Source: Martelella sp. HB161492
GTDB taxonomy: Bacteria > Pseudomonadota > Alphaproteobacteria > Rhizobiales > Rhizobiaceae
DNA: 64,000 bases
Reading direction: 5' to 3'
Assembly (NCBI RefSeq): GCF_013184775.1
Contig: NZ_JAATVV010000004.1
Coordinates: forward strand, 248,001 to 312,000
Shown here piece after piece: positions 1 through 64,000 of the stretch. The notes under the pieces are model-generated. The model made no database searches. It saw only the letters and a list, made by a program, of their open reading frames with translations, and was not told the DNA's origin. How positions within the stretch are numbered: the first letter of the stretch is position 1; each line of letters begins with the position of its first letter. A program made the translations under genes and the position numbers.

Positions 1-1639
1 GCGGCCGGTCGCCAATCACGATGCCGGCGGCATGGGTGGAAGCATGCCGATAAAGCCCCTCAATCTTCTGGGCAATGGCAAGCAGCCGCGCGACGACGGG
101 CTCCTCTTCGGCCGCTTCCTGCAATTTGGGCTCGTCTTCGATAGCCTTGGAAAGCGGCACAGGCGCCGCCGGATTATTCGGCACGAGCTTACAGATACGA
201 TCGACCTGCCCGTAAGGCATTTCCAGAACACGGCCGACATCGCGCAGGGCCGCGCGCGCCTGCAGCGAACCGAAGGTGATGATCTGCGCAACCTGCTCCC
301 GGCCGTATTTACGCTGGACATAATGAATGACCTCTTCCCGGCGCTCCTGGCAGAAGTCGATATCGAAGTCCGGCATCGAGACACGTTCCGGATTGAGAAA
401 CCGTTCGAAAAGCAGCGAAAAGCGAAGCGGATCCACATCGGTAATCGTCAGAGCATAGGCGACCAATGAGCCCGCGCCGGATCCACGCCCCGGGCCGACC
501 GGAATATCATGCTCCTTAGCCCATTTGATAAAGTCCGAAACGATCAGAAAGTAACCGGGAAATTTCATTCCCTCGATGATATCGAGCTCATATTCCAGCC
601 GTTCGAGATAGTCCTCATGACTGTGCCCCTTCGCCAGCCCGATATGGGCGATGCGGTTTTCAAGTCCCTCGCGCGCCTGGCGCCGCAATTCCGTCGCCTC
701 GGCCTTTTCAGCCTCATCCGGGTGCTCCGAAGCGCCGGTGAAGCGCGGCAGGATCGGACTGCGGGTATCAAGAACAAAACTGCAGCGCCTGGCGATTTCG
801 ACGGTATTGTCCACGGCCTCTGGCAGGTCCTCAAAGAGCGCCACCATCTCCTTCTGGCTTTTTACATAGTGGTCGGGCGTCAGACGGAAACGCGTGTCGT
901 CAGACACAATGGCATTGTGCGCCACTGCCATCAGCGCATCATGCGCTTCGAAATCATCACGGGTCGGAAAGAAAGCTTCATTTGTCGCCACCAGCGGCAA
1001 TTCATGCCGGAAGGCCAGTTCGATGACATGGCGTTCGTGATTGCGATCATAATTCCCGTGGCGCTGCAGCTCGACATAGAGCCGGTCGCCAAAAATCCGC
1101 TTCAAACGGAGCAAGCGCTCTTCCGCACGCTCGGCAGAGCCTCCGGCGATGGCCTGATCGACCGGACCACCGGAAGCCCCGGTTAAAACAATCAGCCCCT
1201 CGCAAAACTCCTCAAGCCAGCTCAGTTTCACCGACAACGCCTCATGCCCGGAACCTGAAAGATAGGCCCGACTGACGAGCGCCATCAGGTTGGCATAGCC
1301 GGCATCGTTGCTCACCAGAAACACGAGCGACGGCAATTTTACAATGACATGCGGCGCCTTGCGCTCTCCGGCCTCGCCATCTTCCATATCAACCGAAAGC
1401 TGACATCCAAGGATGGGCTGAAGTCCCTCGCCGATTGCCTTTTGTGAGAACTCAAGCGCCGAAAACAGGTTATTGGTGTCCGTAATGGCTATGGCCGGCT
1501 GCTCATCTTTCAGCGCAAGCTTGAGAATGGACTTGAGCGGCAACGCCCCTTCGAGAAGGGAATAGGCAGAATGTGTCCGCAAATGGACGAACCGGACCTT
1601 GCCTGAATGTTGTGAAGTAACCGCCATATCGTCCGTCAT
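1..1639 (-). CDS. dnaE: DNA polymerase III subunit alpha, N-terminal part (runs off the left edge)
   Basis: This is the replicative polymerase catalytic subunit. Only about 546 of an expected 1150-1170 residues lie in the window. The start at 1639 gives MTDDMAVTSQHSGK and then the PHP-domain opening RFVHLRTHSAYSLLEGA (residues 17-32). The catalytic aspartate motif PDFDIDF lies near residue 422 (plus-strand positions about 358-377), so the palm domain is intact. The visible part ends in RHASTHAAGIVIGDRP, a conserved block of the family. No frameshift is seen. Its 5' side faces the small SOS-type peptide gene at 1751-1837, which is on the same strand. I translated this gene by hand because it has no stop codon in the window. 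Confidence 0.95.
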   Translation of the reverse strand, partial: MTDDMAVTSQHSGKVRFVHLRTHSAYSLLEGALPLKSILKLALKDEQPAIAITDTNNLFSALEFSQKAIGEGLQPILGCQLSVDMEDGEAGERKAPHVIVKLPSLVFLVSNDAGYANLMALVSRAYLSGSGHEALSVKLSWLEEFCEGLIVLTGASGGPVDQAIAGGSAERAEERLLRLKRIFGDRLYVELQRHGNYDRNHERHVIELAFRHELPLVATNEAFFPTRDDFEAHDALMAVAHNAIVSDDTRFRLTPDHYVKSQKEMVALFEDLPEAVDNTVEIARRCSFVLDTRSPILPRFTGASEHPDEAEKAEATELRRQAREGLENRIAHIGLAKGHSHEDYLERLEYELDIIEGMKFPGYFLIVSDFIKWAKEHDIPVGPGRGSGAGSLVAYALTITDVDPLRFSLLFERFLNPERVSMPDFDIDFCQERREEVIHYVQRKYGREQVAQIITFGSLQARAALRDVGRVLEMPYGQVDRICKLVPNNPAAPVPLSKAIEDEPKLQEAAEEEPVVARLLAIAQKIEGLYRHASTHAAGIVIGDRP

Positions 1640-1750
1640 CCCTGCCACCATACACTTCATCCGACGCATCCACGTCAGACACCGCATCTTCGTATTTAGA
1701 CCGACTGTCAAATCGGCCGCAATGACGGAACCGGGAAATTCAGAACAAAT

Positions 1751-1837
1751 TTAGAACGAGGCCAGCACGATCGACAGGCTGGCAACAAGCAGAGCGACGG
1801 AAGTGAACGCGGCTATATCACGCAATAATTCGGTCAT
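1751..1837 (-). CDS. 28-residue membrane peptide, SidA-like candidate SOS division inhibitor
   Basis: A 28-codon frame starts at ATG 1837 and ends at TAA 1751. It encodes a short polar N-terminus (MTELLRDIAAF) followed by one hydrophobic segment of about 18 residues ending SIVLASF. The Shine-Dalgarno AGGAGG lies five bases before the ATG. Thirty-four bases upstream is a GTTC-N7-GTTC repeat (1871-1885), the alphaproteobacterial LexA operator form, between a TTGACG -35 and an A/T-rich -10. The architecture matches Caulobacter SidA, a 29-residue LexA-controlled inner-membrane protein that blocks division through FtsW/FtsN. Orthology is inferred from size, regulation and position beside dnaE, not from alignment. 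Confidence 0.72.
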   Translation of the reverse strand: MTELLRDIAAFTSVALLVASLSIVLASF

Positions 1838-1862
1838 CAGACCCTCCTGTTTTTGCTATGTT

Positions 1863-1894
1863 TATTTTATGTTCTATTTTTGTTCCTTCGTCAA
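1863..1894 (-). promoter_or_regulatory. LexA-type SOS box within a sigma70-like promoter
   Basis: The plus strand shows GTTC-TATTTTT-GTTC at 1871-1885, which is GAAC-N7-GAAC on the minus strand, the direct-repeat operator known for alphaproteobacterial LexA. On the minus strand TTGACG (1894-1889) can act as -35, and an A/T-rich -10 (CATAAA or TAAAAT) lies 17-19 bases further on. The box therefore sits between the promoter elements, where a repressor would block transcription of the peptide gene at 1751-1837. Confidence 0.72.
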
Positions 1895-2533
1895 ACGCTT
1901 TTTTGCAGCTGCCATGAAGATGCCATCAGAAGGTGTCAGCAGGAGGCGGTTCATCGCAGCCGACCATTCATCGAGAATGGGCGCCAAAGCGCTGAGATAG
2001 ATGCATAAAGTGGCGTCCGGAAGCAAAGGCCGCGGCAAGGTCCGTGTCGCGATGCAAAAGATCGAAACCGAAGATTTCCGAGAAAGCGGCATTCCCGAGA
2101 TGACATCGAAATAGAGACATCCTCCTCCGACACGCTAGCTTTCCCTGTGCCAGACGATGTTCAACATAGACCTCTCGAAAATCTGTGGTCCGACATGCGA
2201 GGCGACGGTGCAGTTTCATGACACTGAAAGACCGAAGGGATGCAACCGATCAGGTTGCAATGCAAAAGCCCTCGACACGGATGATGCTCCGAGAAGCACC
2301 GACGCTCCCGACCTCCAGCCTGATCGAAAGAATGCCCCTCAGCCCGTCGCCAGACAACGTCAGCACAAGCTGAAAAAACCTTTAGGAAAATCGACCCCAC
2401 AACCCTAGGCATAGAATCCAGGCCGCCCACCTTGCGTGCCCGCGCCGCCCAGAACAGCTCACCACGCGACCTCCATCGCCTAGATATAAATGAAATGTTC
2501 TTGAACTATATTTATGATATATCACCCTCAAAG
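1895..2533. other. Intergenic stretch without a supported gene
   Basis: Several short overlapping frames exist here on both strands, but none has a convincing start, composition or recognisable motif. Minus-strand frames between 1874 and 2219 switch phase near 2000 and could be a decayed gene, but I recognise nothing in them. The right end (2480-2530) becomes A/T-rich and leads into the terminator of the next gene. Confidence 0.5.
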
Positions 2534-2566
2534 CAAAAAACCTGCTCCATTGACGGGAGCAGGTTT
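2534..2566 (-). terminator. Rho-independent terminator of the ribbon-helix-helix gene
   Basis: An 11-bp perfect stem, AAACCTGCTCC (2538-2548) pairing with GGAGCAGGTTT (2556-2566), has a 7-base loop. Read on the minus strand the stem is followed by a T run (2540-2535). It lies about 20 bases after the stop codon of the gene at 2588-2863. Confidence 0.85.
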
Positions 2567-2587
2567 CGGCAATGAAGCTTTTATGCT

Positions 2588-2863
2588 TCAGAGGTGTTTC
2601 TTGGACCCATCCTGGTCCTCATACTGATCACGGAAGCGATCAATGATCGTCATCAAAGCTTCACGCTTGGATTGACACGCCGTTTCACGCCCGTATTTTT
2701 CAATAAAATCGGCTTGATCGGTCGTTATCACGGTCGAGAGGCTGGTCAACCCACGCTCTTTGAAAGATCTTCTGAAATTCCGCATATAACGGTTCCAGGC
2801 AGCGCGCTCTTCATCCGAACGCTCGATTTTTCTGGACCTGCTATCCAATTCACTATGGCTCAT
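2588..2863 (-). CDS. Hypothetical protein with ribbon-helix-helix-like C-terminal half
   Basis: The 91-residue protein is not a family I can name. Residues 1-38 are charged and probably helical. Residues 42-48 (LSTVITT) look like a beta strand, residues 49-60 (DQADFIEKYGRE) like helix A, and residues 65-80 (SKREALMTIIDRFRDQ) like helix B. That order is typical of MetJ/Arc-type ribbon-helix-helix DNA-binding proteins. The start at 2863 is preferred because AGGGGG lies seven bases upstream; a GTG at 2923 would add 20 residues but has no such site. The gene has its own terminator and lies beside an AT-rich stretch, which suggests acquired DNA. The DNA-binding role is inferred from pattern only. 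Confidence 0.6.
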   Translation of the reverse strand: MSHSELDSRSRKIERSDEERAAWNRYMRNFRRSFKERGLTSLSTVITTDQADFIEKYGRETACQSKREALMTIIDRFRDQYEDQDGSKKHL

Positions 2864-3190
2864 TCGATACCCCCTATCTAGTTTGAGCGCAATGTCGTCG
2901 TTCAACATTGTTCTGCCGTCCACGACGAAATCAACTATATTACAATATTCTACAATTTAAAGCAAAAATAGTGATTTTTTTAAGGCAATAATTACATATA
3001 ATTGGTATAACAAATCTCGTAATCTAAATAATTACAAGATAATGCAGATAAAAATAAAAAAAATTATGATAATATTACTGAAACGGTCGAGAATGAACGT
3101 CTCGAAATAACCGCAAAAACTCTAAGTAAATATTCCTAATTTGGAACGTTCGACTTTCAGATAATCAATTCAGGGTTGCTTTCAGCTTGT
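2864..3190. other. AT-rich islet upstream of the ribbon-helix-helix gene
   Basis: From about 2930 to 3130 the base composition is strikingly A/T-rich compared with the GC-rich surroundings, with runs such as TTTTTTT and AAAAATAAAAAAAATTATG. An inverted repeat, GTAAT-N7-ATTAC, lies at 3019-3035 and could be an operator. No coding frame is supported. The islet probably carries the promoter of the gene at 2588-2863. Confidence 0.6.
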
Positions 3191-3447
3191 CCCCATCAAA
3201 AGCGCAGCCTTATGTGGCCTCGCCCATCGCCACATCTACTTTTGGCGGGTTCTCGGGGTTTTCACCCCGGATAGCCCAGGCCGAACAGTCCGAACCTGCA
3301 ACCCTATTGGATGAAAAGATGAAAGGAAAAAATATTTTTGGTTGCATCCTGTCAGGAGCGCCAGCCACGGAAGCGCGCAGCCGGCTTTCGGGTGAAAGCC
3401 GGCCTGCCGAAACCGCGAAATGCTATCATCGAATTTGCAGGCCTATT
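3191..3447. other. Intergenic region downstream of lolD with two hairpins
   Basis: There is no supported gene. A short hairpin CGGGG/CCCCG lies at 3254-3269. A perfect 10-bp stem GCCGGCTTTC/GAAAGCCGGC lies at 3380-3403, about 45 bases after the lolD stop on the minus strand. It lacks a U tract, so it may stabilise the mRNA end rather than act as a classical terminator. Confidence 0.5.
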
Positions 3448-4128
3448 TCAGGCGGCGACCACAAGGCCATCCTGCAGCGTGACCCGGCGGTCCATGCGGC
3501 CGGCAAGATCGAGATTGTGTGTTGCGATCAGCGCCGCAAGGCCTGACTGGCGCACCAGCGCCTCGAGCGCCTCGAACACATAGCCAGCCGTACCAGGATC
3601 GAGATTGCCGGTCGGCTCATCAGCCAGAAGCAGGCTCGGTGCGTTGGCAACGGCACGGGCAATGGCAACCCGCTGCTGCTCACCGCCGGAGAGCTCTGCC
3701 GGACGATGCTCACCACGATGGGCAATTTTCAGGTAGTCGAGCATCTGCTCCGCCCGCTCCTTGGCATCATTGCGCGAAAGGCCGGCAATCAACTGCGGAA
3801 GCATGATGTTCTCGAGTGCCGAGAATTCCGGCAGCAGATGATGGAACTGATAAACGAAGCCAATATCGTTGCGCCGCAGTGCCGTACGCTCATCATCGGT
3901 CAGATCGGCCGCATTGCGACCGTTGATGATCACCTCGCCAGCGGTTGGGTGCTCGAGCAGACCGGCAATCTGCAGCAGCGTCGATTTTCCGGTGCCAGAC
4001 GGGGCAACCAGCGCCACCATCTCACCGGGTTTCATCGTGAAACTGGCGCCTTTCAGCACATGAAGCAGCGATTCACCCTGCCCGTAATCCTGGCGAATGT
4101 TTTTCAGGACGAGTGCTGGTCTGGCCAT
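3448..4128 (-). CDS. lolD: Lipoprotein-releasing system ATP-binding protein
   Basis: LolD energises the inner-membrane LolCDE complex that extracts outer-membrane lipoproteins and hands them to LolA. From the 4128 start the protein has 226 residues, the usual size. The Walker A site is APSGTGKST (about residues 42-50), with alanine in place of the usual first glycine. The signature [14 protein letters not shown] and the Walker B region LLLADEPT followed by GNLD are intact, and THN supplies the switch histidine. ATG 4128 has AGAGG upstream. A longer start at 4155 would overlap the permease stop by 8 bp and lacks a ribosome site. It lies directly downstream of the permease gene. Confidence 0.93.
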
Positions 4129-4147
4129 TGCGCGCACCTCTTTTCGA

Positions 4148-5449
4148 TTATTCATAACGCAGTGCCTGCACGGGATCGAGGCGCGAGGCCCGCCATGCCG
4201 GGAAGATCGTTGCGATGAAGGACAGCGTCAGCGCCATGACAACCACCGTCACGGTTTCCCCCCAGCTCATCTCGGCCGGCAGCGTGCTCAGGAAATAAAG
4301 CTGCGGATCGAACAGCACAGTCCCGGAAATCCATGAGAAGAACTCACGGATCGATTCAATATTGAGGCAGACCACAACGCCGAGGATCACGCCGGCAAAT
4401 GTGCCGACCACGCCGATCGCAGCCCCCGTCATGAAGAATATCCGCATGATCGCCCCGGACGTCGCCCCCATGGTGCGAAGAATGGCGATGTCGGGGCCCT
4501 TGTCTTTCACCAGCATGATCAGGCCGGAAATGATGTTGAGCGCGGCAACGATCACGATCAGCGTCAGGATCATGAACATCACATTGCGCTCAACCTCGAG
4601 TGCGGTGAAAAAGGTCCGGTTGTTCTGCCGCCAGTCCGACATCAGCACATCCTCACCGGCCGCACTGCGAAGATCCGGAATGACCTGATCGACCTCATCA
4701 GGATTCGTCAGAAAAACCTCAATGCTCTGCACCGTGTCGCCGGCGTTGAAATAGGCCTGGGCCTGCTCGAGCGGCATGAACACGATCGAAGCGTCATATT
4801 CCGACATGCCGATCTCGAAGATGCCGGAAATCGTATAGGCCTTCACCCGCGGATTGACGCCCATGGGCGTAACATCGCCTTCCGGAGAGATCAGCGTGAT
4901 CTTGTCTCCGACATAAAGACCAAGACTTGCCGCCATCCGCGAGCCGATCAACACGCCATTGCCAGCGGCATAGCCGACCATATTGCCTTCAATGATGTGA
5001 TCTGAAACCGTTGTAAGCTTGGTCAGATCCTCCGGCCGGATGCCACGCACCAGCGCGCCCGACCCTGCACCCTGCTTGCCGGAGACAAGCGCCTGCCCCT
5101 CGACCAGCGGAAAGGCCAGTTTCACGCCCTTGACCGCTTCGAGCCGCTTTGAAAGTGCATCATAATCCTTGAAAGGATCACCGGCCGGCAGCATGACCAC
5201 ATGACCGTTAATGCCGAGAATACGGGTTACAAGCTCCGAGCGGAACCCATTCATCACCGCCATGACGATGATGAGTGTGGCAACGCCGAGCATGATGCCG
5301 ATGAAGGAAAAGCCCGCAATAACAGAAATGAAGGCTTCCTTGCGGCGCGAGCGCAGATAGCGCCAGGCGACCATGCGCTCAAACACGGAGAAGGGCCGCG
5401 CGGTCGGCGGAAGATCGGGCAGTGCCTCTTGCGTCTCGGTCGCGGCCAT
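4148..5449 (-). CDS. lolC: Lipoprotein-releasing ABC transporter permease (LolC/LolE family)
   Basis: This 433-residue inner-membrane subunit of the lipoprotein exporter has the family layout. A cytoplasmic N-terminus with [10 protein letters not shown] precedes a first membrane segment at about 42-66. A large periplasmic domain follows (about 70-290), then the FtsX-like block of three membrane segments (about 300-430). Only one permease gene is present next to lolD, as is common in alphaproteobacteria, where one protein may serve in place of LolC plus LolE, so the C/E label is a convention. It is co-directional with proS upstream (16 bp gap) and lolD downstream. Confidence 0.92.
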
Positions 5450-5465
5450 TCAGAATGTCTCCCTG

Positions 5466-6791
5466 TCAGCCCTGAGTAAGCTTTGCGATCGCCGCCTCAA
5501 GCGTCATTGTCTCACGTTCGCCGGTCTTGCGGTCCTTGATCTCGACCTCACCATTGGCAACGCCGCGCGGCCCGACAACCACCTGAACAGGAATACCTAT
5601 CAGATCAGCGGTAGCAAACTTCGCGCCGGCGCGCTCATCGGTGTCATCAAGAAGCACGTCCTTGCCGGCATTGCCAAGCGCTTCGTAAAGCCTGTCGGCA
5701 ACACCGTCACAGGCACCATCACCTGCCTTCATGTTGATGATCACGACGTCGAAAGGCGCAACCGACTGAGGCCAGATGATTCCGGCATCATCATGTGATG
5801 CTTCGACAATGGCGGGAACAAGGCGGGTTGGCCCAATACCATAAGAACCCATATGGACAGCGTGTTCCTTGCCATCAGGCCCCTGAACCTTCGCACCCAT
5901 CGGCTCCGAATATTTCGTGCCGAAATAGAAGATGTGGCCAACTTCGATACCGCGCGCCGACAGGCGTTCAGCATCGGGAATAGTGTTGAATGCCTCTGCA
6001 TCATGCATTTCGTCGGTCGCAGCATAAAGCGAGGTCCACTGGTCGAAGACGCCCTGAAGCGTTTCGACGCTGTCAAAATCGATATCAGCCGGCGGAATGT
6101 CGAATTTGACGAAATCGCGATGGCAGAACACCTCGGATTCACCCGTATCGGCCAGAATGATGAATTCATGGCTGAGATTGCCGCCAATCGGACCGGTATC
6201 GGCGCGCATCGGAATGGCTCGCAGACCAAGACGGTCAAACGTGCGCAGATAGGCCGTGAACATCTTGCGGTAGGAATGCTCTGCCCCCTCACGCGTCAGG
6301 TCGAAGGAATAGGCATCCTTCATCATGAATTCGCGCGAACGCATGGTGCCGAAGCGCGGACGGATCTCGTCACGGAACTTCCACTGGATATGGTAGAGGT
6401 TGAGCGGAATCTGCTTGTAGGACTTCACATAGGAGCGAAAGATCTCGGTGATCATCTCCTCATTGGTCGGTCCGTAGAGCATGGGGCGCTCCTGCCGGTC
6501 GACGATACGCAGCATTTCCTTGCCATAGGCCTCATAGCGGCCGCTCTCCATCCAGAGATCGGCGGACTGCATGGTCGGCATCAGCAATTCCACCGCGCCG
6601 GAGCGGTTCTGCTCTTCGCGGATGATGTTGTTGACCTTGTCCAGCACGCGCTTGCCCAGCGGCAGCCAGGAATAGATGCCCTGGGAATGCTGACGGATCA
6701 TGCCGGCCCGAAGCATGAAGCGATGAGAGACGATTTCGGCTTCCTTGGGCGTTTCCTTCAGGATCGGCAGGAAATAACGGGAAAGGCGCAT
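5466..6791 (-). CDS. proS: Proline--tRNA ligase, short alphaproteobacterial type
   Basis: Prolyl-tRNA synthetase charges tRNA-Pro in the cytoplasm. The 441-residue form from [13 protein letters not shown] lacks the large insertion (editing) domain of the E. coli enzyme, which is typical of Rhizobiales. Class II motifs are visible: [11 protein letters not shown], motif 2 with [17 protein letters not shown], and motif 3 near [16 protein letters not shown]. The C-terminal anticodon-binding domain starts near [11 protein letters not shown]. An ATG at 6806 would add five residues (MKAVS); neither start has a strong ribosome site, and I chose the one that matches relatives as I know them. It heads the proS-lolC-lolD run. 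Confidence 0.95.
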
Positions 6792-7039
6792 GGATACTGC
6801 TTTCATTGGCTGACGCCCGCCTGACGCGGGAATCGTTTGACACCGGTAAAATCCGGGCTTCCTTGTAGCGACTTCCACGGCAAATTTAAAGCGGAAGCAA
6901 CGTTGATCGACAGATCGGTGAAGCCGTTTGACAGCCGGCTTGACAAAGCGCGGTTTCAAGAAACGTTTCAGAAAGTCGCACCCTGCTTGTCAATGAAAAA
7001 AACTTCTCGACTGTCGCATTTTTGCAAAAAAACCGGGTG

Positions 7040-7220
7040 ACAAGGCTTAATTCGTAGGCTAGTTTAAGCCCATAAAACAGGCAGGGAGCTTAAATTCTTG
7101 CCTTTCATTCGCGGTCAAGTCTTGGGAGGATGGATCTAGGCGCGCTCGTTCGCAGCCCCGGTAACGGTACGGATCACGCGATACTTGTGAAACAAGGCCT
7201 TTGAGGCCTTGTTTTTTTTT
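7040..7220 (+). ncRNA. Candidate small RNA between proS and the DUF1467 gene
   Basis: Both flanking genes are on the minus strand, yet this stretch ends in an excellent plus-strand terminator. It contains ordered hairpins: GGCTTAA/TTAAGCC (7044-7070), a short AGGCA/TGCCT stem (about 7080-7103) and the terminator stem. A weak promoter GTGACA-N17-TAGTTT (7037-7065) would start a transcript near 7072. A 24-codon frame with ATG right after GGGAGG (about 7125-7203) exists, but the spacing is zero, so a non-coding RNA is the better guess. I do not recognise a known family. Confidence 0.45.
7192..7220 (+). terminator. Strong rho-independent terminator
   Basis: A perfect 9-bp stem ACAAGGCCT/AGGCCTTGT with a TTG loop (7192-7212) is followed by eight further T residues on the plus strand. 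No annotated plus-strand gene precedes it, which is the main argument for the small RNA candidate at 7040-7220. Confidence 0.85.
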
Positions 7221-7287
7221 GTGCGACCGCAAAAGCAAGCCAGCAGTTTATGTGCCAGTTCCGTGACATGGCGATGACAAGCGCAGC

Positions 7288-7548
7288 CTACCAGAACAGG
7301 CCTGCAAATGTGTCGAAATCAAAGCCGAATTCAACGGTCACCAGCCACCAGAGTGCGAAGACCACCAGCGCGATCAGCGAGGTCCAGCCAAGGACACGCA
7401 ACGGCCGGAAGCGATGCGGCGCACTCTCGACGGTTCCCGGCACAACCTCCCCCACTTCGGCCTGGGTCTTCAAGCCAAAGGGCAGAACGGCGAACAGCAC
7501 CAGCCACCAGATGATAAAATAGACGGCAAAGGCCGAAAACAGTGACAT
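7288..7548 (-). CDS. DUF1467 family small membrane protein
   Basis: The 86-residue protein starts MSLFSAFAVYFIIWWLVLF and has two membrane segments, at about 4-24 and 58-76. The connecting loop contains LPFGLKTQAEVGEVVPGT, typical of the DUF1467 family found beside proS and rnj in Rhizobiales. Its function is unknown. The ATG at 7548 has AGGAGA just upstream; the longer reading frame to 7599 is not needed. In relatives I recall a methylmalonyl-CoA epimerase gene between this gene and rnj; here that place holds only repeats. Confidence 0.88.
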   Translation of the reverse strand: MSLFSAFAVYFIIWWLVLFAVLPFGLKTQAEVGEVVPGTVESAPHRFRPLRVLGWTSLIALVVFALWWLVTVEFGFDFDTFAGLFW

Positions 7549-7629
7549 CTCTCCTCCCAGTCTGACGCGGATTATGCCAGCCCGAAAGCGCCCTGTCACA
7601 TCATGCTTTATCGTCCCGACAAATGGTAA

Positions 7630-7653
7630 AGCCCGACGCGGATGCGTCGGGCT
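7630..7653. repeat. Hairpin, left copy of a duplicated pair
   Basis: AGCCCGACGC-GGAT-GCGTCGGGCT forms a perfect 10-bp stem. The same hairpin recurs at 7961-7983. Together they bracket the repeat elements between them, as if a terminator had been duplicated on insertion. Confidence 0.85.
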
Positions 7654-7660
7654 CAGATTA

Positions 7661-7764
7661 CTAGCGCATCGGCTCGAAAATCGGAATCGATTTTCGAGCC
7701 GATGCGTAGATTCAATAAGTTAGAGCGTCCTTTGTGCATCCGAATGGATGCACGGCGCTCTATC
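7661..7764 (+). repeat. RIME-like intergenic repeat, copy 1
   Basis: The 104-bp element has two palindromes. The first is CATCGGCTCGAAAATC with its mirror around a GAATC core (about 7667-7707). The second is GTGCATCC-GAAT-GGATGCAC (7734-7753). It ends in GGCGCTCTATC. Copy 2 at 49562-49657 is nearly identical over the first 70 bp in the opposite orientation. Two palindromes in about 0.1 kb fit the rhizobial intergenic mosaic element (RIME) description; the family name is from memory. Confidence 0.75.
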
Positions 7765-7960
7765 AAACCTTACCGCTTTTTCTGACGTCGTGCCTGTGCT
7801 TGTCACAGGCATCCAGCCGACGCGCGTCCGCGCGGCGAAAAAACTTGTCTACTCAATGCCTTTTGAAGCTGGATCCCCGTGACACGCACGGGGTGGACGA
7901 CGGAGGGAGGGGCTTGTGCCACCTCAAACATGCAATATGAATGGCCTGGTCAACAATCTG
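7765..7960. repeat. Long palindromic intergenic repeat, copy A
   Basis: This matches 38231-38426 closely along its length. Shared landmarks are a GCCTGTG-CTTGT-CACAGGC hairpin, CATCCAGCCGACGCGCGTC, CTGGATCCCCGTGACA with its GC-rich mirror, and CACCTCAAACATGCAAT. It ends in AATCTG, the mirror of CAGATT at 7654-7659, so the element probably spans 7654-7960 with the RIME-like unit nested in its left arm. Confidence 0.85.
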
Positions 7961-7983
7961 AGCCCGACGCGGATGCGTCGGGA
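7961..7983. repeat. Hairpin, right copy of a duplicated pair
   Basis: AGCCCGACGC-GGAT-GCGTCGGG repeats the hairpin at 7630-7653. It lies 39 bases after the rnj stop codon on the minus strand and may be the original rnj terminator stem, though no U tract follows. Confidence 0.8.
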
Positions 7984-8022
7984 TTCTCAATCTCACATGG
8001 CGTGCGACTGCGCGTCCGGGGA

Positions 8023-9693
8023 TCAGACCTTGACGACGAAGACGGTGACCACCGGCTTCTTGCCCCAGCACTCATTGGCAGCGGCACGCACCGAACGGCG
8101 AACCGCCTCCTTGACCATGGCGAGATCCTTGCGGCGCGACCGCGGAATGCTTTCAACGGCACCAAGAACGGCATCAAACAGCACGTCTTCCATCTTCTCG
8201 TCGTCATCGTCGAAGGCAGGCAAGCCGATCGGAACCACTTCCGGGTCGCCACGGAATTCGAATTTCTGATCGAGCACGAGATTGACCGAAACATGGCCGA
8301 CAAAGGAGAGCTTGCGGCGATCACCGACACCGATCGTGTCATAATCGGCAATCAGCTTGCCATCCTTGAAGATCCGGCCAGCCTCGACATGGTCGATCAC
8401 TTCCGGATCTCCGGGCGCGAGCCGCAGCATATCGCCATTGCGCACGCGCGGCACCTTGGCGATGCCGCACTGGGTTGCGAGTTCGGCCTGAGCGCTCAGA
8501 TGCGCGGCCTCGCCATGCACCGGCACCAGAATTTCGGGCCGCACCCAGTCATACATCTGCTTCAGTTCGCTGCGCCGCGGATGACCGGAAACATGCACCA
8601 GCGCCTCGGCATCGGTGAGAATATGGACGCCCTGCTCGATCAGCCCGTTCTTGATATCCTGGATCGCCTTCTCATTGCCGGGAATGGCGCGCGAGGAAAA
8701 CACCACGAGATCGCCGGCGGCAAGCGAGATATTGCGCATCTCATCTCGGGAAAGCTTGGCAAGGGCGGCACGGCTTTCGCCCTGCGAACCGGTCAGGATC
8801 GCAACCACCTTTTCACGCGGCATATAGCCGAACTCATCCTCGTCGACGAAGGGCTTGATGCCCTCCATCAGGCCGATATCACGCGCAACCTCCACCGCAC
8901 GCTTCAGCGAAGAACCAAGCAGCAGAACCTCGCGCCCCGCCTCTTCTGCCGCGCGCGCGATCGAACGGATACGGCCAATATTGGAGGAAAAGGTGGTGAG
9001 CGCCACCCGGCCCTCGGCATTTTCGATCACCTGCCGCAGGCTTGCCGAAACCTCCATCTCTGATGGCGAAACGCCATCGCGCATGGCATTGGTGCTGTCG
9101 CACATCAGCGCCAGCACGCCCTCATCGCCAAGCGCTCGGAAACGGGCTTCATCGGTCAACGGACCAAGCGACGGCGCCAGGTCGATCTTCCAGTCACCGG
9201 TATGGATCACAGCCCCCAGCGGTGTGCGGATGCAAAGCGACATAGGTTCCGGAATCGAGTGGTTGACGGCGACCGCCTCGACCTCGAACGGACCGGCATT
9301 GATCCGGTCACCAGCCTTGAAGATCGTGACCGGCAGCTCGCCTCGAGCACCCTCATAGGCACGCTTTGACTCCAGCAGACCTGCCGTGAAGGGCGAGGCA
9401 TAGATCGGAACATTGAGCCCCGGCCAGAGATCGTTGATCGCGCCGAAATGATCCTCATGCGCGTGGGTGATGATCATGGCCTTCAGCCGTGCCCGGTTTT
9501 CGCGCACGAATTCGATATCCGGCAAAACCAGATCGACGCCCGGCAGATCGGGACCAGGGAAGGTCACGCCACAATCGACCATGATCCACTGGCGATCCTT
9601 CGCCGGGCCATAGCCATAAAGCGCGAGGTTCATACCGATCTCGCCAAGGCCGCCCAGCGGCAGGAAAACCAGTTCTGCGTTATTGTCTGCCAT
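8023..9693 (-). CDS. rnj: Ribonuclease J
   Basis: RNase J is a metallo-beta-lactamase/beta-CASP nuclease with endonuclease and 5'-3' exonuclease activity in RNA processing. The 556-residue protein shows the zinc motif HAHEDH at residues 77-82, the early loop LGGLGEIGMN (13-22) and MVDCGVTFPGPD (38-49). A HTGDWKID motif follows, and then the beta-CASP motif region HVSGHPRRSEL and VPVHGE. No frameshift is seen. It lies 17 bp downstream of birA and is probably the last gene of the nuo-birA-rnj run. In Rhizobiales this enzyme is known to mature 23S and 16S rRNA ends. Confidence 0.95.
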   Translation of the reverse strand: MADNNAELVFLPLGGLGEIGMNLALYGYGPAKDRQWIMVDCGVTFPGPDLPGVDLVLPDIEFVRENRARLKAMIITHAHEDHFGAINDLWPGLNVPIYASPFTAGLLESKRAYEGARGELPVTIFKAGDRINAGPFEVEAVAVNHSIPEPMSLCIRTPLGAVIHTGDWKIDLAPSLGPLTDEARFRALGDEGVLALMCDSTNAMRDGVSPSEMEVSASLRQVIENAEGRVALTTFSSNIGRIRSIARAAEEAGREVLLLGSSLKRAVEVARDIGLMEGIKPFVDEDEFGYMPREKVVAILTGSQGESRAALAKLSRDEMRNISLAAGDLVVFSSRAIPGNEKAIQDIKNGLIEQGVHILTDAEALVHVSGHPRRSELKQMYDWVRPEILVPVHGEAAHLSAQAELATQCGIAKVPRVRNGDMLRLAPGDPEVIDHVEAGRIFKDGKLIADYDTIGVGDRRKLSFVGHVSVNLVLDQKFEFRGDPEVVPIGLPAFDDDDEKMEDVLFDAVLGAVESIPRSRRKDLAMVKEAVRRSVRAAANECWGKKPVVTVFVVKV

Positions 9694-9710
9694 CAGGCAT
9701 TGATTCCAAT

Positions 9711-10469
9711 TCAGGTTCCAAAGAAGACATCGCCGGCTGCGAAGACGCGCATACCTTCCTGTGTTTCGAGCATCAGCATGCCGCTGTCATCAATGCCGGC
9801 AAAGCGGCCGGACACGCGGTCATGCAATAGGTTGACGGTGATTGGTTCACCGATGCCGCAGGCATGCCTGCGCCAGCTTTCGACCGTTTCCCTTATACCT
9901 TTTCCGCCATTCCAGACAGTCAATTCGACGTCCATGGCGGCAAAGAGATGGGCAAACAGCATTTCGGGATCTGCGCCAGGCGCATAATCACGCAATCTTG
10001 CGGTGGGATAGGCACTCACTTCGGGCGCAAACCCGACATTGACGCCAATGCCGATGACAATCGCATTGCGTCCGTCCGGCAACTGCTCCGCTTCCAGCAG
10101 AATGCCCGCAATCTTGTTGCGGGCGATCAATACATCATTTGGCCACTTGATTTCAACAGGTCTGGAAATCCCTGGCGCCGCAGCAGCCACGGCCTGGCGC
10201 ACGGCAAGCGCCACCGCGAGTGGCAGCGACGCGATATCTTCCGATCGTGCAGGATTGATCAGGAGCAGCGAGGCATAGAGATTGCCCCGCTCGGAAACCC
10301 AACGGCGACCGCGCCGGCCGCGCCCGCCCGTCTGGCGGGCCGCCGTTATCCACAGGCCGCCCGGATCGCCCGCCTTCGCCCGGCGCATGGCCTCGCTATT
10401 GGTGGAATCGACCTCATCCAGCGCTTCGTGGCGCATCGCCCCGAAGGCTGGCATTTGACTGCCCTGCAT
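9711..10469 (-). CDS. birA: Biotin--[acetyl-CoA-carboxylase] ligase
   Basis: Biotin protein ligase attaches biotin to carboxylase carrier domains. At 252 residues it consists of the catalytic and C-terminal domains only, with no N-terminal helix-turn-helix, so it is not expected to repress biotin genes. The biotinyl-AMP loop GGRGRRGRRW (48-57) and KWPNDVL (108-114) are intact. The start codon at 10469 directly abuts the nuoN stop at 10470, which implies translational coupling with the complex I operon. This neighbourhood (nuoN-birA-rnj) is usual in Rhizobiales. Confidence 0.93.
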   Translation of the reverse strand: MQGSQMPAFGAMRHEALDEVDSTNSEAMRRAKAGDPGGLWITAARQTGGRGRRGRRWVSERGNLYASLLLINPARSEDIASLPLAVALAVRQAVAAAAPGISRPVEIKWPNDVLIARNKIAGILLEAEQLPDGRNAIVIGIGVNVGFAPEVSAYPTARLRDYAPGADPEMLFAHLFAAMDVELTVWNGGKGIRETVESWRRHACGIGEPITVNLLHDRVSGRFAGIDDSGMLMLETQEGMRVFAAGDVFFGT

Positions 10470-11930
10470 CTAGAACAGAGCCGCAGCCGCAGCCGAGGCT
10501 GCCGCATCAAGCGAACCGCCGAAGATCAGGTAGCCGATCGCAAACAGGCCCGACAGGCCGTAGACGAAACGCAGTTCACCGGCAACGCGGGCAAACTCGA
10601 CCGTCGGCTCATCGAACCACATGACCTTGACCACCCGAAGATAGTAAAAGGCAGCAACGACCGATGCCAGGATACCGATGATGGCGAAGACATAGAGCTG
10701 GGCTTCCATCGCCGCCAGGAAAACGAAATACTTGGCGAAGAAACCAGCCAACGGCGGAATGCCCGCAAGCGAGAACATCAGCGTCGTCAGGACCACCGCC
10801 ATGACCGGTTTGGTCGAGGCAAGACCGGCGAGATCATCGATATTCTCGACATTGCCGCCTTCCTTGAGCCGCATCGCCATGATGATGGCAAAGGTGCCGA
10901 GCGTCATGAAGATGTAGATCGCCATGTAAAGCACGACGCTGCGAACGCCCAGTTCCGAGCCGCCGGCAAGACCGAGCAGTGCGTAACCCATATGGGTGAT
11001 CGACGAATAGGCCATCATCCGCTTGATATTGCGCTGGCCAATGGCGGCAAAGGCACCAAGCAGCATCGAGCAGAGCGAGATGAAGATGATGATCTGGCGC
11101 CATTCGAAAAAGGCCGGGGCAAAGGCATCTACCAGAATGCGGATGATGATCGCCATGGCAGCAACCTTCGGCGCCGAGGCGAAGAAGGCGGTGACCGGCG
11201 TCGGTGCGCCTTCATAGACATCCGGCGTCCACATGTGGAACGGAACGGCGGAAATCTTGAACGAAATGCCCGCCAGCACGAAGACCATGCCGAAGATGAA
11301 GCCGAGATTCATCGCACCATTGTCAAGCTGGCTGGCGATGCCCGAAAAGCCGATATTACCGGTAAATCCATAGATCAGCGACATGCCGTAAAGCAGCATG
11401 CCCGACGCCAGCGAACCGAGAACGAAATATTTCAGCCCCGCTTCCGTCGATCTGAGACTGTCCCGATTGATCGCGGCAATGATGTAGAGCGGGAACGACA
11501 TCAGCTCCAGCCCCATATAGAAGGCCAGAAGATCGTTTGCCGAAATCAGCAGCATCATGCCGACGCTGGAAAGCAGCATCAGCACCGGATATTCGAACCG
11601 ATCCTGATAATCCGGCTCTTCATGCCCCACCGACATGACGAGTGCCAGCGCCGTCGCGATCAGCGCCAGAACCTTCATGAAGGAGGTGAAGGCCGAAAAG
11701 CTCAGCGATCCGCTGAAGGCTTCGACGGGCCCGTCGCCAAGCATGACCTTGGTCTGGCCGATAACCCAGCCCGCCGCCACAATGATCAACGCCACAGACA
11801 GGGCGTTGATGGTTGGTCCGCTTTTCCGGCCGGCAAAGACGCCGATCATCAACAGGACCATCGCCCCGATCGCCAGGATCAACTCCGGCATGATCAGTTT
11901 CAGACTTTGAATGAGAAGTTCCGAGGTCAT
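10470..11930 (-). CDS. nuoN: NADH-quinone oxidoreductase subunit N
   Basis: NuoN is one of the three antiporter-like membrane subunits of complex I and takes part in proton pumping. The 486-residue protein is almost entirely hydrophobic with about 14 membrane segments. The conserved region [20 protein letters not shown], with its lysine in a membrane helix, and [24 protein letters not shown] are clear. I chose ATG 11930; a TTG two codons upstream (11936) is possible. It is the last nuo gene and ends directly against birA. Confidence 0.95.
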
Positions 11931-11947
11931 GTCCAAAAGATCCTGTA

Positions 11948-13459
11948 TCAGTACGTCGGCAGCGCGATCTGCTTGGTGGATTCCAGCACAGCATCATAAT
12001 GCTGCACGATCTGCTGCACCGATCCGCGCATCATGTCGAAGATCGGCGACGGGAAGAAGCCGAAGATGATGACAAGAGCCGCGAGCGGATAGAGCACCAG
12101 TTTTTCGCGTGTCGACAGATCCAGAAGGGCCTTCAGGCTCTCCTTCTCCAGCGCGCCGAAAATGATCCGGCGATAAAGCCACAGCGTGTAGGCCGCCGAC
12201 AGGATCACGCCCGTGGCCGCGAAAACCGCAACCCAGGTATTGATCTGGAAGACGCCAATGACGGTGAGGAATTCGCCAACGAAGCCGGACGTGCCCGGCA
12301 GACCGACATTCGCCATGGCGAAGATCATGAAGATCACGGCGAATTTCGGCATATTGTTCACGAGACCGCCATAGGCCGCAATCTCACGTGTATGCATCCG
12401 GTCATAGATGACACCGATACAGAAGAACAGCGCGCCTGAAACGATACCATGCGACAGCATCAGGAAGATCGAGCCTTCAATGCCTTCGGTCGTCGCCGAG
12501 AACATGCCCATGGTCACGAAGCCCATATGCGCGATCGACGAATAGGCAACCATCTTCTTCATGTCCGTCTGCATCAGCGCCACGAGCGAGGCGTAGATGA
12601 TGGCAATGATCGACATGGCGAAAATGATCGGCGCGAAAGCCCAGGAGGCATCCGGGAACATCGGCATCGAGTAGCGCAGAACACCAAAGCCGCCAAGCTT
12701 CAGCAGCACGCCCGCCAGCACGCCGGACGCTGCGGTCGGCGCTTCCACGTGGGCATCGGGCAGCCAGGTATGGACAGGCCACATCGGCATCTTGACCGCG
12801 AAGGAGGCAAAGAACCCAAGGAACAGCCAATATTCCATATTGATCGGGAAATTGTACTGCAGCAGCACCGGCACGCTGGTCGTGCCCGTGACCCAGTACA
12901 TCGCCATGATCGACAGCAGCATGAAGACTGAACCGGCCAGCGTGTAGAGGAAGAACTTCATCGACGCGTAGACGCGGCGTTCGTGCCCCCAGATGCCGAT
13001 CACAAGATACATCGGGATCAGGCCGGCTTCGAAGAAGACGTAGAACATCACGATATCGAGCGAGACGAACACGCCGATAATCAGCGTTTCCAGCACCAGG
13101 AAGGCGATCATATAGGCCTTCACTCGCTCGTTGATCGCTTCCCAGGATGCCAGGATACAGAAGGGCATCAGGATCGTGGTGAGCATGATGAACAGGATCG
13201 AAATCCCGTCAATGCCCATATGATAACCGATGCCCGTGCCGAGCCAGGGGTGATCCTCGATCATCTGGAAATTCGGGTTCGACGGGTCGAACTTGATCCA
13301 GATGATCACCGAAACGACGAAGGTGAACAGCGTCGTCAGAAGCGCAACATTGCGAATGTTTCGCAAGCCTGCCTCGTTGTCATCGCGCGTGAAAAGGATC
13401 AGCGCTACACCAACCAGCGGCAGGAAGGTGACCGTGGAAAGAATTGGCCAATCGCTCAT
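11948..13459 (-). CDS. nuoM: NADH-quinone oxidoreductase subunit M
   Basis: NuoM is the central antiporter-like subunit of the complex I membrane arm. It has 503 residues with about 14 membrane segments. Diagnostic blocks are [20 protein letters not shown] followed by [10 protein letters not shown], and [18 protein letters not shown], which holds a proton-path lysine. The start overlaps the nuoL stop by one base (TAATG), a sign of coupled translation. The stop is 17 bp before nuoN. Confidence 0.96.
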
Positions 13460-15459
13460 TACTGCGCTCCTCCGAGCATCATCCAGGTTACAAGTGCGGC
13501 AACGCCGATCAGCATCGCGAACGCGTAGTGATAGACATAGCCGGACTGCAGTTTCACGACGCGTCTGGTGACGCCGCTAACCCCGGCTGCGATACCGTCG
13601 GGACCGAAGCGGTCGATGACGCCGATATCGCCCTTCTTCCAGAAGAAGTTGCCGAGCCGCTTGGCTGCGCGAACGAAGAGGAAGTCATACAATTCGTCGA
13701 AATACCACTTGTTGAGAAGGAAGGCGTAAAGCTTCGGGAAGGTTTCCGCCAGCGCCTTGGCCGAGGACGGCTTCAGCAGGTACATGTAAATCGCAACGAC
13801 CGTGCCAGCCAGCATCGCCACAAACGGGCTCAGCTTGACCCATTCGGGAACCTCTTCGTGAAGCTCCAGAATTTCATTGTGCTGCGAGGTAAACAGGGCG
13901 CCCTTCCAGAAGGCGTCGTAATCGTGCCCGTAGAAGAAGGGCAGGAAGAAGTAACCGGCAAACAGAGCGCCGATCGACAGCAGCACCAGCGGCAGCAGCA
14001 TCACCCAGGGGGATTCATGGGCGTGGTGCATGACATCGGCCGAGGCACGGGCCTTGCCGAAGAAGGTCATGAAGATCAGGCGCCAGGAATAGAAGGCGGT
14101 GAAGGCCGCGGCGATCACCAGCATCCAGAAGGAGAAGCTGGCCAGCGAGCTCGACGAGACGAAGGCCGATTCAATGATCGCATCCTTGGAGAAGAAGCCG
14201 GAAGCACCGATGACGGTACCGGGAATACCGGCGCCGGTGATGGCGAGCGTACCGATGATCATCGCCCAGAAGGTGACCGGAATGTGCTTTTTCAAGCCAC
14301 CCATGCGGCGCATGTCCTGATCGCCGGAGACGGCATGAATGACCGAGCCGGCCGCAAGGAACAGCAGCGCCTTGAAGAAGGCATGGGTGAACAGGTGGAA
14401 CACGGCAGCGCCGTAAGCCCCTGCCCCGAGTGCTGCAAACATGTAGCCAAGCTGCGAACAGGTCGAATAGGCGATGACGCGCTTGATATCGTTCTGCACC
14501 AGACCGATCGTCGCGGCAAAGAAGGCCGTGATCGAACCGATCAGCGTGATGAAGGTCAGCGCATCCGGCGACAGTTCATAAAGCGGCGACATGCGGGCGA
14601 CAAGGAAGACACCGGCCGTGACCATGGTCGCAGCATGGATAAGCGCCGAAACAGGCGTCGGGCCTTCCATCGCATCCGGCAGCCAGGTGTGCAGCAGGAA
14701 CTGCGCCGACTTGCCCATCGCGCCCATGAACAGCAGCAGGCAGATCGCGGTGATGGCATGCTGAACGTCGAGGTGGAACCACAGGAAGTTCAGGACCGCC
14801 TGATGATCGCCACCGGCATCGTGATGCGAGGCGAGCTCACGTGCACCGGAAAAGATCGGATCGAAATCGATCGTGTGCGACAGGAAGAACAATCCGGCAA
14901 TACCGAGCAGGAAGCCGAAGTCACCAACGCGGTTGACGATGAAAGCCTTCATGGCCGCCGCACAGGCAGACGGCTTCTTGTACCAGAAGCCGATCAGCAG
15001 ATAGGAAGCGAGACCAACGCCTTCCCAGCCAAAGAACATCTGCAACAGGTTGTCAGCGGTAACCAGCGACAGCATCGCAAAGGTGAACAGCGACAGATAG
15101 GCGAAGAAGCGCGGGCGATGCGGATCGTCATGCATGTAGCCGACGGAATAAAGATGCACGAGGCAGGACACGGTGTTGACCACGACCAGCATGACCGCCG
15201 TCAGCGTATCGATCCTCAGTCCCCAGTCCGCCTGAACGCCGCCGGACGAGACCCAGCTCATGATCGGAACGTGAATAACGAAGCCCGGCTCGGAGGTCAG
15301 GAAGCCCACCGAAATGAACACCCACCAGGACAGGATGGCAGCGACCAGCATGAAGGCGATCGTGACCAGTTCCGAAGCTTTGGCCCCCATGCGGGTGCCG
15401 AAAAGCCCGGTGATCAGAAAGCCCAGAAGCGGCAGGAAAATGATGAGTTTGTAGATCAT
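13459..15459 (-). CDS. nuoL: NADH-quinone oxidoreductase subunit L
   Basis: NuoL is the distal antiporter-like subunit, with the long lateral helix that runs along the membrane arm. The 666-residue protein carries the usual blocks [20 protein letters not shown] and [20 protein letters not shown]. It also has [18 protein letters not shown] and a C-terminal amphipathic region leading to a final membrane segment. Its length is normal for the family. It starts 7 bp after the nuoK stop and overlaps nuoM by one base. Confidence 0.96.
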
Positions 15460-15466
15460 CGCGCGT

Positions 15467-15775
15467 TCAGCCCTTCATCATGTTGACGTCTTCGACGGCG
15501 ATCGAACCGCGATTTCGATAGAAGACCACCAGAATTGCCAGACCGATGGCCGCTTCCGCTGCTGCAACCGTCAGAATGAAAAGGGCAAATACCTGTCCGA
15601 CCATGTCATGCAGGAACGCTGAGAAAGCGATCATGTTGAGGTTGACCGACAGCAGGATGAGCTCGATGGACATGAGTATGATGATGACGTTCTTTCGGTT
15701 CAGAAAGATCCCGAAAACGCCGATGGTAAAAAGAATGGCACTAACCGTAAGGTAGTGGGAAAGTCCGATTTCCAT
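15467..15775 (-). CDS. nuoK: NADH-quinone oxidoreductase subunit K
   Basis: This small membrane subunit of complex I has 102 residues and three membrane segments. It opens [19 protein letters not shown] and contains the conserved [10 protein letters not shown] segment, whose glutamate lies in the membrane proton path, and a second glutamate in AEAAIGLAI. It lies between nuoJ (38 bp gap) and nuoL (7 bp gap). Confidence 0.96.
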
Positions 15776-15813
15776 TGCCTTGTCCTTGGTCCCGTTTCCC
15801 TGCTCTTAAATTC

Positions 15814-16428
15814 TCAGAGGCCCTGCCCGGGCTTCACCTTGACTGCCTCATGCGCACTGATGCGCGTGCGGGCAACCTGTTTGGCGATGTCCTGGCGCTT
15901 GACGTCGGTCCGATGCTTCAGCGTCAGCACGATCGCTCCGATCATGGCAACGAGAAGGATAAGGCCGGCAACCTGGAAGAAGTAAGCATAGTGAGTATAA
16001 ATGATGTCACCGAGTGCGGCGGCACTGGACTTGTCGGCCAGGTCCGGCATCGGCATCGTAATGTTGCCGGAAAGCTCCGGCGAAATCATCGTGCCACCCA
16101 CCACAATGATCAGTTCAGCCAGAAGCGCGACACCAATCAGCGCACCGATCGGTGCATAACGCAGCAATCCTGACCGAAGCTCGGAAAAGTCGATATCCAG
16201 CATCATCACGACGAAGAGGAACAGCACCGCCACGGCGCCGACATAAACGACCAGCAGCAGCAGGCCGAGATATTCCGCACCGGCGATGATGAACAGCGCC
16301 GCAGCATTGACGAACACCGTGATCAGAAACAACACCGAATGAACGGGGTTTTTAGCCACGATCACCATCAGCGCCGAAGCCACCGCGATAAACGCGAAGA
16401 TATAGAAAAAAAGAGCCTGGAGACCCAT
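15814..16428 (-). CDS. nuoJ: NADH-quinone oxidoreductase subunit J
   Basis: NuoJ is a membrane subunit of complex I. The 204-residue protein has five membrane segments and the family pattern AEYLGLLLLVVYVGAVAVLFLFVVMML, in which the third helix has the pi-bulge region near residues 55-80. The C-terminal tail beyond about residue 165 is polar and ends VKVKPGQGL. It is separated from nuoI upstream by 116 bp, one of the two longest gaps in the operon, in which I see no gene. Confidence 0.95.
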   Translation of the reverse strand: MGLQALFFYIFAFIAVASALMVIVAKNPVHSVLFLITVFVNAAALFIIAGAEYLGLLLLVVYVGAVAVLFLFVVMMLDIDFSELRSGLLRYAPIGALIGVALLAELIIVVGGTMISPELSGNITMPMPDLADKSSAAALGDIIYTHYAYFFQVAGLILLVAMIGAIVLTLKHRTDVKRQDIAKQVARTRISAHEAVKVKPGQGL

Positions 16429-16544
16429 GGTGGTGCCTTTTCTTCGTGAGTAGTCCCGGAAAGTTCGCGCGGTGCGAACCCTCCTCCCTCGATCTCAGTT
16501 CCCGGCCGGCGCATCATTGCAGCCGCCCGGCATCTCGTTCTGCC

Positions 16545-17036
16545 TCAGCGGTAAGGCGCGTCCATCGCAATGTTGCGGGCAATTTCCCGCTCCCAGCGAT
16601 CGCCGTTGTTCAAAAGCCGCTGCTTGTCATAGTAAAGTTCTTCGCGCGTCTCGGTGGCGAATTCGAAATTCGGACCCTCGACGATCGCCTCAACCGGGCA
16701 TGCTTCCTGGCAGAAACCGCAATAGATGCACTTCACCATATCGATGTCGTAACGCACCGTCCGGCGGGTACCGTCATTGCGGCGCGGGCCGGCTTCAATG
16801 GTGATCGCCTGAGCGGGACAGATCGCCTCGCACAGCTTGCAGGCAATGCAGCGCTCCTCACCGTTCGGATAACGGCGCAGCGCGTGTTCGCCACGGAAGC
16901 GCGGGCTCACCGGTCCCTTTTCGAAGGGATAGTTCACCGTCGACTTCGGACTGAAAAAATACCGCATCGTCAGGAAGAAAGCCGAAACGAATTCCTTCAA
17001 AAACAGCGCGTTGAAAGCCTGAGTTACAGAACTCAT
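16545..17036 (-). CDS. nuoI: NADH-quinone oxidoreductase subunit I
   Basis: NuoI is the TYKY-type ferredoxin subunit that carries clusters N6a and N6b towards NuoB. It has 163 residues. The two [4Fe-4S] motifs are complete: C63-x2-C66-x2-C69-x3-C73 ([12 protein letters not shown]) and C103-x2-C106-x2-C109-x3-C113 ([12 protein letters not shown]). The N-terminal amphipathic part ([16 protein letters not shown]) anchors it to the membrane arm. It starts 38 bp after nuoH. Confidence 0.97.
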
Positions 17037-17074
17037 TTAAAAATCTCCCATATGGCGCTTCTCATCCGCCATCA

Positions 17075-18118
17075 TCATGCCCATCCCGTCAGCTTGACCA
17101 CGAAGGCCACGATCACGACCATTGCCAGCGACAGCGGCAGGAAAACCTTCCAGCCGAGACGCATCAGCTGGTCGTAGCGGTAGCGCGGTACAAATGCCTT
17201 CACCATGCCGAACATGAAGAAGACCAGGCAAAGCTTGAGCACGAACCAGATGACACCCGGGATCCAGTTCAGCACGGCGATATCGACGATCGGTAGCCAG
17301 CCACCCAGGAACAGCGTCGTTGTCATGCCGCACATCAGCGTGATCGCAGCATATTCACCCAGCATGAACATCATGTACGGGGTCGAGCCATACTCGACCA
17401 TGTAACCGGCGACCAGTTCCGATTCCGCTTCCGGCAGATCGAAGGGCGGGCGGTTGGTCTCAGCCAGTGCCGAGATGAAGAAGACGATAAACATCGGGAA
17501 CAGCGCCAGCCAGTTCCAGTCCAGGAATGAATTGGGCAGGCCCAGCATCGTGCCAAGACCATCCTTCTGGGCATAGACGATATCCGTCAGGTTCAGCGAA
17601 CCGACCGTCAGCAGCACGGTGATGATCACCAGGCCGATCGAGACTTCGTAGGACACCATCTGCGCGGCCGAACGCAGCGCGCCGAGGAAGGCGTATTTGG
17701 AGTTGGACGCCCAGCCGCCCATGATCACGCCATAAACCTCAAGCGAGGAAATGGCAAAGATGTAGAGGATGCCGAGATTGATATTGGCAACCGCCCAGCC
17801 ATCGGCCACCGGCACAACGGCCCAGGTGGCCAGTGCCAGCGTCACCGAGACGAGCGGCGCCAGCAGGAACACGACCTTGTCGGCGCTGGCCGGAATGATC
17901 GGTTCCTTGAACACGAATTTCAGCAGGTCGGCAAAGGATTGCCACAGGCCGAACGGGCCGACGACATTCGGGCCACGGCGCATCTGCACCGCTGCCCAGA
18001 TCTTGCGGTCAGCCAGAAGCAGGAAGGCGATGCCGACAAGCAGGATCACGAGCAGCAGCAGCGACTCGCCGATCATGATCAGCGCGGGCCAGAGATAGGT
18101 CGAAAGAAAAGATCCCAT
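17075..18118 (-). CDS. nuoH: NADH-quinone oxidoreductase subunit H
   Basis: NuoH forms part of the quinone chamber at the base of the membrane arm. The 347-residue protein has about eight membrane segments. Conserved loops are present, including [22 protein letters not shown] near the N-terminus, the acidic loop [20 protein letters not shown] and [14 protein letters not shown]. Its length is normal. It lies 10 bp downstream of nuoG. Confidence 0.97.
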
Positions 18119-18128
18119 TGTTCAGTCC

Positions 18129-20210
18129 TTACTCCGCCGCAGCCTTGAAATTGTTGCGGGCCAGCGCCGAGCATTCGGCCATGACCTTTGACGCCCGGGC
18201 AATCGGGTTGGTGAGGTAGAAATCCTTCAACGGAGAGAAAAACGCCCCCTGCCCCAGCTGGCCACCCATGGCCGCAACAGCATCGATGTCTCCGGCATCC
18301 CCTCCGGCGATCGTATCAAGTGCGGCCATATGGGGATAGTCCGCATAAAGTTTTGCCCTCAGCTGATCGAGCGAATCAAACGGCAGCGTCTTGCCGATAA
18401 TCGCCGAAAGCGCCCGCAGGATCGCCCAGTCTTCGCGCGCATCCCCCGGCGCAAAGCCTGCGCGGTTGTTCATCTGCACCCGGCCTTCGGTATTGACCCA
18501 GGTGCCGGATTTCTCCGTATAGGCCGCACCCGGCAGGATGACGTCTGCCGCCATCGCGCCGGCATCACCATGGCTGCCGATATAGACGGTGAAGCCAGCC
18601 TTCTTGGCGGAGAAATCCATTTCATCCGCGCCAAGCAGGAACAGAACATCCATCGCATCGAGCATTTGAGCCGCCGTCGCGCCGCCCTTGCCCGGCACGA
18701 AGCCAAGATCAAGAGCACCGACACGGGCCGCGGCCGTATGCAGGACCGCAAAGCCATTCCAGTCCGCTTCAACAGCGCCGACGGCCTTCGCCAGCGCCGC
18801 CGCCTTGGCAAGGACTGCGGCACCATCGGCCCCAGCCAGTGCGCCCTGACCGATCATGATCATCGGCTTCTTGGCCTGCTTCAGCGTGTCGAGGAAAGCG
18901 AGCTCACCGCCAGCAAGGGCAGAAAGCGTCTCAGCGCCCGCGCCGAGATAATCATAGGTGTAACGCAGGTCGACATTCTCACCGATCAGCGCAACCGGCA
19001 GATTGCTGCGACGCCAGTGCTTGCGGATACGGGCATTGAGAACCGCAGCCTCATGGCGCGGATCAGCGCCGATGATCAGCAATGCATCGGCCTCTTCGAT
19101 CCCGGCAATCGTCGGGTTGAACAGGTAGCTTGCCCGGCCGAGCGTCGGATCAAGCGCTGCGCCGTCCTGGCGACAGTCGGTATTTTCCGAACCGAGCGAA
19201 GCCATCAGCTGCTTTAGCGCGTAAATTTCCTCAACCGAGGCAAGATCGCCTGCAATCGCGCCGATCTTGCTGGCATCAACGCCGTTCATCGCCGCCTTGA
19301 TGGCAGCAAAGGCATCGCCCCAGCCGGCCGGCTGCAACCGGCCCTGAACACGAACATAGGGCGTATCAATACGCTGGGTCTTCAGACCATCCCAGATGTA
19401 GCGGGTCTTGTCGGAGATCCACTCCTCGTTCACATCCTCATTGACGCGGGGCAGAACACGCATGACCTCACGGCCGCGCGTATCGACGCGGATCGCCGAA
19501 CCAAGCGCGTCCATGACGTCGATCGATTCGGTCTTGTTCAGCTCCCAGGGACGTGCGGTGAACGCGAAGGGCTTGGACGTCAGCGCGCCGACCGGGCAAA
19601 GATCGACGACATTGCCCTGCAGTTCCGAGGTCATGGCCTGTTCGAGATAAGTGGTGATCTCGGCATCCTCGCCGCGGCCGATCAGGCCGAGCTCGGAAAT
19701 ACCGGCCACTTCGGTGGTGAAGCGAACGCAGCGCGTGCAGTGAATGCAGCGGTTCATCACGGTCTTGACCAGCGGGCCGATATATTTGTTCTCGACCGCG
19801 CGCTTGTCTTCGCGATAGCGCGACGCATCGATGCCAAAGGCCATGGCCTGGTCCTGCAGATCGCACTCGCCGCCCTGGTCGCAGATCGGGCAATCCAGCG
19901 GATGGTTGATGAGCAGGAACTCCATCACCCCTTCGCGCGCCTTCTTGACCATCGGCGTCTTTGTATAGATTTCCGGCAGCGATCCGTCCGGGCCACCGCG
20001 AATATCACGCACACCCATGGCGCAGGAGGCTGCCGGCTTCGGCGGCCCGCCCTTCACCTGAATGAGGCACATACGGCAATTGCCCGCGATCGACAGCCGC
20101 TCGTGAAAGCAGAAGCGCGGGATCTCGGCGCCGGCCGCTTCCGCTGCCTGCATCAGCGTAAAGTGGTCGGGAACCTCGATTTCCTTGCCGTCAACAATCA
20201 GTTTAGCCAT
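18129..20210 (-). CDS. nuoG: NADH-quinone oxidoreductase subunit G
   Basis: NuoG is the large iron-sulfur subunit of the peripheral arm. The N-terminal ferredoxin domain has C34, C45, C48 and C63 for the [2Fe-2S] cluster N1b. H103/C107/C110/C116 fit N5, and C155/C158/C161/C205 fit N4. The remaining part to residue 693 is a molybdopterin-oxidoreductase-like domain without cofactor. This is the typical alphaproteobacterial length, shorter than the E. coli protein. It follows nuoF after 83 bp. Confidence 0.96.
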   Translation of the reverse strand: MAKLIVDGKEIEVPDHFTLMQAAEAAGAEIPRFCFHERLSIAGNCRMCLIQVKGGPPKPAASCAMGVRDIRGGPDGSLPEIYTKTPMVKKAREGVMEFLLINHPLDCPICDQGGECDLQDQAMAFGIDASRYREDKRAVENKYIGPLVKTVMNRCIHCTRCVRFTTEVAGISELGLIGRGEDAEITTYLEQAMTSELQGNVVDLCPVGALTSKPFAFTARPWELNKTESIDVMDALGSAIRVDTRGREVMRVLPRVNEDVNEEWISDKTRYIWDGLKTQRIDTPYVRVQGRLQPAGWGDAFAAIKAAMNGVDASKIGAIAGDLASVEEIYALKQLMASLGSENTDCRQDGAALDPTLGRASYLFNPTIAGIEEADALLIIGADPRHEAAVLNARIRKHWRRSNLPVALIGENVDLRYTYDYLGAGAETLSALAGGELAFLDTLKQAKKPMIMIGQGALAGADGAAVLAKAAALAKAVGAVEADWNGFAVLHTAAARVGALDLGFVPGKGGATAAQMLDAMDVLFLLGADEMDFSAKKAGFTVYIGSHGDAGAMAADVILPGAAYTEKSGTWVNTEGRVQMNNRAGFAPGDAREDWAILRALSAIIGKTLPFDSLDQLRAKLYADYPHMAALDTIAGGDAGDIDAVAAMGGQLGQGAFFSPLKDFYLTNPIARASKVMAECSALARNNFKAAAE

Positions 20211-20293
20211 TTTATCTTTCCCGCTTTGCCGGCTTTCACACCGGCTCGAATCCTGTTTCCACCGCCCGCGCCCGACCGGGGCGGCAGATATAT

Positions 20294-21598
20294 TTATTCA
20301 GCCGCTTCCATCACCGCGCCGTGAGACGTGGCATTGGCCGTATATTGATCAATCCGCGCCTCGATTTCCGGGCGGAAATTGCGAATCAGCCCCTGAACCG
20401 GCCAGGCCGCCGCATCACCGAGGGCACAGATCGTGTGACCTTCGACCTGCTTGGTGACATCGAACAGCATGTCGATCTCGCGCTTCTGCGCGTTGCCCGT
20501 GACCATGCGTTCCATCACCCGCCACATCCAGCCGGTGCCTTCGCGGCATGGCGTGCACTGGCCGCAGCTTTCGTGCTTGAAGAATTCTGAAAGTCTGGCA
20601 ATCGCCTTGATGATGTCGGTCGACTTGTCCATCACGATCGCGCCGCCGGTACCGAAGGACGACTTCACGCCGCGCAGACCGTCGAAGTCCATCTGCACGT
20701 CCATCATGTCCTCGGCCTTGACCACCGGGCAGGACGCGCCGCCGGGAATAACCGCCAGAAGATTGTCCCAGCCACCGCGAATACCGCCCGCATGCTTTTC
20801 AATCAGCTCGCGGAAAGTGATGCCCATGCTTTCCTCGACAACGCAGGGCCGGTTCACATGGCCCGAGACCATGAACAGCTTGGTGCCGACATTGTTGGGA
20901 CGACCGAAGGAGGAGAACCAGCTGGCACCGCGCCGCAGAATGGTCGGCGCAACGGAAATCGATTCGACGTTGTTGACCGTCGTCGGCATGCCATAGAGGC
21001 CCATATTGGCCGGGAATGGCGGTTTCATGCGCGGCTGGCCCTTCTTGCCTTCAAGGCTTTCCAGCAGCGCCGTTTCCTCGCCGCAGATATAGGCACCGGC
21101 GCCGTGATGGACGATCACGTCCATGTCCCAGCCGCATTTGTTGTTCTTGCCGAGCAGGCCGGCGTCATAGCACTCGTCGATGGCGCGCTGCAGCGCCTCG
21201 CGTTCGCGCATATATTCGCCACGCACATAGATGAAGGCCGTATGGGCTCCCATGGCAACGCCCGCCAGCAGGCAGCCCTCGATCAGATGGTGCGGATCGT
21301 GGCGCAGGATCTCGCGATCCTTGCAGGTGCCGGGTTCTGATTCGTCGGCATTGACGACGAGATAATGCGGCCGTCCGTCATCGCCCTTCGGCATGAAGGA
21401 CCACTTCAGGCCCGTCGGGAAGCCAGCGCCGCCGCGACCGCGCAGCCCCGAATCCTTCATTTCCTGAATGATCCAGTCACGCCCCTTGTCGACAAGCGCC
21501 TTGGTGTTATCCCAAGATCCGCGCGCCATTGCGCCTTTCAGCGATTTATCCTTGGCGCCGTAGAGATTTGTGAAGATGCGATCCTTGTCCTTTAACAT
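20294..21598 (-). CDS. nuoF: NADH-quinone oxidoreductase subunit F
   Basis: NuoF binds NADH and FMN and carries cluster N3. In the 434-residue protein the nucleotide-binding block [16 protein letters not shown] is at residues 51-66. The FMN/NADH contact [16 protein letters not shown] is near 80-95. The [4Fe-4S] ligands are C344, C347, C350 ([12 protein letters not shown]) and C390. All are intact. It starts 9 bp after nuoE, and the two subunits form the NADH dehydrogenase tip. Confidence 0.97.
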
Positions 21599-21607
21599 GC
21601 TTCACTC

Positions 21608-22570
21608 CTATCGCGGCTTCTTGCCGAAGACTTTTTCGTATTCATCCGGGCCACCCTTGGCCAGAACACCGGCCTGGCGCACCCATTCATCGCGGATGAT
21701 GCGGCCGCCAAGCTTGAATGTATCACTGACCCAGGCAATCTCTGCCGGCGTCCAGGCCGCGATCTGGGCAAAGGTATAGACACCGATCCCATTCAAAAGC
21801 GAGGCCGCCTTGGGGCCGACACCGGCGATCAACTCCAGATCATCCGGCGTTTCCGGAACGCTTTCGGAGGCTGGAGGACGGCTGCCGGCAGCAGACGCCA
21901 TCGCCTCTTCCGATCCGGCATCCTCGGCAACTTCCTCGTCGGCGGCCTGATCATCCGCACCGTCATCGACCAGAGCGGTAAAGCCGCCCTCTGGCGCACT
22001 GTACCAGCGATCGATCTGCGGGCCGGGCTTGATCTCGCTGCCCTTGCCTGCCTCGAAGGCATCAATGATTTCTTCCAGCCGTTCCGGCGTCAGATCCTCA
22101 TAGCTGTCCTTGAAAATCATCACCATCGGCGCATTTGCGCAGGCGCCCTGACATTCGACCTCTTCCCAGGACAAGCTGCCATCGGCATTCGGCTCAAATG
22201 CGTGTTCGTTGATCTTGCGCTTGCACACCGAGATCAGCTCGCCGGCGCCGCGCAGCATGCAGGGCGTCGTGCCACAGACCTGAATATGGGCTTTGGTGCC
22301 GACCGGCTTCAGCTGGAACTGGGTGTAGAAGGTCGCGATCTCAAGCACGCGGATCTGCGCCATGGACAGCATTTCCGCGACCTTCTCGATCGCAGCCCGC
22401 GTCACCCATCCGTCCTGTTCCTGCGCGCGCATCAAAAGCGGGATCACGGCGGACTGCTGGCGGCCAGCGGGATATTTGTTGATCGTGGCCTCGGCCCAGA
22501 CGGCATTTTCCGCATTGAAGGAAAATTCCGGCGGCTGGACGGCTTCATCGGCTAGACGGCGAACAGACAT
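21608..22570 (-). CDS. nuoE: NADH-quinone oxidoreductase subunit E with C-terminal helix-hairpin-helix-like extension
   Basis: NuoE carries the [2Fe-2S] cluster N1a; its ligands C99, C104, C140 and C144 are all present. The core ends near residue 190. Beyond it lie an acidic low-complexity linker (about 200-243, rich in D, E and A) and a domain of about 75 residues with DLELIAGVGPKAASLLNGIG. The latter resembles the helix-hairpin-helix-like module seen in other rhizobial proteins. Canonical NuoE is about 165-240 residues, so at 320 this is clearly extended. The extension is known in Rhizobiales; its role in complex I is not established to my knowledge. Confidence 0.95.
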   Translation of the reverse strand: MSVRRLADEAVQPPEFSFNAENAVWAEATINKYPAGRQQSAVIPLLMRAQEQDGWVTRAAIEKVAEMLSMAQIRVLEIATFYTQFQLKPVGTKAHIQVCGTTPCMLRGAGELISVCKRKINEHAFEPNADGSLSWEEVECQGACANAPMVMIFKDSYEDLTPERLEEIIDAFEAGKGSEIKPGPQIDRWYSAPEGGFTALVDDGADDQAADEEVAEDAGSEEAMASAAGSRPPASESVPETPDDLELIAGVGPKAASLLNGIGVYTFAQIAAWTPAEIAWVSDTFKLGGRIIRDEWVRQAGVLAKGGPDEYEKVFGKKPR

Positions 22571-22686
22571 GCTTTCTCACACCTCTTCAGAGGTTGGCAT
22601 TGATGCTTCCGGCAGGCATGCGCTCCGGCACCGGGCCGGACGGCGACAGCTGGAAACATTCTTCGAAACAAAAACGCGGCCATGCA

Positions 22687-23877
22687 TCACCGGTCAACCT
22701 CCCCGAACACGATGTCGAGCGTGCCGATAATCGCGGTCACGTCGGCAAGCAGATGTCCCTTGGACAGGAAATCCATGGCGGACAGATGGGCAAAACCCGG
22801 CGCGCGGATCTTGCAGCGATAGGGCTTGTTGGAGCCATCGGACACGAGATAGACGCCGAACTCGCCCTTGGGCGCTTCGACGGCGGCATAAACCTCGCCT
22901 TCGGGCACATGATAGCCCTCGGTGTAGAGCTTGAAGTGATGGATCAGCGCTTCCATCGAACGCTTCATCTGGCCGCGCTTCGGCGGCACGACCTTGCCAT
23001 CCATCGACGAGAACGGACCGGACTTCTCAGCGCCGAGAAGACGATCGACGCATTGCTTCATGATCTTGACCGACTGACGCATTTCCTCGATGCGCACCAC
23101 CCAGCGGTCATAGCAGTCGCCATGCTTGCCGACGATCACATCGAAATCGAGATCCGAATAGCATTCATAAGGCTGGGCGCGACGCAAATCCCAGGCAACG
23201 CCGGAGCCGCGCACCATCACCCCGGAGAAACCCCAGCTGAAGGCGTCTTCAGCCGAAATGACGCCGATGTCGACATTACGCTGCTTGAAGATACGGTTTT
23301 CCGCCAGCAGCGCTTCGATATCATTGAGCTTGGGCGGGAACTGTTCGCACCAGCGGCCGATATCCTCGACCAGTTCATGCGGCAGGTCCTGATGCACGCC
23401 GCCGGGTCGGAAATAGGCCGCATGCATGCGCGCGCCGCAGGCCCGCTCGTAGAATACCATCAGCTTTTCGCGCTCTTCGAAGCCCCAGAGCGGCGGCGTC
23501 AGTGCGCCGACGTCCATTGCCGCAGTCGTGGCATTCAGAAGATGGTTCAGAATGCGGCCCATTTCGGAATAGAGCACGCGAATCAGCTGTCCGCGCGGCG
23601 GGATGTCGACACCCAGCAGCTTCTCCACCGCAAGCGCGAAAGCATGCTCCTGATTCATCGGCGCCACATAGTCGAGCCGGTCGAAATAGGGGACAGCCTG
23701 CAGATAGGTCTTGGTCTCGATCAGCTTCTCGGTACCGCGATGCAGCAGCCCGATATGCGGGTCGACGCGTTCCACGATTTCGCCATCAAGTTCGAGTACC
23801 AATCTGAGAACGCCGTGCGCAGACGGATGCTCCGGCCCGAAATTGATCGTGAAGTTGCGAACGTTATGTTCAGTCAT
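22687..23877 (-). CDS. nuoD: NADH-quinone oxidoreductase subunit D
   Basis: NuoD (49-kDa subunit) lines the quinone-binding site. The 396-residue protein starts [25 protein letters not shown], contains the quinone-site region with HPSAHG, and ends in the conserved [13 protein letters not shown] use ATG 23877, because the extra two codons upstream would start at a TTG. The gene is separate from nuoC (66 bp), not fused as in E. coli. The 116 bp after it, before nuoE, hold only a 36-codon frame without a ribosome site. Confidence 0.97.
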
Positions 23878-23943
23878 GGTCAACGCGCTCCGCGTTTATT
23901 GAATTTCCATCCCAGTCGCTCCGCGAAGGAGCAGCTCATTCAC

Positions 23944-24543
23944 TCAGCCGCTGGCCTTCTCGTCGCCGGGAAGGATGTATTCAGGCCCCTCCCAGGGACT
24001 GAGGAAATCGAAACTGCGAAATTCCTGCTTCAACTCGACAGGCTCATAGATCACGCGCTTGGCTTCTTCGTCGTAACGCAGCTCGACAAAGCCCGTCGTC
24101 GGGAAGTCCTTGCGCAGCGGATGCCCTTCAAAACCGTAATCGGTCAGAATACGGCGCAGATCCGGATGACCGCTGAAGGGAACACCATACATGTCCCAGG
24201 TCTCGCGCTCATACCAGTCAGCCCCGGGGAAAACCGGCGTGATCGATGGCACAACCTCATCCTCACCGACCTGCAGCTTGATGCGGATCCGCAGATTCTG
24301 GGTCGGCGACAGCAGGTGATAGACGACATCGAAGCGCTTCTCGCGCTGCGGCCAGTCAACACCGCAGATATCCGTGATCGACACGAAGGCGCACTGGCCA
24401 TCGTCGCGCAGGAATTTGGCGACATCGACAATCGCAGCCGGGGTGGTGAAAAGCGTCAGCTCTTCATAGTCCACCTTCGCGTCGGTAACGCCAACACAGA
24501 CTTCCCGGATATGGGTCGCCAGTTCGTTCAGGACTTCACTCAT
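23944..24543 (-). CDS. nuoC: NADH-quinone oxidoreductase subunit C
   Basis: NuoC (30-kDa subunit) is a structural part of the connecting arm. The 199-residue protein contains the family signature [37 protein letters not shown] (about residues 113-149), complete and in order. It sits 17 bp after nuoB and 66 bp before nuoD. Confidence 0.96.
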
Positions 24544-24560
24544 CGGATCTCTCCCCGGCC

Positions 24561-25139
24561 TTACCGCTCGATTGTACCGGTGCGGCGAATCTTCTTCTGC
24601 AGCAAAAGCACGCCGTAAAGCAGCGCCTCTGCGGTGGGGGGACAGCCAGGAACATAGATATCCACCGGCACGACACGGTCACAGCCACGCACGACGGAAT
24701 AGGAATAATGGTAGTAGCCGCCGCCATTGGCGCAGGAACCCATCGAGATCACGTAGCGCGGCTCGGGCATCTGGTCATAGACCTTCCGAAGCGCCGGCGC
24801 CATCTTGTTGGTCAGGGTCCCGGCAACGATCATCACATCGGACTGGCGTGGCGAGGCGCGCGGGGCAAAGCCAAAGCGCTCGCAGTCATAGCGCGGCATC
24901 GACATCTGCATCATTTCGACGGCGCAGCAGGCCAGCCCGAACTGCATCCACATCAGCGAGCCGGTACGGGCCCAGGTGATCAGCTCATCGGTGGAGGTAA
25001 CCAGGAAACCCTTGTCGGCAAGCTCGTTGTTGATCTCGCCGAAGTAAGGATCATTGGCGCCGACCGGCTTGCCGGTCGAGGGATCGATGACGCCCTTGGG
25101 CTGAGGGGCCACCAGTGTCTCGTTCTGGTTCACTCCCAT
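24561..25139 (-). CDS. nuoB: NADH-quinone oxidoreductase subunit B
   Basis: NuoB (PSST) holds the terminal cluster N2 that reduces quinone. Its ligands are C71, C72 ([10 protein letters not shown]), C136 (GSCANGGG) and C166 ([14 protein letters not shown]). The 192-residue form starting [16 protein letters not shown] at 25139 overlaps the nuoA end by 10 bp. The open frame continues upstream to 25358, but that part is only the shadow of nuoA. Confidence 0.97.
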
Positions 25140-25495
25140 TCCAGCGCTCCCTTCTTCCATTCGTAGACAAAGCCGATCGTCAGGACCAGCAGAAAGATCA
25201 TCATCGACCAGAAGCCGAACCAGCCGATATCGCCGAAGGACACGGCCCACGGAAACAGGAAGGCAACTTCCAGATCGAAGATGATGAACAAGATCGCCAC
25301 GAGATAGAATCGGATATCGAACTTCATGCGCGCGTCGTCGAATGCATTGAAGCCGCATTCATACGCAGAAAGCTTTTCCGGATCCGGTGCTTTGAACGCC
25401 ACCGCAAAAGGCGCAATCATCAGCGCAAGGCCGATAATGAGACAGATGGCGATAAAAATAACGATCGGAATATAGGAACTGAGCAACTCAGTCAT
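25130..25495 (-). CDS. nuoA: NADH-quinone oxidoreductase subunit A
   Basis: NuoA is a small membrane subunit of complex I with three membrane segments in 121 residues. The loop [36 protein letters not shown] includes the conserved cysteine of the first loop near C47 and the D/E pair in the second helix. It is the first gene of the operon; the promoter should lie in 25496-25870. Its stop overlaps the nuoB start. Confidence 0.97.
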
Positions 25496-25870
25496 TTCAA
25501 TCCCCTTGCCGGTTCACAAACGTCCAAGGATGGTCCCATCCACGATAAACCGGGCGACCCAAAATTGATAGATGTTGAGCAGTGGTTAGCGCAGCCGTGA
25601 GCTCGGCGCAAGCCATCCGGAAGGCGAATCGCGAATGCTCTGTCACCTTTATGGACAGCCCGACCGTCATCTCCGGTCGCTTTTTACCGACAGGCCAGTC
25701 GGTTTCGCGGTCTCACAGCAAATTGACGCATGGCATATCGTGATGCCGGTGGAAAACCTGAAAACGGCAGATCATTCCCGCCAGCGACCGAAAATGAGAG
25801 ACTCACAACGAACCACGCGAGGCAAAAAACAGAAATGAATAGTAAGACTTGGAGCATTCCGGGAGAGAAA
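25496..25870. other. Leader and promoter region of the nuo operon
   Basis: No gene is supported here. The stretch separates nuoA from a tRNA-Asp gene on the same strand and should hold the nuo promoter. I see no promoter convincing enough to place. A motif GTGGTTAGC(G/C)CAGCCG occurs near 25582 and again near 25988, on the other side of the tRNA. Confidence 0.5.
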
Positions 25871-25947
25871 TGGCGCGAGTGACGGGGCTCGAACCCGCGA
25901 CCTCCGGCGTGACAGGCCGGCACTCTAACCAGCTGAGCTACACCCGC
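25871..25947 (-). tRNA. tRNA-Asp (GTC), copy 1
   Basis: The minus strand folds into a 77-nt cloverleaf with CCA encoded. The acceptor stem is GCGGGTG/CACTCGC, the D arm AGCTCAGCTGG, the anticodon loop CCTGTCACG with anticodon GTC, and the T loop GGTTCGAGCC, followed by GCCA. It is identical to the copy at 26230-26306 and lies upstream of the nuo operon on the same strand. Confidence 0.96.
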
Positions 25948-26229
25948 GCATTTGTTCGCCTTTTCGTTTCGAAGCGGCGTTGGCGAGTGGTTAGCCCAGC
26001 CGCGCGCAGGAAGCAAGCCACCCCAGGAAAGTTTTCCAAAAAGAATCTTTATCCGGCAACTTTTTTTAAAAGCGGCTGACCGGACACTGCCGCAAACATC
26101 CGCTTCCGGATATCGATGCCGGACCGGCCCGATCGGCTCAACGAAGCCGAAACGAAGAAACACCGGCCAGGACCACGATCCTGCCAGCGAAACGACACAA
26201 TATATATGGAACATATCGAAGGGAAGAAA

Positions 26230-26306
26230 TGGCGCGAGTGACGGGGCTCGAACCCGCGACCTCCGGCGTGACAGGCCGGCACTCTAACCAGCTGAGCTAC
26301 ACCCGC
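26230..26306 (-). tRNA. tRNA-Asp (GTC), copy 2
   Basis: The 77-nt sequence is identical to copy 1, with all cloverleaf arms and an encoded CCA. The two copies are 282 bp apart, and the sequence between them is unrelated apart from a few flanking bases, so they look like an old tandem duplication. Confidence 0.96.
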
Positions 26307-26606
26307 GCATTTTCCGCCTTTTTCACTTTCGAACCCTCTCTTTCGAGCGGCTCACCGTGTGGCGTGAGCGGCTGATTAAGGGGTTCACGTGGGATAGTCA
26401 AGCGGCTTCTATCGGAATTTTGAAGTTTTTGTTTCGGTGCATCGGGCGGGCCCTATAAATGGCCTGATCGCTCTGGACAGCGAGGTTAGCGCTTACATGA
26501 CGCCAAAGGCTGCAAGTCCGGCGTTACGTACTTGCACACTTGCATTTTTTACGTGAAGCATGGGCCTGAAAAACGCGATGAAACAGATCCCTGGAGAAAA
26601 CACCCC

Positions 26607-27572
26607 ATGAATGCGTGGCGCAGATCCGCCCTGCTCGGCATTGCCCTTGTGCTGTCGAATACACTGACGGCGTCAGCCCAGACTGCGGGCAGTGCTTTTG
26701 CGGATGAGGCCACCGCGGCACTGAGAGCCGGGAAGCCGCTACCCGGCCTCCTCTCCTCCACACCGGACACGGCCGGCCAGCAATTGCGCAGCCTGGCCGA
26801 AGCGGCCCCGAACCGCTACGTGCTGCTGCTGCAGCAGTTTCTGAGCGCGAACGGCGTCTATAGCGGCAAGGCCAGCTCCATCCTCGACGTCCCGACGATC
26901 CGGGCGCTCTTCAGTTTCTGCGATCGCACCGGCATTTCGGCTGCCTGCCTCAACGGCCCGCTTCTGCCTGGCACGGCCGAGGCGCTTGGCAGAGCGATTG
27001 CCGGCGGGCAGCCGCAAACCGCAGCCACGGCGCCCGCCGTTCCAAAGCCCGCATCGCGACCCCGCGCCGAATCAGCATCACAAGGCGAAGCGCGCAATCC
27101 AGCCAAGGACTGGCTCGGCCAGTCGGGCAATCAGGATGGCATCGCCATTGAGGCGAGCCGGTCGAACAGTCAGGAAGTCCGTTTTCATCTGGCGGGCACG
27201 ACCAGCCGCAGCGGCGTCGGCACGCTCTACCTTTCCGGACGGACCGACAATCCGGCCAAGGCGGGCGAAACCTGGCAGCTGAAGGCAAGAATCACCCTCG
27301 ATGACGCCGATGGTCCGCAGCGCTGGCTGATCACCCAGATCTCGCTTTTCGACAAGAACGGACATTTCATCGCCCCACTCGACCAGGCGGCCTTCACGCT
27401 ATCACCGGACAAGCCCTCGACAGATATCGACCTCAACGGCACGATCTCTCAACCCGATGCCGCCTTCATCAGAACCATGATCGGCTTTTCTTACGCTGCG
27501 AAGGAGGCAATCGGTCTCGATCTTGATGTTCAGACGCAGGGCCTGAAAAAAACGGGCGCGACGGAGAAATAG
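26607..27572 (+). CDS. Hypothetical secreted protein with a peptidoglycan-binding-like segment
   Basis: The 321-residue protein has a signal peptide (MNAWRRSALLGIALVLSNTLTASAQ, probable cleavage after residue 25). Residues 72-105 (YVLLLQQFLSANGVYSG, then SILDVPTIRALFSFC) resemble a PG_binding_1-type repeat: leucine-rich start, a G-x-YSG turn and an ending PTIRAL..FC. A proline/alanine-rich linker follows (about 130-165), then a C-terminal beta-rich domain of unknown type. ATG 26607 has GGAG ten bases upstream. It stands alone between tRNA genes. Export and possible cell-wall contact are inferred. Confidence 0.7.
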   Translation: MNAWRRSALLGIALVLSNTLTASAQTAGSAFADEATAALRAGKPLPGLLSSTPDTAGQQLRSLAEAAPNRYVLLLQQFLSANGVYSGKASSILDVPTIRALFSFCDRTGISAACLNGPLLPGTAEALGRAIAGGQPQTAATAPAVPKPASRPRAESASQGEARNPAKDWLGQSGNQDGIAIEASRSNSQEVRFHLAGTTSRSGVGTLYLSGRTDNPAKAGETWQLKARITLDDADGPQRWLITQISLFDKNGHFIAPLDQAAFTLSPDKPSTDIDLNGTISQPDAAFIRTMIGFSYAAKEAIGLDLDVQTQGLKKTGATEK

Positions 27573-27661
27573 GTTCACTTGTGCAAAAAAACTGAAAAAA
27601 AGCGCAACTACCCTCTTGCGGTTTGTCTCGGTTCCGCATATTTCACCCCCACCAACGCGGC

Positions 27662-27737
27662 GGGCGATTAGCTCAGTTGGTAGAGCGCCTCGTTTACACC
27701 GAGGATGTCGGGAGTTCGAGCCTCTCATCGCCCACCA
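27662..27737 (+). tRNA. tRNA-Val (TAC)
   Basis: The 76-nt cloverleaf has acceptor GGGCGAT/ATCGCCC, D arm AGCTCAGTTGG, anticodon arm CCTCG-TTTACAC-CGAGG with anticodon TAC, T arm with AGTTCGAG, and an encoded ACCA end. It lies 89 bp after the secreted protein gene, on the same strand. Confidence 0.96.
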
Positions 27738-27938
27738 TCTCTCTTCCAAAAACAGCGATCGTTTTTTTTTGTGATGCCTGCCGGGACACTACTTTATGGT
27801 GTGCTGCGCCGTCTTTTGACTGGCATTTTCTCGTTTAAATCGATTCATCAATGCGTGCAGACAGCGTAACCAACAATTAAACATTGTGACAGCGTCGACA
27901 TTGCCGTATTGTCGACGGACATCGGGAGGAGAAATCTG

Positions 27939-28160
27939 ATGTCACGCTACCAATGTTCAGACTGCGGCATGCGTCAGGAGACAGGCACCGTATGTCGGCA
28001 ATGCGGAAGCTATAATATGTCTTCACTTGAGCGGCATAAGGCGACCAGCGAGACGCCGCCAGCGGCCGCAAGTTCTTCAGTTCCGCAGAATCTGCCGATC
28101 TGGCTGTCGCTGGTCGCGATTGCGACCTTCACGACCTATTTGCTGATCTTCCATATGTAA
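27939..28160 (+). CDS. Small zinc-ribbon membrane-anchored protein, hypothetical
   Basis: This 74-residue protein begins MSRYQCSDCGMRQETGTVCRQCGS. The CxxC...CxxC pair (C6, C9, C19, C22) should bind one zinc ion. A polar linker follows, and one membrane segment (about 53-73, LPIWLSLVAIATFTTYLLIF) sits at the very C-terminus. ATG 27939 has GGGAGGAGA upstream; an in-frame start 30 bases earlier is less likely. It stands as its own unit with a strong terminator. I do not recognise the family or a function. Confidence 0.75.
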   Translation: MSRYQCSDCGMRQETGTVCRQCGSYNMSSLERHKATSETPPAAASSSVPQNLPIWLSLVAIATFTTYLLIFHM

Positions 28161-28191
28161 AAGGCGAGGAAGCCGATGCTTCCTCGCCTTT
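28159..28191 (+). terminator. Rho-independent terminator of the zinc-ribbon gene
   Basis: AAAGGCGAGGAAG-CCGATG-CTTCCTCGCCTTT forms a 13-bp perfect stem immediately after the stop codon. A-rich and T-rich edges make it usable in both directions. Confidence 0.85.
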
Positions 28192-28264
28192 ATCAATCGG
28201 CCGGAACGACCACCGGCACAGCAGCGCCGGGTGTTCCTCAGCCTGATCCGTTCCCGCCCGAAAT

Positions 28265-28591
28265 TCAGGCCGTACGATTCTTTTCTCCATCGGAAAACAG
28301 CGAGCGGCCATTCTGCTCGACGATCTGCTTTCCCTTTTTCAGGCTCCATTCGATCGCCTCATCCTGCGAGGCAAACAGATCGGCACGAATGAACGTACGC
28401 ACCAGCGTTTCGTCGCCGACCTCCTTTTCGATCCGCCCCTTGAGCCGGTACTGCGTTCCCTCGCGCACCGGCTCGGCGAAGATGATGCAATCCTCGTGAA
28501 CGATCGACTGTACCGCCTGATCGTTTTCCTTGCCGCCACTGCCGGCGCCACCGGAAAACATCGAGCCGAGTTTCGAGAAAAACGATGCCAT
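28265..28591 (-). CDS. HlyU family protein
   Basis: The 108-residue protein matches the HlyU family layout: a short glycine-rich N-terminal part (MASFFSKLGSMFSGGAG), then YRLKGRIEKEVGDETLVRTFIRADLFASQDEAIEWSLKKGKQIVEQNGRSLF. HlyU was named as a haemolysin activator in Vibrio, but most alphaproteobacterial members have no tested role. ATG 28591 has AAGGAG seven bases upstream; the longer frame to 28627 is not needed. It stands between the zinc-ribbon gene and the threonine dehydratase. Confidence 0.85.
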   Translation of the reverse strand: MASFFSKLGSMFSGGAGSGGKENDQAVQSIVHEDCIIFAEPVREGTQYRLKGRIEKEVGDETLVRTFIRADLFASQDEAIEWSLKKGKQIVEQNGRSLFSDGEKNRTA

Positions 28592-28686
28592 GCCCTTACT
28601 CCTTTTCACTCCTACATATCCGATCACGTGCAGCCACGCCAGCCCGGCACCGCCTGTCGATGCGCCGAAAGCCTTTCCGGTACAGA

Positions 28687-29952
28687 TCAGATGATCAGAT
28701 TCGCCAGCACGTCATTCTCCGTAATATCCTGATAACGCAGCCCGGCAGCATCGATCTTGTCAAACAGGGTCGCGAAATTTTCAGGACGGGTTGATTCGAT
28801 GCCGATCAGGATCGAACCGAAATTGCGCGCCGATTTCTTCAGATATTCAAACCGGGCGATATCGTCCTCTGGGCCCAGCAGGTTGAGGAAGTCGCGCAAG
28901 GCGCCGGGGCGCTGCGGCAGGCGGAGAATCAGATATTTCTTGATTCCGGCATAGCGCATTGCCCTTTCCTTCACATCGGGCAGGCGTTCGAAATCAAAAT
29001 TGCCGCCGGAGACAATAATGACGATCCGCCGACCTGCGATCCGGTCTTGCGGCAGCAGCGACAACGCCGTCAACGCCAGTGCGCCGGCCGGCTCCAGCAC
29101 CACGCCTTCGACATTCAGCATCTCCGACATGGTGACGCAGATCGCATTTTCCGGCACCAGCATGACCTGATCCGCAGAAAACCGCTTCAGCGCGGCGAAA
29201 TTCGCATCGCCGATGCGGGCGACGGCGGCTCCGTCAACGAAATTGTCGACCTCGTCCAGCGCGACAATCGCCCCTTTTTCCAGCGATTGCTTGAGGCTGG
29301 GGGCGCCAGACGGCTCACAGAAGAGAAAATCCTGCGCCGGCATCTCGTCCGAGAAATAGCCGGTGACACCCGCGGCCAGGCCGCCGCCGCCGACGGGGAT
29401 GATGACGAGATCGGGTTTCCCGCCCGGCTCCGGCCAGGCATCGGCAATCTCGAGCGCGACCGTTGCCTGCCCCTCAATGATGTCGGTGTCGTCAAAGGGC
29501 GGCACCATGATGCCGTCATGTTCGGCGACATAGCGACGCGCGGCGTCATAGCAGACGTCGAAAATGTCGCCGACCAGCTCGATACGGATATTGTCGCCGC
29601 CAAAGGTGCGGGTTTTGTCGATTTTCTGCTGTGGCGTCGTCACCGGCATGAAGATGACACCCGTCACGCCGAAATGGCGGCAGCAATAGGCGAAGCCCTG
29701 GGCGTGATTCCCTGCGGACGCACATGCAAAAACTTTTGTACCGCTCTCCCGCGTCATCGCCTTGCGCATGAAATTGAACGCGCCGCGAATCTTGTAGGAC
29801 CGCACAGGCGTCAGATCTTCACGTTTCAGATAAATCTCGGCACCAAAACGGTTGCTCAGATGGGCATTCAGCTGCAGTGGCGTCGGTTCGAAAATCGCCC
29901 TGAGCGCGTCCCTGGCGGCAATAACCTCGTTGCGCATTATCGTCGTTCCCAT
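28687..29952 (-). CDS. ilvA: Threonine ammonia-lyase (threonine dehydratase)
   Basis: This PLP enzyme deaminates L-threonine to 2-oxobutanoate, the first step to isoleucine. The PLP lysine K54 sits in RSYKIRGAFN, the phosphate loop GGGGLAAG is at 188-195, and SAGNHAQG is at 79-86. At 421 residues it has a single ACT-like regulatory domain (from about residue 328, KKYLILRLPQRPGALRDFL), the Bacillus-like short form rather than the 514-residue E. coli form. It is divergent from trkH, with about 88 bp between start codons. Confidence 0.92.
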   Translation of the reverse strand: MGTTIMRNEVIAARDALRAIFEPTPLQLNAHLSNRFGAEIYLKREDLTPVRSYKIRGAFNFMRKAMTRESGTKVFACASAGNHAQGFAYCCRHFGVTGVIFMPVTTPQQKIDKTRTFGGDNIRIELVGDIFDVCYDAARRYVAEHDGIMVPPFDDTDIIEGQATVALEIADAWPEPGGKPDLVIIPVGGGGLAAGVTGYFSDEMPAQDFLFCEPSGAPSLKQSLEKGAIVALDEVDNFVDGAAVARIGDANFAALKRFSADQVMLVPENAICVTMSEMLNVEGVVLEPAGALALTALSLLPQDRIAGRRIVIIVSGGNFDFERLPDVKERAMRYAGIKKYLILRLPQRPGALRDFLNLLGPEDDIARFEYLKKSARNFGSILIGIESTRPENFATLFDKIDAAGLRYQDITENDVLANLII

Positions 29953-30040
29953 TGAGTTTGTCGTCCCCTCCCGCTATGGCATAGCTTGGAGTAGCAACAA
30001 AGCCCGTTTGTCACGCCAGACTGGCCAGGGAAACGTCCAC

Positions 30041-31495
30041 TTGAACGCCACACTCTTCAGAACCGCTCTTTATATCGCTGCAATTTGCGGCCTTTATCTG
30101 GCTGCAGCCATGTTCGTGCCAGCGATGGCCGACCTTTATTATGCAAGCCCCGATTGGCAGGTTTTCGCCATGTGCGGCTTCATGGTGGGCGGTATCAGCG
30201 CCGTGACCGCCGTTGCCATGCGCGGAAAGCCACCGCCGTTTTCGCGGCGGCTCGGCTTTTTCCTGGTCAACCTTCTCTGGTGTGTCTTTGCCCTTGTCGG
30301 CGCCATTCCGATTTATGTGGCGCATAAGGAGCTGACCTTTGCCCAGGCGATCTTCGAATCGGTTTCGGCAATCACCACCACCGGTTCGACCGTGCTGTCC
30401 GGCCTTGATCACACCCCGCCCGGCCTGCTGATCTGGCGTTCGCTGCTGCAATGGATGGGCGGTATCGGTATCGTCGCGCTCGGCCTCTTCATCCTGCCAT
30501 TCCTGCGGATCGGCGGCATGGCCTTCTTCAAGATGGAATCATCAGACACCGGCGACAAGCCTTTTGCCCGCATGGCAAGTTTCACCCGCGCCTTCTTCGC
30601 CATCTATATCGGCATCACGATCCTCTGTGCGATCGCCTATGACGTCGCCGGCATGTCGCATTTCGACGCCATCAACCACGCCTTCACAACCGTGGCGACC
30701 GGTGGCTTCTCCACCCATGATGCATCATTCGGCTATTTCCATTCGTCGACGATCGACTGGATCGGCACGTTTTTCATGACGATCTGCAGCCTGCCCTTCT
30801 CGATCCTGATCCTGTTCGTCGTGCGCGGCCGGCTTGATTCGCTGCGCGATCCACAGATCATGCTGTTCCTGCTCTATCTGGCGGGCGCGGCGATGCTGAT
30901 CGCGATTTTCGTCACACTGAAGGGCGAAATGCCCTTTGGCGATGCCCTGACACAGAGCTTCTTCAGTGTCGCTTCGATCGTCTCGACAACAGGTTTTGCC
31001 TCTTCCGACTACACCGCATGGGGCAATTTCGTCATCATCGTCGTGCTTTTCCTGACATTCATGGGCGGCTGCTCGGGATCGACGGCAGGGGGCATCAAAT
31101 CCTACCGTTTCCTGATCATTTTCAACATGCTCCAGACCGGCATGAAACGGCTGATCTATCCCAACGCCGTCTATTCGGTGCGCTACGGCAAGCTGACCGT
31201 CGATGCGGAAACCCAGCGCGCCGTCGCGATGTTCTTCTGTGCCTATATTCTGCTCTGGGCGCTTGGCAGCATGATCATGGGGGCGATGGGCTATGATCTG
31301 GTCACCGCCACATCCTCCGTGCTGACGGCATTGTCGAATGTCGGCCCCGGACTCGGCAATATTGTCGGCCCGTCCGGCAATTTCTCGAGCTTCCATGACC
31401 CGGAGCTTTACCTCCTGTCGCTGATGATGCTGCTTGGCCGTCTGGAGATCCTGACGGTCATGGTGATCCTCATGCCGATGTACTGGCGCGGCTGA
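30041..31495 (+). CDS. trkH: TrkH family potassium uptake protein (TTG start)
   Basis: TrkH is the channel-like membrane subunit of Trk potassium uptake and works with cytoplasmic TrkA. The four selectivity-filter segments are seen: TTTGST (112-117), ATGGFS (219-224), STTGFA (315-320) and NVGPGL (433-438). The protein has 484 residues, normal for the family. The open frame begins at 29852, but that would overlap ilvA. The TTG at 30041, with CAGGGA ten bases upstream, gives the expected N-terminus. No trkA gene lies nearby. Confidence 0.9.
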   Translation: MNATLFRTALYIAAICGLYLAAAMFVPAMADLYYASPDWQVFAMCGFMVGGISAVTAVAMRGKPPPFSRRLGFFLVNLLWCVFALVGAIPIYVAHKELTFAQAIFESVSAITTTGSTVLSGLDHTPPGLLIWRSLLQWMGGIGIVALGLFILPFLRIGGMAFFKMESSDTGDKPFARMASFTRAFFAIYIGITILCAIAYDVAGMSHFDAINHAFTTVATGGFSTHDASFGYFHSSTIDWIGTFFMTICSLPFSILILFVVRGRLDSLRDPQIMLFLLYLAGAAMLIAIFVTLKGEMPFGDALTQSFFSVASIVSTTGFASSDYTAWGNFVIIVVLFLTFMGGCSGSTAGGIKSYRFLIIFNMLQTGMKRLIYPNAVYSVRYGKLTVDAETQRAVAMFFCAYILLWALGSMIMGAMGYDLVTATSSVLTALSNVGPGLGNIVGPSGNFSSFHDPELYLLSLMMLLGRLEILTVMVILMPMYWRG

Positions 31496-31505
31496 GAACT
31501 GTGGA

Positions 31506-31528
31506 TTGAGGCCCTCTGACGGCCTCAA
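31506..31528 (+). terminator. Hairpin after trkH, possible terminator
   Basis: TTGAGGCC-CTCTGAC-GGCCTCAA is an 8-bp perfect stem 10 bases after the trkH stop. It has no T tract, so termination is uncertain. Confidence 0.4.
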
Positions 31529-31625
31529 AGCCCCGTCCGGGCGGGAATTTCCGTTCGCCTCCCGGACGATCTTGGGCTATTGAAACGACAAACGAAGTGT
31601 AAACAAAGCGGGACCGCGGAACCTG

Positions 31626-33860
31626 ATGACCCTTTCCAACAGCCAGGCCATAACCCCGGAGCTCATTGCCGCCCACGGACTGAAGCCGGAAGAGTATGAA
31701 CGTATTCTCGAGCTGATCGGCCGTGAGCCAAGCTTCACAGAACTCGGCATCTTTTCGGCCATGTGGAACGAGCATTGCTCCTACAAGTCATCAAAGCGCT
31801 GGCTGAGAACCCTGCCGACCACCGGCCGCCGGGTCATCCAGGGCCCTGGCGAGAATGCCGGTGTTGTCGACATCAACGACGGCGATTGCGTCGTCTTCAA
31901 GATGGAAAGCCACAACCACCCGTCCTATATCGAACCCTATCAGGGGGCAGCGACCGGTGTTGGCGGCATTCTGCGCGACATCTTCACCATGGGTGCCCGC
32001 CCCGTTGCCGCCATGAATGCCCTGCGCTTCGGTGCGCCGGATCACCCCAAGACCCGCCGCCTTGTTTCCGGCGTCGTTGCCGGTGTCGGCGGCTATGGCA
32101 ATTCCTTCGGCGTGCCGACCGTCGGCGGCGAAGTTGAGTTCGATGCCCGCTATAACGGCAATATCCTCGTCAACGCCTTTGCCGCAGGACTGGCAAAGAG
32201 CGATGCGATCTTCCTGTCGGAGGCCAAGGGCGTCGGCCTTCCGGTCGTCTATCTCGGTGCCAAGACCGGGCGCGACGGCGTCGGCGGTGCCACAATGGCC
32301 TCGGCCGAATTTGACGAGCAGATCGAAGAGAAGCGTCCCACCGTCCAGGTCGGCGACCCCTTCACCGAAAAATGCCTGCTGGAAGCCTGCATGGAGCTGA
32401 TGCAGACCGGCGCCGTGATCGCGATCCAGGACATGGGCGCTGCCGGGCTGACCTGTTCTGCCGTTGAAATGGGTGCCAAGGGCAATCTCGGTATTGAGCT
32501 CGATCTCGACAAGGTGCCGGTGCGCGAAGAACGCATGACGGCCTATGAGATGATGCTTTCGGAAAGCCAGGAGCGCATGCTCATGGTGCTGTCGCCGGAA
32601 AAGGAAGATGAGGCCAAGGCGATCTTCGTCAAATGGGGTCTCGATTTCGCCATTGTCGGCAAGACCACAGATGACCTGCGCTTCCGCGTCCTGCATCAGG
32701 GCGATGAGGTTGCCAATCTTCCGATCAAGGATCTCGGCGATCAGGCGCCCGAATATGACCGCCCCTGGCGCGAGCCGGACAGCCGTGGCCCCCTGCCCTC
32801 CCATCTGGTCGAGGTGCCGGAAGACTACAACGCCGCACTGGTGAAACTTGTCGGCGGGCCGAACCAGTCGAGCCGGCGCTGGGTCTATGAGCAATATGAC
32901 ACGCTGATCCAGGGCAATTCGCTGCAGCTTCCCGGCGGCGATGCCGGCGTGGTCCGCGTCGACGGCCATCCGACCAAGGCACTTGCCTTCACATGCGACG
33001 TGACGCCGCATTATGTCGAGGCCGATCCGTTTGAGGGCGGCAAGCAGGCGGTTGCCGAGTGCTGGCGCAACCTGACGGCCACCGGCGCCGAGCCGCTTGC
33101 CGTGACCGACAACCTGAATTTCGGCAATCCGGAAAAGCCGGAAATCATGGGGACCTTCGTCAAGGCCATCCAGGGCATCGGCGCAGCCTGCGAGGCGCTT
33201 TCCTTCCCGATCGTTTCCGGCAATGTGTCACTCTATAACGAGACCAATGGCGAAGCGATCCTGCCGACGCCGACCATCGGCGCAGTCGGCCTGCTGACCG
33301 ACTGGCGCAACATGGCCCGGATCGGCTCCTACGAGGATGGCGACCAGCTGATCATGATCGGCACGGATGGCGAACATCTCGGAGCCACGGCCTACCTGCG
33401 CGAATATCTCGGTCGCCTTGACGGCCCGCCGCCCGCGGTTGACCTGCATGCCGAGCGCCGCAATGGCGACTTTGTCCGCTCGATCATCGCCAATGGCCAG
33501 GTCAAGGCCTGCCACGACCTCTCTGCCGGCGGCCTTGCCGTCGCGCTGGCCGAGATGTGCATGGCAAGTGGAATTGGCCTCAAGATCAGCCTCAGTGAAA
33601 GCCGCGGCCTGCCGCATGCGCTGCTCTTCGGTGAAGATCAGGCCCGCTATGTGATCGCGGTTCCAGCCGAGCTTGGCAATTTCATCTGCGCCTCTGCCGA
33701 AGGCGTCGGCGTTCCGTTCCGCCGTCTCGGTACGGCAGGCGGCACGAGGCTCGAGATCGACGATCTGATTTCACTTGAAATAGATGCGTTGCGGACCGCC
33801 CATGAATCGTGGTTTCCTCACTTCATGGATGATGCCCCCCAAAAGGCCGAGCCGGCCTGA
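31626..33860 (+). CDS. purL: Phosphoribosylformylglycinamidine synthase subunit PurL
   Basis: PurL is the ATP-dependent synthetase subunit that converts FGAR to FGAM in purine synthesis. The 744-residue protein is the small form that works with separate PurQ and PurS. The catalytic histidine H50 lies in [12 protein letters not shown]. Other typical blocks are [24 protein letters not shown] and [12 protein letters not shown]. The second half repeats the fold with [20 protein letters not shown] 31626 has only a weak ribosome site. It is followed 44 bp later by bolA. Confidence 0.96.
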
Positions 33861-33904
33861 AACCGACCCGGCCTCAAGGCACGAAATAACAAGGAGACTG
33901 AACC

Positions 33905-34138
33905 ATGGCGATGACGGCTGGCGACATTGAAGACATGATCAAGGCGGGAATTCCGGGCGCAAAGGTCACCATTCGCGACCTTGCCGGCGACGGCGATCAT
34001 TTTGCTGCCGAAGTTGTGGCCGAGGCATTCCGTGGCAAGACCCGCGTTCAGCAGCATCAGATGGTCTATGAAGCGCTTCAGGGAAATATGGGCGATGTCT
34101 TGCACGCCCTCGCCCTGCAGACATCAGCCCCGGCGTGA
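33905..34138 (+). CDS. BolA family protein
   Basis: This 77-residue BolA-like protein has the class II fold order and the conserved stretch GDGDHFAAEVVAEAFRGKTRVQQHQMVYEAL. The histidine H32 matches the ligand position used for a shared [2Fe-2S] cluster with CGFS glutaredoxins. The ATG follows AAGGAGACTGAACC. The monothiol glutaredoxin gene lies 0.7 kb downstream on the same strand, a partnership known from many genomes. It is closest to the IbaG/YrbA group, judged by length. Confidence 0.9.
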   Translation: MAMTAGDIEDMIKAGIPGAKVTIRDLAGDGDHFAAEVVAEAFRGKTRVQQHQMVYEALQGNMGDVLHALALQTSAPA

Positions 34139-34142
34139 ACCA

Positions 34143-34697
34143 ATGGCGCGGCGGGGTCTCATTTGCCTGACAGCCGCCGCCCTTCTTGGCACAGTTGTGG
34201 CAACCACGGCTGCGGCAGAACCAGACTGCCATGCAAATGATCGCTATCGGGTTGCCGTTCAGCCGCACCAGAGCACACCAGGCGAACGCTTCGCGGTCGT
34301 TCCCGTCAACGCGGCGACACAGGGCCTGCCCTGCCGCTTTGAAGACGACGGGAACGCCGTCATCATCGGATCGGATGATGATCCACTATGGTTTGCCGGG
34401 CTTTCCGGCGACTATCTTGTCGCAACCCGCTCCACCGGCCCCGAGGGCGATCTTGTGGTCTTTCAGCTCGAATCCGGAGAAAAGATACTCGATCGGCCAG
34501 CCGGCGATTTTTCGCTGGAGGACGACGCACTCAGTTTCTGGCAGCGACAGAGACCGGCAGTGACGGGCGAATGCCCGGCGCTCGCAGAGGACGAAAAGGC
34601 CGGTCTTTCGATCGTCATCGAAACGCAGATCCGCTTTGATTTCGTCACGCTGACGCCGCAGGAAACGGGTGAAATCCGCTGCGCAGCGGTGCAGTAA
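34143..34697 (+). CDS. Hypothetical secreted protein between bolA and grxD
   Basis: The 184-residue protein starts MARRGLICLTAAALLGTVVATTAAAEPDC, a clear signal peptide with probable cleavage after AAA at residues 23-25. The mature part is acidic, has cysteines near 29, 63, 140 and 180 that could pair, and contains blocks such as GNAVIIGSDDDPLWFAGLSGDYL. I recognise no family. It begins 4 bp after the bolA stop and so is probably co-transcribed. The open frame extends further upstream only as a shadow of bolA. Confidence 0.72.
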   Translation: MARRGLICLTAAALLGTVVATTAAAEPDCHANDRYRVAVQPHQSTPGERFAVVPVNAATQGLPCRFEDDGNAVIIGSDDDPLWFAGLSGDYLVATRSTGPEGDLVVFQLESGEKILDRPAGDFSLEDDALSFWQRQRPAVTGECPALAEDEKAGLSIVIETQIRFDFVTLTPQETGEIRCAAVQ

Positions 34698-34730
34698 TGT
34701 GACGAAAGTCAGCATCGTGACCAGACGTTC

Positions 34731-34759
34731 TTGCTCAAAAGACGGATGGGTCATATATA
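34731..34759 (+). promoter_or_regulatory. Promoter of grxD
   Basis: TTGCTC (34731-34736), a 17-base spacer and TATATA (34754-34759) form a good sigma70-type promoter about 58 bases before the grxD start codon. Confidence 0.6.
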
Positions 34760-34816
34760 GTAGTTGACAAATCTCAGGCCGGCGGGCCTTGAACCCGCTG
34801 TGAAAGGATCATTTTC

Positions 34817-35152
34817 ATGAGTGATATTCAGGACGCCATCAAGAGCGAAGTCGACAGCAATGACGTCGTACTGTTCATGAAGGGAACGCCGCAGTTCCCG
34901 CAATGTGGCTTTTCCGGTCAGGTCGTTCAGATTCTGGATTACCTCGGTGTTCCGTATAAAGGCATCAATGTGCTTGCCGACGCCGACCTGCGTCAGGGCA
35001 TCAAGGATTTTTCCAACTGGCCGACCATTCCGCAGCTTTATGTGAAAGGCGAATTCATCGGCGGTTGCGACATTGTGCGCGAAATGTTCCAGGCTGGCGA
35101 ATTGCAGGAATTCATGGGCTCGAAGGGCATCACGGTCAGCGGCGCTGCCTGA
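34817..35152 (+). CDS. grxD: Monothiol glutaredoxin, Grx4 family
   Basis: The CGFS motif at residues 30-33 and the glutathione-binding segment [23 protein letters not shown] mark a monothiol glutaredoxin that carries [2Fe-2S] clusters with glutathione. The protein has 111 residues, the normal single-domain size. GAAAGGATC precedes the ATG. It is clustered with the BolA-family gene, consistent with a Grx4-BolA heterocomplex in iron-sulfur trafficking or iron sensing. Confidence 0.95.
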
Positions 35153-35334
35153 TTCCCAAACAATCTGCATGACCATGACCTGACTGCCGCCTCGTTGCCC
35201 GACCTGGCGGCAGAACGTTATTTCCGTTCCGTGGCCGATATCGCTGACAAGCGCCTGTCACACAAGGCGACCATAAGAGCGGCAGCAGACCAGACGACCA
35301 CCGGCATCCGCAGACCTCGGCCGGCGGGCCTTTG

Positions 35335-35448
35335 ACGATAGAATGGCATATCGGATGGATATGCCGGGAAGCGGTTCCTGGGGGGAGCCTCCGGATCTAT
35401 TGCAAAAAGATCAACAACAGGCGCTGTGCCAAACAGCGCCTTGTTTTT
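35335..35448 (+). ncRNA. Candidate small RNA or structured leader between grxD and the MFS gene
   Basis: The stretch contains a GGCATATC/GATATGCC hairpin (about 35343-35364), a GGTTCC/GGAGCC-type fold with CCTGGGGGGAGCC, and a terminator stem GGCGCTG/CAGCGCC (35420-35440) followed by TTGTTTTT. TTGACG lies just upstream near 35331. The terminator ends only 16 bases before the start codon of the next gene, so this is either an independent small RNA or an attenuating leader. I cannot assign a family. Confidence 0.45.
35416..35448 (+). terminator. Rho-independent terminator just before an MFS gene
   Basis: ACA-GGCGCTG (35418-35426), a 7-base loop and CAGCGCC (35434-35440) with TTGT, then five T residues, end at 35448. 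It closes the grxD-side transcript or the small RNA candidate. Confidence 0.75.
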
Positions 35449-35463
35449 CCTTGGGATATTTCA

Positions 35464-36714
35464 GTGACTGACACGACACAACGAATTTCGCCTGCCGCGC
35501 ATCTGGCGCCTGGAAAGTGGGAACTGGTCGCCATGATGGCGATGCTGATGGCGCTCAACGCACTTGCCATCGATATCATGCTGCCCGGACTGCAGCAGAT
35601 CGGTGCCTCGCTGGGGGTCGCGGATGAAAACAGCCGGCAGTTCATCGTCACCGCCTATGTCTTCGGTTTCGGCATTGCCCAGATTGCCTACGGACCGATC
35701 TCGGACCGGTTCGGCCGCAAGAAGCCGCTTCTGGTCGGCCTTGCAATCTATTTCATCGGTGCTGTGCTGTGCGCCTTCTCGCCGAGCTTTGGCCTGCTGC
35801 TGGCAGTACGCTTCTTTCAGGGTCTGGGTGCTGCGGCGACCCGCGTCATCTCCGTATCGGTTGTCCGCGACCTGCATGGCGGCCGCGCCATGGCCGAGAT
35901 CATGTCGCTGATCATGATGGTCTTCATGATCGTGCCGATCATTGCACCGTCACTCGGCCAGATCATCATGATCTTCGGCGAGTGGCACCTGATCTTCATC
36001 TTCCTCGGAACCGCAGCGCTCATCAACATCGTCTGGGTTTCGCTGCGGCTGCCGGAAACGCAGCATCCCGAAGATGTCACCCCGCTGACGCCGAAAGCCG
36101 TCGGCCACAGCTTCTATCTGGTTCTGTCGAACCGCACGGCGCTGTTCTACACGCTGGCAACCACCTTCGTCATGGGCTGCATCTTCGGCTTCGTCACCTC
36201 GGCCCAGCAGGTCTTTGTCGAGGTCTTCGGCCTTGGCACACTGTTCCCGCTCGCCTTTGCCGGCGTCGGTGTGGTCATGGCAAGCTCCTCGCTGCTGAAC
36301 TCGCGCATCGTCGGCAAGCTTGGCATGCGCCGCCTTTCGCATGCAGCGATGATCGGCTTTGCCGTCACCAACGGCATCTGGTTGGTGCTTGATCTGGTCT
36401 TCGCCGGCACCATGCCTTTCTTCCTGTTCTACATCATCTTCCTCGCCGCCTGGTTCCAGTTCGGCTGGATCGGTGCGAATTTCAACTCGCTGGCGATGGA
36501 ACCGCTCGGCCATGTCGCCGGTGCTGCCTCCTCCATTCTCGGCTTCGCCTCGACGGCTGGTTCCGCCCTGCTCGGAAGCTTCATCGGCCTGTCCTATAAC
36601 GGTACGACGACACCGATGGTCACCGGCTTCTTCATCTTTGCCGTGCTCGCACTGGTGATGACGCTGATTGCCGAGAAGGGCAAATTGTTCCAGCCGCACA
36701 ACCAGCCGGTTTGA
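35464..36714 (+). CDS. MFS transporter, Bcr/CflA drug-resistance family, copy 1
   Basis: The 416-residue membrane protein has 12 segments. The Bcr/CflA features include NALAIDIMLPGLQQIG in segment 1, the loop GPISDRFGRKKPLL (motif A) and TRVISVSVVRDL. It is predicted to export drugs or metabolites by proton antiport; the substrate is unknown. The start is a GTG at 35464 (VTDTTQRISP), since the frame further upstream crosses a terminator. The tandem gene at 36944-38188 is a close paralogue in length and sequence. Confidence 0.87.
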   Translation: MTDTTQRISPAAHLAPGKWELVAMMAMLMALNALAIDIMLPGLQQIGASLGVADENSRQFIVTAYVFGFGIAQIAYGPISDRFGRKKPLLVGLAIYFIGAVLCAFSPSFGLLLAVRFFQGLGAAATRVISVSVVRDLHGGRAMAEIMSLIMMVFMIVPIIAPSLGQIIMIFGEWHLIFIFLGTAALINIVWVSLRLPETQHPEDVTPLTPKAVGHSFYLVLSNRTALFYTLATTFVMGCIFGFVTSAQQVFVEVFGLGTLFPLAFAGVGVVMASSSLLNSRIVGKLGMRRLSHAAMIGFAVTNGIWLVLDLVFAGTMPFFLFYIIFLAAWFQFGWIGANFNSLAMEPLGHVAGAASSILGFASTAGSALLGSFIGLSYNGTTTPMVTGFFIFAVLALVMTLIAEKGKLFQPHNQPV

Positions 36715-36798
36715 AACTGGCGAAAGCCGCGCCCTGCCCTCGTTGCGCTTTGTCAATTCCGCTGTGTGCGCGCCCATTCGCAAGACATAAAACATCCC

Positions 36799-36834
36799 GG
36801 TACCGGCCGTTATCACAACGGTCGGTACCTTTTT
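36799..36834 (+). terminator. Rho-independent terminator between the two MFS genes
   Basis: GGTACCGGCCGTT (36799-36811) pairs with AACGGTCGGTACC (36817-36829), with one G-T pair, around a short loop and is followed by TTTTT. It separates the two tandem transporter genes into independent units. Confidence 0.85.
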
Positions 36835-36943
36835 CAGCGGGCACAATGTGCTATGAAGATGAGACCGGATGCGCGACACCGCTCTATTGTCCGGTCCCCA
36901 TCACCCCGGAGGCGCGCCTGCGTGCCTTCTTCAGGAATTCGTC

Positions 36944-38188
36944 ATGACTGAAAACACAGCCGCAGCGGCAAGGCCAACCATGTCCAAATGGGAGGTCGTG
37001 GTGATGATGGCGATGCTGATGGCGCTCAATGCGCTCGCCATCGACATCATGCTGCCGGGCCTGCAGCAGATCGGCGCCTCGCTCGGCGTCGAGGATGAAA
37101 ACAGCCGGCAATTCATTGTCACCGCCTATGTGCTCGGCATGGGATTCGCCCAGCTGTTTTTCGGCCCGCTTTCCGATCGCTTCGGCCGCAAGCTGCCGCT
37201 TCTGGCGGGCATTATTGTCTATCTGGCCGGATCACTGGCGGCGGCGATTGTGCCAAGCTTCATGATGATGCTGGTGATCCGCTTCATCCAGGGCATCGGC
37301 TCCGCCTCGACCCGCGTCATCTCCATCTCGATCGTCCGCGATCTATATGGCGGCCGGAAGATGGCCGAGGTCATGTCGCTGGTGATGATGGTCTTCATGA
37401 TCATTCCAATCGTCGCACCGACCATCGGCCAGTCGATCCTCTTTGTCGGCGAATGGCACCTCATCTTCCTGTTTCTGGCGCTGTTTGCGGCGGCGATGTT
37501 CCTGTGGGTGCTGATCCGGCTGCCGGAAACGCTTAATCCGAAGGATGTGCGTGAATTCAGTGTCGCCTCGGTGGTGCGTGGCTTCATCATGGTTCTGTCG
37601 AACGGCACCGCCGCGCTCTACATTCTCGCGGCAACACTGATCCAGGGCTGCATGTTCGGCTACATCACCTCGGCCCAGCAGATCTATATCGAGGTGTTCG
37701 GCATCGGCACACTGTTCCCGATCGCCTTTGCCGGGATCGGCGTCGTCTTGTCCGCCTCGGCGCTGGCCAATTCACGCATGGTCGGCAAATTCGGCATGCG
37801 CCGTCTGTCACAGACCGCATTGATCGGCTTCGTCGCCACGATGGCACTCTGGCTGATCCTCGATCTCGCCTTTGGCGGACACATGCCGTTCTTGCTGTTC
37901 TATGCCCTGTTTGCGATCGGCTGGTTCCAGTATGGCTGGCTCGGCGCCAACATCAACACCATGGCGATGGAGCCGCTCGGCCATATCGCCGGCATTGGCT
38001 CCTCTGTGCTCGGCTTTACCGGCACGGCCGGATCTGCCCTGCTCGGCTCGCTGGTCGGACTGTCGTTCAACGGCACGACCACGCCGCTGATCACCGGCTT
38101 TTTCTGCTTTGGCGTGGCGACACTCGCTGTGGTGGTGATCGCCGAACGCGGCAAGCTGTTCAGGCCGCATAATCCGGCCGCAGAATGA
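36944..38188 (+). CDS. MFS transporter, Bcr/CflA drug-resistance family, copy 2
   Basis: The 414-residue protein has the same 12-segment plan as its neighbour, with MLMALNALAIDIMLPGLQQI identical and most other segments very similar. Motif A reads GPLSDRFGRKLPLL. The start MTENTAAAARPTMSK at 36944 has AGGA seven bases upstream; the open frame before it is untranslated. The pair arose by tandem duplication. The differences concentrate in loops and in the middle segments, which would allow different substrates. Confidence 0.88.
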   Translation: MTENTAAAARPTMSKWEVVVMMAMLMALNALAIDIMLPGLQQIGASLGVEDENSRQFIVTAYVLGMGFAQLFFGPLSDRFGRKLPLLAGIIVYLAGSLAAAIVPSFMMMLVIRFIQGIGSASTRVISISIVRDLYGGRKMAEVMSLVMMVFMIIPIVAPTIGQSILFVGEWHLIFLFLALFAAAMFLWVLIRLPETLNPKDVREFSVASVVRGFIMVLSNGTAALYILAATLIQGCMFGYITSAQQIYIEVFGIGTLFPIAFAGIGVVLSASALANSRMVGKFGMRRLSQTALIGFVATMALWLILDLAFGGHMPFLLFYALFAIGWFQYGWLGANINTMAMEPLGHIAGIGSSVLGFTGTAGSALLGSLVGLSFNGTTTPLITGFFCFGVATLAVVVIAERGKLFRPHNPAAE

Positions 38189-38190
38189 TA

Positions 38191-38218
38191 AAGGCCGCTG
38201 TCATCGCGGCAGCGGCCT
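38191..38218. repeat. Hairpin, left copy flanking the palindromic repeat
   Basis: AGGCCGCTG-TCATCG-CGGCAGCGGCCT is a hairpin directly after the MFS stop. The same hairpin, with one base changed, recurs at 38427-38453. The two copies bracket the repeat element. Confidence 0.85.
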
Positions 38219-38426
38219 CAGACAGCTGACAAACCTCTCCCCTTCTTTCTGCCGTCATGCCTGTGCTTGTCACAGGCATCCAGCCGACGCGCGTCTGCGC
38301 GGCGAAAGAACTTTTCGATTGAATGCCTTATGAAACTGGATCCCCGTGACAAGCACGGGGATGACGACTGACGAAGGCGCTACTCCACCTCAAACATGCA
38401 ATCTGAATGACTTTGTCAGCTGTCTG
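38219..38426. repeat. Long palindromic intergenic repeat, copy B
   Basis: The 208-bp element has 15-bp perfect terminal inverted repeats, CAGACAGCTGACAAA (38219-38233) and TTTGTCAGCTGTCTG (38412-38426). Inside it lie GCCTGTG-CTTGT-CACAGGC and CCCCGTG-ACAAG-CACGGGG hairpins. From 38231 it matches copy A (7765-7960) almost throughout. It has no coding capacity and looks like a non-autonomous mobile or REP-like element. Confidence 0.87.
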
Positions 38427-38456
38427 AGGCCGCTGCCATCGCGGCAGCGGCCTTTT
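38427..38456 (+). terminator. Hairpin, right copy; terminator of the MFS gene
   Basis: AGGCCGCTGCC-ATC-GCGGCAGCGGCCT followed by TTTT is a GC-rich rho-independent terminator. It duplicates the hairpin at 38191-38218 on the other side of the repeat element; the T tract here suggests it is the original downstream half. Confidence 0.75.
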
Positions 38457-38514
38457 CGTCTCTGAACCGCAGTTCCGCCCTGACGCATTGGCCGCCAGGG
38501 TGCATGCCTGCGGG

Positions 38515-39342
38515 CTAAAGCGTGAAGACCTTCTGACGCAGTTCCTGCCAGCTTTCCCGGTCCGGCGCGCCCAAGAGACCACCCTCGAGATGCGAGGGCA
38601 GATAGGCAGAACCGTCATAGCGGGCGATATAGGCTCCGGCCTCCAGCCCTATCAGGACACCGGCAAGATGATCCCAGGGCATGATCTTGAAATAGGTGAA
38701 GAAGTGCAGCCCGCCCGAGGCAAAGGCGCGATATTCGACAGCCGCACAGCGATAGCTCGCCGCAAAGCGCACCTTGGCAAGATTGGCGAGCAGGCCGGCC
38801 CGCTCATCCCCCGGCATGAAGGCAATCGATGCGGTTCCGAGCATCTGATCGAGCGGCACGGGATCAGCGACCTTCATCCGCTGGGATGTGCCGTCGGCAC
38901 GCTTCAGCCAGGTGCCAGCGCCCTTTTCAGCAACCATGAAATCATCGCCCATCGGGTCATAGATCAGGCCGGCAACGGTCTCGCCCTTTTCGACGATGGC
39001 CATCATGACGCCATAGGCGGAAATGCCGTTGGCGAAATTGAACGTGCCATCAATCGGATCGACGACAACGGCAAGTTCGGCATGCTGCAGCTTCTCGAGC
39101 AGTGACGGATCGGCAGCAACCCCTTCTTCACCGATGAAGCTGGCACCGGGCAGGATCTCGGCGACACCCGCCTTGATCACCCGCTCCGCACCGGTGTCAG
39201 CCACGGTGACCAGATCGCTCGGCTCCGATTTTTCGGCAACCTCGCTGGTTTCAAGCCTGCGGAAACGCGGCAGGATCTCCTCGCGGGCGGCACGGCGCAT
39301 CAGCGCCGAGAGCTGGTCGAGAGTGTCGGATGTGATCGTCAT
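38515..39342 (-). CDS. Inositol monophosphatase family protein
   Basis: The 275-residue enzyme belongs to the lithium-sensitive phosphatase superfamily. Metal-binding motifs are GEEG (71-74), DPIDGTFNFANG (95-106) and the late WDHLAG (about 224-229). The substrate cannot be settled: inositol phosphate, 3'-phosphoadenosine phosphate and histidinol phosphate are options in this superfamily. DPIDGT followed by FNFANG, rather than TNF, is a mild deviation. It is divergent from rpsD. Confidence 0.87.
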   Translation of the reverse strand: MTITSDTLDQLSALMRRAAREEILPRFRRLETSEVAEKSEPSDLVTVADTGAERVIKAGVAEILPGASFIGEEGVAADPSLLEKLQHAELAVVVDPIDGTFNFANGISAYGVMMAIVEKGETVAGLIYDPMGDDFMVAEKGAGTWLKRADGTSQRMKVADPVPLDQMLGTASIAFMPGDERAGLLANLAKVRFAASYRCAAVEYRAFASGGLHFFTYFKIMPWDHLAGVLIGLEAGAYIARYDGSAYLPSHLEGGLLGAPDRESWQELRQKVFTL

Positions 39343-39670
39343 CGGAAAATCCTTTGCTTGAAATGGATGGAAGCGTTATGCCCCCTGTGGCGGCGGCAGT
39401 CCATGTAAAAGGCCGCGGAAACGGCCGGAGATCAAGCTTTGCACCGGATTGGCAGCCCTGGTGAGTTGACAATTCAGCCGATCCCGATTATGTCCGCCCG
39501 AACGCTGGCTCCGGCTGGCGTCTTAACTGACATGTCCCGTGGTTTTCCGGGCGCTTTTGATCCGTGAAAACCTGTCAGGCCCACTCCGAAAGGACAGGCC
39601 AGAGGAGGGCGTGTTTCCTTCCATGCCGGTTCAATATGGGCCGGCTGAACACTTTTGATAAGGAAATACG
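39343..39670. other. Divergent intergenic region with the rpsD promoter and leader
   Basis: There is no gene. It carries the rpsD promoter candidate (39466-39494) and a leader of about 170 bases with two possible stems: CCTGTC/GACAGG (about 39570-39597) and GCCGG/CCGGC around 39623-39645. Whether S4 protein binds the leader cannot be told from sequence. Confidence 0.55.
39466..39494 (+). promoter_or_regulatory. Promoter of rpsD
   Basis: TTGACA (39466-39471), a 17-base spacer and TATGTC (39489-39494) form a sigma70-type promoter about 175 bases before the rpsD start codon. Confidence 0.55.
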
Positions 39671-40288
39671 ATGAGCAAGCGCGAATCGTCCAAGCATAAA
39701 ATTGACCGCCGTATGGGCGAAAACATCTGGGGCCGTCCGAAGTCCCCGGTAAACCGCCGCGAATATGGCCCCGGCCAGCACGGCCAGCGCCGCAAGGGCA
39801 AGCTGTCGGACTTCGGTGTGCAGCTGCGCGCCAAGCAGAAGCTGAAGGGCTATTACGGCGAACTGCGTGAAAAGCAGTTCCACGCAATCTTCGTTGAAGC
39901 CAACCGCCGCAAGGGCGACACCGGTGAAAACCTGGTTGGCCTGCTGGAAAGCCGTCTCGACGCTATCGTTTACCGCGCCAAGTTCGTACCGACGGTCTTT
40001 GCTGCCCGTCAGTTCGTCAACCACGGCCACGTCACCGTCAACGGTACCCGCGTCAACATCGGTTCCTACCGTTGCAAGGCCGGCGATGTGATCGAGATCC
40101 GTGAGCGCTCCAAGCAGCTCGCTTCCGTTCTCGAAGCAACCCAGCTCGCTGAACGCGATGTTCCGGATTACATTGAAGTTGACCACAACAAGATGGTTGC
40201 GACCTTCGTACGGGTTCCGGCTCTTGCCGACATCCCCTACCCGGTCATCATGGAACCGAACCTGGTCGTCGAATTCTATTCGCGCTGA
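39671..40288 (+). CDS. rpsD: 30S ribosomal protein S4
   Basis: S4 nucleates assembly of the small ribosomal subunit by binding 16S rRNA. The 205-residue protein starts [21 protein letters not shown] and contains the S4 RNA-binding domain ([35 protein letters not shown], about 95-129). AAGGAA precedes the ATG. It is monocistronic here with its own terminator, as usual in Rhizobiales, rather than in an alpha operon with rpoA. Confidence 0.97.
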
Positions 40289-40312
40289 TTTCTTCAGCGA
40301 TCGCTTTGTGGA

Positions 40313-40337
40313 AAGCCGCCCTTCGGGGCGGCTTTTT
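40313..40337 (+). terminator. Rho-independent terminator of rpsD
   Basis: AAGCCGCCC-TTCG-GGGCGGCTT is a 9-bp stem with a stable TTCG tetraloop, followed by TTT, 24 bases after the rpsD stop. Confidence 0.9.
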
Positions 40338-40398
40338 CAGTTTGCAGCCGGGCGCGCCTGCGCAATGATCGGCAGCAGCGGAAACCCGGGGGCATGGC

Positions 40399-41325
40399 AT
40401 GGATCTTCAAAGTCTGGTCGACGATATCGTCCGCGAGCTTTCGCCACGCCTCGGCGAAGGTTCGGTGGCCAATTACATTCCGGAGCTCGCCAAGGTCGAC
40501 CCGATGCAGCTGGGGATCGCCATCACCACGGTTGACGGCACCACCTACAGGGCTGGCGATGCTGATACCTCCTTCTCGATCCAGAGTATTTCCAAGGTCT
40601 TCATGCTGACGCTGGCGCTGGGCAAAACCGGCGAAGCGCTGTGGAAACGGGTCGGGCGGGAACCTTCAGGCTCTGCATTCAATTCGATTGTCCAGCTGGA
40701 ACACGAACACGGCATTCCGCGCAATCCCTTCATCAATGCCGGCGCCATCGTTGTCACCGACATTGTGCTTGCCGGCCACAAGCCACGCGAAGCCATTGGC
40801 GAATTCCTGCATTTCATGCGGTTCCTGGCCGATGACGAGACCATCGTCATCGACGAGAAGGTGGCCCGCTCGGAGCAGCATACCGGCTTTCGCAATTTCG
40901 CGCTCGGCGACTTCATGCGCTCCTTCGGCAATCTCGTCCATCCGACCGAACTGACCCTCGGCGTCTATTTTCACCAATGCGCACTGGCGATGAACTGCGT
41001 TCAGCTCTCCCATGCCGGGCTGTACCTCGCCAACCGCGGCACCAATCCGATCACCGGCCTCTCGGTTGTCTCGCCACGCAGGGCGCGCCGCATCAATGCG
41101 CTGATGCTGACCTGTGGCCATTATGACGGATCGGGGGATTTCGCCTATCGTGTCGGCCTGCCGGGCAAGTCCGGCGTCGGCGGCGGCATTCTCGCCATTG
41201 CGCCCGGCAAGGCCTCGATTGCGGTCTGGTCGCCGGGCCTCAACGAGGTCGGCAACTCGGCCCTTGGTGCCGATGCGCTGGAAATGCTGGCCGCTCGCAC
41301 GGGCTGGTCCGTATTCGGCACTTGA
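40399..41325 (+). CDS. glsA: Glutaminase
   Basis: This serine-type glutaminase converts L-glutamine to glutamate and ammonia. The beta-lactamase-like fold shows the S63-x-x-K66 catalytic pair in SIQSISKVF. Other typical blocks are [22 protein letters not shown] and the late [12 protein letters not shown]. The protein has 308 residues, normal. The start at 40399 lies five bases after another ATG in a different frame. It lies 95 bp before ttcA. Confidence 0.94.
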
Positions 41326-41419
41326 TCTTGGCGCCATGAAAGGGCATGTGCCTCGACAGAGCATCAGACGATAGCGATTGATCGCCCGATGCGACGGATT
41401 AGCGACGGCGGAGTTAACC

Positions 41420-42328
41420 ATGGACCTGATGATGCACATCGATGAAAGCGGCGAGAGTGAAGACAGCAGCTCGCCAGCCATCTTTGCCGATGCCCCCTCC
41501 TCCGTCTCCTTCAACAAGCTGCGCAAGCGGCTGATCCGCCAGGTGCGTCAGGCGATTGCCGACTTCGACATGCTGAAAGGCCAGAAGCGCTGGCTGGTGG
41601 CACTTTCCGGCGGCAAGGACAGTTACGGCCTGCTCGCGGTGCTGATGGACCTGAAATGGCGCGGCCTGCTGCCGGTCGAGCTCGTTGCCTGCAATCTCGA
41701 TCAGGGTCAGCCGAACTTTCCCAAACATATCCTGCCCGACTATCTCGAACGGATCGGTGTGCGTCACCGGATCGAATATCAGGATACCTATTCGATCGTC
41801 ACCGACAAGCTTGCACCCGGCTCGACCTATTGTTCGCTCTGTTCGCGCCTCAGGCGCGGCCATCTCTATCGCGTCGCCCGCGAGGAAGGCTGCGACGCGC
41901 TGGTGCTCGGCCATCATCGCGAAGACATTCTCGAAACCTTCTTCATGAACCTGTTCCATGGCGGCAAGCTTGCCACCATGCCGGCCAAGCTGTTGAACGA
42001 CGAAGGCGATCTGATGGTGTTGCGACCGCTCGCCTACGCAGCGGAAGACGACCTGGCGAAATTCGCCGAAGCCATGGCTTTTCCGATCATTCCCTGCGAT
42101 CTCTGCGGCTCGCAGGACGGTTTGCAGCGCAATGCAATGAAGGCAATGCTTGCCGATATGGAAGCCCGCATGCCCGGCCGCAAGGAGGTCATGCTGCGCG
42201 CGCTCGGCCACGCCAACCCATCGCATCTGCTCGATCCGAAGATCTTCGATTTTTCAGCACTGACGAAACAGAGCTCCAGCAAGACAGACCTCACCGAAAG
42301 CAGCAACGTCACAACGTCTGACGATTAA
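41420..42328 (+). CDS. ttcA: tRNA 2-thiocytidine(32) synthetase TtcA
   Basis: TtcA thiolates cytidine 32 of tRNAs using ATP and an iron-sulfur cluster. From ATG 41420 the protein has 302 residues. The PP-loop SGGKDS is at 63-68. C138 and C141 (CSLC) and the later CDLC-type cysteines near 226-229 fit the cluster ligands. GCGGAG lies six bases before this ATG; an in-frame start 42 bases upstream is weaker. It converges with the zeta-toxin-like gene, with only 9 bp between the stops. Confidence 0.93.
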
Positions 42329-42337
42329 CCGCTGCCC

Positions 42338-43321
42338 TCATCGGGGTTTACGCATGTCAGGAAGAGCGTCGAAGATCGCTCTGAATTCCGATTCAGTGCC
42401 ACCACGGTTCACCAGATCCAGAAAGACACGGCGAAATTCGATACTGCTCTGAGCGAAGTTGTCGCATTCGAAATGAATGCCGTTTCGATCAAGGATAACC
42501 GCCTTGCCAATACGCCTGGACAGTTCCAGCGAATGCAGCTGGGAGACGCAGTCGCGGTAATGCATGAAACGATCCAGACTGTCGGCATCCGTCATTCTGC
42601 GCGGGCCATTCGCATGGCTATTCTTGAAAGCATCCGTGTCTTCAGCAAAGGCATTCAGCTGGTTCTCATAGCGTACATAGGTCGAGAGACGGCTGATGTC
42701 CGCAGGCGTTGCCAAGGCCCAGAGCTCCACGACCGGAAACCGGTCGCCTAACAGGCCCGGTATGTCTCTGGCAGCACTCTTCATCGGAAATGTATTCTCA
42801 AAAACGACATTCCGCCCCTCCTCTGCAGCCAAACCAATCACCGCCTCACGCATGCGCGAGGCGAAACTGTAGACCTCATACATCCGCTCGTGGCGAAAGG
42901 GTGCGCTGTAGCCCTTTGTGGTGAGCTCATAATAGTTGGGGTGATAGGTCATCAAGGTATCATAGCTGGCGTCGACACACCCCTCCTCACCGAATTGCTG
43001 GCGCAGATGCGACATTGCCGATGTCTTTCCTGCTCCGGGTTGGCCGACGAGAAGCACGAATCGAGGATTAGCACTCCGTACTGTACCGGCGAAAAGATCG
43101 TTCTTGATCCTGACTTGCAGCATTTCCTGCGCCTGTCGCTCATCGATCGTTTCAAATCGCCCGATGCCACAATTTTTCTCGCGGCTATCAACATGTCCTA
43201 TTGCAGAGTTACTGCGCCTGATGATGCCTTTAGGTTCACATCCATCGGCACCCTGAATTGAACCCCGACTTAATTCTTTTTCAGCCCCGCCTGAACCACT
43301 TCTATATATTTTATCAATCAT
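42338..43321 (-). CDS. Zeta-toxin-like kinase, no antitoxin seen
   Basis: The 327-residue protein (start 43321, MIDKIYRSGS) has a P-loop GQPGAGKT at 93-100 preceded by PRFVLLV. DASYDTLMTYHPNYYEL follows, matching the pattern P-x-F-x-LL-GQPGAGKT and the acidic D-x-(F/Y)R..HP block of zeta toxins. Zeta toxins phosphorylate UDP-N-acetylglucosamine and need an epsilon antitoxin; no small antitoxin gene is next to it. The frame extends to 43411, but GAAGGA favours 43321. The 5' region is A/T-rich, pointing to transfer. Another AAA/P-loop kinase cannot be excluded. Confidence 0.7.
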   Translation of the reverse strand: MIDKIYRSGSGGAEKELSRGSIQGADGCEPKGIIRRSNSAIGHVDSREKNCGIGRFETIDERQAQEMLQVRIKNDLFAGTVRSANPRFVLLVGQPGAGKTSAMSHLRQQFGEEGCVDASYDTLMTYHPNYYELTTKGYSAPFRHERMYEVYSFASRMREAVIGLAAEEGRNVVFENTFPMKSAARDIPGLLGDRFPVVELWALATPADISRLSTYVRYENQLNAFAEDTDAFKNSHANGPRRMTDADSLDRFMHYRDCVSQLHSLELSRRIGKAVILDRNGIHFECDNFAQSSIEFRRVFLDLVNRGGTESEFRAIFDALPDMRKPR

Positions 43322-43658
43322 ATACCAAACACATCCTTCGCATATAGAATAAAAGTATACTCTACTTTTGAATTTACCACGTGAAACAAACAATGTTTTA
43401 CAACCAGACATTAATCTATAATTTAAATTACATTGTTGAAATAGATTTCGATTATGGAATGATTGACCAACAAATTAATATAGAGACGATAAACTGATTT
43501 TTTCGGAAATGGATTGGGTGGTGACTTTGACGCTGATGGAAACGCAATTGCACATGCCGGCGCAATGAACAAAACAAACCGATTTGGGCGCTTGAGCCTT
43601 GCCGTTTCCGATTTGCAATGCGAAAAAGCCGTAACCATCAAGCACTGGAGGTGACGAC
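43322..43658. other. AT-rich divergent region between the zeta-like gene and gnd
   Basis: The left two-thirds (about 43270-43510) is markedly A/T-rich, unlike the rest of the window, with TATA-rich runs that may hold the promoter of the zeta-like gene. The right end (43600-43658) becomes GC-rich and carries the gnd ribosome site. No antitoxin-like small gene is supported on either strand. Confidence 0.55.
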
Positions 43659-45095
43659 GTGGAAAAGGCTGAAATCGGATTGATCGGACTCGGTGTCATG
43701 GGCTCGAATCTCGCCCTTAACATCGCCGAAAAAGGCAACAAGATTGCCGTTTACAATCGCACCGTCGACAAGACACGCGCATTTTACAACAATGCCGGCG
43801 CACTTGCCGACCAGATCATCCCGACGGAAACCCTCTCGGAATTTGTGGCAGCCATCCGCCCGCCGCGGCCGATCATCATCATGATCAAGGCCGGCGAAGC
43901 TGTTGATCAGGAAATCGAAAAGCTCCGCCCCTACCTTGGTAACGGTGACATCCTCATCGATGCCGGCAATGCCAACTTCCATGATACGCGGCGGCGCTTC
44001 CAGGAACTGGACGGCACCGGGCTGACCTTTATCGGCATGGGTGTATCCGGTGGTGAAGAAGGTGCGCGCCACGGCCCCTCGATCATGGTTGGCGGCACGG
44101 AAGATTCCTACAAGCGGGTCGAGAAGGTGCTGACCTCGATCTCCGCCAAATATGCGGACGATCCGTGCTGCGCATGGCTGGGTCCGGATGGCGCTGGCCA
44201 CTTCGTCAAGACCGTCCATAACGGCATCGAATATGCCGACATGCAGATGATTGCCGAAATCTACGGCGTCCTGCGTGATGGCCTGAAAATGAGTGCGCCG
44301 GAAATCGCCCATATCTTCGGCGAATGGAATCACGGCCGGCTCAACTCCTTCCTGATCGAGATCACCGAAAAGGTGCTGCTGGCGACCGACCCGCATACCG
44401 GTGCGCATATGCCGGACGTGATTGTTGATGCAGCCGGACAGAAGGGTACCGGCCGCTGGTCGGTCATCGAGGCGCAGCAGCTTGCCATCCCGGCCACCGC
44501 CATCGAGGCCGCCGTTGCCGCCCGGTGCCTGTCGTCCATGCGTGGCGAGCGCAAGGATGCAGAACATCTGTTCGGCAAGAACAATCTTGAATTCGCCATC
44601 GCCCCCGGCCCCTGGCTGAACAAGGATCTCGAACTGGCCCTTTTTGCCGCCAAGATCGCCGCTTACGCTCAGGGCTTCGCGGTCATGGCCGGTGCTTCGC
44701 AGGAATATGGCTGGAAGCTGCCGATGCCGGAAATCGCCCGTATCTGGCGTGCCGGCTGCATCATCCGCTCGCAGTTCCTGGATGAAATCACCAAGGCCTT
44801 CACCGAAACGCCCGATGTGGCGAACCTGATCGTCACACCCGCCTTCTCGGCCATGGTCAAGGAAAGCCTGCCATCGCTGCGTCGTATCGTTTCGGCGTCG
44901 ACCGCTGCCGGTATTCCGGTTCCGGGGCTGGCATCGGCACTGACCTATTTCGACGCCTATCGTCAGGGTCGCGGCACCGCAAACCTCATTCAGGCGCAGC
45001 GCGATTTCTTCGGCGCCCATGGCTTCGATCGCCTGGATGGTCTTGATGTGCACCACGGCCCCTGGGGTTCAGGTGCCAGCGCCGAACGCGGCTGA
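43659..45095 (+). CDS. gnd: 6-phosphogluconate dehydrogenase (decarboxylating)
   Basis: This oxidative pentose-phosphate enzyme turns 6-phosphogluconate into ribulose 5-phosphate with NADPH formation. The N-terminal Rossmann motif is GLGVMG (residues 10-15). Substrate-site blocks GVSGGEEGARHGPS and KTVHNGIEYADMQ are intact, as is the C-terminal RDFFGAHGFDRLDG. The protein has 478 residues. The start is GTG 43659 with GGAGG seven bases upstream. It has its own terminator, and no zwf or edd gene lies beside it. Confidence 0.95.
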   Translation: MEKAEIGLIGLGVMGSNLALNIAEKGNKIAVYNRTVDKTRAFYNNAGALADQIIPTETLSEFVAAIRPPRPIIIMIKAGEAVDQEIEKLRPYLGNGDILIDAGNANFHDTRRRFQELDGTGLTFIGMGVSGGEEGARHGPSIMVGGTEDSYKRVEKVLTSISAKYADDPCCAWLGPDGAGHFVKTVHNGIEYADMQMIAEIYGVLRDGLKMSAPEIAHIFGEWNHGRLNSFLIEITEKVLLATDPHTGAHMPDVIVDAAGQKGTGRWSVIEAQQLAIPATAIEAAVAARCLSSMRGERKDAEHLFGKNNLEFAIAPGPWLNKDLELALFAAKIAAYAQGFAVMAGASQEYGWKLPMPEIARIWRAGCIIRSQFLDEITKAFTETPDVANLIVTPAFSAMVKESLPSLRRIVSASTAAGIPVPGLASALTYFDAYRQGRGTANLIQAQRDFFGAHGFDRLDGLDVHHGPWGSGASAERG

Positions 45096-45119
45096 TCATT
45101 TCAGCAACAGGCAATTCTG

Positions 45120-45147
45120 GCGGCGGCTGTTACAGCCGCCGCTTTTT
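45120..45147 (+). terminator. Rho-independent terminator of gnd
   Basis: GCGGCGGCTG-TTA-CAGCCGCCGC is a 10-bp perfect stem followed by TTTTT, 24 bases after the gnd stop. Confidence 0.92.
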
Positions 45148-45275
45148 CATATTCACGGGTTTACCATTGACCCTGACAAGTTATTTCCCAACACTCGGCT
45201 CTCCAGACGTGCTGCATGGTCCGATTGCGGCGTAGAACCGTTGCGTGCCTTCCCGCGCGCAGACAGGAGATCCGG

Positions 45276-45626
45276 ATGCGACACAGCCTGCCTATCGTCA
45301 TCATTGCAATTGCACTTGCCAGCTGCACCCAGCGCCCTGACAGGCTGGTGCCGGTCGCCATTCCACCCTCGAACTACCAGGACCTGAATTGCGACGAACT
45401 GATACGGCTTTACAATGACAATCATGAAAGGCTCGAGCAGCAGATCGCCTCACAGAATCAGGCAATCGTCGGAGATGTGCGGATTTTCGGCGCCGACGTC
45501 GGAACCGTTACCAATCCGGAGCAAAAAGACCTCTCAGGCGATATCCGCCTGTCCATGGGACGGGTGAATGCCATCGACTACACGATGCGCAAGAAGACCT
45601 GCAGCTTGCCCAACGGCGAACGCTGA
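45276..45626 (+). CDS. Small lipoprotein, hypothetical
   Basis: The 116-residue protein starts MRHSLPIVIIAIALASC; L-A-S-C at 14-17 is a lipobox, so C17 should be lipid-modified. The mature part has a coiled, glutamine-rich stretch (NDNHERLEQQIASQNQAIVGD) and a conserved-looking DLNCDELIRLY near the front with a cysteine pair (C53 and C110). ATG 45276 has AGGAGA six bases upstream. I recognise no family. It may anchor in the inner or outer membrane. Confidence 0.75.
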   Translation: MRHSLPIVIIAIALASCTQRPDRLVPVAIPPSNYQDLNCDELIRLYNDNHERLEQQIASQNQAIVGDVRIFGADVGTVTNPEQKDLSGDIRLSMGRVNAIDYTMRKKTCSLPNGER

Positions 45627-45664
45627 GCCATTGGCGGCGGCCGGGAGCCATTGCGTGAAACGCC

Positions 45665-46759
45665 TCAGAGATCCGGCGTGAAAAGGACAACCCGGTTTCG
45701 CCCCGCGCCCTTGGCTTCATAAAGGGCCCTATCGGCCCGCTTCAGCACATCATAGATGGTTTCATGGCCGTCACCCGAACCTGCGACCCCGGCGCTGGCA
45801 GCAACAGAGACCAGCCCCGAATCCAGCATGATCGGCTCTTCGCAGATCCGCTCCCGGATATTTTCAGCCACACGCTGCGCCTGATCACTTGAGGTCGCCG
45901 GCATCACCACGGCGATTTCTTCGCCGCCATAGCGAACGACAAAATCGCTGCGCCGCATCCTGGTATCGATGATCGACGCGATCCGCGACAGCACCAGATC
46001 ACCCGCCGCATGGCCATGCGTGTCATTGAGCCGTTTGAAGTGGTCAATATCGAAGAGAATCACGGCAAAGCGTTCGCCCGCCAGGCTCGGATCGTCCCGC
46101 CACTTGGCCGCGATTGCCTCCAGATAACGCCGGTTATGCAAACGCGTCAGCGGGTCCAGCGAGGCCTCGCGCTTGAAATCGGCAAATTCCTGCTCCAGCC
46201 GATCTTCCGATGCAAGCGCATAGCCGATCAGCACGGTGCCAAGAAAATTGCGTAGCACCATGGCCAGTCCCGCCTCGCGCAGGAAAGGCAGGATAACCGC
46301 CTTGGGCAGGAAGAGGAGGCTGAACATGCTGAAAGACAGCAGGATCCCGAGCAGCGAAAGCCCCTTAAGATCGCGCCTGCGACCGCTGATCCGGGCGTAG
46401 GCAAGGCCAATCAGCGCCGACAGAACGATGCCGACAATGCCGGACGCCGTGCCCGCTCCGCCGAGGTAGATACGGTAGATGATCGTCGCCATTGCGCAGA
46501 TGGCTGCGGCGGAAACGCCCCCGAAAAGAGCAGCAAGAGCGACCATGACATTGCGCAGATCAACCATCACTCCCGGTGCCAGAGCCACGGGGTCGATCAT
46601 CACGATCAGGGCAGCAACGGCAAAGACCAGGCCGATCGCCGGTCCGGTCCAGAAGATCGGCATCGTCGAACGCCGGATCACCCGATAGATCAGAATGACC
46701 AGGGCGGCGATACCAACCTTTTCAAGCAGCAGGATCATAAGATCGAGATTGGCAGTCAT
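45665..46759 (-). CDS. Diguanylate cyclase with 5TM LytS-type sensor domain
   Basis: The 364-residue protein couples a membrane sensor to cyclic di-GMP synthesis. The N-terminal 5TMR-LYT-type domain (about 5-180) has five to six membrane segments with DLRNVMVALAALFGG. The GGDEF domain follows, with active site GGEEI at 278-282. The inhibitory RxxD site (R269-D272) stands exactly five residues before it, so product feedback is expected. No EAL domain is present. The signal sensed is unknown. Confidence 0.88.
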   Translation of the reverse strand: MTANLDLMILLLEKVGIAALVILIYRVIRRSTMPIFWTGPAIGLVFAVAALIVMIDPVALAPGVMVDLRNVMVALAALFGGVSAAAICAMATIIYRIYLGGAGTASGIVGIVLSALIGLAYARISGRRRDLKGLSLLGILLSFSMFSLLFLPKAVILPFLREAGLAMVLRNFLGTVLIGYALASEDRLEQEFADFKREASLDPLTRLHNRRYLEAIAAKWRDDPSLAGERFAVILFDIDHFKRLNDTHGHAAGDLVLSRIASIIDTRMRRSDFVVRYGGEEIAVVMPATSSDQAQRVAENIRERICEEPIMLDSGLVSVAASAGVAGSGDGHETIYDVLKRADRALYEAKGAGRNRVVLFTPDL

Positions 46760-47038
46760 TGCTGCTTCATGCTCCGTTCAGCCGATACAGAAACCGGCAC
46801 ATCAGTTTGCCGCGAACGATCCCGCACAACATTCCGCGTGACGACATGTTGGCATGAACGACGCTCTTTGGCCAGCAAGGCCGGCAGGCCCGACTGCAGA
46901 ACGGAAATCCGAGAGTGACCGAACGCAGTCTGTTGATTACATTGTTGGTCCGATCACTTGGCTCTAGTCAAGATGTCGTTTATGTCGCAACGATTGATCG
47001 ACGCAACCCATGCCCAATGCTCCAGGAGCCACGCTCTC

Positions 47039-47728
47039 ATGACCGAGACTGTTTTCGCCCGCCCGTTCAGCCCTGAATTGCCGGTTCAGAGGCTCGATGC
47101 TGTCTTTCCGGTTCGCAGGGTCTACTGTGTCGGCCGCAACTACGCGGCCCACGCCGTTGAGATGGGGCATGATCCCGATCGCGAAGCACCGTTCTTTTTC
47201 CAGAAGAATCCCGACAATCTGGTTCTGCCCGGCGATGATTTCCCCTACCCGCCCCTGTCGGAAGATGTGCATCATGAAATCGAGTGCTATGTCGCGCTGT
47301 CTTCCGGTGGCCGCGACATTCCCGTCAGCGCAGCTCTGGAATGCGTCTACGGCTATGGCATCGCCGTGGACTTCACCCGCCGCGACCTGCAGCAGATCGC
47401 CAAGGACAAGGGACGCCCCTGGGAAATGGGCAAGGCATTCGAACATTCTGCCCCCGCCTCCGCAATCACGCGCGCGAGCGTGATCGGCCACCCCGCCGCC
47501 GCAGAGATCTGGCTGGATCGCAATGGCGCGCGTGTCCAGACCGGCAATCTCGATCAGATGATCTGGAAAGTTCCCGAAATCATTGCCGAACTGTCGCGCT
47601 ATGTTGCGCTTGCGGCTGGAGACATTATCCTGACAGGCACGCCATCGGGCGTTGGTCCCGTCCAGCGGGGCGACCGCCTCGTCGGACACATTGAGGGTAT
47701 CGCCGATCTCAGCTTCAGCGTGATCTGA
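47039..47728 (+). CDS. Fumarylacetoacetate hydrolase family protein
   Basis: The 229-residue protein is an FAH-family hydrolase or isomerase. RVYCVGRNYAAHAVEMG and PFFFQKNPDNLV at the front, HHEIECYVAL (metal-binding acidic pair) and ILTGTPSGVGPVQRGD are the usual blocks. Family members include acylpyruvate hydrolases, 2-keto-3-deoxy acid hydratases and oxaloacetate decarboxylases, so the substrate is open. The start at 47039 has CAGGAG upstream. It precedes the gamma-carbonic anhydrase gene by 23 bp and is probably in the same transcript. Confidence 0.88.
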   Translation: MTETVFARPFSPELPVQRLDAVFPVRRVYCVGRNYAAHAVEMGHDPDREAPFFFQKNPDNLVLPGDDFPYPPLSEDVHHEIECYVALSSGGRDIPVSAALECVYGYGIAVDFTRRDLQQIAKDKGRPWEMGKAFEHSAPASAITRASVIGHPAAAEIWLDRNGARVQTGNLDQMIWKVPEIIAELSRYVALAAGDIILTGTPSGVGPVQRGDRLVGHIEGIADLSFSVI

Positions 47729-47751
47729 CAGGCACGCCTTGGGAGGAAAAG

Positions 47752-48288
47752 ATGACACTTTATGCGCTTGGAGACCGTCGCCCGACACTTCCCGCCAAAG
47801 GGCGTTACTGGATCGCCCCGGATGCGGATGTCATCGGAGATGTCATATTGGGTGAAGATGTCGGGATATGGTTTGCCGCCGTGCTGCGCGGCGACAATGA
47901 AGCAATCACGATCGGCGCTGGAAGCAATGTCCAGGACGGCGTCATGATCCATACCGACATGGGCTCCCCGGCGGTGATCGGAAAAAACTGCACCATTGGC
48001 CATCACGCCATCATCCACGGATGCAGCATCGGCGACACATCACTCATCGGCATGGGCGCAACGGTTCTGAACGGCGCGCGGATCGGCAATCATTGCCTTG
48101 TCGGTGCCAATGCACTTGTCACTGAGGGCAAGGTGTTCCCCGACCGAAGTCTGATCGTCGGTGCGCCGGCCAGAGCCGTGCGCAGCCTGGATGACGAGGC
48201 GGTCGCGGCGCTGAGCCGTTCTGCGGAAAATTACAGAGCCAACTGGCAACGCTTTGCCCGCGACCTGGCGCCAATCATGGAAGTCTGA
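47752..48288 (+). CDS. Gamma-carbonic anhydrase-like protein (PaaY/YrdA type)
   Basis: The 178-residue protein is a left-handed beta-helix built of hexapeptide repeats (for example ADVIGDVILGEDVGIWFAAV). The metal histidines of the family are seen in HTDMG and GHHAIIHGC. Many such proteins bind zinc or iron, but only some have proven carbonic anhydrase activity. GGGAGGAAAAG directly precedes the ATG. The stop lies 3 bp before the following diguanylate cyclase gene. Confidence 0.88.
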   Translation: MTLYALGDRRPTLPAKGRYWIAPDADVIGDVILGEDVGIWFAAVLRGDNEAITIGAGSNVQDGVMIHTDMGSPAVIGKNCTIGHHAIIHGCSIGDTSLIGMGATVLNGARIGNHCLVGANALVTEGKVFPDRSLIVGAPARAVRSLDDEAVAALSRSAENYRANWQRFARDLAPIMEV

Positions 48289-48291
48289 GGC

Positions 48292-49563
48292 ATGCCGGAT
48301 ACATTCGCCCAGCGACTGTCCCGCAAGGACCGGGAACGCGACCGCATGATCGAGGAAAGCCTGACGGCGGGCTATTGCATCTTCGGCTTTCCCAAGCCGC
48401 TCGAAAGGCTCTACGCCCAGCGGCGCCACACAGAGAATCGGCGGCAGTTCATAACCGCAGCGCTGTTTTCCGTTCTGCTTTATTGCAGCTTCGGCCTGGT
48501 CGACATCATCTTTCGGCCCGAGCTTATGACCCAGTTGCTGGAAATCCGGCTGGTGTTCGTGAGCTATTGCGCTGCTGGGCTTGTCATTATCGTGCTGCGC
48601 CCGGCGAACATGCTGCTTCCGGGCCTCTTCTCCTTTTTTGGCATCACACTCGCAAGCCTTTGCGCTGGCTTGATGATGTGGCTGCCCGGCAATCCGATCG
48701 CAGTTTTCGAGGCCTACGTCTTCATTCTGATGGCGGTTATCGCCAATATTGCGCTGCCTCTGAGTGCCCCGGTGGCAGCGCTGTCAACCTTTTGCAATTT
48801 CGCATTGGCCTGTGTCTTCGTGCTCGGCGATCATCAGCTGATGCCGCATGAACAGGCTTCGCCCCTGATCTATCTCGCCGCAACCAGCGTCCTCACCGTT
48901 TTTGCCAATAACCGGCTCAACAATGCCGATCGCCGGGCCTTTCTGTTCTATCTGCGTGAAAAAACCTATGCCGAATATCTTTCGACGGAAAATGCGGCAC
49001 TCAGCCAGATCTCGCGCACCGACTCACTGACCGGCATCGCCAACCGGCGCAGCTTCAATGGCTTTCTCGGAACGAGCTGGCAGGCGGCGCAGGCGCAAAA
49101 CCGGACACTCGCGCTTCTGATGATCGATATCGACCTGTTCAAGCAGTTCAACGACAATTACGGCCACCCGGCTGGCGACGAATGCCTGCAACGGGTCGCC
49201 GGCGCGCTTGCCGCGGTGTCTGACAACGAAAATGAACTGGTGGCGCGGCTCGGTGGCGAAGAGTTCGCCATTATTCTGTCGGACGGAAACGCCATGAGCG
49301 CGAAAACAATGTCCATGCGCGTGCATGCCGCAATTGCCGCCCTGTCGATCCCCAATCGTGAAGGCATTGAGGGCAAGCTGACCGTCAGCATTGGCATCGC
49401 CGTCATGCTGCCCGGTGAAACGACCGCGGCCAGCGCCGCACTTGTCGCCGAGGCCGACCGGGCGCTCTACGCAGCCAAACAGGCTGGCCGCAACCAAACC
49501 GGATTTGAACCGCAGGCGCCGTTCGACATCACGGAGAAACAGGCTTTCACCACAGCGATCTAG
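48292..49563 (+). CDS. Diguanylate cyclase with membrane N-terminus, degenerate inhibitory site
   Basis: The 423-residue protein has a cytoplasmic start, five to six membrane segments (about 53-205) and a GGDEF domain. The active site GGEEF lies at 321-325. The residues before it read NENE-LVARL, so the RxxD inhibitory site is missing, unlike the neighbour at 45665-46759. It should therefore escape product inhibition at that site. It begins 4 bp after the preceding gene. Its stop codon lies at the edge of a RIME-like repeat. Confidence 0.88.
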   Translation: MPDTFAQRLSRKDRERDRMIEESLTAGYCIFGFPKPLERLYAQRRHTENRRQFITAALFSVLLYCSFGLVDIIFRPELMTQLLEIRLVFVSYCAAGLVIIVLRPANMLLPGLFSFFGITLASLCAGLMMWLPGNPIAVFEAYVFILMAVIANIALPLSAPVAALSTFCNFALACVFVLGDHQLMPHEQASPLIYLAATSVLTVFANNRLNNADRRAFLFYLREKTYAEYLSTENAALSQISRTDSLTGIANRRSFNGFLGTSWQAAQAQNRTLALLMIDIDLFKQFNDNYGHPAGDECLQRVAGALAAVSDNENELVARLGGEEFAIILSDGNAMSAKTMSMRVHAAIAALSIPNREGIEGKLTVSIGIAVMLPGETTAASAALVAEADRALYAAKQAGRNQTGFEPQAPFDITEKQAFTTAI

Positions 49564-49657
49564 TGGCATGCATCCTTTTGGATGCACGGCGCTCTATCTT
49601 GTTGAATCGACGCATCGGCTCGAAAATCGATTCCGATTTTCGAGCCGATGCGCTAGT
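49562..49657 (-). repeat. RIME-like intergenic repeat, copy 2
   Basis: Read on the minus strand it repeats the order seen at 7661-7764: CTAGCGCATCGGCTCGAAAA, a GAATC-centred palindrome, then GATAGAGCGCCGTGCATCC with its mirror. The minus-strand TAG at 49655-49653, inside the end of the element, is the stop codon of the zur gene. The plus-strand stop of the preceding GGDEF gene lies at its other end. Confidence 0.78.
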
Positions 49658-50057
49658 GATCATCGCGGCAGTTCTCGCACAGGCCGCGAATCTCGATGGT
49701 CATCTTTTCCGGCTTGAAGCCCTTTTTCCGGGAAACAGCGACAAGCGCGTCCTCAACCTCGTGGGCATGGAATTCAATCACCTTTTTGCAGCTTTCGCAG
49801 ATCGCGAAGGCTGTCATGCCATGGCGGCAGCAATCCTCCTCGGGATGCGCACAGGCGACGAAAGCATTCATGCTCTCAAGGCGATGGACAAGGCCGAATT
49901 CCGTCAGCTTGTCGAGGGCGCGATAGACCTGAAGCGGCGCTTTGAAACCCTCGCCACGAAGCTGATCGAGAATCGTATAGGCGCTCATGGGTTCGTGCCG
50001 GTGTGAGAGGCAATCGAAGACCAGCGACTGATTCCGTGTCAGTTTTGCCGTTGTCAT
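49653..50057 (-). CDS. zur: Zinc uptake regulator Zur (Fur family)
   Basis: The 134-residue Fur-family protein has an N-terminal winged helix (LTRNQSLVFDCLSHRHEPMSAYTILDQL) and the C-terminal metal sites HPEEDCCRHG, CESC and the final GLCENC, which hold structural zinc as in Zur. It should repress znuABC when zinc is ample. The gene follows znuB with a 1-bp gap in the order znuC-znuB-zur. The stop codon comes from the adjacent RIME-like repeat, so the protein may be slightly changed at its end (RDDH). Confidence 0.9.
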   Translation of the reverse strand: MTTAKLTRNQSLVFDCLSHRHEPMSAYTILDQLRGEGFKAPLQVYRALDKLTEFGLVHRLESMNAFVACAHPEEDCCRHGMTAFAICESCKKVIEFHAHEVEDALVAVSRKKGFKPEKMTIEIRGLCENCRDDH

Positions 50058-50058
50058 C

Positions 50059-50874
50059 TCAATTTCCTTCCCTTGACTTCAACCTTGAAAGACCGCCCGC
50101 AGGCAGCAGTGTCACCACGAAAAGGGCAACGGCTGCAACGACGATGGATGGTCCCGACGGTGTATCATAATAGAGCGAGGCATAAAGTCCGCAAATGACC
50201 GCAATCACGCCAATAAGCGCCGCAGCAACCGCCATGGCCTCCGGCGTGCGTGTCAGCCGTCTTGCGCTCGCCGCCGGGATGATCAGCAGCGACGTGATCA
50301 GCATGATACCGACGATCTTCATCGCAATGGCAATCACCAGCGCCATCAGCAGCATGAAGACGAAGCGGGTCGTCTCCGGCTTCAGCCCTTCGGCCTGCGC
50401 AATCTCTGTGGAGACCGTGGCCGCCAGAAGCGGCCGCCACAACAGCGTAATGCCGGAGAGCACCACAGCGCCGCCAATCCAGACCACGGCAATATCACCG
50501 CGCGTGACCGAAAGAATGTCGCCGAAGAGAAAGCTGATCAGATCGACCCTCACCCAGGTCAGGAAGGAGACGATCACCAGACCGATCGCCAGCGTCGAAT
50601 GGGCCAGAATGCCGAGCAGACTGTCTGCAGAAAGCGCCCGGCGCCGTTCCAGCGCGATCAGCAGCACTGAAACGAGTGTCGCAACCACAAAGACGCTCGC
50701 TGTCAGATTGGTGGCAAACAGCAAGGAAAGCGCAACGCCAAGCAGCGCGGAATGGGCCATGGTATCGCCGAAATAGGCCATTTTCCGCCAGACGATGAAA
50801 CAGCCAAGCGGTCCGGCCATCAGCGCCACACCGACGCCTGCCAGAAGCGCGCGCGTGAAAAAATCGTCAAGCAT
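50059..50874 (-). CDS. znuB: Zinc ABC transporter permease ZnuB
   Basis: The 271-residue membrane subunit has about eight segments and starts MLDDFFTRALLAGVGVALM. The conserved GPLGCFIVWRKMAYFGDTMAHSALLGVAL block is typical of ABC-3 family permeases, as is PAASARRLTRTPEAM. The start at 50874 overlaps the znuC end by 8 bp. The open frame further upstream is a shadow of znuC. Confidence 0.93.
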   Translation of the reverse strand: MLDDFFTRALLAGVGVALMAGPLGCFIVWRKMAYFGDTMAHSALLGVALSLLFATNLTASVFVVATLVSVLLIALERRRALSADSLLGILAHSTLAIGLVIVSFLTWVRVDLISFLFGDILSVTRGDIAVVWIGGAVVLSGITLLWRPLLAATVSTEIAQAEGLKPETTRFVFMLLMALVIAIAMKIVGIMLITSLLIIPAASARRLTRTPEAMAVAAALIGVIAVICGLYASLYYDTPSGPSIVVAAVALFVVTLLPAGGLSRLKSREGN

Positions 50875-51721
50875 GGCTCTGCTCCTCCGACCGGTGGTCA
50901 GCATGGGTGTGGCCGCCATCATGATCATGATGGTGACCATCGCCGGGATGGCAATGCGCGGTGATCGTGCCATCGGCATGGCGCACACGTCCGTCGGGCA
51001 GATGTGTGTGATCGTGGTGATGGTTGTAGAAGGCCAGTGTCCCCTCGGCGCGGCCGCCGAACAGCGACCGGTAGGCCTCACTTTCACCAACCGCCTCGGG
51101 CGTGCCCGTGCAGCAGACATGGCCATTCAGGCAGACGACTGTATCAGTCGAGGCCATGACCACATGAAGATCATGCGAAATCAGCAGGATGCCACAGCCC
51201 TCTTCATGGCGGATCCTGGCAATCAGTTCGTAAAGGGCGATCTCGCCACTGTAGTCAACGCCCTGCACCGGCTCGTCCAGCACCAGCAGATCCGGCTTGC
51301 GGGCAAGGGCACGCGCCAGCATGGCGCGCTGAAATTCGCCGCCGGAAAGGTTCTGCACTTCCGCCGTCTGCATATGTGCCATCCCCACCTGCTCAAGCGC
51401 ATGTTCGGCAGCCCCCTTCGGCAGCCTGCCGGTGAGCGTCATCATCCGCTTGACCGTCAGCGGCAGAGAACGATCGATCGCAAGTTTCTGCGGCACATAA
51501 CCGATCTTCAGATCTGGCTGCCGGATCACACGTCCCTCATCGGGAGCCATCACGCCGATTGCCATCTTGGCGCTGGTTGATTTGCCAGCTCCATTCGGGC
51601 CGATCAGCGAAACGATCTCACCACGCGATACCGAGAAGCTCACCCCGCGCACCAGAAAGCGACCGGCGCGACTGACGCCGGCATTCTGCAAAGCCACAAG
51701 CGGTGGAGCCTTATTTTCCAT
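50867..51721 (-). CDS. znuC: Zinc ABC transporter ATP-binding protein ZnuC with histidine-rich tail
   Basis: The 284-residue ATPase has a Walker A GPNGAGKST (41-49), signature LSGGEFQR, Walker B LLVLDEP and a switch histidine in LLISHDLHVVM. The last 55 residues hold repeated HHHDHTH, HCHPGDGHHHDHDGGHTHADH segments, likely a zinc-binding tail. I use ATG 51721, because the codons before it start from a TTG. It is divergent from znuA, with the Zur boxes between. Confidence 0.93.
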   Translation of the reverse strand: MENKAPPLVALQNAGVSRAGRFLVRGVSFSVSRGEIVSLIGPNGAGKSTSAKMAIGVMAPDEGRVIRQPDLKIGYVPQKLAIDRSLPLTVKRMMTLTGRLPKGAAEHALEQVGMAHMQTAEVQNLSGGEFQRAMLARALARKPDLLVLDEPVQGVDYSGEIALYELIARIRHEEGCGILLISHDLHVVMASTDTVVCLNGHVCCTGTPEAVGESEAYRSLFGGRAEGTLAFYNHHHDHTHLPDGRVRHADGTITAHCHPGDGHHHDHDGGHTHADHRSEEQSHA

Positions 51722-51768
51722 ATGAGCCAATTTTCAAGATCTCCGTCTTGCGACCTTCTATGTCATAC

Positions 51769-51803
51769 GTTATAGCATTACGCAATTTATGTAATAACAT
51801 AAC
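51769..51803. promoter_or_regulatory. Two Zur-box-like palindromes between znuC and znuA
   Basis: GTTATAGCATTAC (51769-51781) and GTAATAACATAAC (51791-51803) are related palindromic half-site pairs in opposite orientation, nine bases apart, in the divergent promoter region. Their A/T-rich GTTAT...ATTAC form resembles known alphaproteobacterial Zur boxes. The first lies nearer znuC and the second nearer znuA. Confidence 0.75.
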
Positions 51804-51817
51804 AATGCGAGACAAGA

Positions 51818-52831
51818 ATGAGACTTTCGATTTCCGCAGTTCTGGCCACGTCAGTTCTTCTCGGCGCCGGCACTGCCTATGCCGACGGTCCGCTGAAGAT
51901 TGTCGCGACAATCAAGCCGGTCTACTCTCTGCTCACCGCCGTTACCGCCGGGACAGATGCGAAGACCACGCTTCTGGTCAAGGGTGCATCCTCACCGCAT
52001 ACCTACAGCATGTCTCCGTCGGACGCTCAGGCACTGCAGGACGCCAATGTGATTTTCTGGGTCGGTCCTGCGCTCGAGCACTTTCTGACAAAGCCGCTCG
52101 AAGCCCTTGGCGGCAATGCCGAAATCATTACGCTCGAGCAGGCACAGAATGCCGCTCTGCTGCCGACCCGTGATGGCGGCGCCTTCGAAGCAGATGAGCA
52201 TGATCATCACGGCGAAGCTGACCATGACGAAGCCGGCCATGATGATGCCAGCCATGACGAAACGACCTCAGCCGACGACCACGACCATCTGGCCGAAGAC
52301 CTCGATGATGATGGCATCGACCCGCATATGTGGCTCGATCCGCAAAATGCGCGGGCCTTCGTCGACGACATCGCCGAGACGCTGGCGGCGGCTGACCCGG
52401 CCAATGCCGCACGCTACCGCGAAAATGCCACCGCCGTAGACAAGAAACTCGGCGCGCTGGGCGAGACGGTCAAGGCACAGCTTTCCGCCGAGACCGCCAA
52501 GCCCTATATCGTTTTCCACGACGCTTACCAGTATTTCGGTGACCGCTTCGGCGTCGATGCGGCCGGCTCGATCACCGTCAATCCGGAGACACCGCCAAGC
52601 GCCAAGCGCATTCGTGAGATTCAGGATAAGATTCAGTCACTTGGTGCCGCCTGCGTGTTTTCCGAGCCGCAGTTCCCGCCAAAGGTCATTCAAACGGTCA
52701 CCGAAGGTTCCAATGTCTATATCGGCACGCTGGACCCGCTGGGCGCCGATCTGAAGGACGGCCCTGACCTCTACTTCACCCTGATTCAGAACATGGCCGA
52801 CGGCATCTCTCATTGCTTTACGGCCGAATGA
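51818..52831 (+). CDS. znuA: Zinc ABC transporter substrate-binding protein ZnuA
   Basis: The 337-residue periplasmic binding protein has a signal peptide (residues 1-22, ending TAYA). H61 and H170 match zinc-ligand positions, and the His/Asp-rich loop at about 124-160 (DEHDHHGEADHDEAGHDD) sits between them. This charged loop is the feature of high-affinity zinc ZnuA rather than manganese proteins. It is transcribed divergently from znuCB-zur, with a terminator after it. Confidence 0.95.
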   Translation: MRLSISAVLATSVLLGAGTAYADGPLKIVATIKPVYSLLTAVTAGTDAKTTLLVKGASSPHTYSMSPSDAQALQDANVIFWVGPALEHFLTKPLEALGGNAEIITLEQAQNAALLPTRDGGAFEADEHDHHGEADHDEAGHDDASHDETTSADDHDHLAEDLDDDGIDPHMWLDPQNARAFVDDIAETLAAADPANAARYRENATAVDKKLGALGETVKAQLSAETAKPYIVFHDAYQYFGDRFGVDAAGSITVNPETPPSAKRIREIQDKIQSLGAACVFSEPQFPPKVIQTVTEGSNVYIGTLDPLGADLKDGPDLYFTLIQNMADGISHCFTAE

Positions 52832-52881
52832 AACCGTTCTGCCCCCCGTCGTTCCGGTTGCGCATGATGCCGGAATGACAA

Positions 52882-52919
52882 GCCCGCGGATTGCTGGCTG
52901 CCATCCGCGGGCACTTTTA
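52882..52919 (+). terminator. Terminator of znuA
   Basis: GCCCGCGGAT (52882-52891) pairs with ATCCGCGGGC (52903-52912), followed by ACTTTTATC, about 50 bases after the znuA stop. Confidence 0.8.
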
Positions 52920-52931
52920 TCGATATCACGT

Positions 52932-52966
52932 TCAAAACGCCGGCCTGATGCCATCAGACCGGCGTT
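52932..52966 (-). terminator. Terminator of the RcnB-like gene
   Basis: AACGCCGG-CCTGATG pairs with CATCAG-A-CCGGCGTT (52936-52966), with one bulge. On the minus strand it is followed by GTTTTG. It lies about 40 bases after the stop of the gene at 53007-53468. Confidence 0.7.
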
Positions 52967-53006
52967 CCAATTTATCGTCAGGCCATCTGGCCCTGCCTGA
53001 TCGTCC

Positions 53007-53468
53007 TCAGTTTCCGCTGAGGATCGACATGACCAGACCCGTTGCTACGGTCATCAGCACAAAGGTGCCGTTCACCTGATACCATTGCTGGCCGGGCGGC
53101 GGTGGCGGAAGATGGTTGCGATTATAGGCTGAGGGCGGGATCGGCTGGCCGCGCTGATCGGGCGGCAGTTTCTGACCCCTTTGCGGGCCCTGATGCGCCT
53201 GAGGACCACCCGGCTGACCAGGCTGCCCCTGACGACCGCCGGGCTGACCCGGATTTCCAGGCTGACCAGGCTGACCCTGATGACCGCCAGACTGCCCGGG
53301 GTTTCCAGGCTGACCCGGCTGACCGCCCTTGCCCTGACTCGGGCCGCAGTGGCTTGGCTGGCCAGGCTTTTGCGGGCCGCAATTGTCCGGTCCGGGACCG
53401 GCCGCATAGGCCATCGGGCTGAAAGCGAGCGCCATGGCGGCAACCGATGTGACGATGATCTTCTTCAT
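53007..53468 (-). CDS. Secreted collagen-like protein with RcnB-like C-terminus
   Basis: The 153-residue protein has a signal peptide (MKKIIVTSVAAMALAFSPMAYA), a CGPQKPGQP motif near residues 30-38, and a glycine-x-proline-type repeat tract (GQPGQPGNPG units, about 52-92). Its C-terminal part (LPPPPPGQQWYQVNGTFVLMTVATGL) is similar to the RcnB family of periplasmic nickel/cobalt proteins. ATG 53468 has AAGGAG upstream. The combination of collagen-like repeats and an RcnB-like end is unusual. It is co-directional with the 85-residue gene upstream, 10 bp apart. Confidence 0.72.
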   Translation of the reverse strand: MKKIIVTSVAAMALAFSPMAYAAGPGPDNCGPQKPGQPSHCGPSQGKGGQPGQPGNPGQSGGHQGQPGQPGNPGQPGGRQGQPGQPGGPQAHQGPQRGQKLPPDQRGQPIPPSAYNRNHLPPPPPGQQWYQVNGTFVLMTVATGLVMSILSGN

Positions 53469-53478
53469 CACGATCTCC

Positions 53479-53736
53479 TTATTTCTTGACGGGCTGTTCA
53501 GGCTGGGCGGGAACCGGCTTAGCCGTGGTCCGCGGTGCGGAAGCAGCCTTCTGCGGCGTCTTCTCGGGCGTTTTCTGGGCCTGCTGCTTGCCGTTCTTGT
53601 CGACACAAGTGACCGGCTGACCCGGCTTTTGCGGGCCGCAGATCTTCTCGGGCGCTGCCGCAGGTGACGCTGCATAAGCCATGGGACTAAAGGTTAGCGC
53701 GATAGCGGTGACTGCTGCTGCAATGAGCTTTTTCAC
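53479..53736 (-). CDS. Small secreted protein paired with the collagen-like protein
   Basis: The 85-residue protein has a signal peptide (MKKLIAAAVTAIALTFSPMAYAA), nearly the same as its neighbour. CGPQKPGQPVTC follows, then a lysine-, alanine- and proline-rich tail with no predicted fold. The start is GTG 53736 with AAAGGAG six bases upstream. The shared signal peptide and the CGPQKPGQP motif show that the two genes are related. I recognise no family. Confidence 0.7.
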   Translation of the reverse strand: MKKLIAAAVTAIALTFSPMAYAASPAAAPEKICGPQKPGQPVTCVDKNGKQQAQKTPEKTPQKAASAPRTTAKPVPAQPEQPVKK

Positions 53737-53884
53737 GGCAAACTCCTTTCAAAACTTTCGTAGCGCAGGGATAACGCTCGAAAGCTGAAAGTTGTTTGAA
53801 CGGAATTATTAAATCTATGTAATCTTGGAAAATACCCGGTGCGGGCGAGACGGCGACGGCCGCCGCTCGGCCCGCAGCGATTGC

Positions 53885-54943
53885 TTACTTCTTGATGCGT
53901 TCCGGGCCGGAACGCTCGGCAGATTTTGCCCAGATATTGATGTTCGCATCGTGAGCGAAGCGGTCAATCTCGGAAAGCTCCTCAGCGCTAAATTCGAGAT
54001 TGCCGAGTGCCGCGACGCAATCCGTTACCTGTTCCGGGCGGCTGGCACCGATCAGCGCCGTCGTCACGCGGCCACCACGCAGAACCCAGGCCAGCGCCAT
54101 CTGTGCCAGTGTCTGGCCACGACTTTCCGCAATCGCGTTCAAAGAGCGGATATGCTTGATCGTTTCCTCGTTGAGAAAGCTTTCACGCAGTGACTTGCCT
54201 TGCGAGGCACGGCTGCCTTCGGGAATGCCGTTCAGATATTTGGAGGTCAGCATGCCCTGCGCCAGCGGCGAGAACACGATCGAGCCGATGCCGAGTTCTT
54301 CGAGCGTATCAAGCAGTCCGTCTTCCTCGACCCAGCGGTTGATCATCGAATAGCTCGGCTGATGGATCACGAAGGGGGTCTTCAGCTCCTTCAGGATCGC
54401 ATAGGCCTCACGGGTACGCTGCGAATTATAGGATGAAATGCCGACGTAAAGCGCCCGGCCGGACCGCACGATATGGTCAAGCGCCATGCAGGTCTCTTCC
54501 AGCGGCGTATCGGGGTCGAAACGGTGCGAATAGAAGATATCGACATAGTCCAGTCCCAGACGCTTCAGGCTCTGGTCGCAGGACGCGATCATATATTTGC
54601 GGCTGCCCCATTCGCCATAGGGGCCTTCCCACATGTTGTAGCCGGCCTTGGAGGAGATGATCATCTCATCACGCAATCCGGCAAATTCGTTTTTCAGGAT
54701 CGAACCGAAGGCAATTTCAGCAGAACCGGCCGGCGGACCGTAATTATTGGCCAGATCGAAATGGGTGATGCCCGCATCGAAGGCAGTCTCGCAGATGGAA
54801 ACCTTGCGGGCACGCTCGGTGTCATCACCAAAATTGTGCCACAGCCCCAGCGAAATGGCAGGAAGCTTCAGCCCGGACGCACCACAGCGGTTATAGATCA
54901 TCGTGTCGTAGCGTTTATCAGAAGGGGTCCAGCTCATGGTCAT
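53885..54943 (-). CDS. Aldo/keto reductase (YghZ/MgrA type)
   Basis: The 352-residue NADPH-dependent oxidoreductase has the AKR tetrad positions D63, Y68, K98 and the later H140 region (FYSHRFDP). The NADP segment VTTALIGASRPEQV is near the end. It resembles the E. coli YghZ L-glyceraldehyde 3-phosphate reductase group and the beta subunit-like AKR14 proteins. The start at 54943 reads MTMSWTPSDKRYD; MSWTP at 54937 is an alternative. It is co-directional with the sugar locus upstream but separated by 184 bp and a hairpin. Confidence 0.88.
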   Translation of the reverse strand: MTMSWTPSDKRYDTMIYNRCGASGLKLPAISLGLWHNFGDDTERARKVSICETAFDAGITHFDLANNYGPPAGSAEIAFGSILKNEFAGLRDEMIISSKAGYNMWEGPYGEWGSRKYMIASCDQSLKRLGLDYVDIFYSHRFDPDTPLEETCMALDHIVRSGRALYVGISSYNSQRTREAYAILKELKTPFVIHQPSYSMINRWVEEDGLLDTLEELGIGSIVFSPLAQGMLTSKYLNGIPEGSRASQGKSLRESFLNEETIKHIRSLNAIAESRGQTLAQMALAWVLRGGRVTTALIGASRPEQVTDCVAALGNLEFSAEELSEIDRFAHDANINIWAKSAERSGPERIKK

Positions 54944-55065
54944 CCTCGTATCGTGCTGCCGGGCGACAAGCCACAGGCAGCGGTTTCTCTGGCCGGGATC
55001 CCGGCATCCATTCGGAAAAGCAGGCCGGCGACCCCGGCCCTTACAGCGGATATCCCGTTATAACT

Positions 55066-55100
55066 GATTTGCCGCAGCGCTCCATGCGTTGCGGCAAATC
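55066..55100 (-). terminator. Hairpin at the end of the sugar locus
   Basis: GATTTGCCGCA and TGCGGCAAATC are an 11-bp perfect stem (55066-55076 and 55090-55100) about 30 bases after the Gfo/Idh stop on the minus strand. No clear T run follows, so termination is probable but not certain. Confidence 0.6.
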
Positions 55101-55127
55101 CGGTTGAAAAAGAACAGATGTCGGCCG

Positions 55128-56261
55128 TCAGCGCAGCAATTGAGCCGCCTCTTCCATGCCGAGCGCTGCCGGCTGCGTGCAGGTGGTCGAAAGCGTGACG
55201 AATGCGCCCGTCTCTCCCGACTTCAGGATTGATGTCATCACATCAACGCCATGCAGTGCCCGGTCAAGCGAGCAGCGCGCATCACGGCCCTCGATCAGCG
55301 CCAGCGCCATATCGGCGAGGCCAGCTGTGCGGTAATTGGCGCGCGGCCCCTGCGGGCTTTCCTGATTGGCGATGCCGAAAGGATGCTCCCAGGCAGGAAG
55401 CGAAACGATATCGCGGTTACGGCCGGAGGCTTCGACCGTGCCGCCGAAGAAATTCGGATCCGGCACGAAGAGCGAGCCCTCGGTGCCATAAAGCTCCATC
55501 GGTCCATGACGATGCGCCCAGACATCCCAGCTCGCGGAAAGCGTGATCGTCGCACCGCTGACGAACTCCAGAAGCGCATGGATATTGGTCGGCGTCTTCA
55601 CCGGGATCACTGCGCCACGACGCGGCTGACTGGTAATGGTGCGGGTTTCATGCGCCATGGAGGTGAGCGCGCCAACACGCTTCACCGGCCCGATCAGATT
55701 GATCAGATTGGCGATATAATAGGGACCGAGATCGAGCACCGGCCCGCCGCCAGGCAGGAAAAAGAAATCGGGATTGGGATGCCACATCTCCATGCCCGGG
55801 CTCATCACATGACAAGTCCCCGATGTGATCCTGCCAATCGCACCGCTATCGATATGCGCACGCGCCAGCTGATGCGCGCCACCGAGAAACGTATCCGGCG
55901 CGCAACCGACCGAAAGCCCCTTCTCGGCGGCAAGCCTGCCCAGGATCTCTCCTTCCGACAGTGAAAGCACCAGCGGCTTTTCCGAATAGACATGCTTGCC
56001 AGCCTCGAGAATGCGCTGCGAAACGGCAAAATGCGCATCGGGGATGGTCAGATTGACGATAACGTCAATCTCGTCATTGTCGAGCAGTTCATCGACCGAT
56101 TGCTCTGCGACCCCGAATTCCTCGGCCCGCAGCATGGCAGCGGAGCGGTTGATATCGGCGCAGGCCAGCACATTCAGTCCCTTGAAAAGTGGCGCCAGCC
56201 GAAAATAGGTCGTCGAAATATTGCCGCATCCGAGGATGCCGACCCCAAGTTCTCTCGTCAT
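55128..56261 (-). CDS. Gfo/Idh/MocA family oxidoreductase
   Basis: The 377-residue NAD(P)-dependent sugar oxidoreductase starts MTRELGVGILGCGNIS (Rossmann). The family motif EKPLVLSLSEG (about residues 95-105) holds the catalytic lysine, and DLGPYYIANLINLIGP comes later. Substrates in this family are sugars or inositols. It is the last gene of the locus (56273-63912) and follows the isomerase-like gene by 11 bp. A role in metabolising the released monosaccharide is inferred. Confidence 0.87.
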   Translation of the reverse strand: MTRELGVGILGCGNISTTYFRLAPLFKGLNVLACADINRSAAMLRAEEFGVAEQSVDELLDNDEIDVIVNLTIPDAHFAVSQRILEAGKHVYSEKPLVLSLSEGEILGRLAAEKGLSVGCAPDTFLGGAHQLARAHIDSGAIGRITSGTCHVMSPGMEMWHPNPDFFFLPGGGPVLDLGPYYIANLINLIGPVKRVGALTSMAHETRTITSQPRRGAVIPVKTPTNIHALLEFVSGATITLSASWDVWAHRHGPMELYGTEGSLFVPDPNFFGGTVEASGRNRDIVSLPAWEHPFGIANQESPQGPRANYRTAGLADMALALIEGRDARCSLDRALHGVDVMTSILKSGETGAFVTLSTTCTQPAALGMEEAAQLLR

Positions 56262-56272
56262 GTTGGCCTCTT

Positions 56273-57034
56273 TCAGAATTTCCGGAATGCCGCGCTGGAA
56301 CGCTCCAGCATGCGGTCGATATCGTTGGGATTATCGTGCTCGACGACATAGTGACGAACCGGCATCTGGCGCAGCACCTTCATCAGTCCGGGCCAGTCAA
56401 CGGTTCCGTCGCCGACATCGGCCCAGCCATCTTCATCCTCATTTTCGCCGTCCTCAGCGATATCTTTCACATGCACCGCCGTGATCCGCTCCTTCAGAAA
56501 CTCGATCCAGAAATAGGGATCGCCACCGCCGCGAATGACCCAGGCGATATCCGCCTCCCAGCTGAGTTCCGGTCCGCCGGCCATGAGATGCGTCATCGGC
56601 GCGCTGCCATCGGCAAGGGGCTCGAATTCATAGGCGTGATTGTGCCAGCCGAAGATATAACCCGCCTCACGATAGGGCTTTCCCGCCGCCTGCAGCCGCT
56701 CGCCAAAGGCCTTCCAGCCGGCACCGGTCAAAGGCCGCGCCTCCTCGGGCAGGAAGGGGCAGAAAATGCTGTCCATCTTCAGCGCTGCTGCAATCTCCAG
56801 CACGCGCTCGCTTTCCTGCTCCAGCATGTCGAGGCTGAAATGGCCGCTTGGCATGGAAAGTCCGATGGTCTGAAGGTCACTGGCAAGGCGCAACAGGCCC
56901 GCCTCATCCAGATCATTATAGAGTACGCCATAGCCTTCCACCTCACTGTAACCAGCGGCGGCAAGCTTTTTGAAAATAGCCGAAAACGGCTGATAGTTCC
57001 GTGCGCTGTAAAGCTGAAAACCAAGCTTTGTCAT
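56273..57034 (-). CDS. Sugar phosphate isomerase/epimerase family protein
   Basis: The 253-residue TIM-barrel protein of the AP endonuclease 2 superfamily (xylose isomerase-like) starts MTKLGFQLYSARNY. Metal-ligand blocks are WHNHAYEFEPL (about residues 130-140), EADIAWVIRGGGDP, AVHVKDIAEDG and YVVEHDNPNDI. It has no sequence evidence for one substrate. It sits between the beta-mannosidase and the Gfo/Idh gene. Confidence 0.85.
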   Translation of the reverse strand: MTKLGFQLYSARNYQPFSAIFKKLAAAGYSEVEGYGVLYNDLDEAGLLRLASDLQTIGLSMPSGHFSLDMLEQESERVLEIAAALKMDSIFCPFLPEEARPLTGAGWKAFGERLQAAGKPYREAGYIFGWHNHAYEFEPLADGSAPMTHLMAGGPELSWEADIAWVIRGGGDPYFWIEFLKERITAVHVKDIAEDGENEDEDGWADVGDGTVDWPGLMKVLRQMPVRHYVVEHDNPNDIDRMLERSSAAFRKF

Positions 57035-57069
57035 TCTGTCCTCCCAGGGCTGCTCCTCAGACCCTTTTG

Positions 57070-59535
57070 CTATTCATCCGCCTGACTGCCGTAGAGATCG
57101 GTAATCCGGAACACCGGCTCACCATCGCTCGCCTCATCGGGCACAAACTGGATCGTGCGCGTCTCTCCGGCGCACAGATCAAACGCATTATCAGTATAGC
57201 GTCCCGGCCGGTCAGCTTCGATCATGATATAGAGCGAAAGCCGCTTTGCCTCGATGCGGACCTCGAAGGACCCATCCTCAAGCGGTGTCACGTCGCTCAC
57301 CAGACCGGAGGGCGCCAGTGCGTATTCCTTGTAGGGCTTCGGCGCATAATGGCCCTCACCCTGGCTCATGTCGGAGGCGGAAAACAGCCAGAACAGCAGC
57401 ATGTCAGGGCCGAGCGCTTCAAGCGGCAGGCTGGTGACGTCAACCGCGCGATCGGTGGGCACGGTGACACGGTGCTGGCCCGCAAATTCACGCGCGCCAT
57501 CGACGCCAACCGTGAAAAGATCCAGCAGAAGATCAACCGCCTCATCGGTATCGTTGACCGCGACAAGGCGGATCGACTCGCCATCATCCGATGGAATTGC
57601 CGCAACAAAAACCGGCGAAAAGAAGCGGCGCACCATATAATGCATGGCCTTCCAGCCGCCGCCATAGTCGAGGCTCGCCCAGGAGGCGACCGGCCAGGTG
57701 TCGTTCAGCTGCCAGTAGATCGTGCCCATGCAATGGGGTTTGAGCGACCGCCAGAATTCCACCGCCGTCTTGATCGCCAGTCCCTGCTGGATCTGGCTCA
57801 GATAAACGAAACTCTCGAAATCCTTGGGAAAGCGGAAATAGCGGAACATGGTGGCGGCGATGCGTTCATTGCCGCCGACATTCTTCTGATGCTTCTCCAT
57901 CACCGGGGCCGCAATATTGAAATCGGCCTCTGCGGCGAAACTGCGGATCACCGGCATCGAGGTATAGGACTGGAAGCCGAATTCGGAGCAGAAACGCGGC
58001 CTGATTTCGCGATAATTGGCGAACGGCTTGTTCTCATGCCAGACGGACCAGTAATGCATGTCGCCCGAGCCGTCGGAATGCCAGGCATCACCATAATCGA
58101 GATAGCCGGAAGCCGGGCTCGACGGCCACCAGATCGCATCGGCGAACGCGGCCTTCAGCCCTGTCTCGATTGTCCGGTTCAGCCGATCATAGGCAACCAG
58201 ATAGCGATCGCGGTTCTCGCGCGATTCCTTGAACCAGGTGAGCGCGCCGACCAGCTCATTATCGCCGCACCAGATCGCAATCGAGGCATGGCTGGACAGG
58301 CGCTTGACCTGATAGTCGACCTCCTCCGCCACATTGCCAAGGAAATCATCGCTGCAGGGATAGAGATTGCAGGCGAACATGAAATCCTGCCACACCATCA
58401 GGCCGAGCAGATCGCAGACATCATAGAACCAGTCAGCCTCGTAGAAGCCGCCGCCCCAGACGCGGATCATGTTCATATTGGCGGCAACGGCAGAGGTCAG
58501 GAGATCGACGGTCTTTTCCGGACTGGTGCGGGAGAAAAGCGCATCGGCCGGGATCCAGTTGGCACCGCGGCAGAAGATCTCCCGGCCATTGACCCGGACC
58601 GCGAAGCGGCTGCCGGCTTCATCCGGATCGGTCAGGAGTTCGATGGTGCGAAAGCCGATCTGGCGCGATACGGTTTCGCCGCCTGCCGTTACTTCCAGCA
58701 GCGAGAGCGCCTGTTCGCCATGGCCCGCCGGCCACCAGAGTTCCGGCTCGTCCACCTCAAAGACATGGGAAACGCGGGTCTCACCGGCGACAACGGCGCA
58801 GTCCAGCACCTCTTCATCGCCATCCAGCTCAAGCCGCATCCGGGCAACGCCCGGTTCATCGGCATAAAGGGTGACATCCACTTTCAGCGCCACCGAACCA
58901 TCGTCGCGATGGGTCTGCGCAGTCTGGATATGCTCGATCCGCGCGTCCTTCAGCTTCTTCAGCGCAAAGCTGCCATAGGCGCCGAAGGGTGCGAGCGCGA
59001 TATTCCAGTCCCAGCCGAAATGACAGGGTGGCTTGCGCAGCATATTGCCATTGGCAAGCGGCGCATTTTCAAAATGATAGGGCACGAAGAAGGGCTGCTT
59101 TTCCTGCCGCGCCGCGCCTTCGGCAATGGCGGAGCGAAAGAAGATCCGGACCGCATTTTCCCCGCTCCTGAGCGCGCTGCTGACATCGGGACGATAGCGG
59201 CGAAAGCAGTTGTCCGCCTCCAGCACGACCTGACCATTGATCAGCACGGTCGCCACCGTATCGAGATTGTCAATGTCGAGATACCAGCTACCCGACGCAT
59301 CCTCGAGCATGAAATGACGCTCGGCAATCCAGTCGCTTTCACCGACCCATTGCACGACATCCTCATTCTTGCCGATATAGGGGTCGGGAATGATGCCCGC
59401 CGCCTGCAGGGCACTGTGGCCATCACCGGGAAAGCTGATCGGGCAGGAATGGACACCGTCGACAGAGGTGAGAGTCCAGATGCCCGTCAGGTCGACAGAC
59501 GCGGTTTCGTCAGCGAGGACCGGTTCATGTGTCAT
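57070..59535 (-). CDS. Beta-mannosidase, glycoside hydrolase family 2
   Basis: The 821-residue GH2 enzyme should hydrolyse terminal beta-D-mannose residues of manno-oligosaccharides. The acid/base glutamate lies in AIWCGDNELVGAL (about residue 427) and the nucleophile glutamate in FCSEFGFQSY (about 518). The N-terminal jelly-roll domain (about 10-180) has LTGIWTLTSVDG and WYLDIDNLDT. No signal peptide is seen, so it is probably cytoplasmic. The start at 59535 has AGGGTG upstream. The longer open frame to 59634 crosses an operator-like palindrome. Confidence 0.92.
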   Translation of the reverse strand: MTHEPVLADETASVDLTGIWTLTSVDGVHSCPISFPGDGHSALQAAGIIPDPYIGKNEDVVQWVGESDWIAERHFMLEDASGSWYLDIDNLDTVATVLINGQVVLEADNCFRRYRPDVSSALRSGENAVRIFFRSAIAEGAARQEKQPFFVPYHFENAPLANGNMLRKPPCHFGWDWNIALAPFGAYGSFALKKLKDARIEHIQTAQTHRDDGSVALKVDVTLYADEPGVARMRLELDGDEEVLDCAVVAGETRVSHVFEVDEPELWWPAGHGEQALSLLEVTAGGETVSRQIGFRTIELLTDPDEAGSRFAVRVNGREIFCRGANWIPADALFSRTSPEKTVDLLTSAVAANMNMIRVWGGGFYEADWFYDVCDLLGLMVWQDFMFACNLYPCSDDFLGNVAEEVDYQVKRLSSHASIAIWCGDNELVGALTWFKESRENRDRYLVAYDRLNRTIETGLKAAFADAIWWPSSPASGYLDYGDAWHSDGSGDMHYWSVWHENKPFANYREIRPRFCSEFGFQSYTSMPVIRSFAAEADFNIAAPVMEKHQKNVGGNERIAATMFRYFRFPKDFESFVYLSQIQQGLAIKTAVEFWRSLKPHCMGTIYWQLNDTWPVASWASLDYGGGWKAMHYMVRRFFSPVFVAAIPSDDGESIRLVAVNDTDEAVDLLLDLFTVGVDGAREFAGQHRVTVPTDRAVDVTSLPLEALGPDMLLFWLFSASDMSQGEGHYAPKPYKEYALAPSGLVSDVTPLEDGSFEVRIEAKRLSLYIMIEADRPGRYTDNAFDLCAGETRTIQFVPDEASDGEPVFRITDLYGSQADE

Positions 59536-59608
59536 GGCAACACCCTGAATGAGAAAAGTCTGAGGGAAAGCGCCGCGTCCATCCTCCCGAGACATCAGCC
59601 AGCGCCAG

Positions 59609-59626
59609 AACTGTAACGATACAGTT
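59609..59626. promoter_or_regulatory. LacI-type operator-like palindrome before the beta-mannosidase
   Basis: AACTGTAACGATACAGTT is an 18-bp near-perfect palindrome with a central CG, the form of LacI-family operators. It lies 74 bases upstream of the mannosidase start codon in the 156-bp gap after the ATPase gene. The regulator gene is not in the window. Confidence 0.6.
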
Positions 59627-59691
59627 AGCCCCATATCGTTGATTTGGCCAGCCCCGCGACCGGGGCAAGGCCGAAATTTGGTGCTGCGGCA

Positions 59692-60783
59692 CTACAGCCG
59701 CAACTCGCTCTTCGCATCGAAGAGCGACGCAAGATCCATGTTGAAACCGAGCTTGATTTTCTGACCCGTCTTGTAGCGGCGGTTGCCGCCGACACGCACC
59801 GAAATCAGATGGCCGGCATGTTTCAGCCAGAGCAGATTGTCAGCGCCCATCGGTTCTTCAAGGTCGACGATGGCATCATGGGTTTCATGCCCCTCGGGGA
59901 TCTCCTCATCGACCATGATATGCTCCGGACGCACACCAAGCGCGACATCGCGCTCGCCTGGCAGTTCGCCGCTGGCATCATAGCCATCAAGGGCGAAATC
60001 AACGTCATGCGTGGCAAAGACACGCCGTCCGCCCTTCACCACCAGACGTCCGTTGAGGAAATTCATCGATGGCGAGCCGATAAAGCCGGCAACGAAGCGG
60101 TTGACCGGGCGGTTATAGATCGTGATCGGATCATCCAGCTGCTGGATCACACCGCTTTTCATGATGGCGATGCGATCGGCCAGCGTCAGCGCCTCGATCT
60201 GATCATGGGTCACATAGATCATCGTGTTGCCAAGCGACTGATGTAGTCGCTTGATCTCGACACGCAGCTCCGAGCGCAGCTTGGCATCGAGGTTCGACAG
60301 CGGCTCATCGAACAGAAAGACATCGACGTCGCGGACAAGGGCACGGCCGATCGCGACGCGCTGGCGCTGACCGCCGGAAAGCTCCGCCGGCTTGCGTTTC
60401 AGCAGCGGTTCGATCTGCAGGATACCCGATGCACGTTCGACGCGGGAGCGGATCTCGTCCTTCGGCACTTTCGCCACCTGCAGGCCAAAGGACAGGTTCT
60501 TCTCCACCGTCATCTGCGGATAGAGCGCATAGGACTGGAACACCATGCCGATGCCGCGATCCTTGGGCTCCTCCCAGGTGACATTCTTGCCCTTGATGAA
60601 TATCTGGCCCTGCGTGGCCTCCAGCAGGCCGGCGATACAGTTCAAAAGCGTGGACTTGCCGCAGCCCGACGAACCGAGCAGCACCAGAAACTCGCCTTCA
60701 TTGATCTCGAGATTGAGGTCCCTCAGCACCTCGATGGCGCCGAAGGAGAGCGACAGATCCTTGATCGATACACTTGTGGTCAT
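59692..60783 (-). CDS. ugpC: Sugar ABC transporter ATP-binding protein (UgpC/MsmX type)
   Basis: The 363-residue ATPase powers a CUT1 sugar importer. Walker A is GSSGCGKST (37-45), the signature LSGGQRQRVAIGRALVR is near 134-150, and Walker B is FLFDEPLSNLDAKLR. The C-terminal regulatory OB-like (TOBE) domain (about 235-360) follows, and the protein ends in KSELRL. Such ATPases are often shared by several importers. It lies 3 bp after the inner permease gene. Confidence 0.92.
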   Translation of the reverse strand: MTTSVSIKDLSLSFGAIEVLRDLNLEINEGEFLVLLGSSGCGKSTLLNCIAGLLEATQGQIFIKGKNVTWEEPKDRGIGMVFQSYALYPQMTVEKNLSFGLQVAKVPKDEIRSRVERASGILQIEPLLKRKPAELSGGQRQRVAIGRALVRDVDVFLFDEPLSNLDAKLRSELRVEIKRLHQSLGNTMIYVTHDQIEALTLADRIAIMKSGVIQQLDDPITIYNRPVNRFVAGFIGSPSMNFLNGRLVVKGGRRVFATHDVDFALDGYDASGELPGERDVALGVRPEHIMVDEEIPEGHETHDAIVDLEEPMGADNLLWLKHAGHLISVRVGGNRRYKTGQKIKLGFNMDLASLFDAKSELRL

Positions 60784-60786
60784 GGT

Positions 60787-61683
60787 TTACCCTTTCACGG
60801 CGCCGGCGGCGATGCCGCGCACAAAGAGCGGGCCGGAAATGAAATAGACAATCAGGGGAACGAGGCCGGTCAGAAGCGTTGCCGCCATGTTGACGTTGTA
60901 TTCCTTCACGCCCTGAACCGCGTTGACGACATTGTTCAGCTGCACCGTCATCGGATAGTTCTGCTGGCCGGCGAAGATCACACCGAAGAGAAAGTCGTTC
61001 CAGATGCCGGTTGTCTGGATGATCATGCCGACGACGAAGATCGGCAGCGACATCGGCAGCATGATGCGGAAGAAGATCTGCCAGAAGCCGGCGCCATCGA
61101 CGCGCGCAGCCTTGAACAGTTCGGGCGGCAGCGAGGCAAAGTAGTTGCGAAACAGCAGCGTCAGGATCGGCATGCCAAAAATCGTATGAACCAGCACAAT
61201 GCCCGGAAGCGTGGAGAAAAGATGCAGTTCCCGCAGGATGATCACCAGCGGATAGAGCATCACCTGATAGGGAATGAAGGCACCGAACAGCAATACGGTG
61301 AAGAAGAACTCCGAGCCCTTGAACCGCCAGTTCGCCAGCGCATAGCCATTGACCGAGGCAACGGCGATGGAAACGATGATGCCCGGAACCGTGATCTTCA
61401 CCGAGTTCCAGAAGCCGACGCGGATCCCCTCGCAGTAAAGGCCGGTGCAGGCCTGGCTCCAGGCCTTGACCCAGGGTTCGAACGTGATCTCGACCGGCGG
61501 CGCGAAAATATGCCCCAGGCGGATCTCTGGCATGCCCTTCAGCGAGGTGACGACCATCACATAAAGCGGCAGAAGATAATAAACGGCGACAACGAAAAGG
61601 ATGCCATAGAGCATGATGCGCTTCGGGGCGAAGCGGCGTTTTGGTTTGGGGCCGAAGGGTTCGGCTTCAGACAGGCTGGTCAT
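60787..61683 (-). CDS. Sugar ABC transporter permease, inner subunit 2 (MalG type)
   Basis: The 298-residue permease has six membrane segments. The EAA loop (EAARVDGAGFWQIFFRIMLPMS, about residues 184-205) is the docking site for the ATPase. The start at 61683, MTSLSEAEPFG, has AGGAGG four bases upstream; an in-frame start to 61728 would overlap the first permease gene. It lies 8 bp after the gene at 61692-62585. Confidence 0.92.
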   Translation of the reverse strand: MTSLSEAEPFGPKPKRRFAPKRIMLYGILFVVAVYYLLPLYVMVVTSLKGMPEIRLGHIFAPPVEITFEPWVKAWSQACTGLYCEGIRVGFWNSVKITVPGIIVSIAVASVNGYALANWRFKGSEFFFTVLLFGAFIPYQVMLYPLVIILRELHLFSTLPGIVLVHTIFGMPILTLLFRNYFASLPPELFKAARVDGAGFWQIFFRIMLPMSLPIFVVGMIIQTTGIWNDFLFGVIFAGQQNYPMTVQLNNVVNAVQGVKEYNVNMAATLLTGLVPLIVYFISGPLFVRGIAAGAVKG

Positions 61684-61691
61684 GCCGCCTC

Positions 61692-62585
61692 CTATTGTTT
61701 CTTCTGCCGGAACTCCATCAGAGCCCACGGCACGAGAATGATGAAGACGGTGACAAGCATCACGGTGGAGGCGGCCAGCCCCTGACCGATATTGCCGCGC
61801 TGGAACATCAGGTCATAGACATATTTCGCCGGCACTTCGGAGGCGAATCCGGGACCGCCCTGCGTCATTGCAACCACGAGATCGTAAACGCGGACGATGC
61901 CCGAGGCGACAATCACCAGTGTCGTGACAAAGACGCCGCGCATCATCGGAATGACGATGAAGAGATAGGTCCGCCAGGCCGGAATGCCGTCAACGCGGGC
62001 CGCCTTCCAGATCTCGTTGTCAATGCCGCGCAGCCCCGCCAGCATCAGCACCATGACAAGGCCAGTGCCCTGCCACAGACCGGCGATCACAAGCGCATAG
62101 ATCACCGTATGCTTGTTGCCGAGCAACGCCAGATTGCCGCCGGGAAGCCCCATATCATCGAGAAATTTCGGCAGACCGAGCGTCGGATCGAGAATCCATT
62201 GCCAGACAAGGCCGGTAACGATGAAAGACAGCGCGAAGGGATAGAGGAAGATCGTGCGGAATGTATTCTCGAAGCGGATTTTCTGGTCCAGCAGCGTGGC
62301 GAGTACAAAGCCAACAACGAAGGAGAAGACCAGACTGAGGCCGCCATAGATCATCAGATTGATGATTGCCGTGTTCCAGCGGGTGGTATTGAACAACCGC
62401 ACATACTGGGCAAAACCGACGAAATGCTCGCTCGGCAGCAGCTTCGAATTGGTAAAGGAATAGACGACCGTCCAGGCGGTGCAGCCGATGAAAATGACGA
62501 CAGCCGTCAACATCATCGGAATGGCCGCGATCTTGGCGTTCAGATTCTTGAACAGACCAAAGGGACGGCGAGCAACTGAAGACAT
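61692..62585 (-). CDS. Sugar ABC transporter permease, inner subunit 1 (MalF type)
   Basis: The 297-residue permease has six membrane segments and the EAA loop KAARVDGIPAWRTYLFIVIPMM (about residues 198-219). It is the companion of the permease at 60787-61683 in a CUT1-type importer and follows the binding-protein gene by 88 bp. Confidence 0.92.
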   Translation of the reverse strand: MSSVARRPFGLFKNLNAKIAAIPMMLTAVVIFIGCTAWTVVYSFTNSKLLPSEHFVGFAQYVRLFNTTRWNTAIINLMIYGGLSLVFSFVVGFVLATLLDQKIRFENTFRTIFLYPFALSFIVTGLVWQWILDPTLGLPKFLDDMGLPGGNLALLGNKHTVIYALVIAGLWQGTGLVMVLMLAGLRGIDNEIWKAARVDGIPAWRTYLFIVIPMMRGVFVTTLVIVASGIVRVYDLVVAMTQGGPGFASEVPAKYVYDLMFQRGNIGQGLAASTVMLVTVFIILVPWALMEFRQKKQ

Positions 62586-62673
62586 AGCGCTCCCCTCTCT
62601 TCTTCAATGTTTTTGGATGCCAAGTCCGGCGGAGCGGAACCCAGGCCCCGCCCCGCCGGTCCGGCCACACCCG

Positions 62674-63912
62674 TTACATGGCCTGTTCGATGATGTCCTT
62701 CTGGCGCTGAAGCGCTTCATCCACCGTCATGTCGGAGGAGAAGAACTCGACCGACAGATCCTGCAGCTGCCCCTGCGTATCGGAATCGAGCAGCATCTCG
62801 TTCGAGGGCAGGACGTTGTCGGGGTCCTTCAGGATTTCGAGCCCCTTCTTCATGCAGGCATTGGCAGCATCGAGATTGACGTCGCCTCGGACCGGCAGCG
62901 AGCCTTTCTTCAGGTTGAAGGCCACCTGCGTGTCCGGCGAGATCAACATGGAGGCAAGCTCCAGCTGCGCCGCCGTGATTGCCGGGTCGGAATTTTTCGG
63001 GAAGTAGAAGGCATCCCCGCCGGTTTCCAGGAGCGGTGCAAGCCCCAGCCCCGGCAGGCAATCATAATCAACGCCGGCAACCTGCCCGGCAAGCGCGAAC
63101 TCGCCCTGCGCCCAGTCACCCATGACCTGGGCGGCCGCCTTCCCCTGCATCACCATATTGGTGGCGACATTCCAGTCGCGGCCCGAATAGGCATCATCAA
63201 CCAGCCCGCGCGCATCGGCCATGGCCTCCCAGACCTTGCGGTTTTCCGGACTCATCACCGCATCGGCATTCTTGTCCTGATTGATGGCAATGAAATTGGC
63301 CTTGCCGCCAACCGAATCCTGCAGCACGACGCGCAGACCTTCGACCTGCCAGGGCTGGCCGATGGCGAGCGGAATGATGCCGAGCGCCTGCAGTTGCGGC
63401 GCGGTCGCGACAAACTCATCCCAGTTGGTCGGCACCGCAAGCCCGTTATCTTCATAGACATGGCGATTGAGCCACATCCACTGCCAGGAATGGATATTCA
63501 GCGGCACACAATAGATCTTGCCGTCATAATCACAGGCATTGAGCAGGTTGGCCGGGCGGATGATATCCTTCCAGTCTTCCTTTTCGGCAAGATCCGTCAG
63601 ATCCAGCATCAGACCGGCCTTGATCAGCTCCTCAGCATCGCGGCCGGTATTCATCTGGGTCGCACCCATCGGGTTGCCGCCAAGAATGCGGCTGACGATA
63701 ATCGGGTTCGCCGTCGAACCGGAGCCGGCAATGGCACTGTCGACCCAGTGATTATCGCCAAGCGCGTCGTAATTTTCGGCCAGAACCTTCACCGCAGCCG
63801 CCTCTCCGCCCGACGTCCACCAATGGGTGACCTCCAAATCAACCGCATGGGCACTGGCAACAGGCATGGCTACGCCGGCCGCAAAAGCAGCCGCCAAAAG
63901 CGTTCGTTTCAT
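62674..63912 (-). CDS. Sugar ABC transporter substrate-binding protein
   Basis: The 412-residue periplasmic protein has a signal peptide (MKRTLLAAAFAAGVAMPVASAHA). VDLEVTHWWTSGGEAAAVK follows, then KIYCVPLNIHSWQWMWLN, resembling glucose/mannose-type CUT1 binding proteins (GtsA-like). The start at 63912 has GGGAGG five bases upstream; the open frame to 63993 crosses an operator-like palindrome. It is the first gene of the importer and beta-mannosidase operon. The exact sugar is inferred from the linked beta-mannosidase. Confidence 0.9.
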   Translation of the reverse strand: MKRTLLAAAFAAGVAMPVASAHAVDLEVTHWWTSGGEAAAVKVLAENYDALGDNHWVDSAIAGSGSTANPIIVSRILGGNPMGATQMNTGRDAEELIKAGLMLDLTDLAEKEDWKDIIRPANLLNACDYDGKIYCVPLNIHSWQWMWLNRHVYEDNGLAVPTNWDEFVATAPQLQALGIIPLAIGQPWQVEGLRVVLQDSVGGKANFIAINQDKNADAVMSPENRKVWEAMADARGLVDDAYSGRDWNVATNMVMQGKAAAQVMGDWAQGEFALAGQVAGVDYDCLPGLGLAPLLETGGDAFYFPKNSDPAITAAQLELASMLISPDTQVAFNLKKGSLPVRGDVNLDAANACMKKGLEILKDPDNVLPSNEMLLDSDTQGQLQDLSVEFFSSDMTVDEALQRQKDIIEQAM

Positions 63913-63934
63913 GATGTCCTCCCAAACTGAAACG

Positions 63935-63951
63935 TTACCGGAAAACGGTAA
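63935..63951. promoter_or_regulatory. Palindrome before the sugar-binding-protein gene
   Basis: TTACCG-GAAAA-CGGTAA is a perfect 6-bp inverted repeat centred 31 bases upstream of the start codon at 63912, in the promoter/leader of the importer operon. It could be an operator for a sugar regulator. It differs from the mannosidase palindrome, so one regulator for both is not assured. Confidence 0.5.
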
Positions 63952-64000
63952 GCGAAACGGAATCATCACGCAATAGATTTCGCGATTTTTCATCTATCTC

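Follow-up and report, generated by a model that had tools for sequence, protein, structure and literature searches.

A remote SidA-like membrane peptide with a LexA-type box, upstream of dnaE in Martelella and related genomes

SidA of Caulobacter is described as a 29-residue inner-membrane protein and as the main SOS division inhibitor; it interacts with FtsW and FtsN and can be overcome by altered forms of FtsW or FtsI (PMC4211646). A Caulobacter lexA deletion is reported to filament because of sidA (PMC12700426). PMC4211646 also describes a small membrane inhibitor named DidA in Caulobacter, whose target following DNA damage is the FtsW/I/N complex. In Caulobacter, dnaE has been cited as an SOS gene, and in alphaproteobacteria with several chromosomes it is again found SOS-regulated by a comparative LexA study of 2012 (PMC3323433). 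The literature that we searched (the founding SidA paper and the 2004 LexA paper lie outside it) names neither SidA nor any other SOS division inhibitor in rhizobia, and contains no SOS expression data for the rhizobial peptide described here.

We analysed a stretch of 64,000 nt from Martelella sp. HB161492 (hereafter the window; positions are counted from its first letter), in which a sequence-only reading had pointed to a SidA-like frame of 28 residues beside dnaE.

The peptide gene and its neighbours in the window

The frame lies on the minus strand (1751..1837), starts with ATG and encodes a SidA-type hydrophobic peptide of 28 residues, MTELLRDIAAFTSVALLVASLSIVLASF, assigned by ORF translation and family comparison. 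A ribosome-binding site AGGAGG, read directly from the sequence (1843..1848, minus strand), stands 5 nt from the ATG. Further upstream on the minus strand are a LexA-type box of the pattern GTTC-N7-GTTC (1871..1885; GAACAAAAATAGAAC on the minus strand, GTTCTATTTTTGTTC on the plus strand), assigned by pattern scan and comparison, and a −35-like TTGACG (1889..1894), assigned by hand reading and family spacing; an approximate, AT-rich −10 region, CATAAAAT (1864..1871, minus strand), is placed from spacing. By these by-hand positions the box (1885-1871) begins 4 nt past the TTGAC of TTGACG and ends at the AT-rich −10-like stretch. The frame, AGGAGG, TTGACG and GTTC-N7-GTTC of the sequence-only reading are all confirmed at 1751-1894 of the minus strand, and its single membrane segment agrees with Kyte-Doolittle hydropathy (best 15-residue mean 2.54), by which the peptide is predicted to be a short inner-membrane helix.

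The peptide was also said to lie directly before dnaE on the same strand, and it does: its stop codon ends at 1751 and the likely ATG of dnaE is at 1639, with 111 nt between them (in-frame alternative starts exist upstream, e.g. at 1660). The 5′ part of dnaE, the gene for the replicative DNA polymerase III alpha subunit, occupies 1..1639 of the minus strand and runs past the window edge; it was identified as an ORF with the Pfam domains PHP and DNA_pol3_alpha, and the best named matches of its product are from Shinella and Sinorhizobium (75-76% over 97% of 546 residues). Upstream of the peptide, all on the minus strand, are a 111-residue frame (2588..2923, ORF), a lolD-like ABC ATPase gene (3448..4155), which is a frequent upstream neighbour of the peptide, and a gene for a lolC-like permease (4148..5449), the latter two assigned by ORF and Pfam and ordered as in S. 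meliloti; further upstream in the same orientation comes a gene for a class II tRNA synthetase, which we take for proS. Neither Pfam nor NCBIfam gives a convincing match for the 111-residue frame; it separates the lolD-like gene from the peptide and borders a stretch of 38% G+C (2750-3249), while most of 1000-4499 is at 50-61%. A second GTTC-N7-GTTC (1743..1757, minus strand, by pattern scan) overlaps the stop codon of the peptide; it is found at the same place in one relative (G007) and is absent from the other upstream loci compared, and may be a chance match or a second operator for dnaE.

Searches with the window peptide alone gave no match in Pfam, NCBIfam or a plasmid collection. The box by itself is at chance level (two matches in the window, 1.79 expected) and a sigma-70 consensus scan of 1500-2200 called no promoter, −10 included, so that the case rests on comparison between genomes and the promoter assignment on conservation.

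Conservation of the peptide and of its LexA-type box

A search with the peptide as query found it in all 12 other genomes of the genus that were searched (worst E 0.0017), and a LexA-type box is present in the eight of these loci that were read (8/8). At E<=10 the same single-peptide search reached five of 12 genomes that belong to the family but not to the genus (three matches below 0.001, one at 0.07 and one at 1.1); 16 genomes from outside the family but within the order gave no match. At family level we compared 121 genomes, the window's own included, in 115 of which DnaE was located. About 1 kb ahead of dnaE was read in 110 genomes (0.4 kb only in G079), candidate peptides being scored by a matrix in which the box was not used, and the peptide lies within ~1 kb of dnaE in 65 of these 110 loci. 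The other 56 genomes (45 read at dnaE and without the peptide there, five not read and six without a DnaE match) were searched as whole genomes with a profile: 46 contain the peptide at E<0.01 and 10 do not, and dnaE follows the peptide in six of the 46. The peptide is common to 111 of the 121 genomes of one family (65 near dnaE plus 46 by profile), yet it is unannotated and the rhizobial group has no Pfam model.

Of the 10 genomes without the peptide at E<0.01, seven belong to a set of eight family genomes no larger than 2.0 Mb (G017, G018, G072, G100, G104, G118, G120 and G138); the one small genome that keeps it, G100, has it with a box. The peptide is missing in three of the 113 larger genomes (G071, which is 76% complete, G109 and G116). 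Loss of the checkpoint in small, host-bound genomes would produce this pattern, host-bound life being assumed here from genome size.

The pattern of substitutions is that of a protein. Over 201 close pairs, which share sequences and are not independent, pN/pS is 0.20, and the differences at codon positions 1, 2 and 3 (same non-independent pairs) number 19038, 9682 and 24035, respectively. Among 92 distinct 28-mers, D7 and F17 are each kept in 91, and every one has A or S at position 10; when eight angles were tried, the conservation moment peaked at 100 degrees, the value expected for a single helix face. Judged from these comparisons, the 28-residue frame is a protein-coding gene, selected as protein.

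In 59 of the 65 dnaE-linked copies an exact GAAC-N7-GAAC precedes the ATG by no more than 95 nt; the remaining ones have one mismatch (four copies), two mismatches (one copy) or a contig end that cuts the locus (one copy). The conserved short frame plus box ahead of dnaE that the sequence-only reading had proposed looking for is present in much of the family. The 45 dnaE loci without the peptide (about 1 kb each; G079 with only 0.4 kb upstream) have no forward box at all, a difference with a Fisher p of 1e-24 that is not corrected for relatedness; in one of these 45 genomes, G112, the peptide and a box are found ~1.4 kb upstream of dnaE. 47 profile-found copies were read (those of the 46 genomes and a second copy in G087), and a box lies within 110 nt in 42 of them (42 of the 46 genomes). 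41 of the 47 have no dnaE after them in the stretch read, and 37 of these 41 keep the box; if G112, G102 (without a DnaE match) and the second copy in G087 are set aside, 38 copies lie away from the dnaE of their genome, 35 of them with a box. A lolD-like motif is found upstream of 23 of the 41; it was thus often dnaE that moved, the peptide keeping its place beside lolD. The second copy in G087, an RD-motif peptide (MRDFLRDLLALAAMSGFLAAAAIWLSQVPA; L219, G087:C1:2112591-2114391), has no box within 110 nt, and a boxed copy is also present in that genome.

Two explanations that tie the locus to dnaE can be weighed against these counts. The box might serve dnaE itself, the small frame being incidental, as the citations of dnaE as SOS-regulated in Caulobacter and in the 2012 comparative study (PMC3323433) would suggest; the counts contradict this (0 of 45 boxed dnaE loci without the peptide vs 59 of 65 with it), the box accompanies the peptide elsewhere, and we consider the explanation extremely unlikely. 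Alternatively, the frame might regulate dnaE as an upstream ORF or through a leader peptide. It does precede dnaE in 65 of 110 family loci, and the authors of the S. meliloti Ribo-seq study PMC10117765, who discuss uORFs, propose such a role for some 5′-UTR sORFs and name sORF25 in the 5′-UTR of dnaE1; but linkage to dnaE is not consistent (41 of 47 profile-found copies are without dnaE next to them, mostly with the box kept), the amino-acid sequence is conserved (pN/pS as above), no terminator-like hairpin is found in 1500-2200 and Rfam has no match in window 1-6000, which makes a leader peptide very unlikely, if slightly less so than a box for dnaE. We favor the reading in which the box, LexA-type by its sequence, belongs to the peptide and not to dnaE, because it is absent from the dnaE loci that lack the peptide and present in 37 of 41 copies away from dnaE. 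This suggests that the LexA site credited to dnaE belongs to sidA, dnaE being at most a downstream passenger.

The position of the box within the promoter is conserved as well. An exact box stands 10-70 nt ahead of the peptide ATG in 56 family loci; TTGA starts 9-11 nt ahead of the box in 39 of these and TTGAC in 36, a spacing from which it follows that the box occupies the promoter spacer; the placement of the box between −35 and −10 in the sequence-only reading holds up in this comparison. The genera represented by G045, G147, G111, G080, G107, G069, G055 and G129 have no TTGA ahead of the box, and in most of these only a short distance separates box and start codon, suggesting that the promoter is laid out differently there.

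The window genome contains 142 boxes, vs 74 for a reversed control pattern, and 13 boxed stretches, picked by eye from the 142, were read. Boxes precede lexA, a dinB-like gene and a comM-like gene, whose box is letter for letter that of the peptide; one lies between ssb and a UvrA-like frame, and another stands before an imuB-like frame and may overlap the end of an imuA-like frame. These names are based on Pfam for LexA, IMS, ChlI and SSB, while ComM, UvrA, ImuA and ImuB were named by eye; the UvrA-like fragment beside the boxed ssb has no Pfam match. A glyoxalase/bleomycin-resistance-like gene (L237, G000:C12:132300-133200) has a box at its start, GTTCTTTATTTGTTC, with the letters of the ssb box, and is possibly an SOS gene of its own.

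In S. meliloti Ak57, MADFVRDLAAFASMSLFIVSISVIALGL is the one hydrophobic small ATG/GTG frame listed before dnaE, and it is accompanied by two boxes in tandem; the PLSDB gene table of Ak57, which is incomplete, lists nothing between the lolD-like gene and dnaE. A Ribo-seq study of S. meliloti reports sORF25 as a novel translated frame in the 5′-UTR of dnaE1 (PMC10117765), and MADFVRDLAAFASMSLFIVSISVIALGL is probably this frame. The main text of that paper mentions neither LexA nor SOS. Three sequences filed as plasmids (L278, which is CP090106.1, L279 and L280) are 3.5-4.6 Mb long and contain a dnaE that closely resembles dnaE1; they have the look of chromosomes or fusions, and the order lolC-lolD-dnaE is annotated in CP090106.1.

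Beyond the family, the frame is also conserved in part of the order sample. In the order and class samples the box helped to pick ORFs, and the boxes found there are therefore left out of the evidence. A class-wide search with a mixed profile (A3) matched 13 of 289 genomes at E<=0.01: besides the window genome, seven have a frame with an exact box, one (L286) has a frame before dnaE and no box, three look like chance, and one (L290) is an incomplete stretch that we left unjudged. Given this mixed outcome, the distribution outside the two orders is uncertain. NF033228.1, the NCBI model for SidA, reaches seven of the 34 rows of A3, which is the number of Caulobacteraceae-group rows in it. Low Pfam matches of other members to PsaJ (best 0.0013, two of 34) and MrpF (0.028, one of 34) were rejected as chance similarity between hydrophobic helices.

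Relation to Caulobacter SidA

Four Caulobacter genomes, picked through their S-layer protein (C. crescentus is not among them), all have a frame of 29 residues with a LexA-type box ~0.15 kb before dnaE. One such 29-mer is SidA according to NF033228.1 (E 6.4e-21, 74 bits, cut-off 35). Because this model recognizes the 29-mer before dnaE, the sidA-dnaE neighborhood is confirmed for these Caulobacter species, and the tentative statement in the sequence-only reading that sidA adjoins dnaE in Caulobacter proves right in the four genomes examined. In the Caulobacteraceae group as a whole (27 further genomes plus these four), a SidA-type frame precedes dnaE in 29 of 31 loci, and several of the peptides have RD in place of RE and so resemble the rhizobial peptides.

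The two groups are distant in sequence. The window peptide is not matched by NF033228.1 at E<=10, which leaves it under the SidA equivalog cut-off of 35 bits; the model exceeds that cut-off in none of 101 order-sample genomes and in one of 14 control genomes (presumably Caulobacter vibrioides), and a Caulobacteraceae-group member with RD also stays below it (30.9 bits). In the reverse direction, the four Caulobacter genomes, searched whole with a rhizobial profile (A1), yielded no sidA at E<=10. The window peptide is thus no member of NF033228.1 as that model is drawn, but a remote homologue.

Homology was assessed with shuffled sequences. With an HMM of 112 family peptides, two Caulobacter SidA sequences score 15.9 and 15.6 bits, values that none of 1000 full and none of 1000 local shuffles of either sequence attains. 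The 13 order-level peptides tested score 17-35 bits, with at most two of 1000 shuffles reaching their scores, and bridge the groups; with an HMM made from the order-level peptides, the score of one Caulobacter SidA is attained by nine of its 1000 local shuffles. At class level one candidate (G208) passes the shuffle test (0 and 0 of 1000) and another (G203) is marginal (10 and 6); two others, G240 and G256, fail it and were dropped. The alignment to Caulobacter SidA that the sequence-only reading had called for was made profile against profile and gives a probability of 93.9% over columns 1-18, with a score of 27.6 that lies above all of 600 column shuffles (maxima 18.7 and 21.1 in two sets of 300). 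The 21 Caulobacteraceae-group peptides in this comparison include 18 from an HMM-ranked list, which favors a match, and three from Caulobacter sp. that were picked by position and length.

The similarity to SidA exceeds what composition would give, and the shuffle tests argue for homology, albeit remote. We consider the gene to be a divergent homologue of Caulobacter sidA and most likely its orthologue, where orthology rests on position because 28 residues are too few for a tree. The SidA-like identity first proposed from size, membrane segment and LexA-type control is supported, as a remote one and at the level of sequence, by the shuffle tests, the box and the shared position at dnaE.

Homology to SidA also bears on whether the peptide might be an SOS membrane peptide of the TisB or DinQ kind, which would depolarize the membrane or promote dormancy without binding the divisome. 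TisB and DinQ are both described as SOS-induced inner-membrane peptides, and size class and LexA-type box are alike; but the homology is to SidA (TisB and DinQ themselves were likened by description), and the Rfam search of window 1-6000 shows no RNA, though a lineage-specific antisense RNA would escape it. We regard such a function as unlikely, if less so than a leader peptide.

A possible mechanism and comparison with known systems

A remote SidA homologue that acts as an SOS-induced brake on septal FtsW is, in our judgment, a highly probable reading of the peptide, the block of division being a step that we infer. The gene, its conservation, the layout of its LexA-type promoter, its SidA homology and its shared position are taken from the comparisons above, and LexA control of sidA and the interaction with FtsW and FtsN are carried over by analogy from the Caulobacter literature. 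In an undamaged cell, LexA would be bound between −35 and −10 and the promoter of the peptide would be shut. DNA damage would lead to RecA-driven cleavage of LexA and release the promoter, and the peptide would insert into the membrane as one helix with its N-terminus inside. Its conserved face, [RKQ]-[DE]-x-x-[AS]-[LF]-x-S-x-x-x-F, would contact the septal FtsW/FtsI/FtsN complex and hold it inactive, so that division would be delayed until repair; read-through from the same promoter may carry dnaE as well.

The FtsW protein of the window genome can be compared with this model. Mutation of FtsW at F145 or A246 is reported to suppress SidA in Caulobacter (PMC4211646); the two residues are found at those numbers in the FtsW of a Caulobacter sp., and the window genome's FtsW has the same letters, a weak point given that 179 of 381 FtsW residues are identical. 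The window genome has one FtsW/RodA-type protein vs two in the Caulobacter sp. genome; a SidA-type brake would thus have just this one enzyme to act on. Rhizobia grow from the pole.

It is probable, though a step less so than the brake itself, that SidA is an ancient SOS division checkpoint of Alphaproteobacteria which pre-dates the split of Caulobacterales and Hyphomicrobiales in the order lolD-sidA-dnaE and kept its box where dnaE moved; rhizobia would brake their single FtsW/RodA-type enzyme with it, and both the LexA site that earlier regulon catalogues credit to dnaE and sORF25 would be sidA. If the peptide is SidA-like in action, the checkpoint becomes directly testable in a laboratory symbiont, ~100 natural variants of an FtsW-directed peptide are to hand, and sidA, as the likely owner, takes over the LexA site from dnaE.

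Among described small membrane proteins, TisB, DinQ, YneA and SosA are SOS-induced too and are functional analogues by description. DidA, likened by description as well, differs in that it is SOS-independent and driven by DriD. Caulobacter SidA (NF033228.1, 29 residues) is the system with which most can be compared. The rhizobial peptide differs from it in the C-terminal half (W19-M20 in Caulobacter), the alignment covering residues 1-18, in lying away from dnaE in many family genomes and in staying below the NCBI cut-off. The two are alike in length (28 vs 29 residues), in having one hydrophobic segment, in the common pattern [RKQ][DE]..[AS][LF].S...F[VIL], and in a LexA-type box and a place before dnaE; in one of the four Caulobacter loci (L186) a lolD-like motif, recognized by eye, is found upstream as well.
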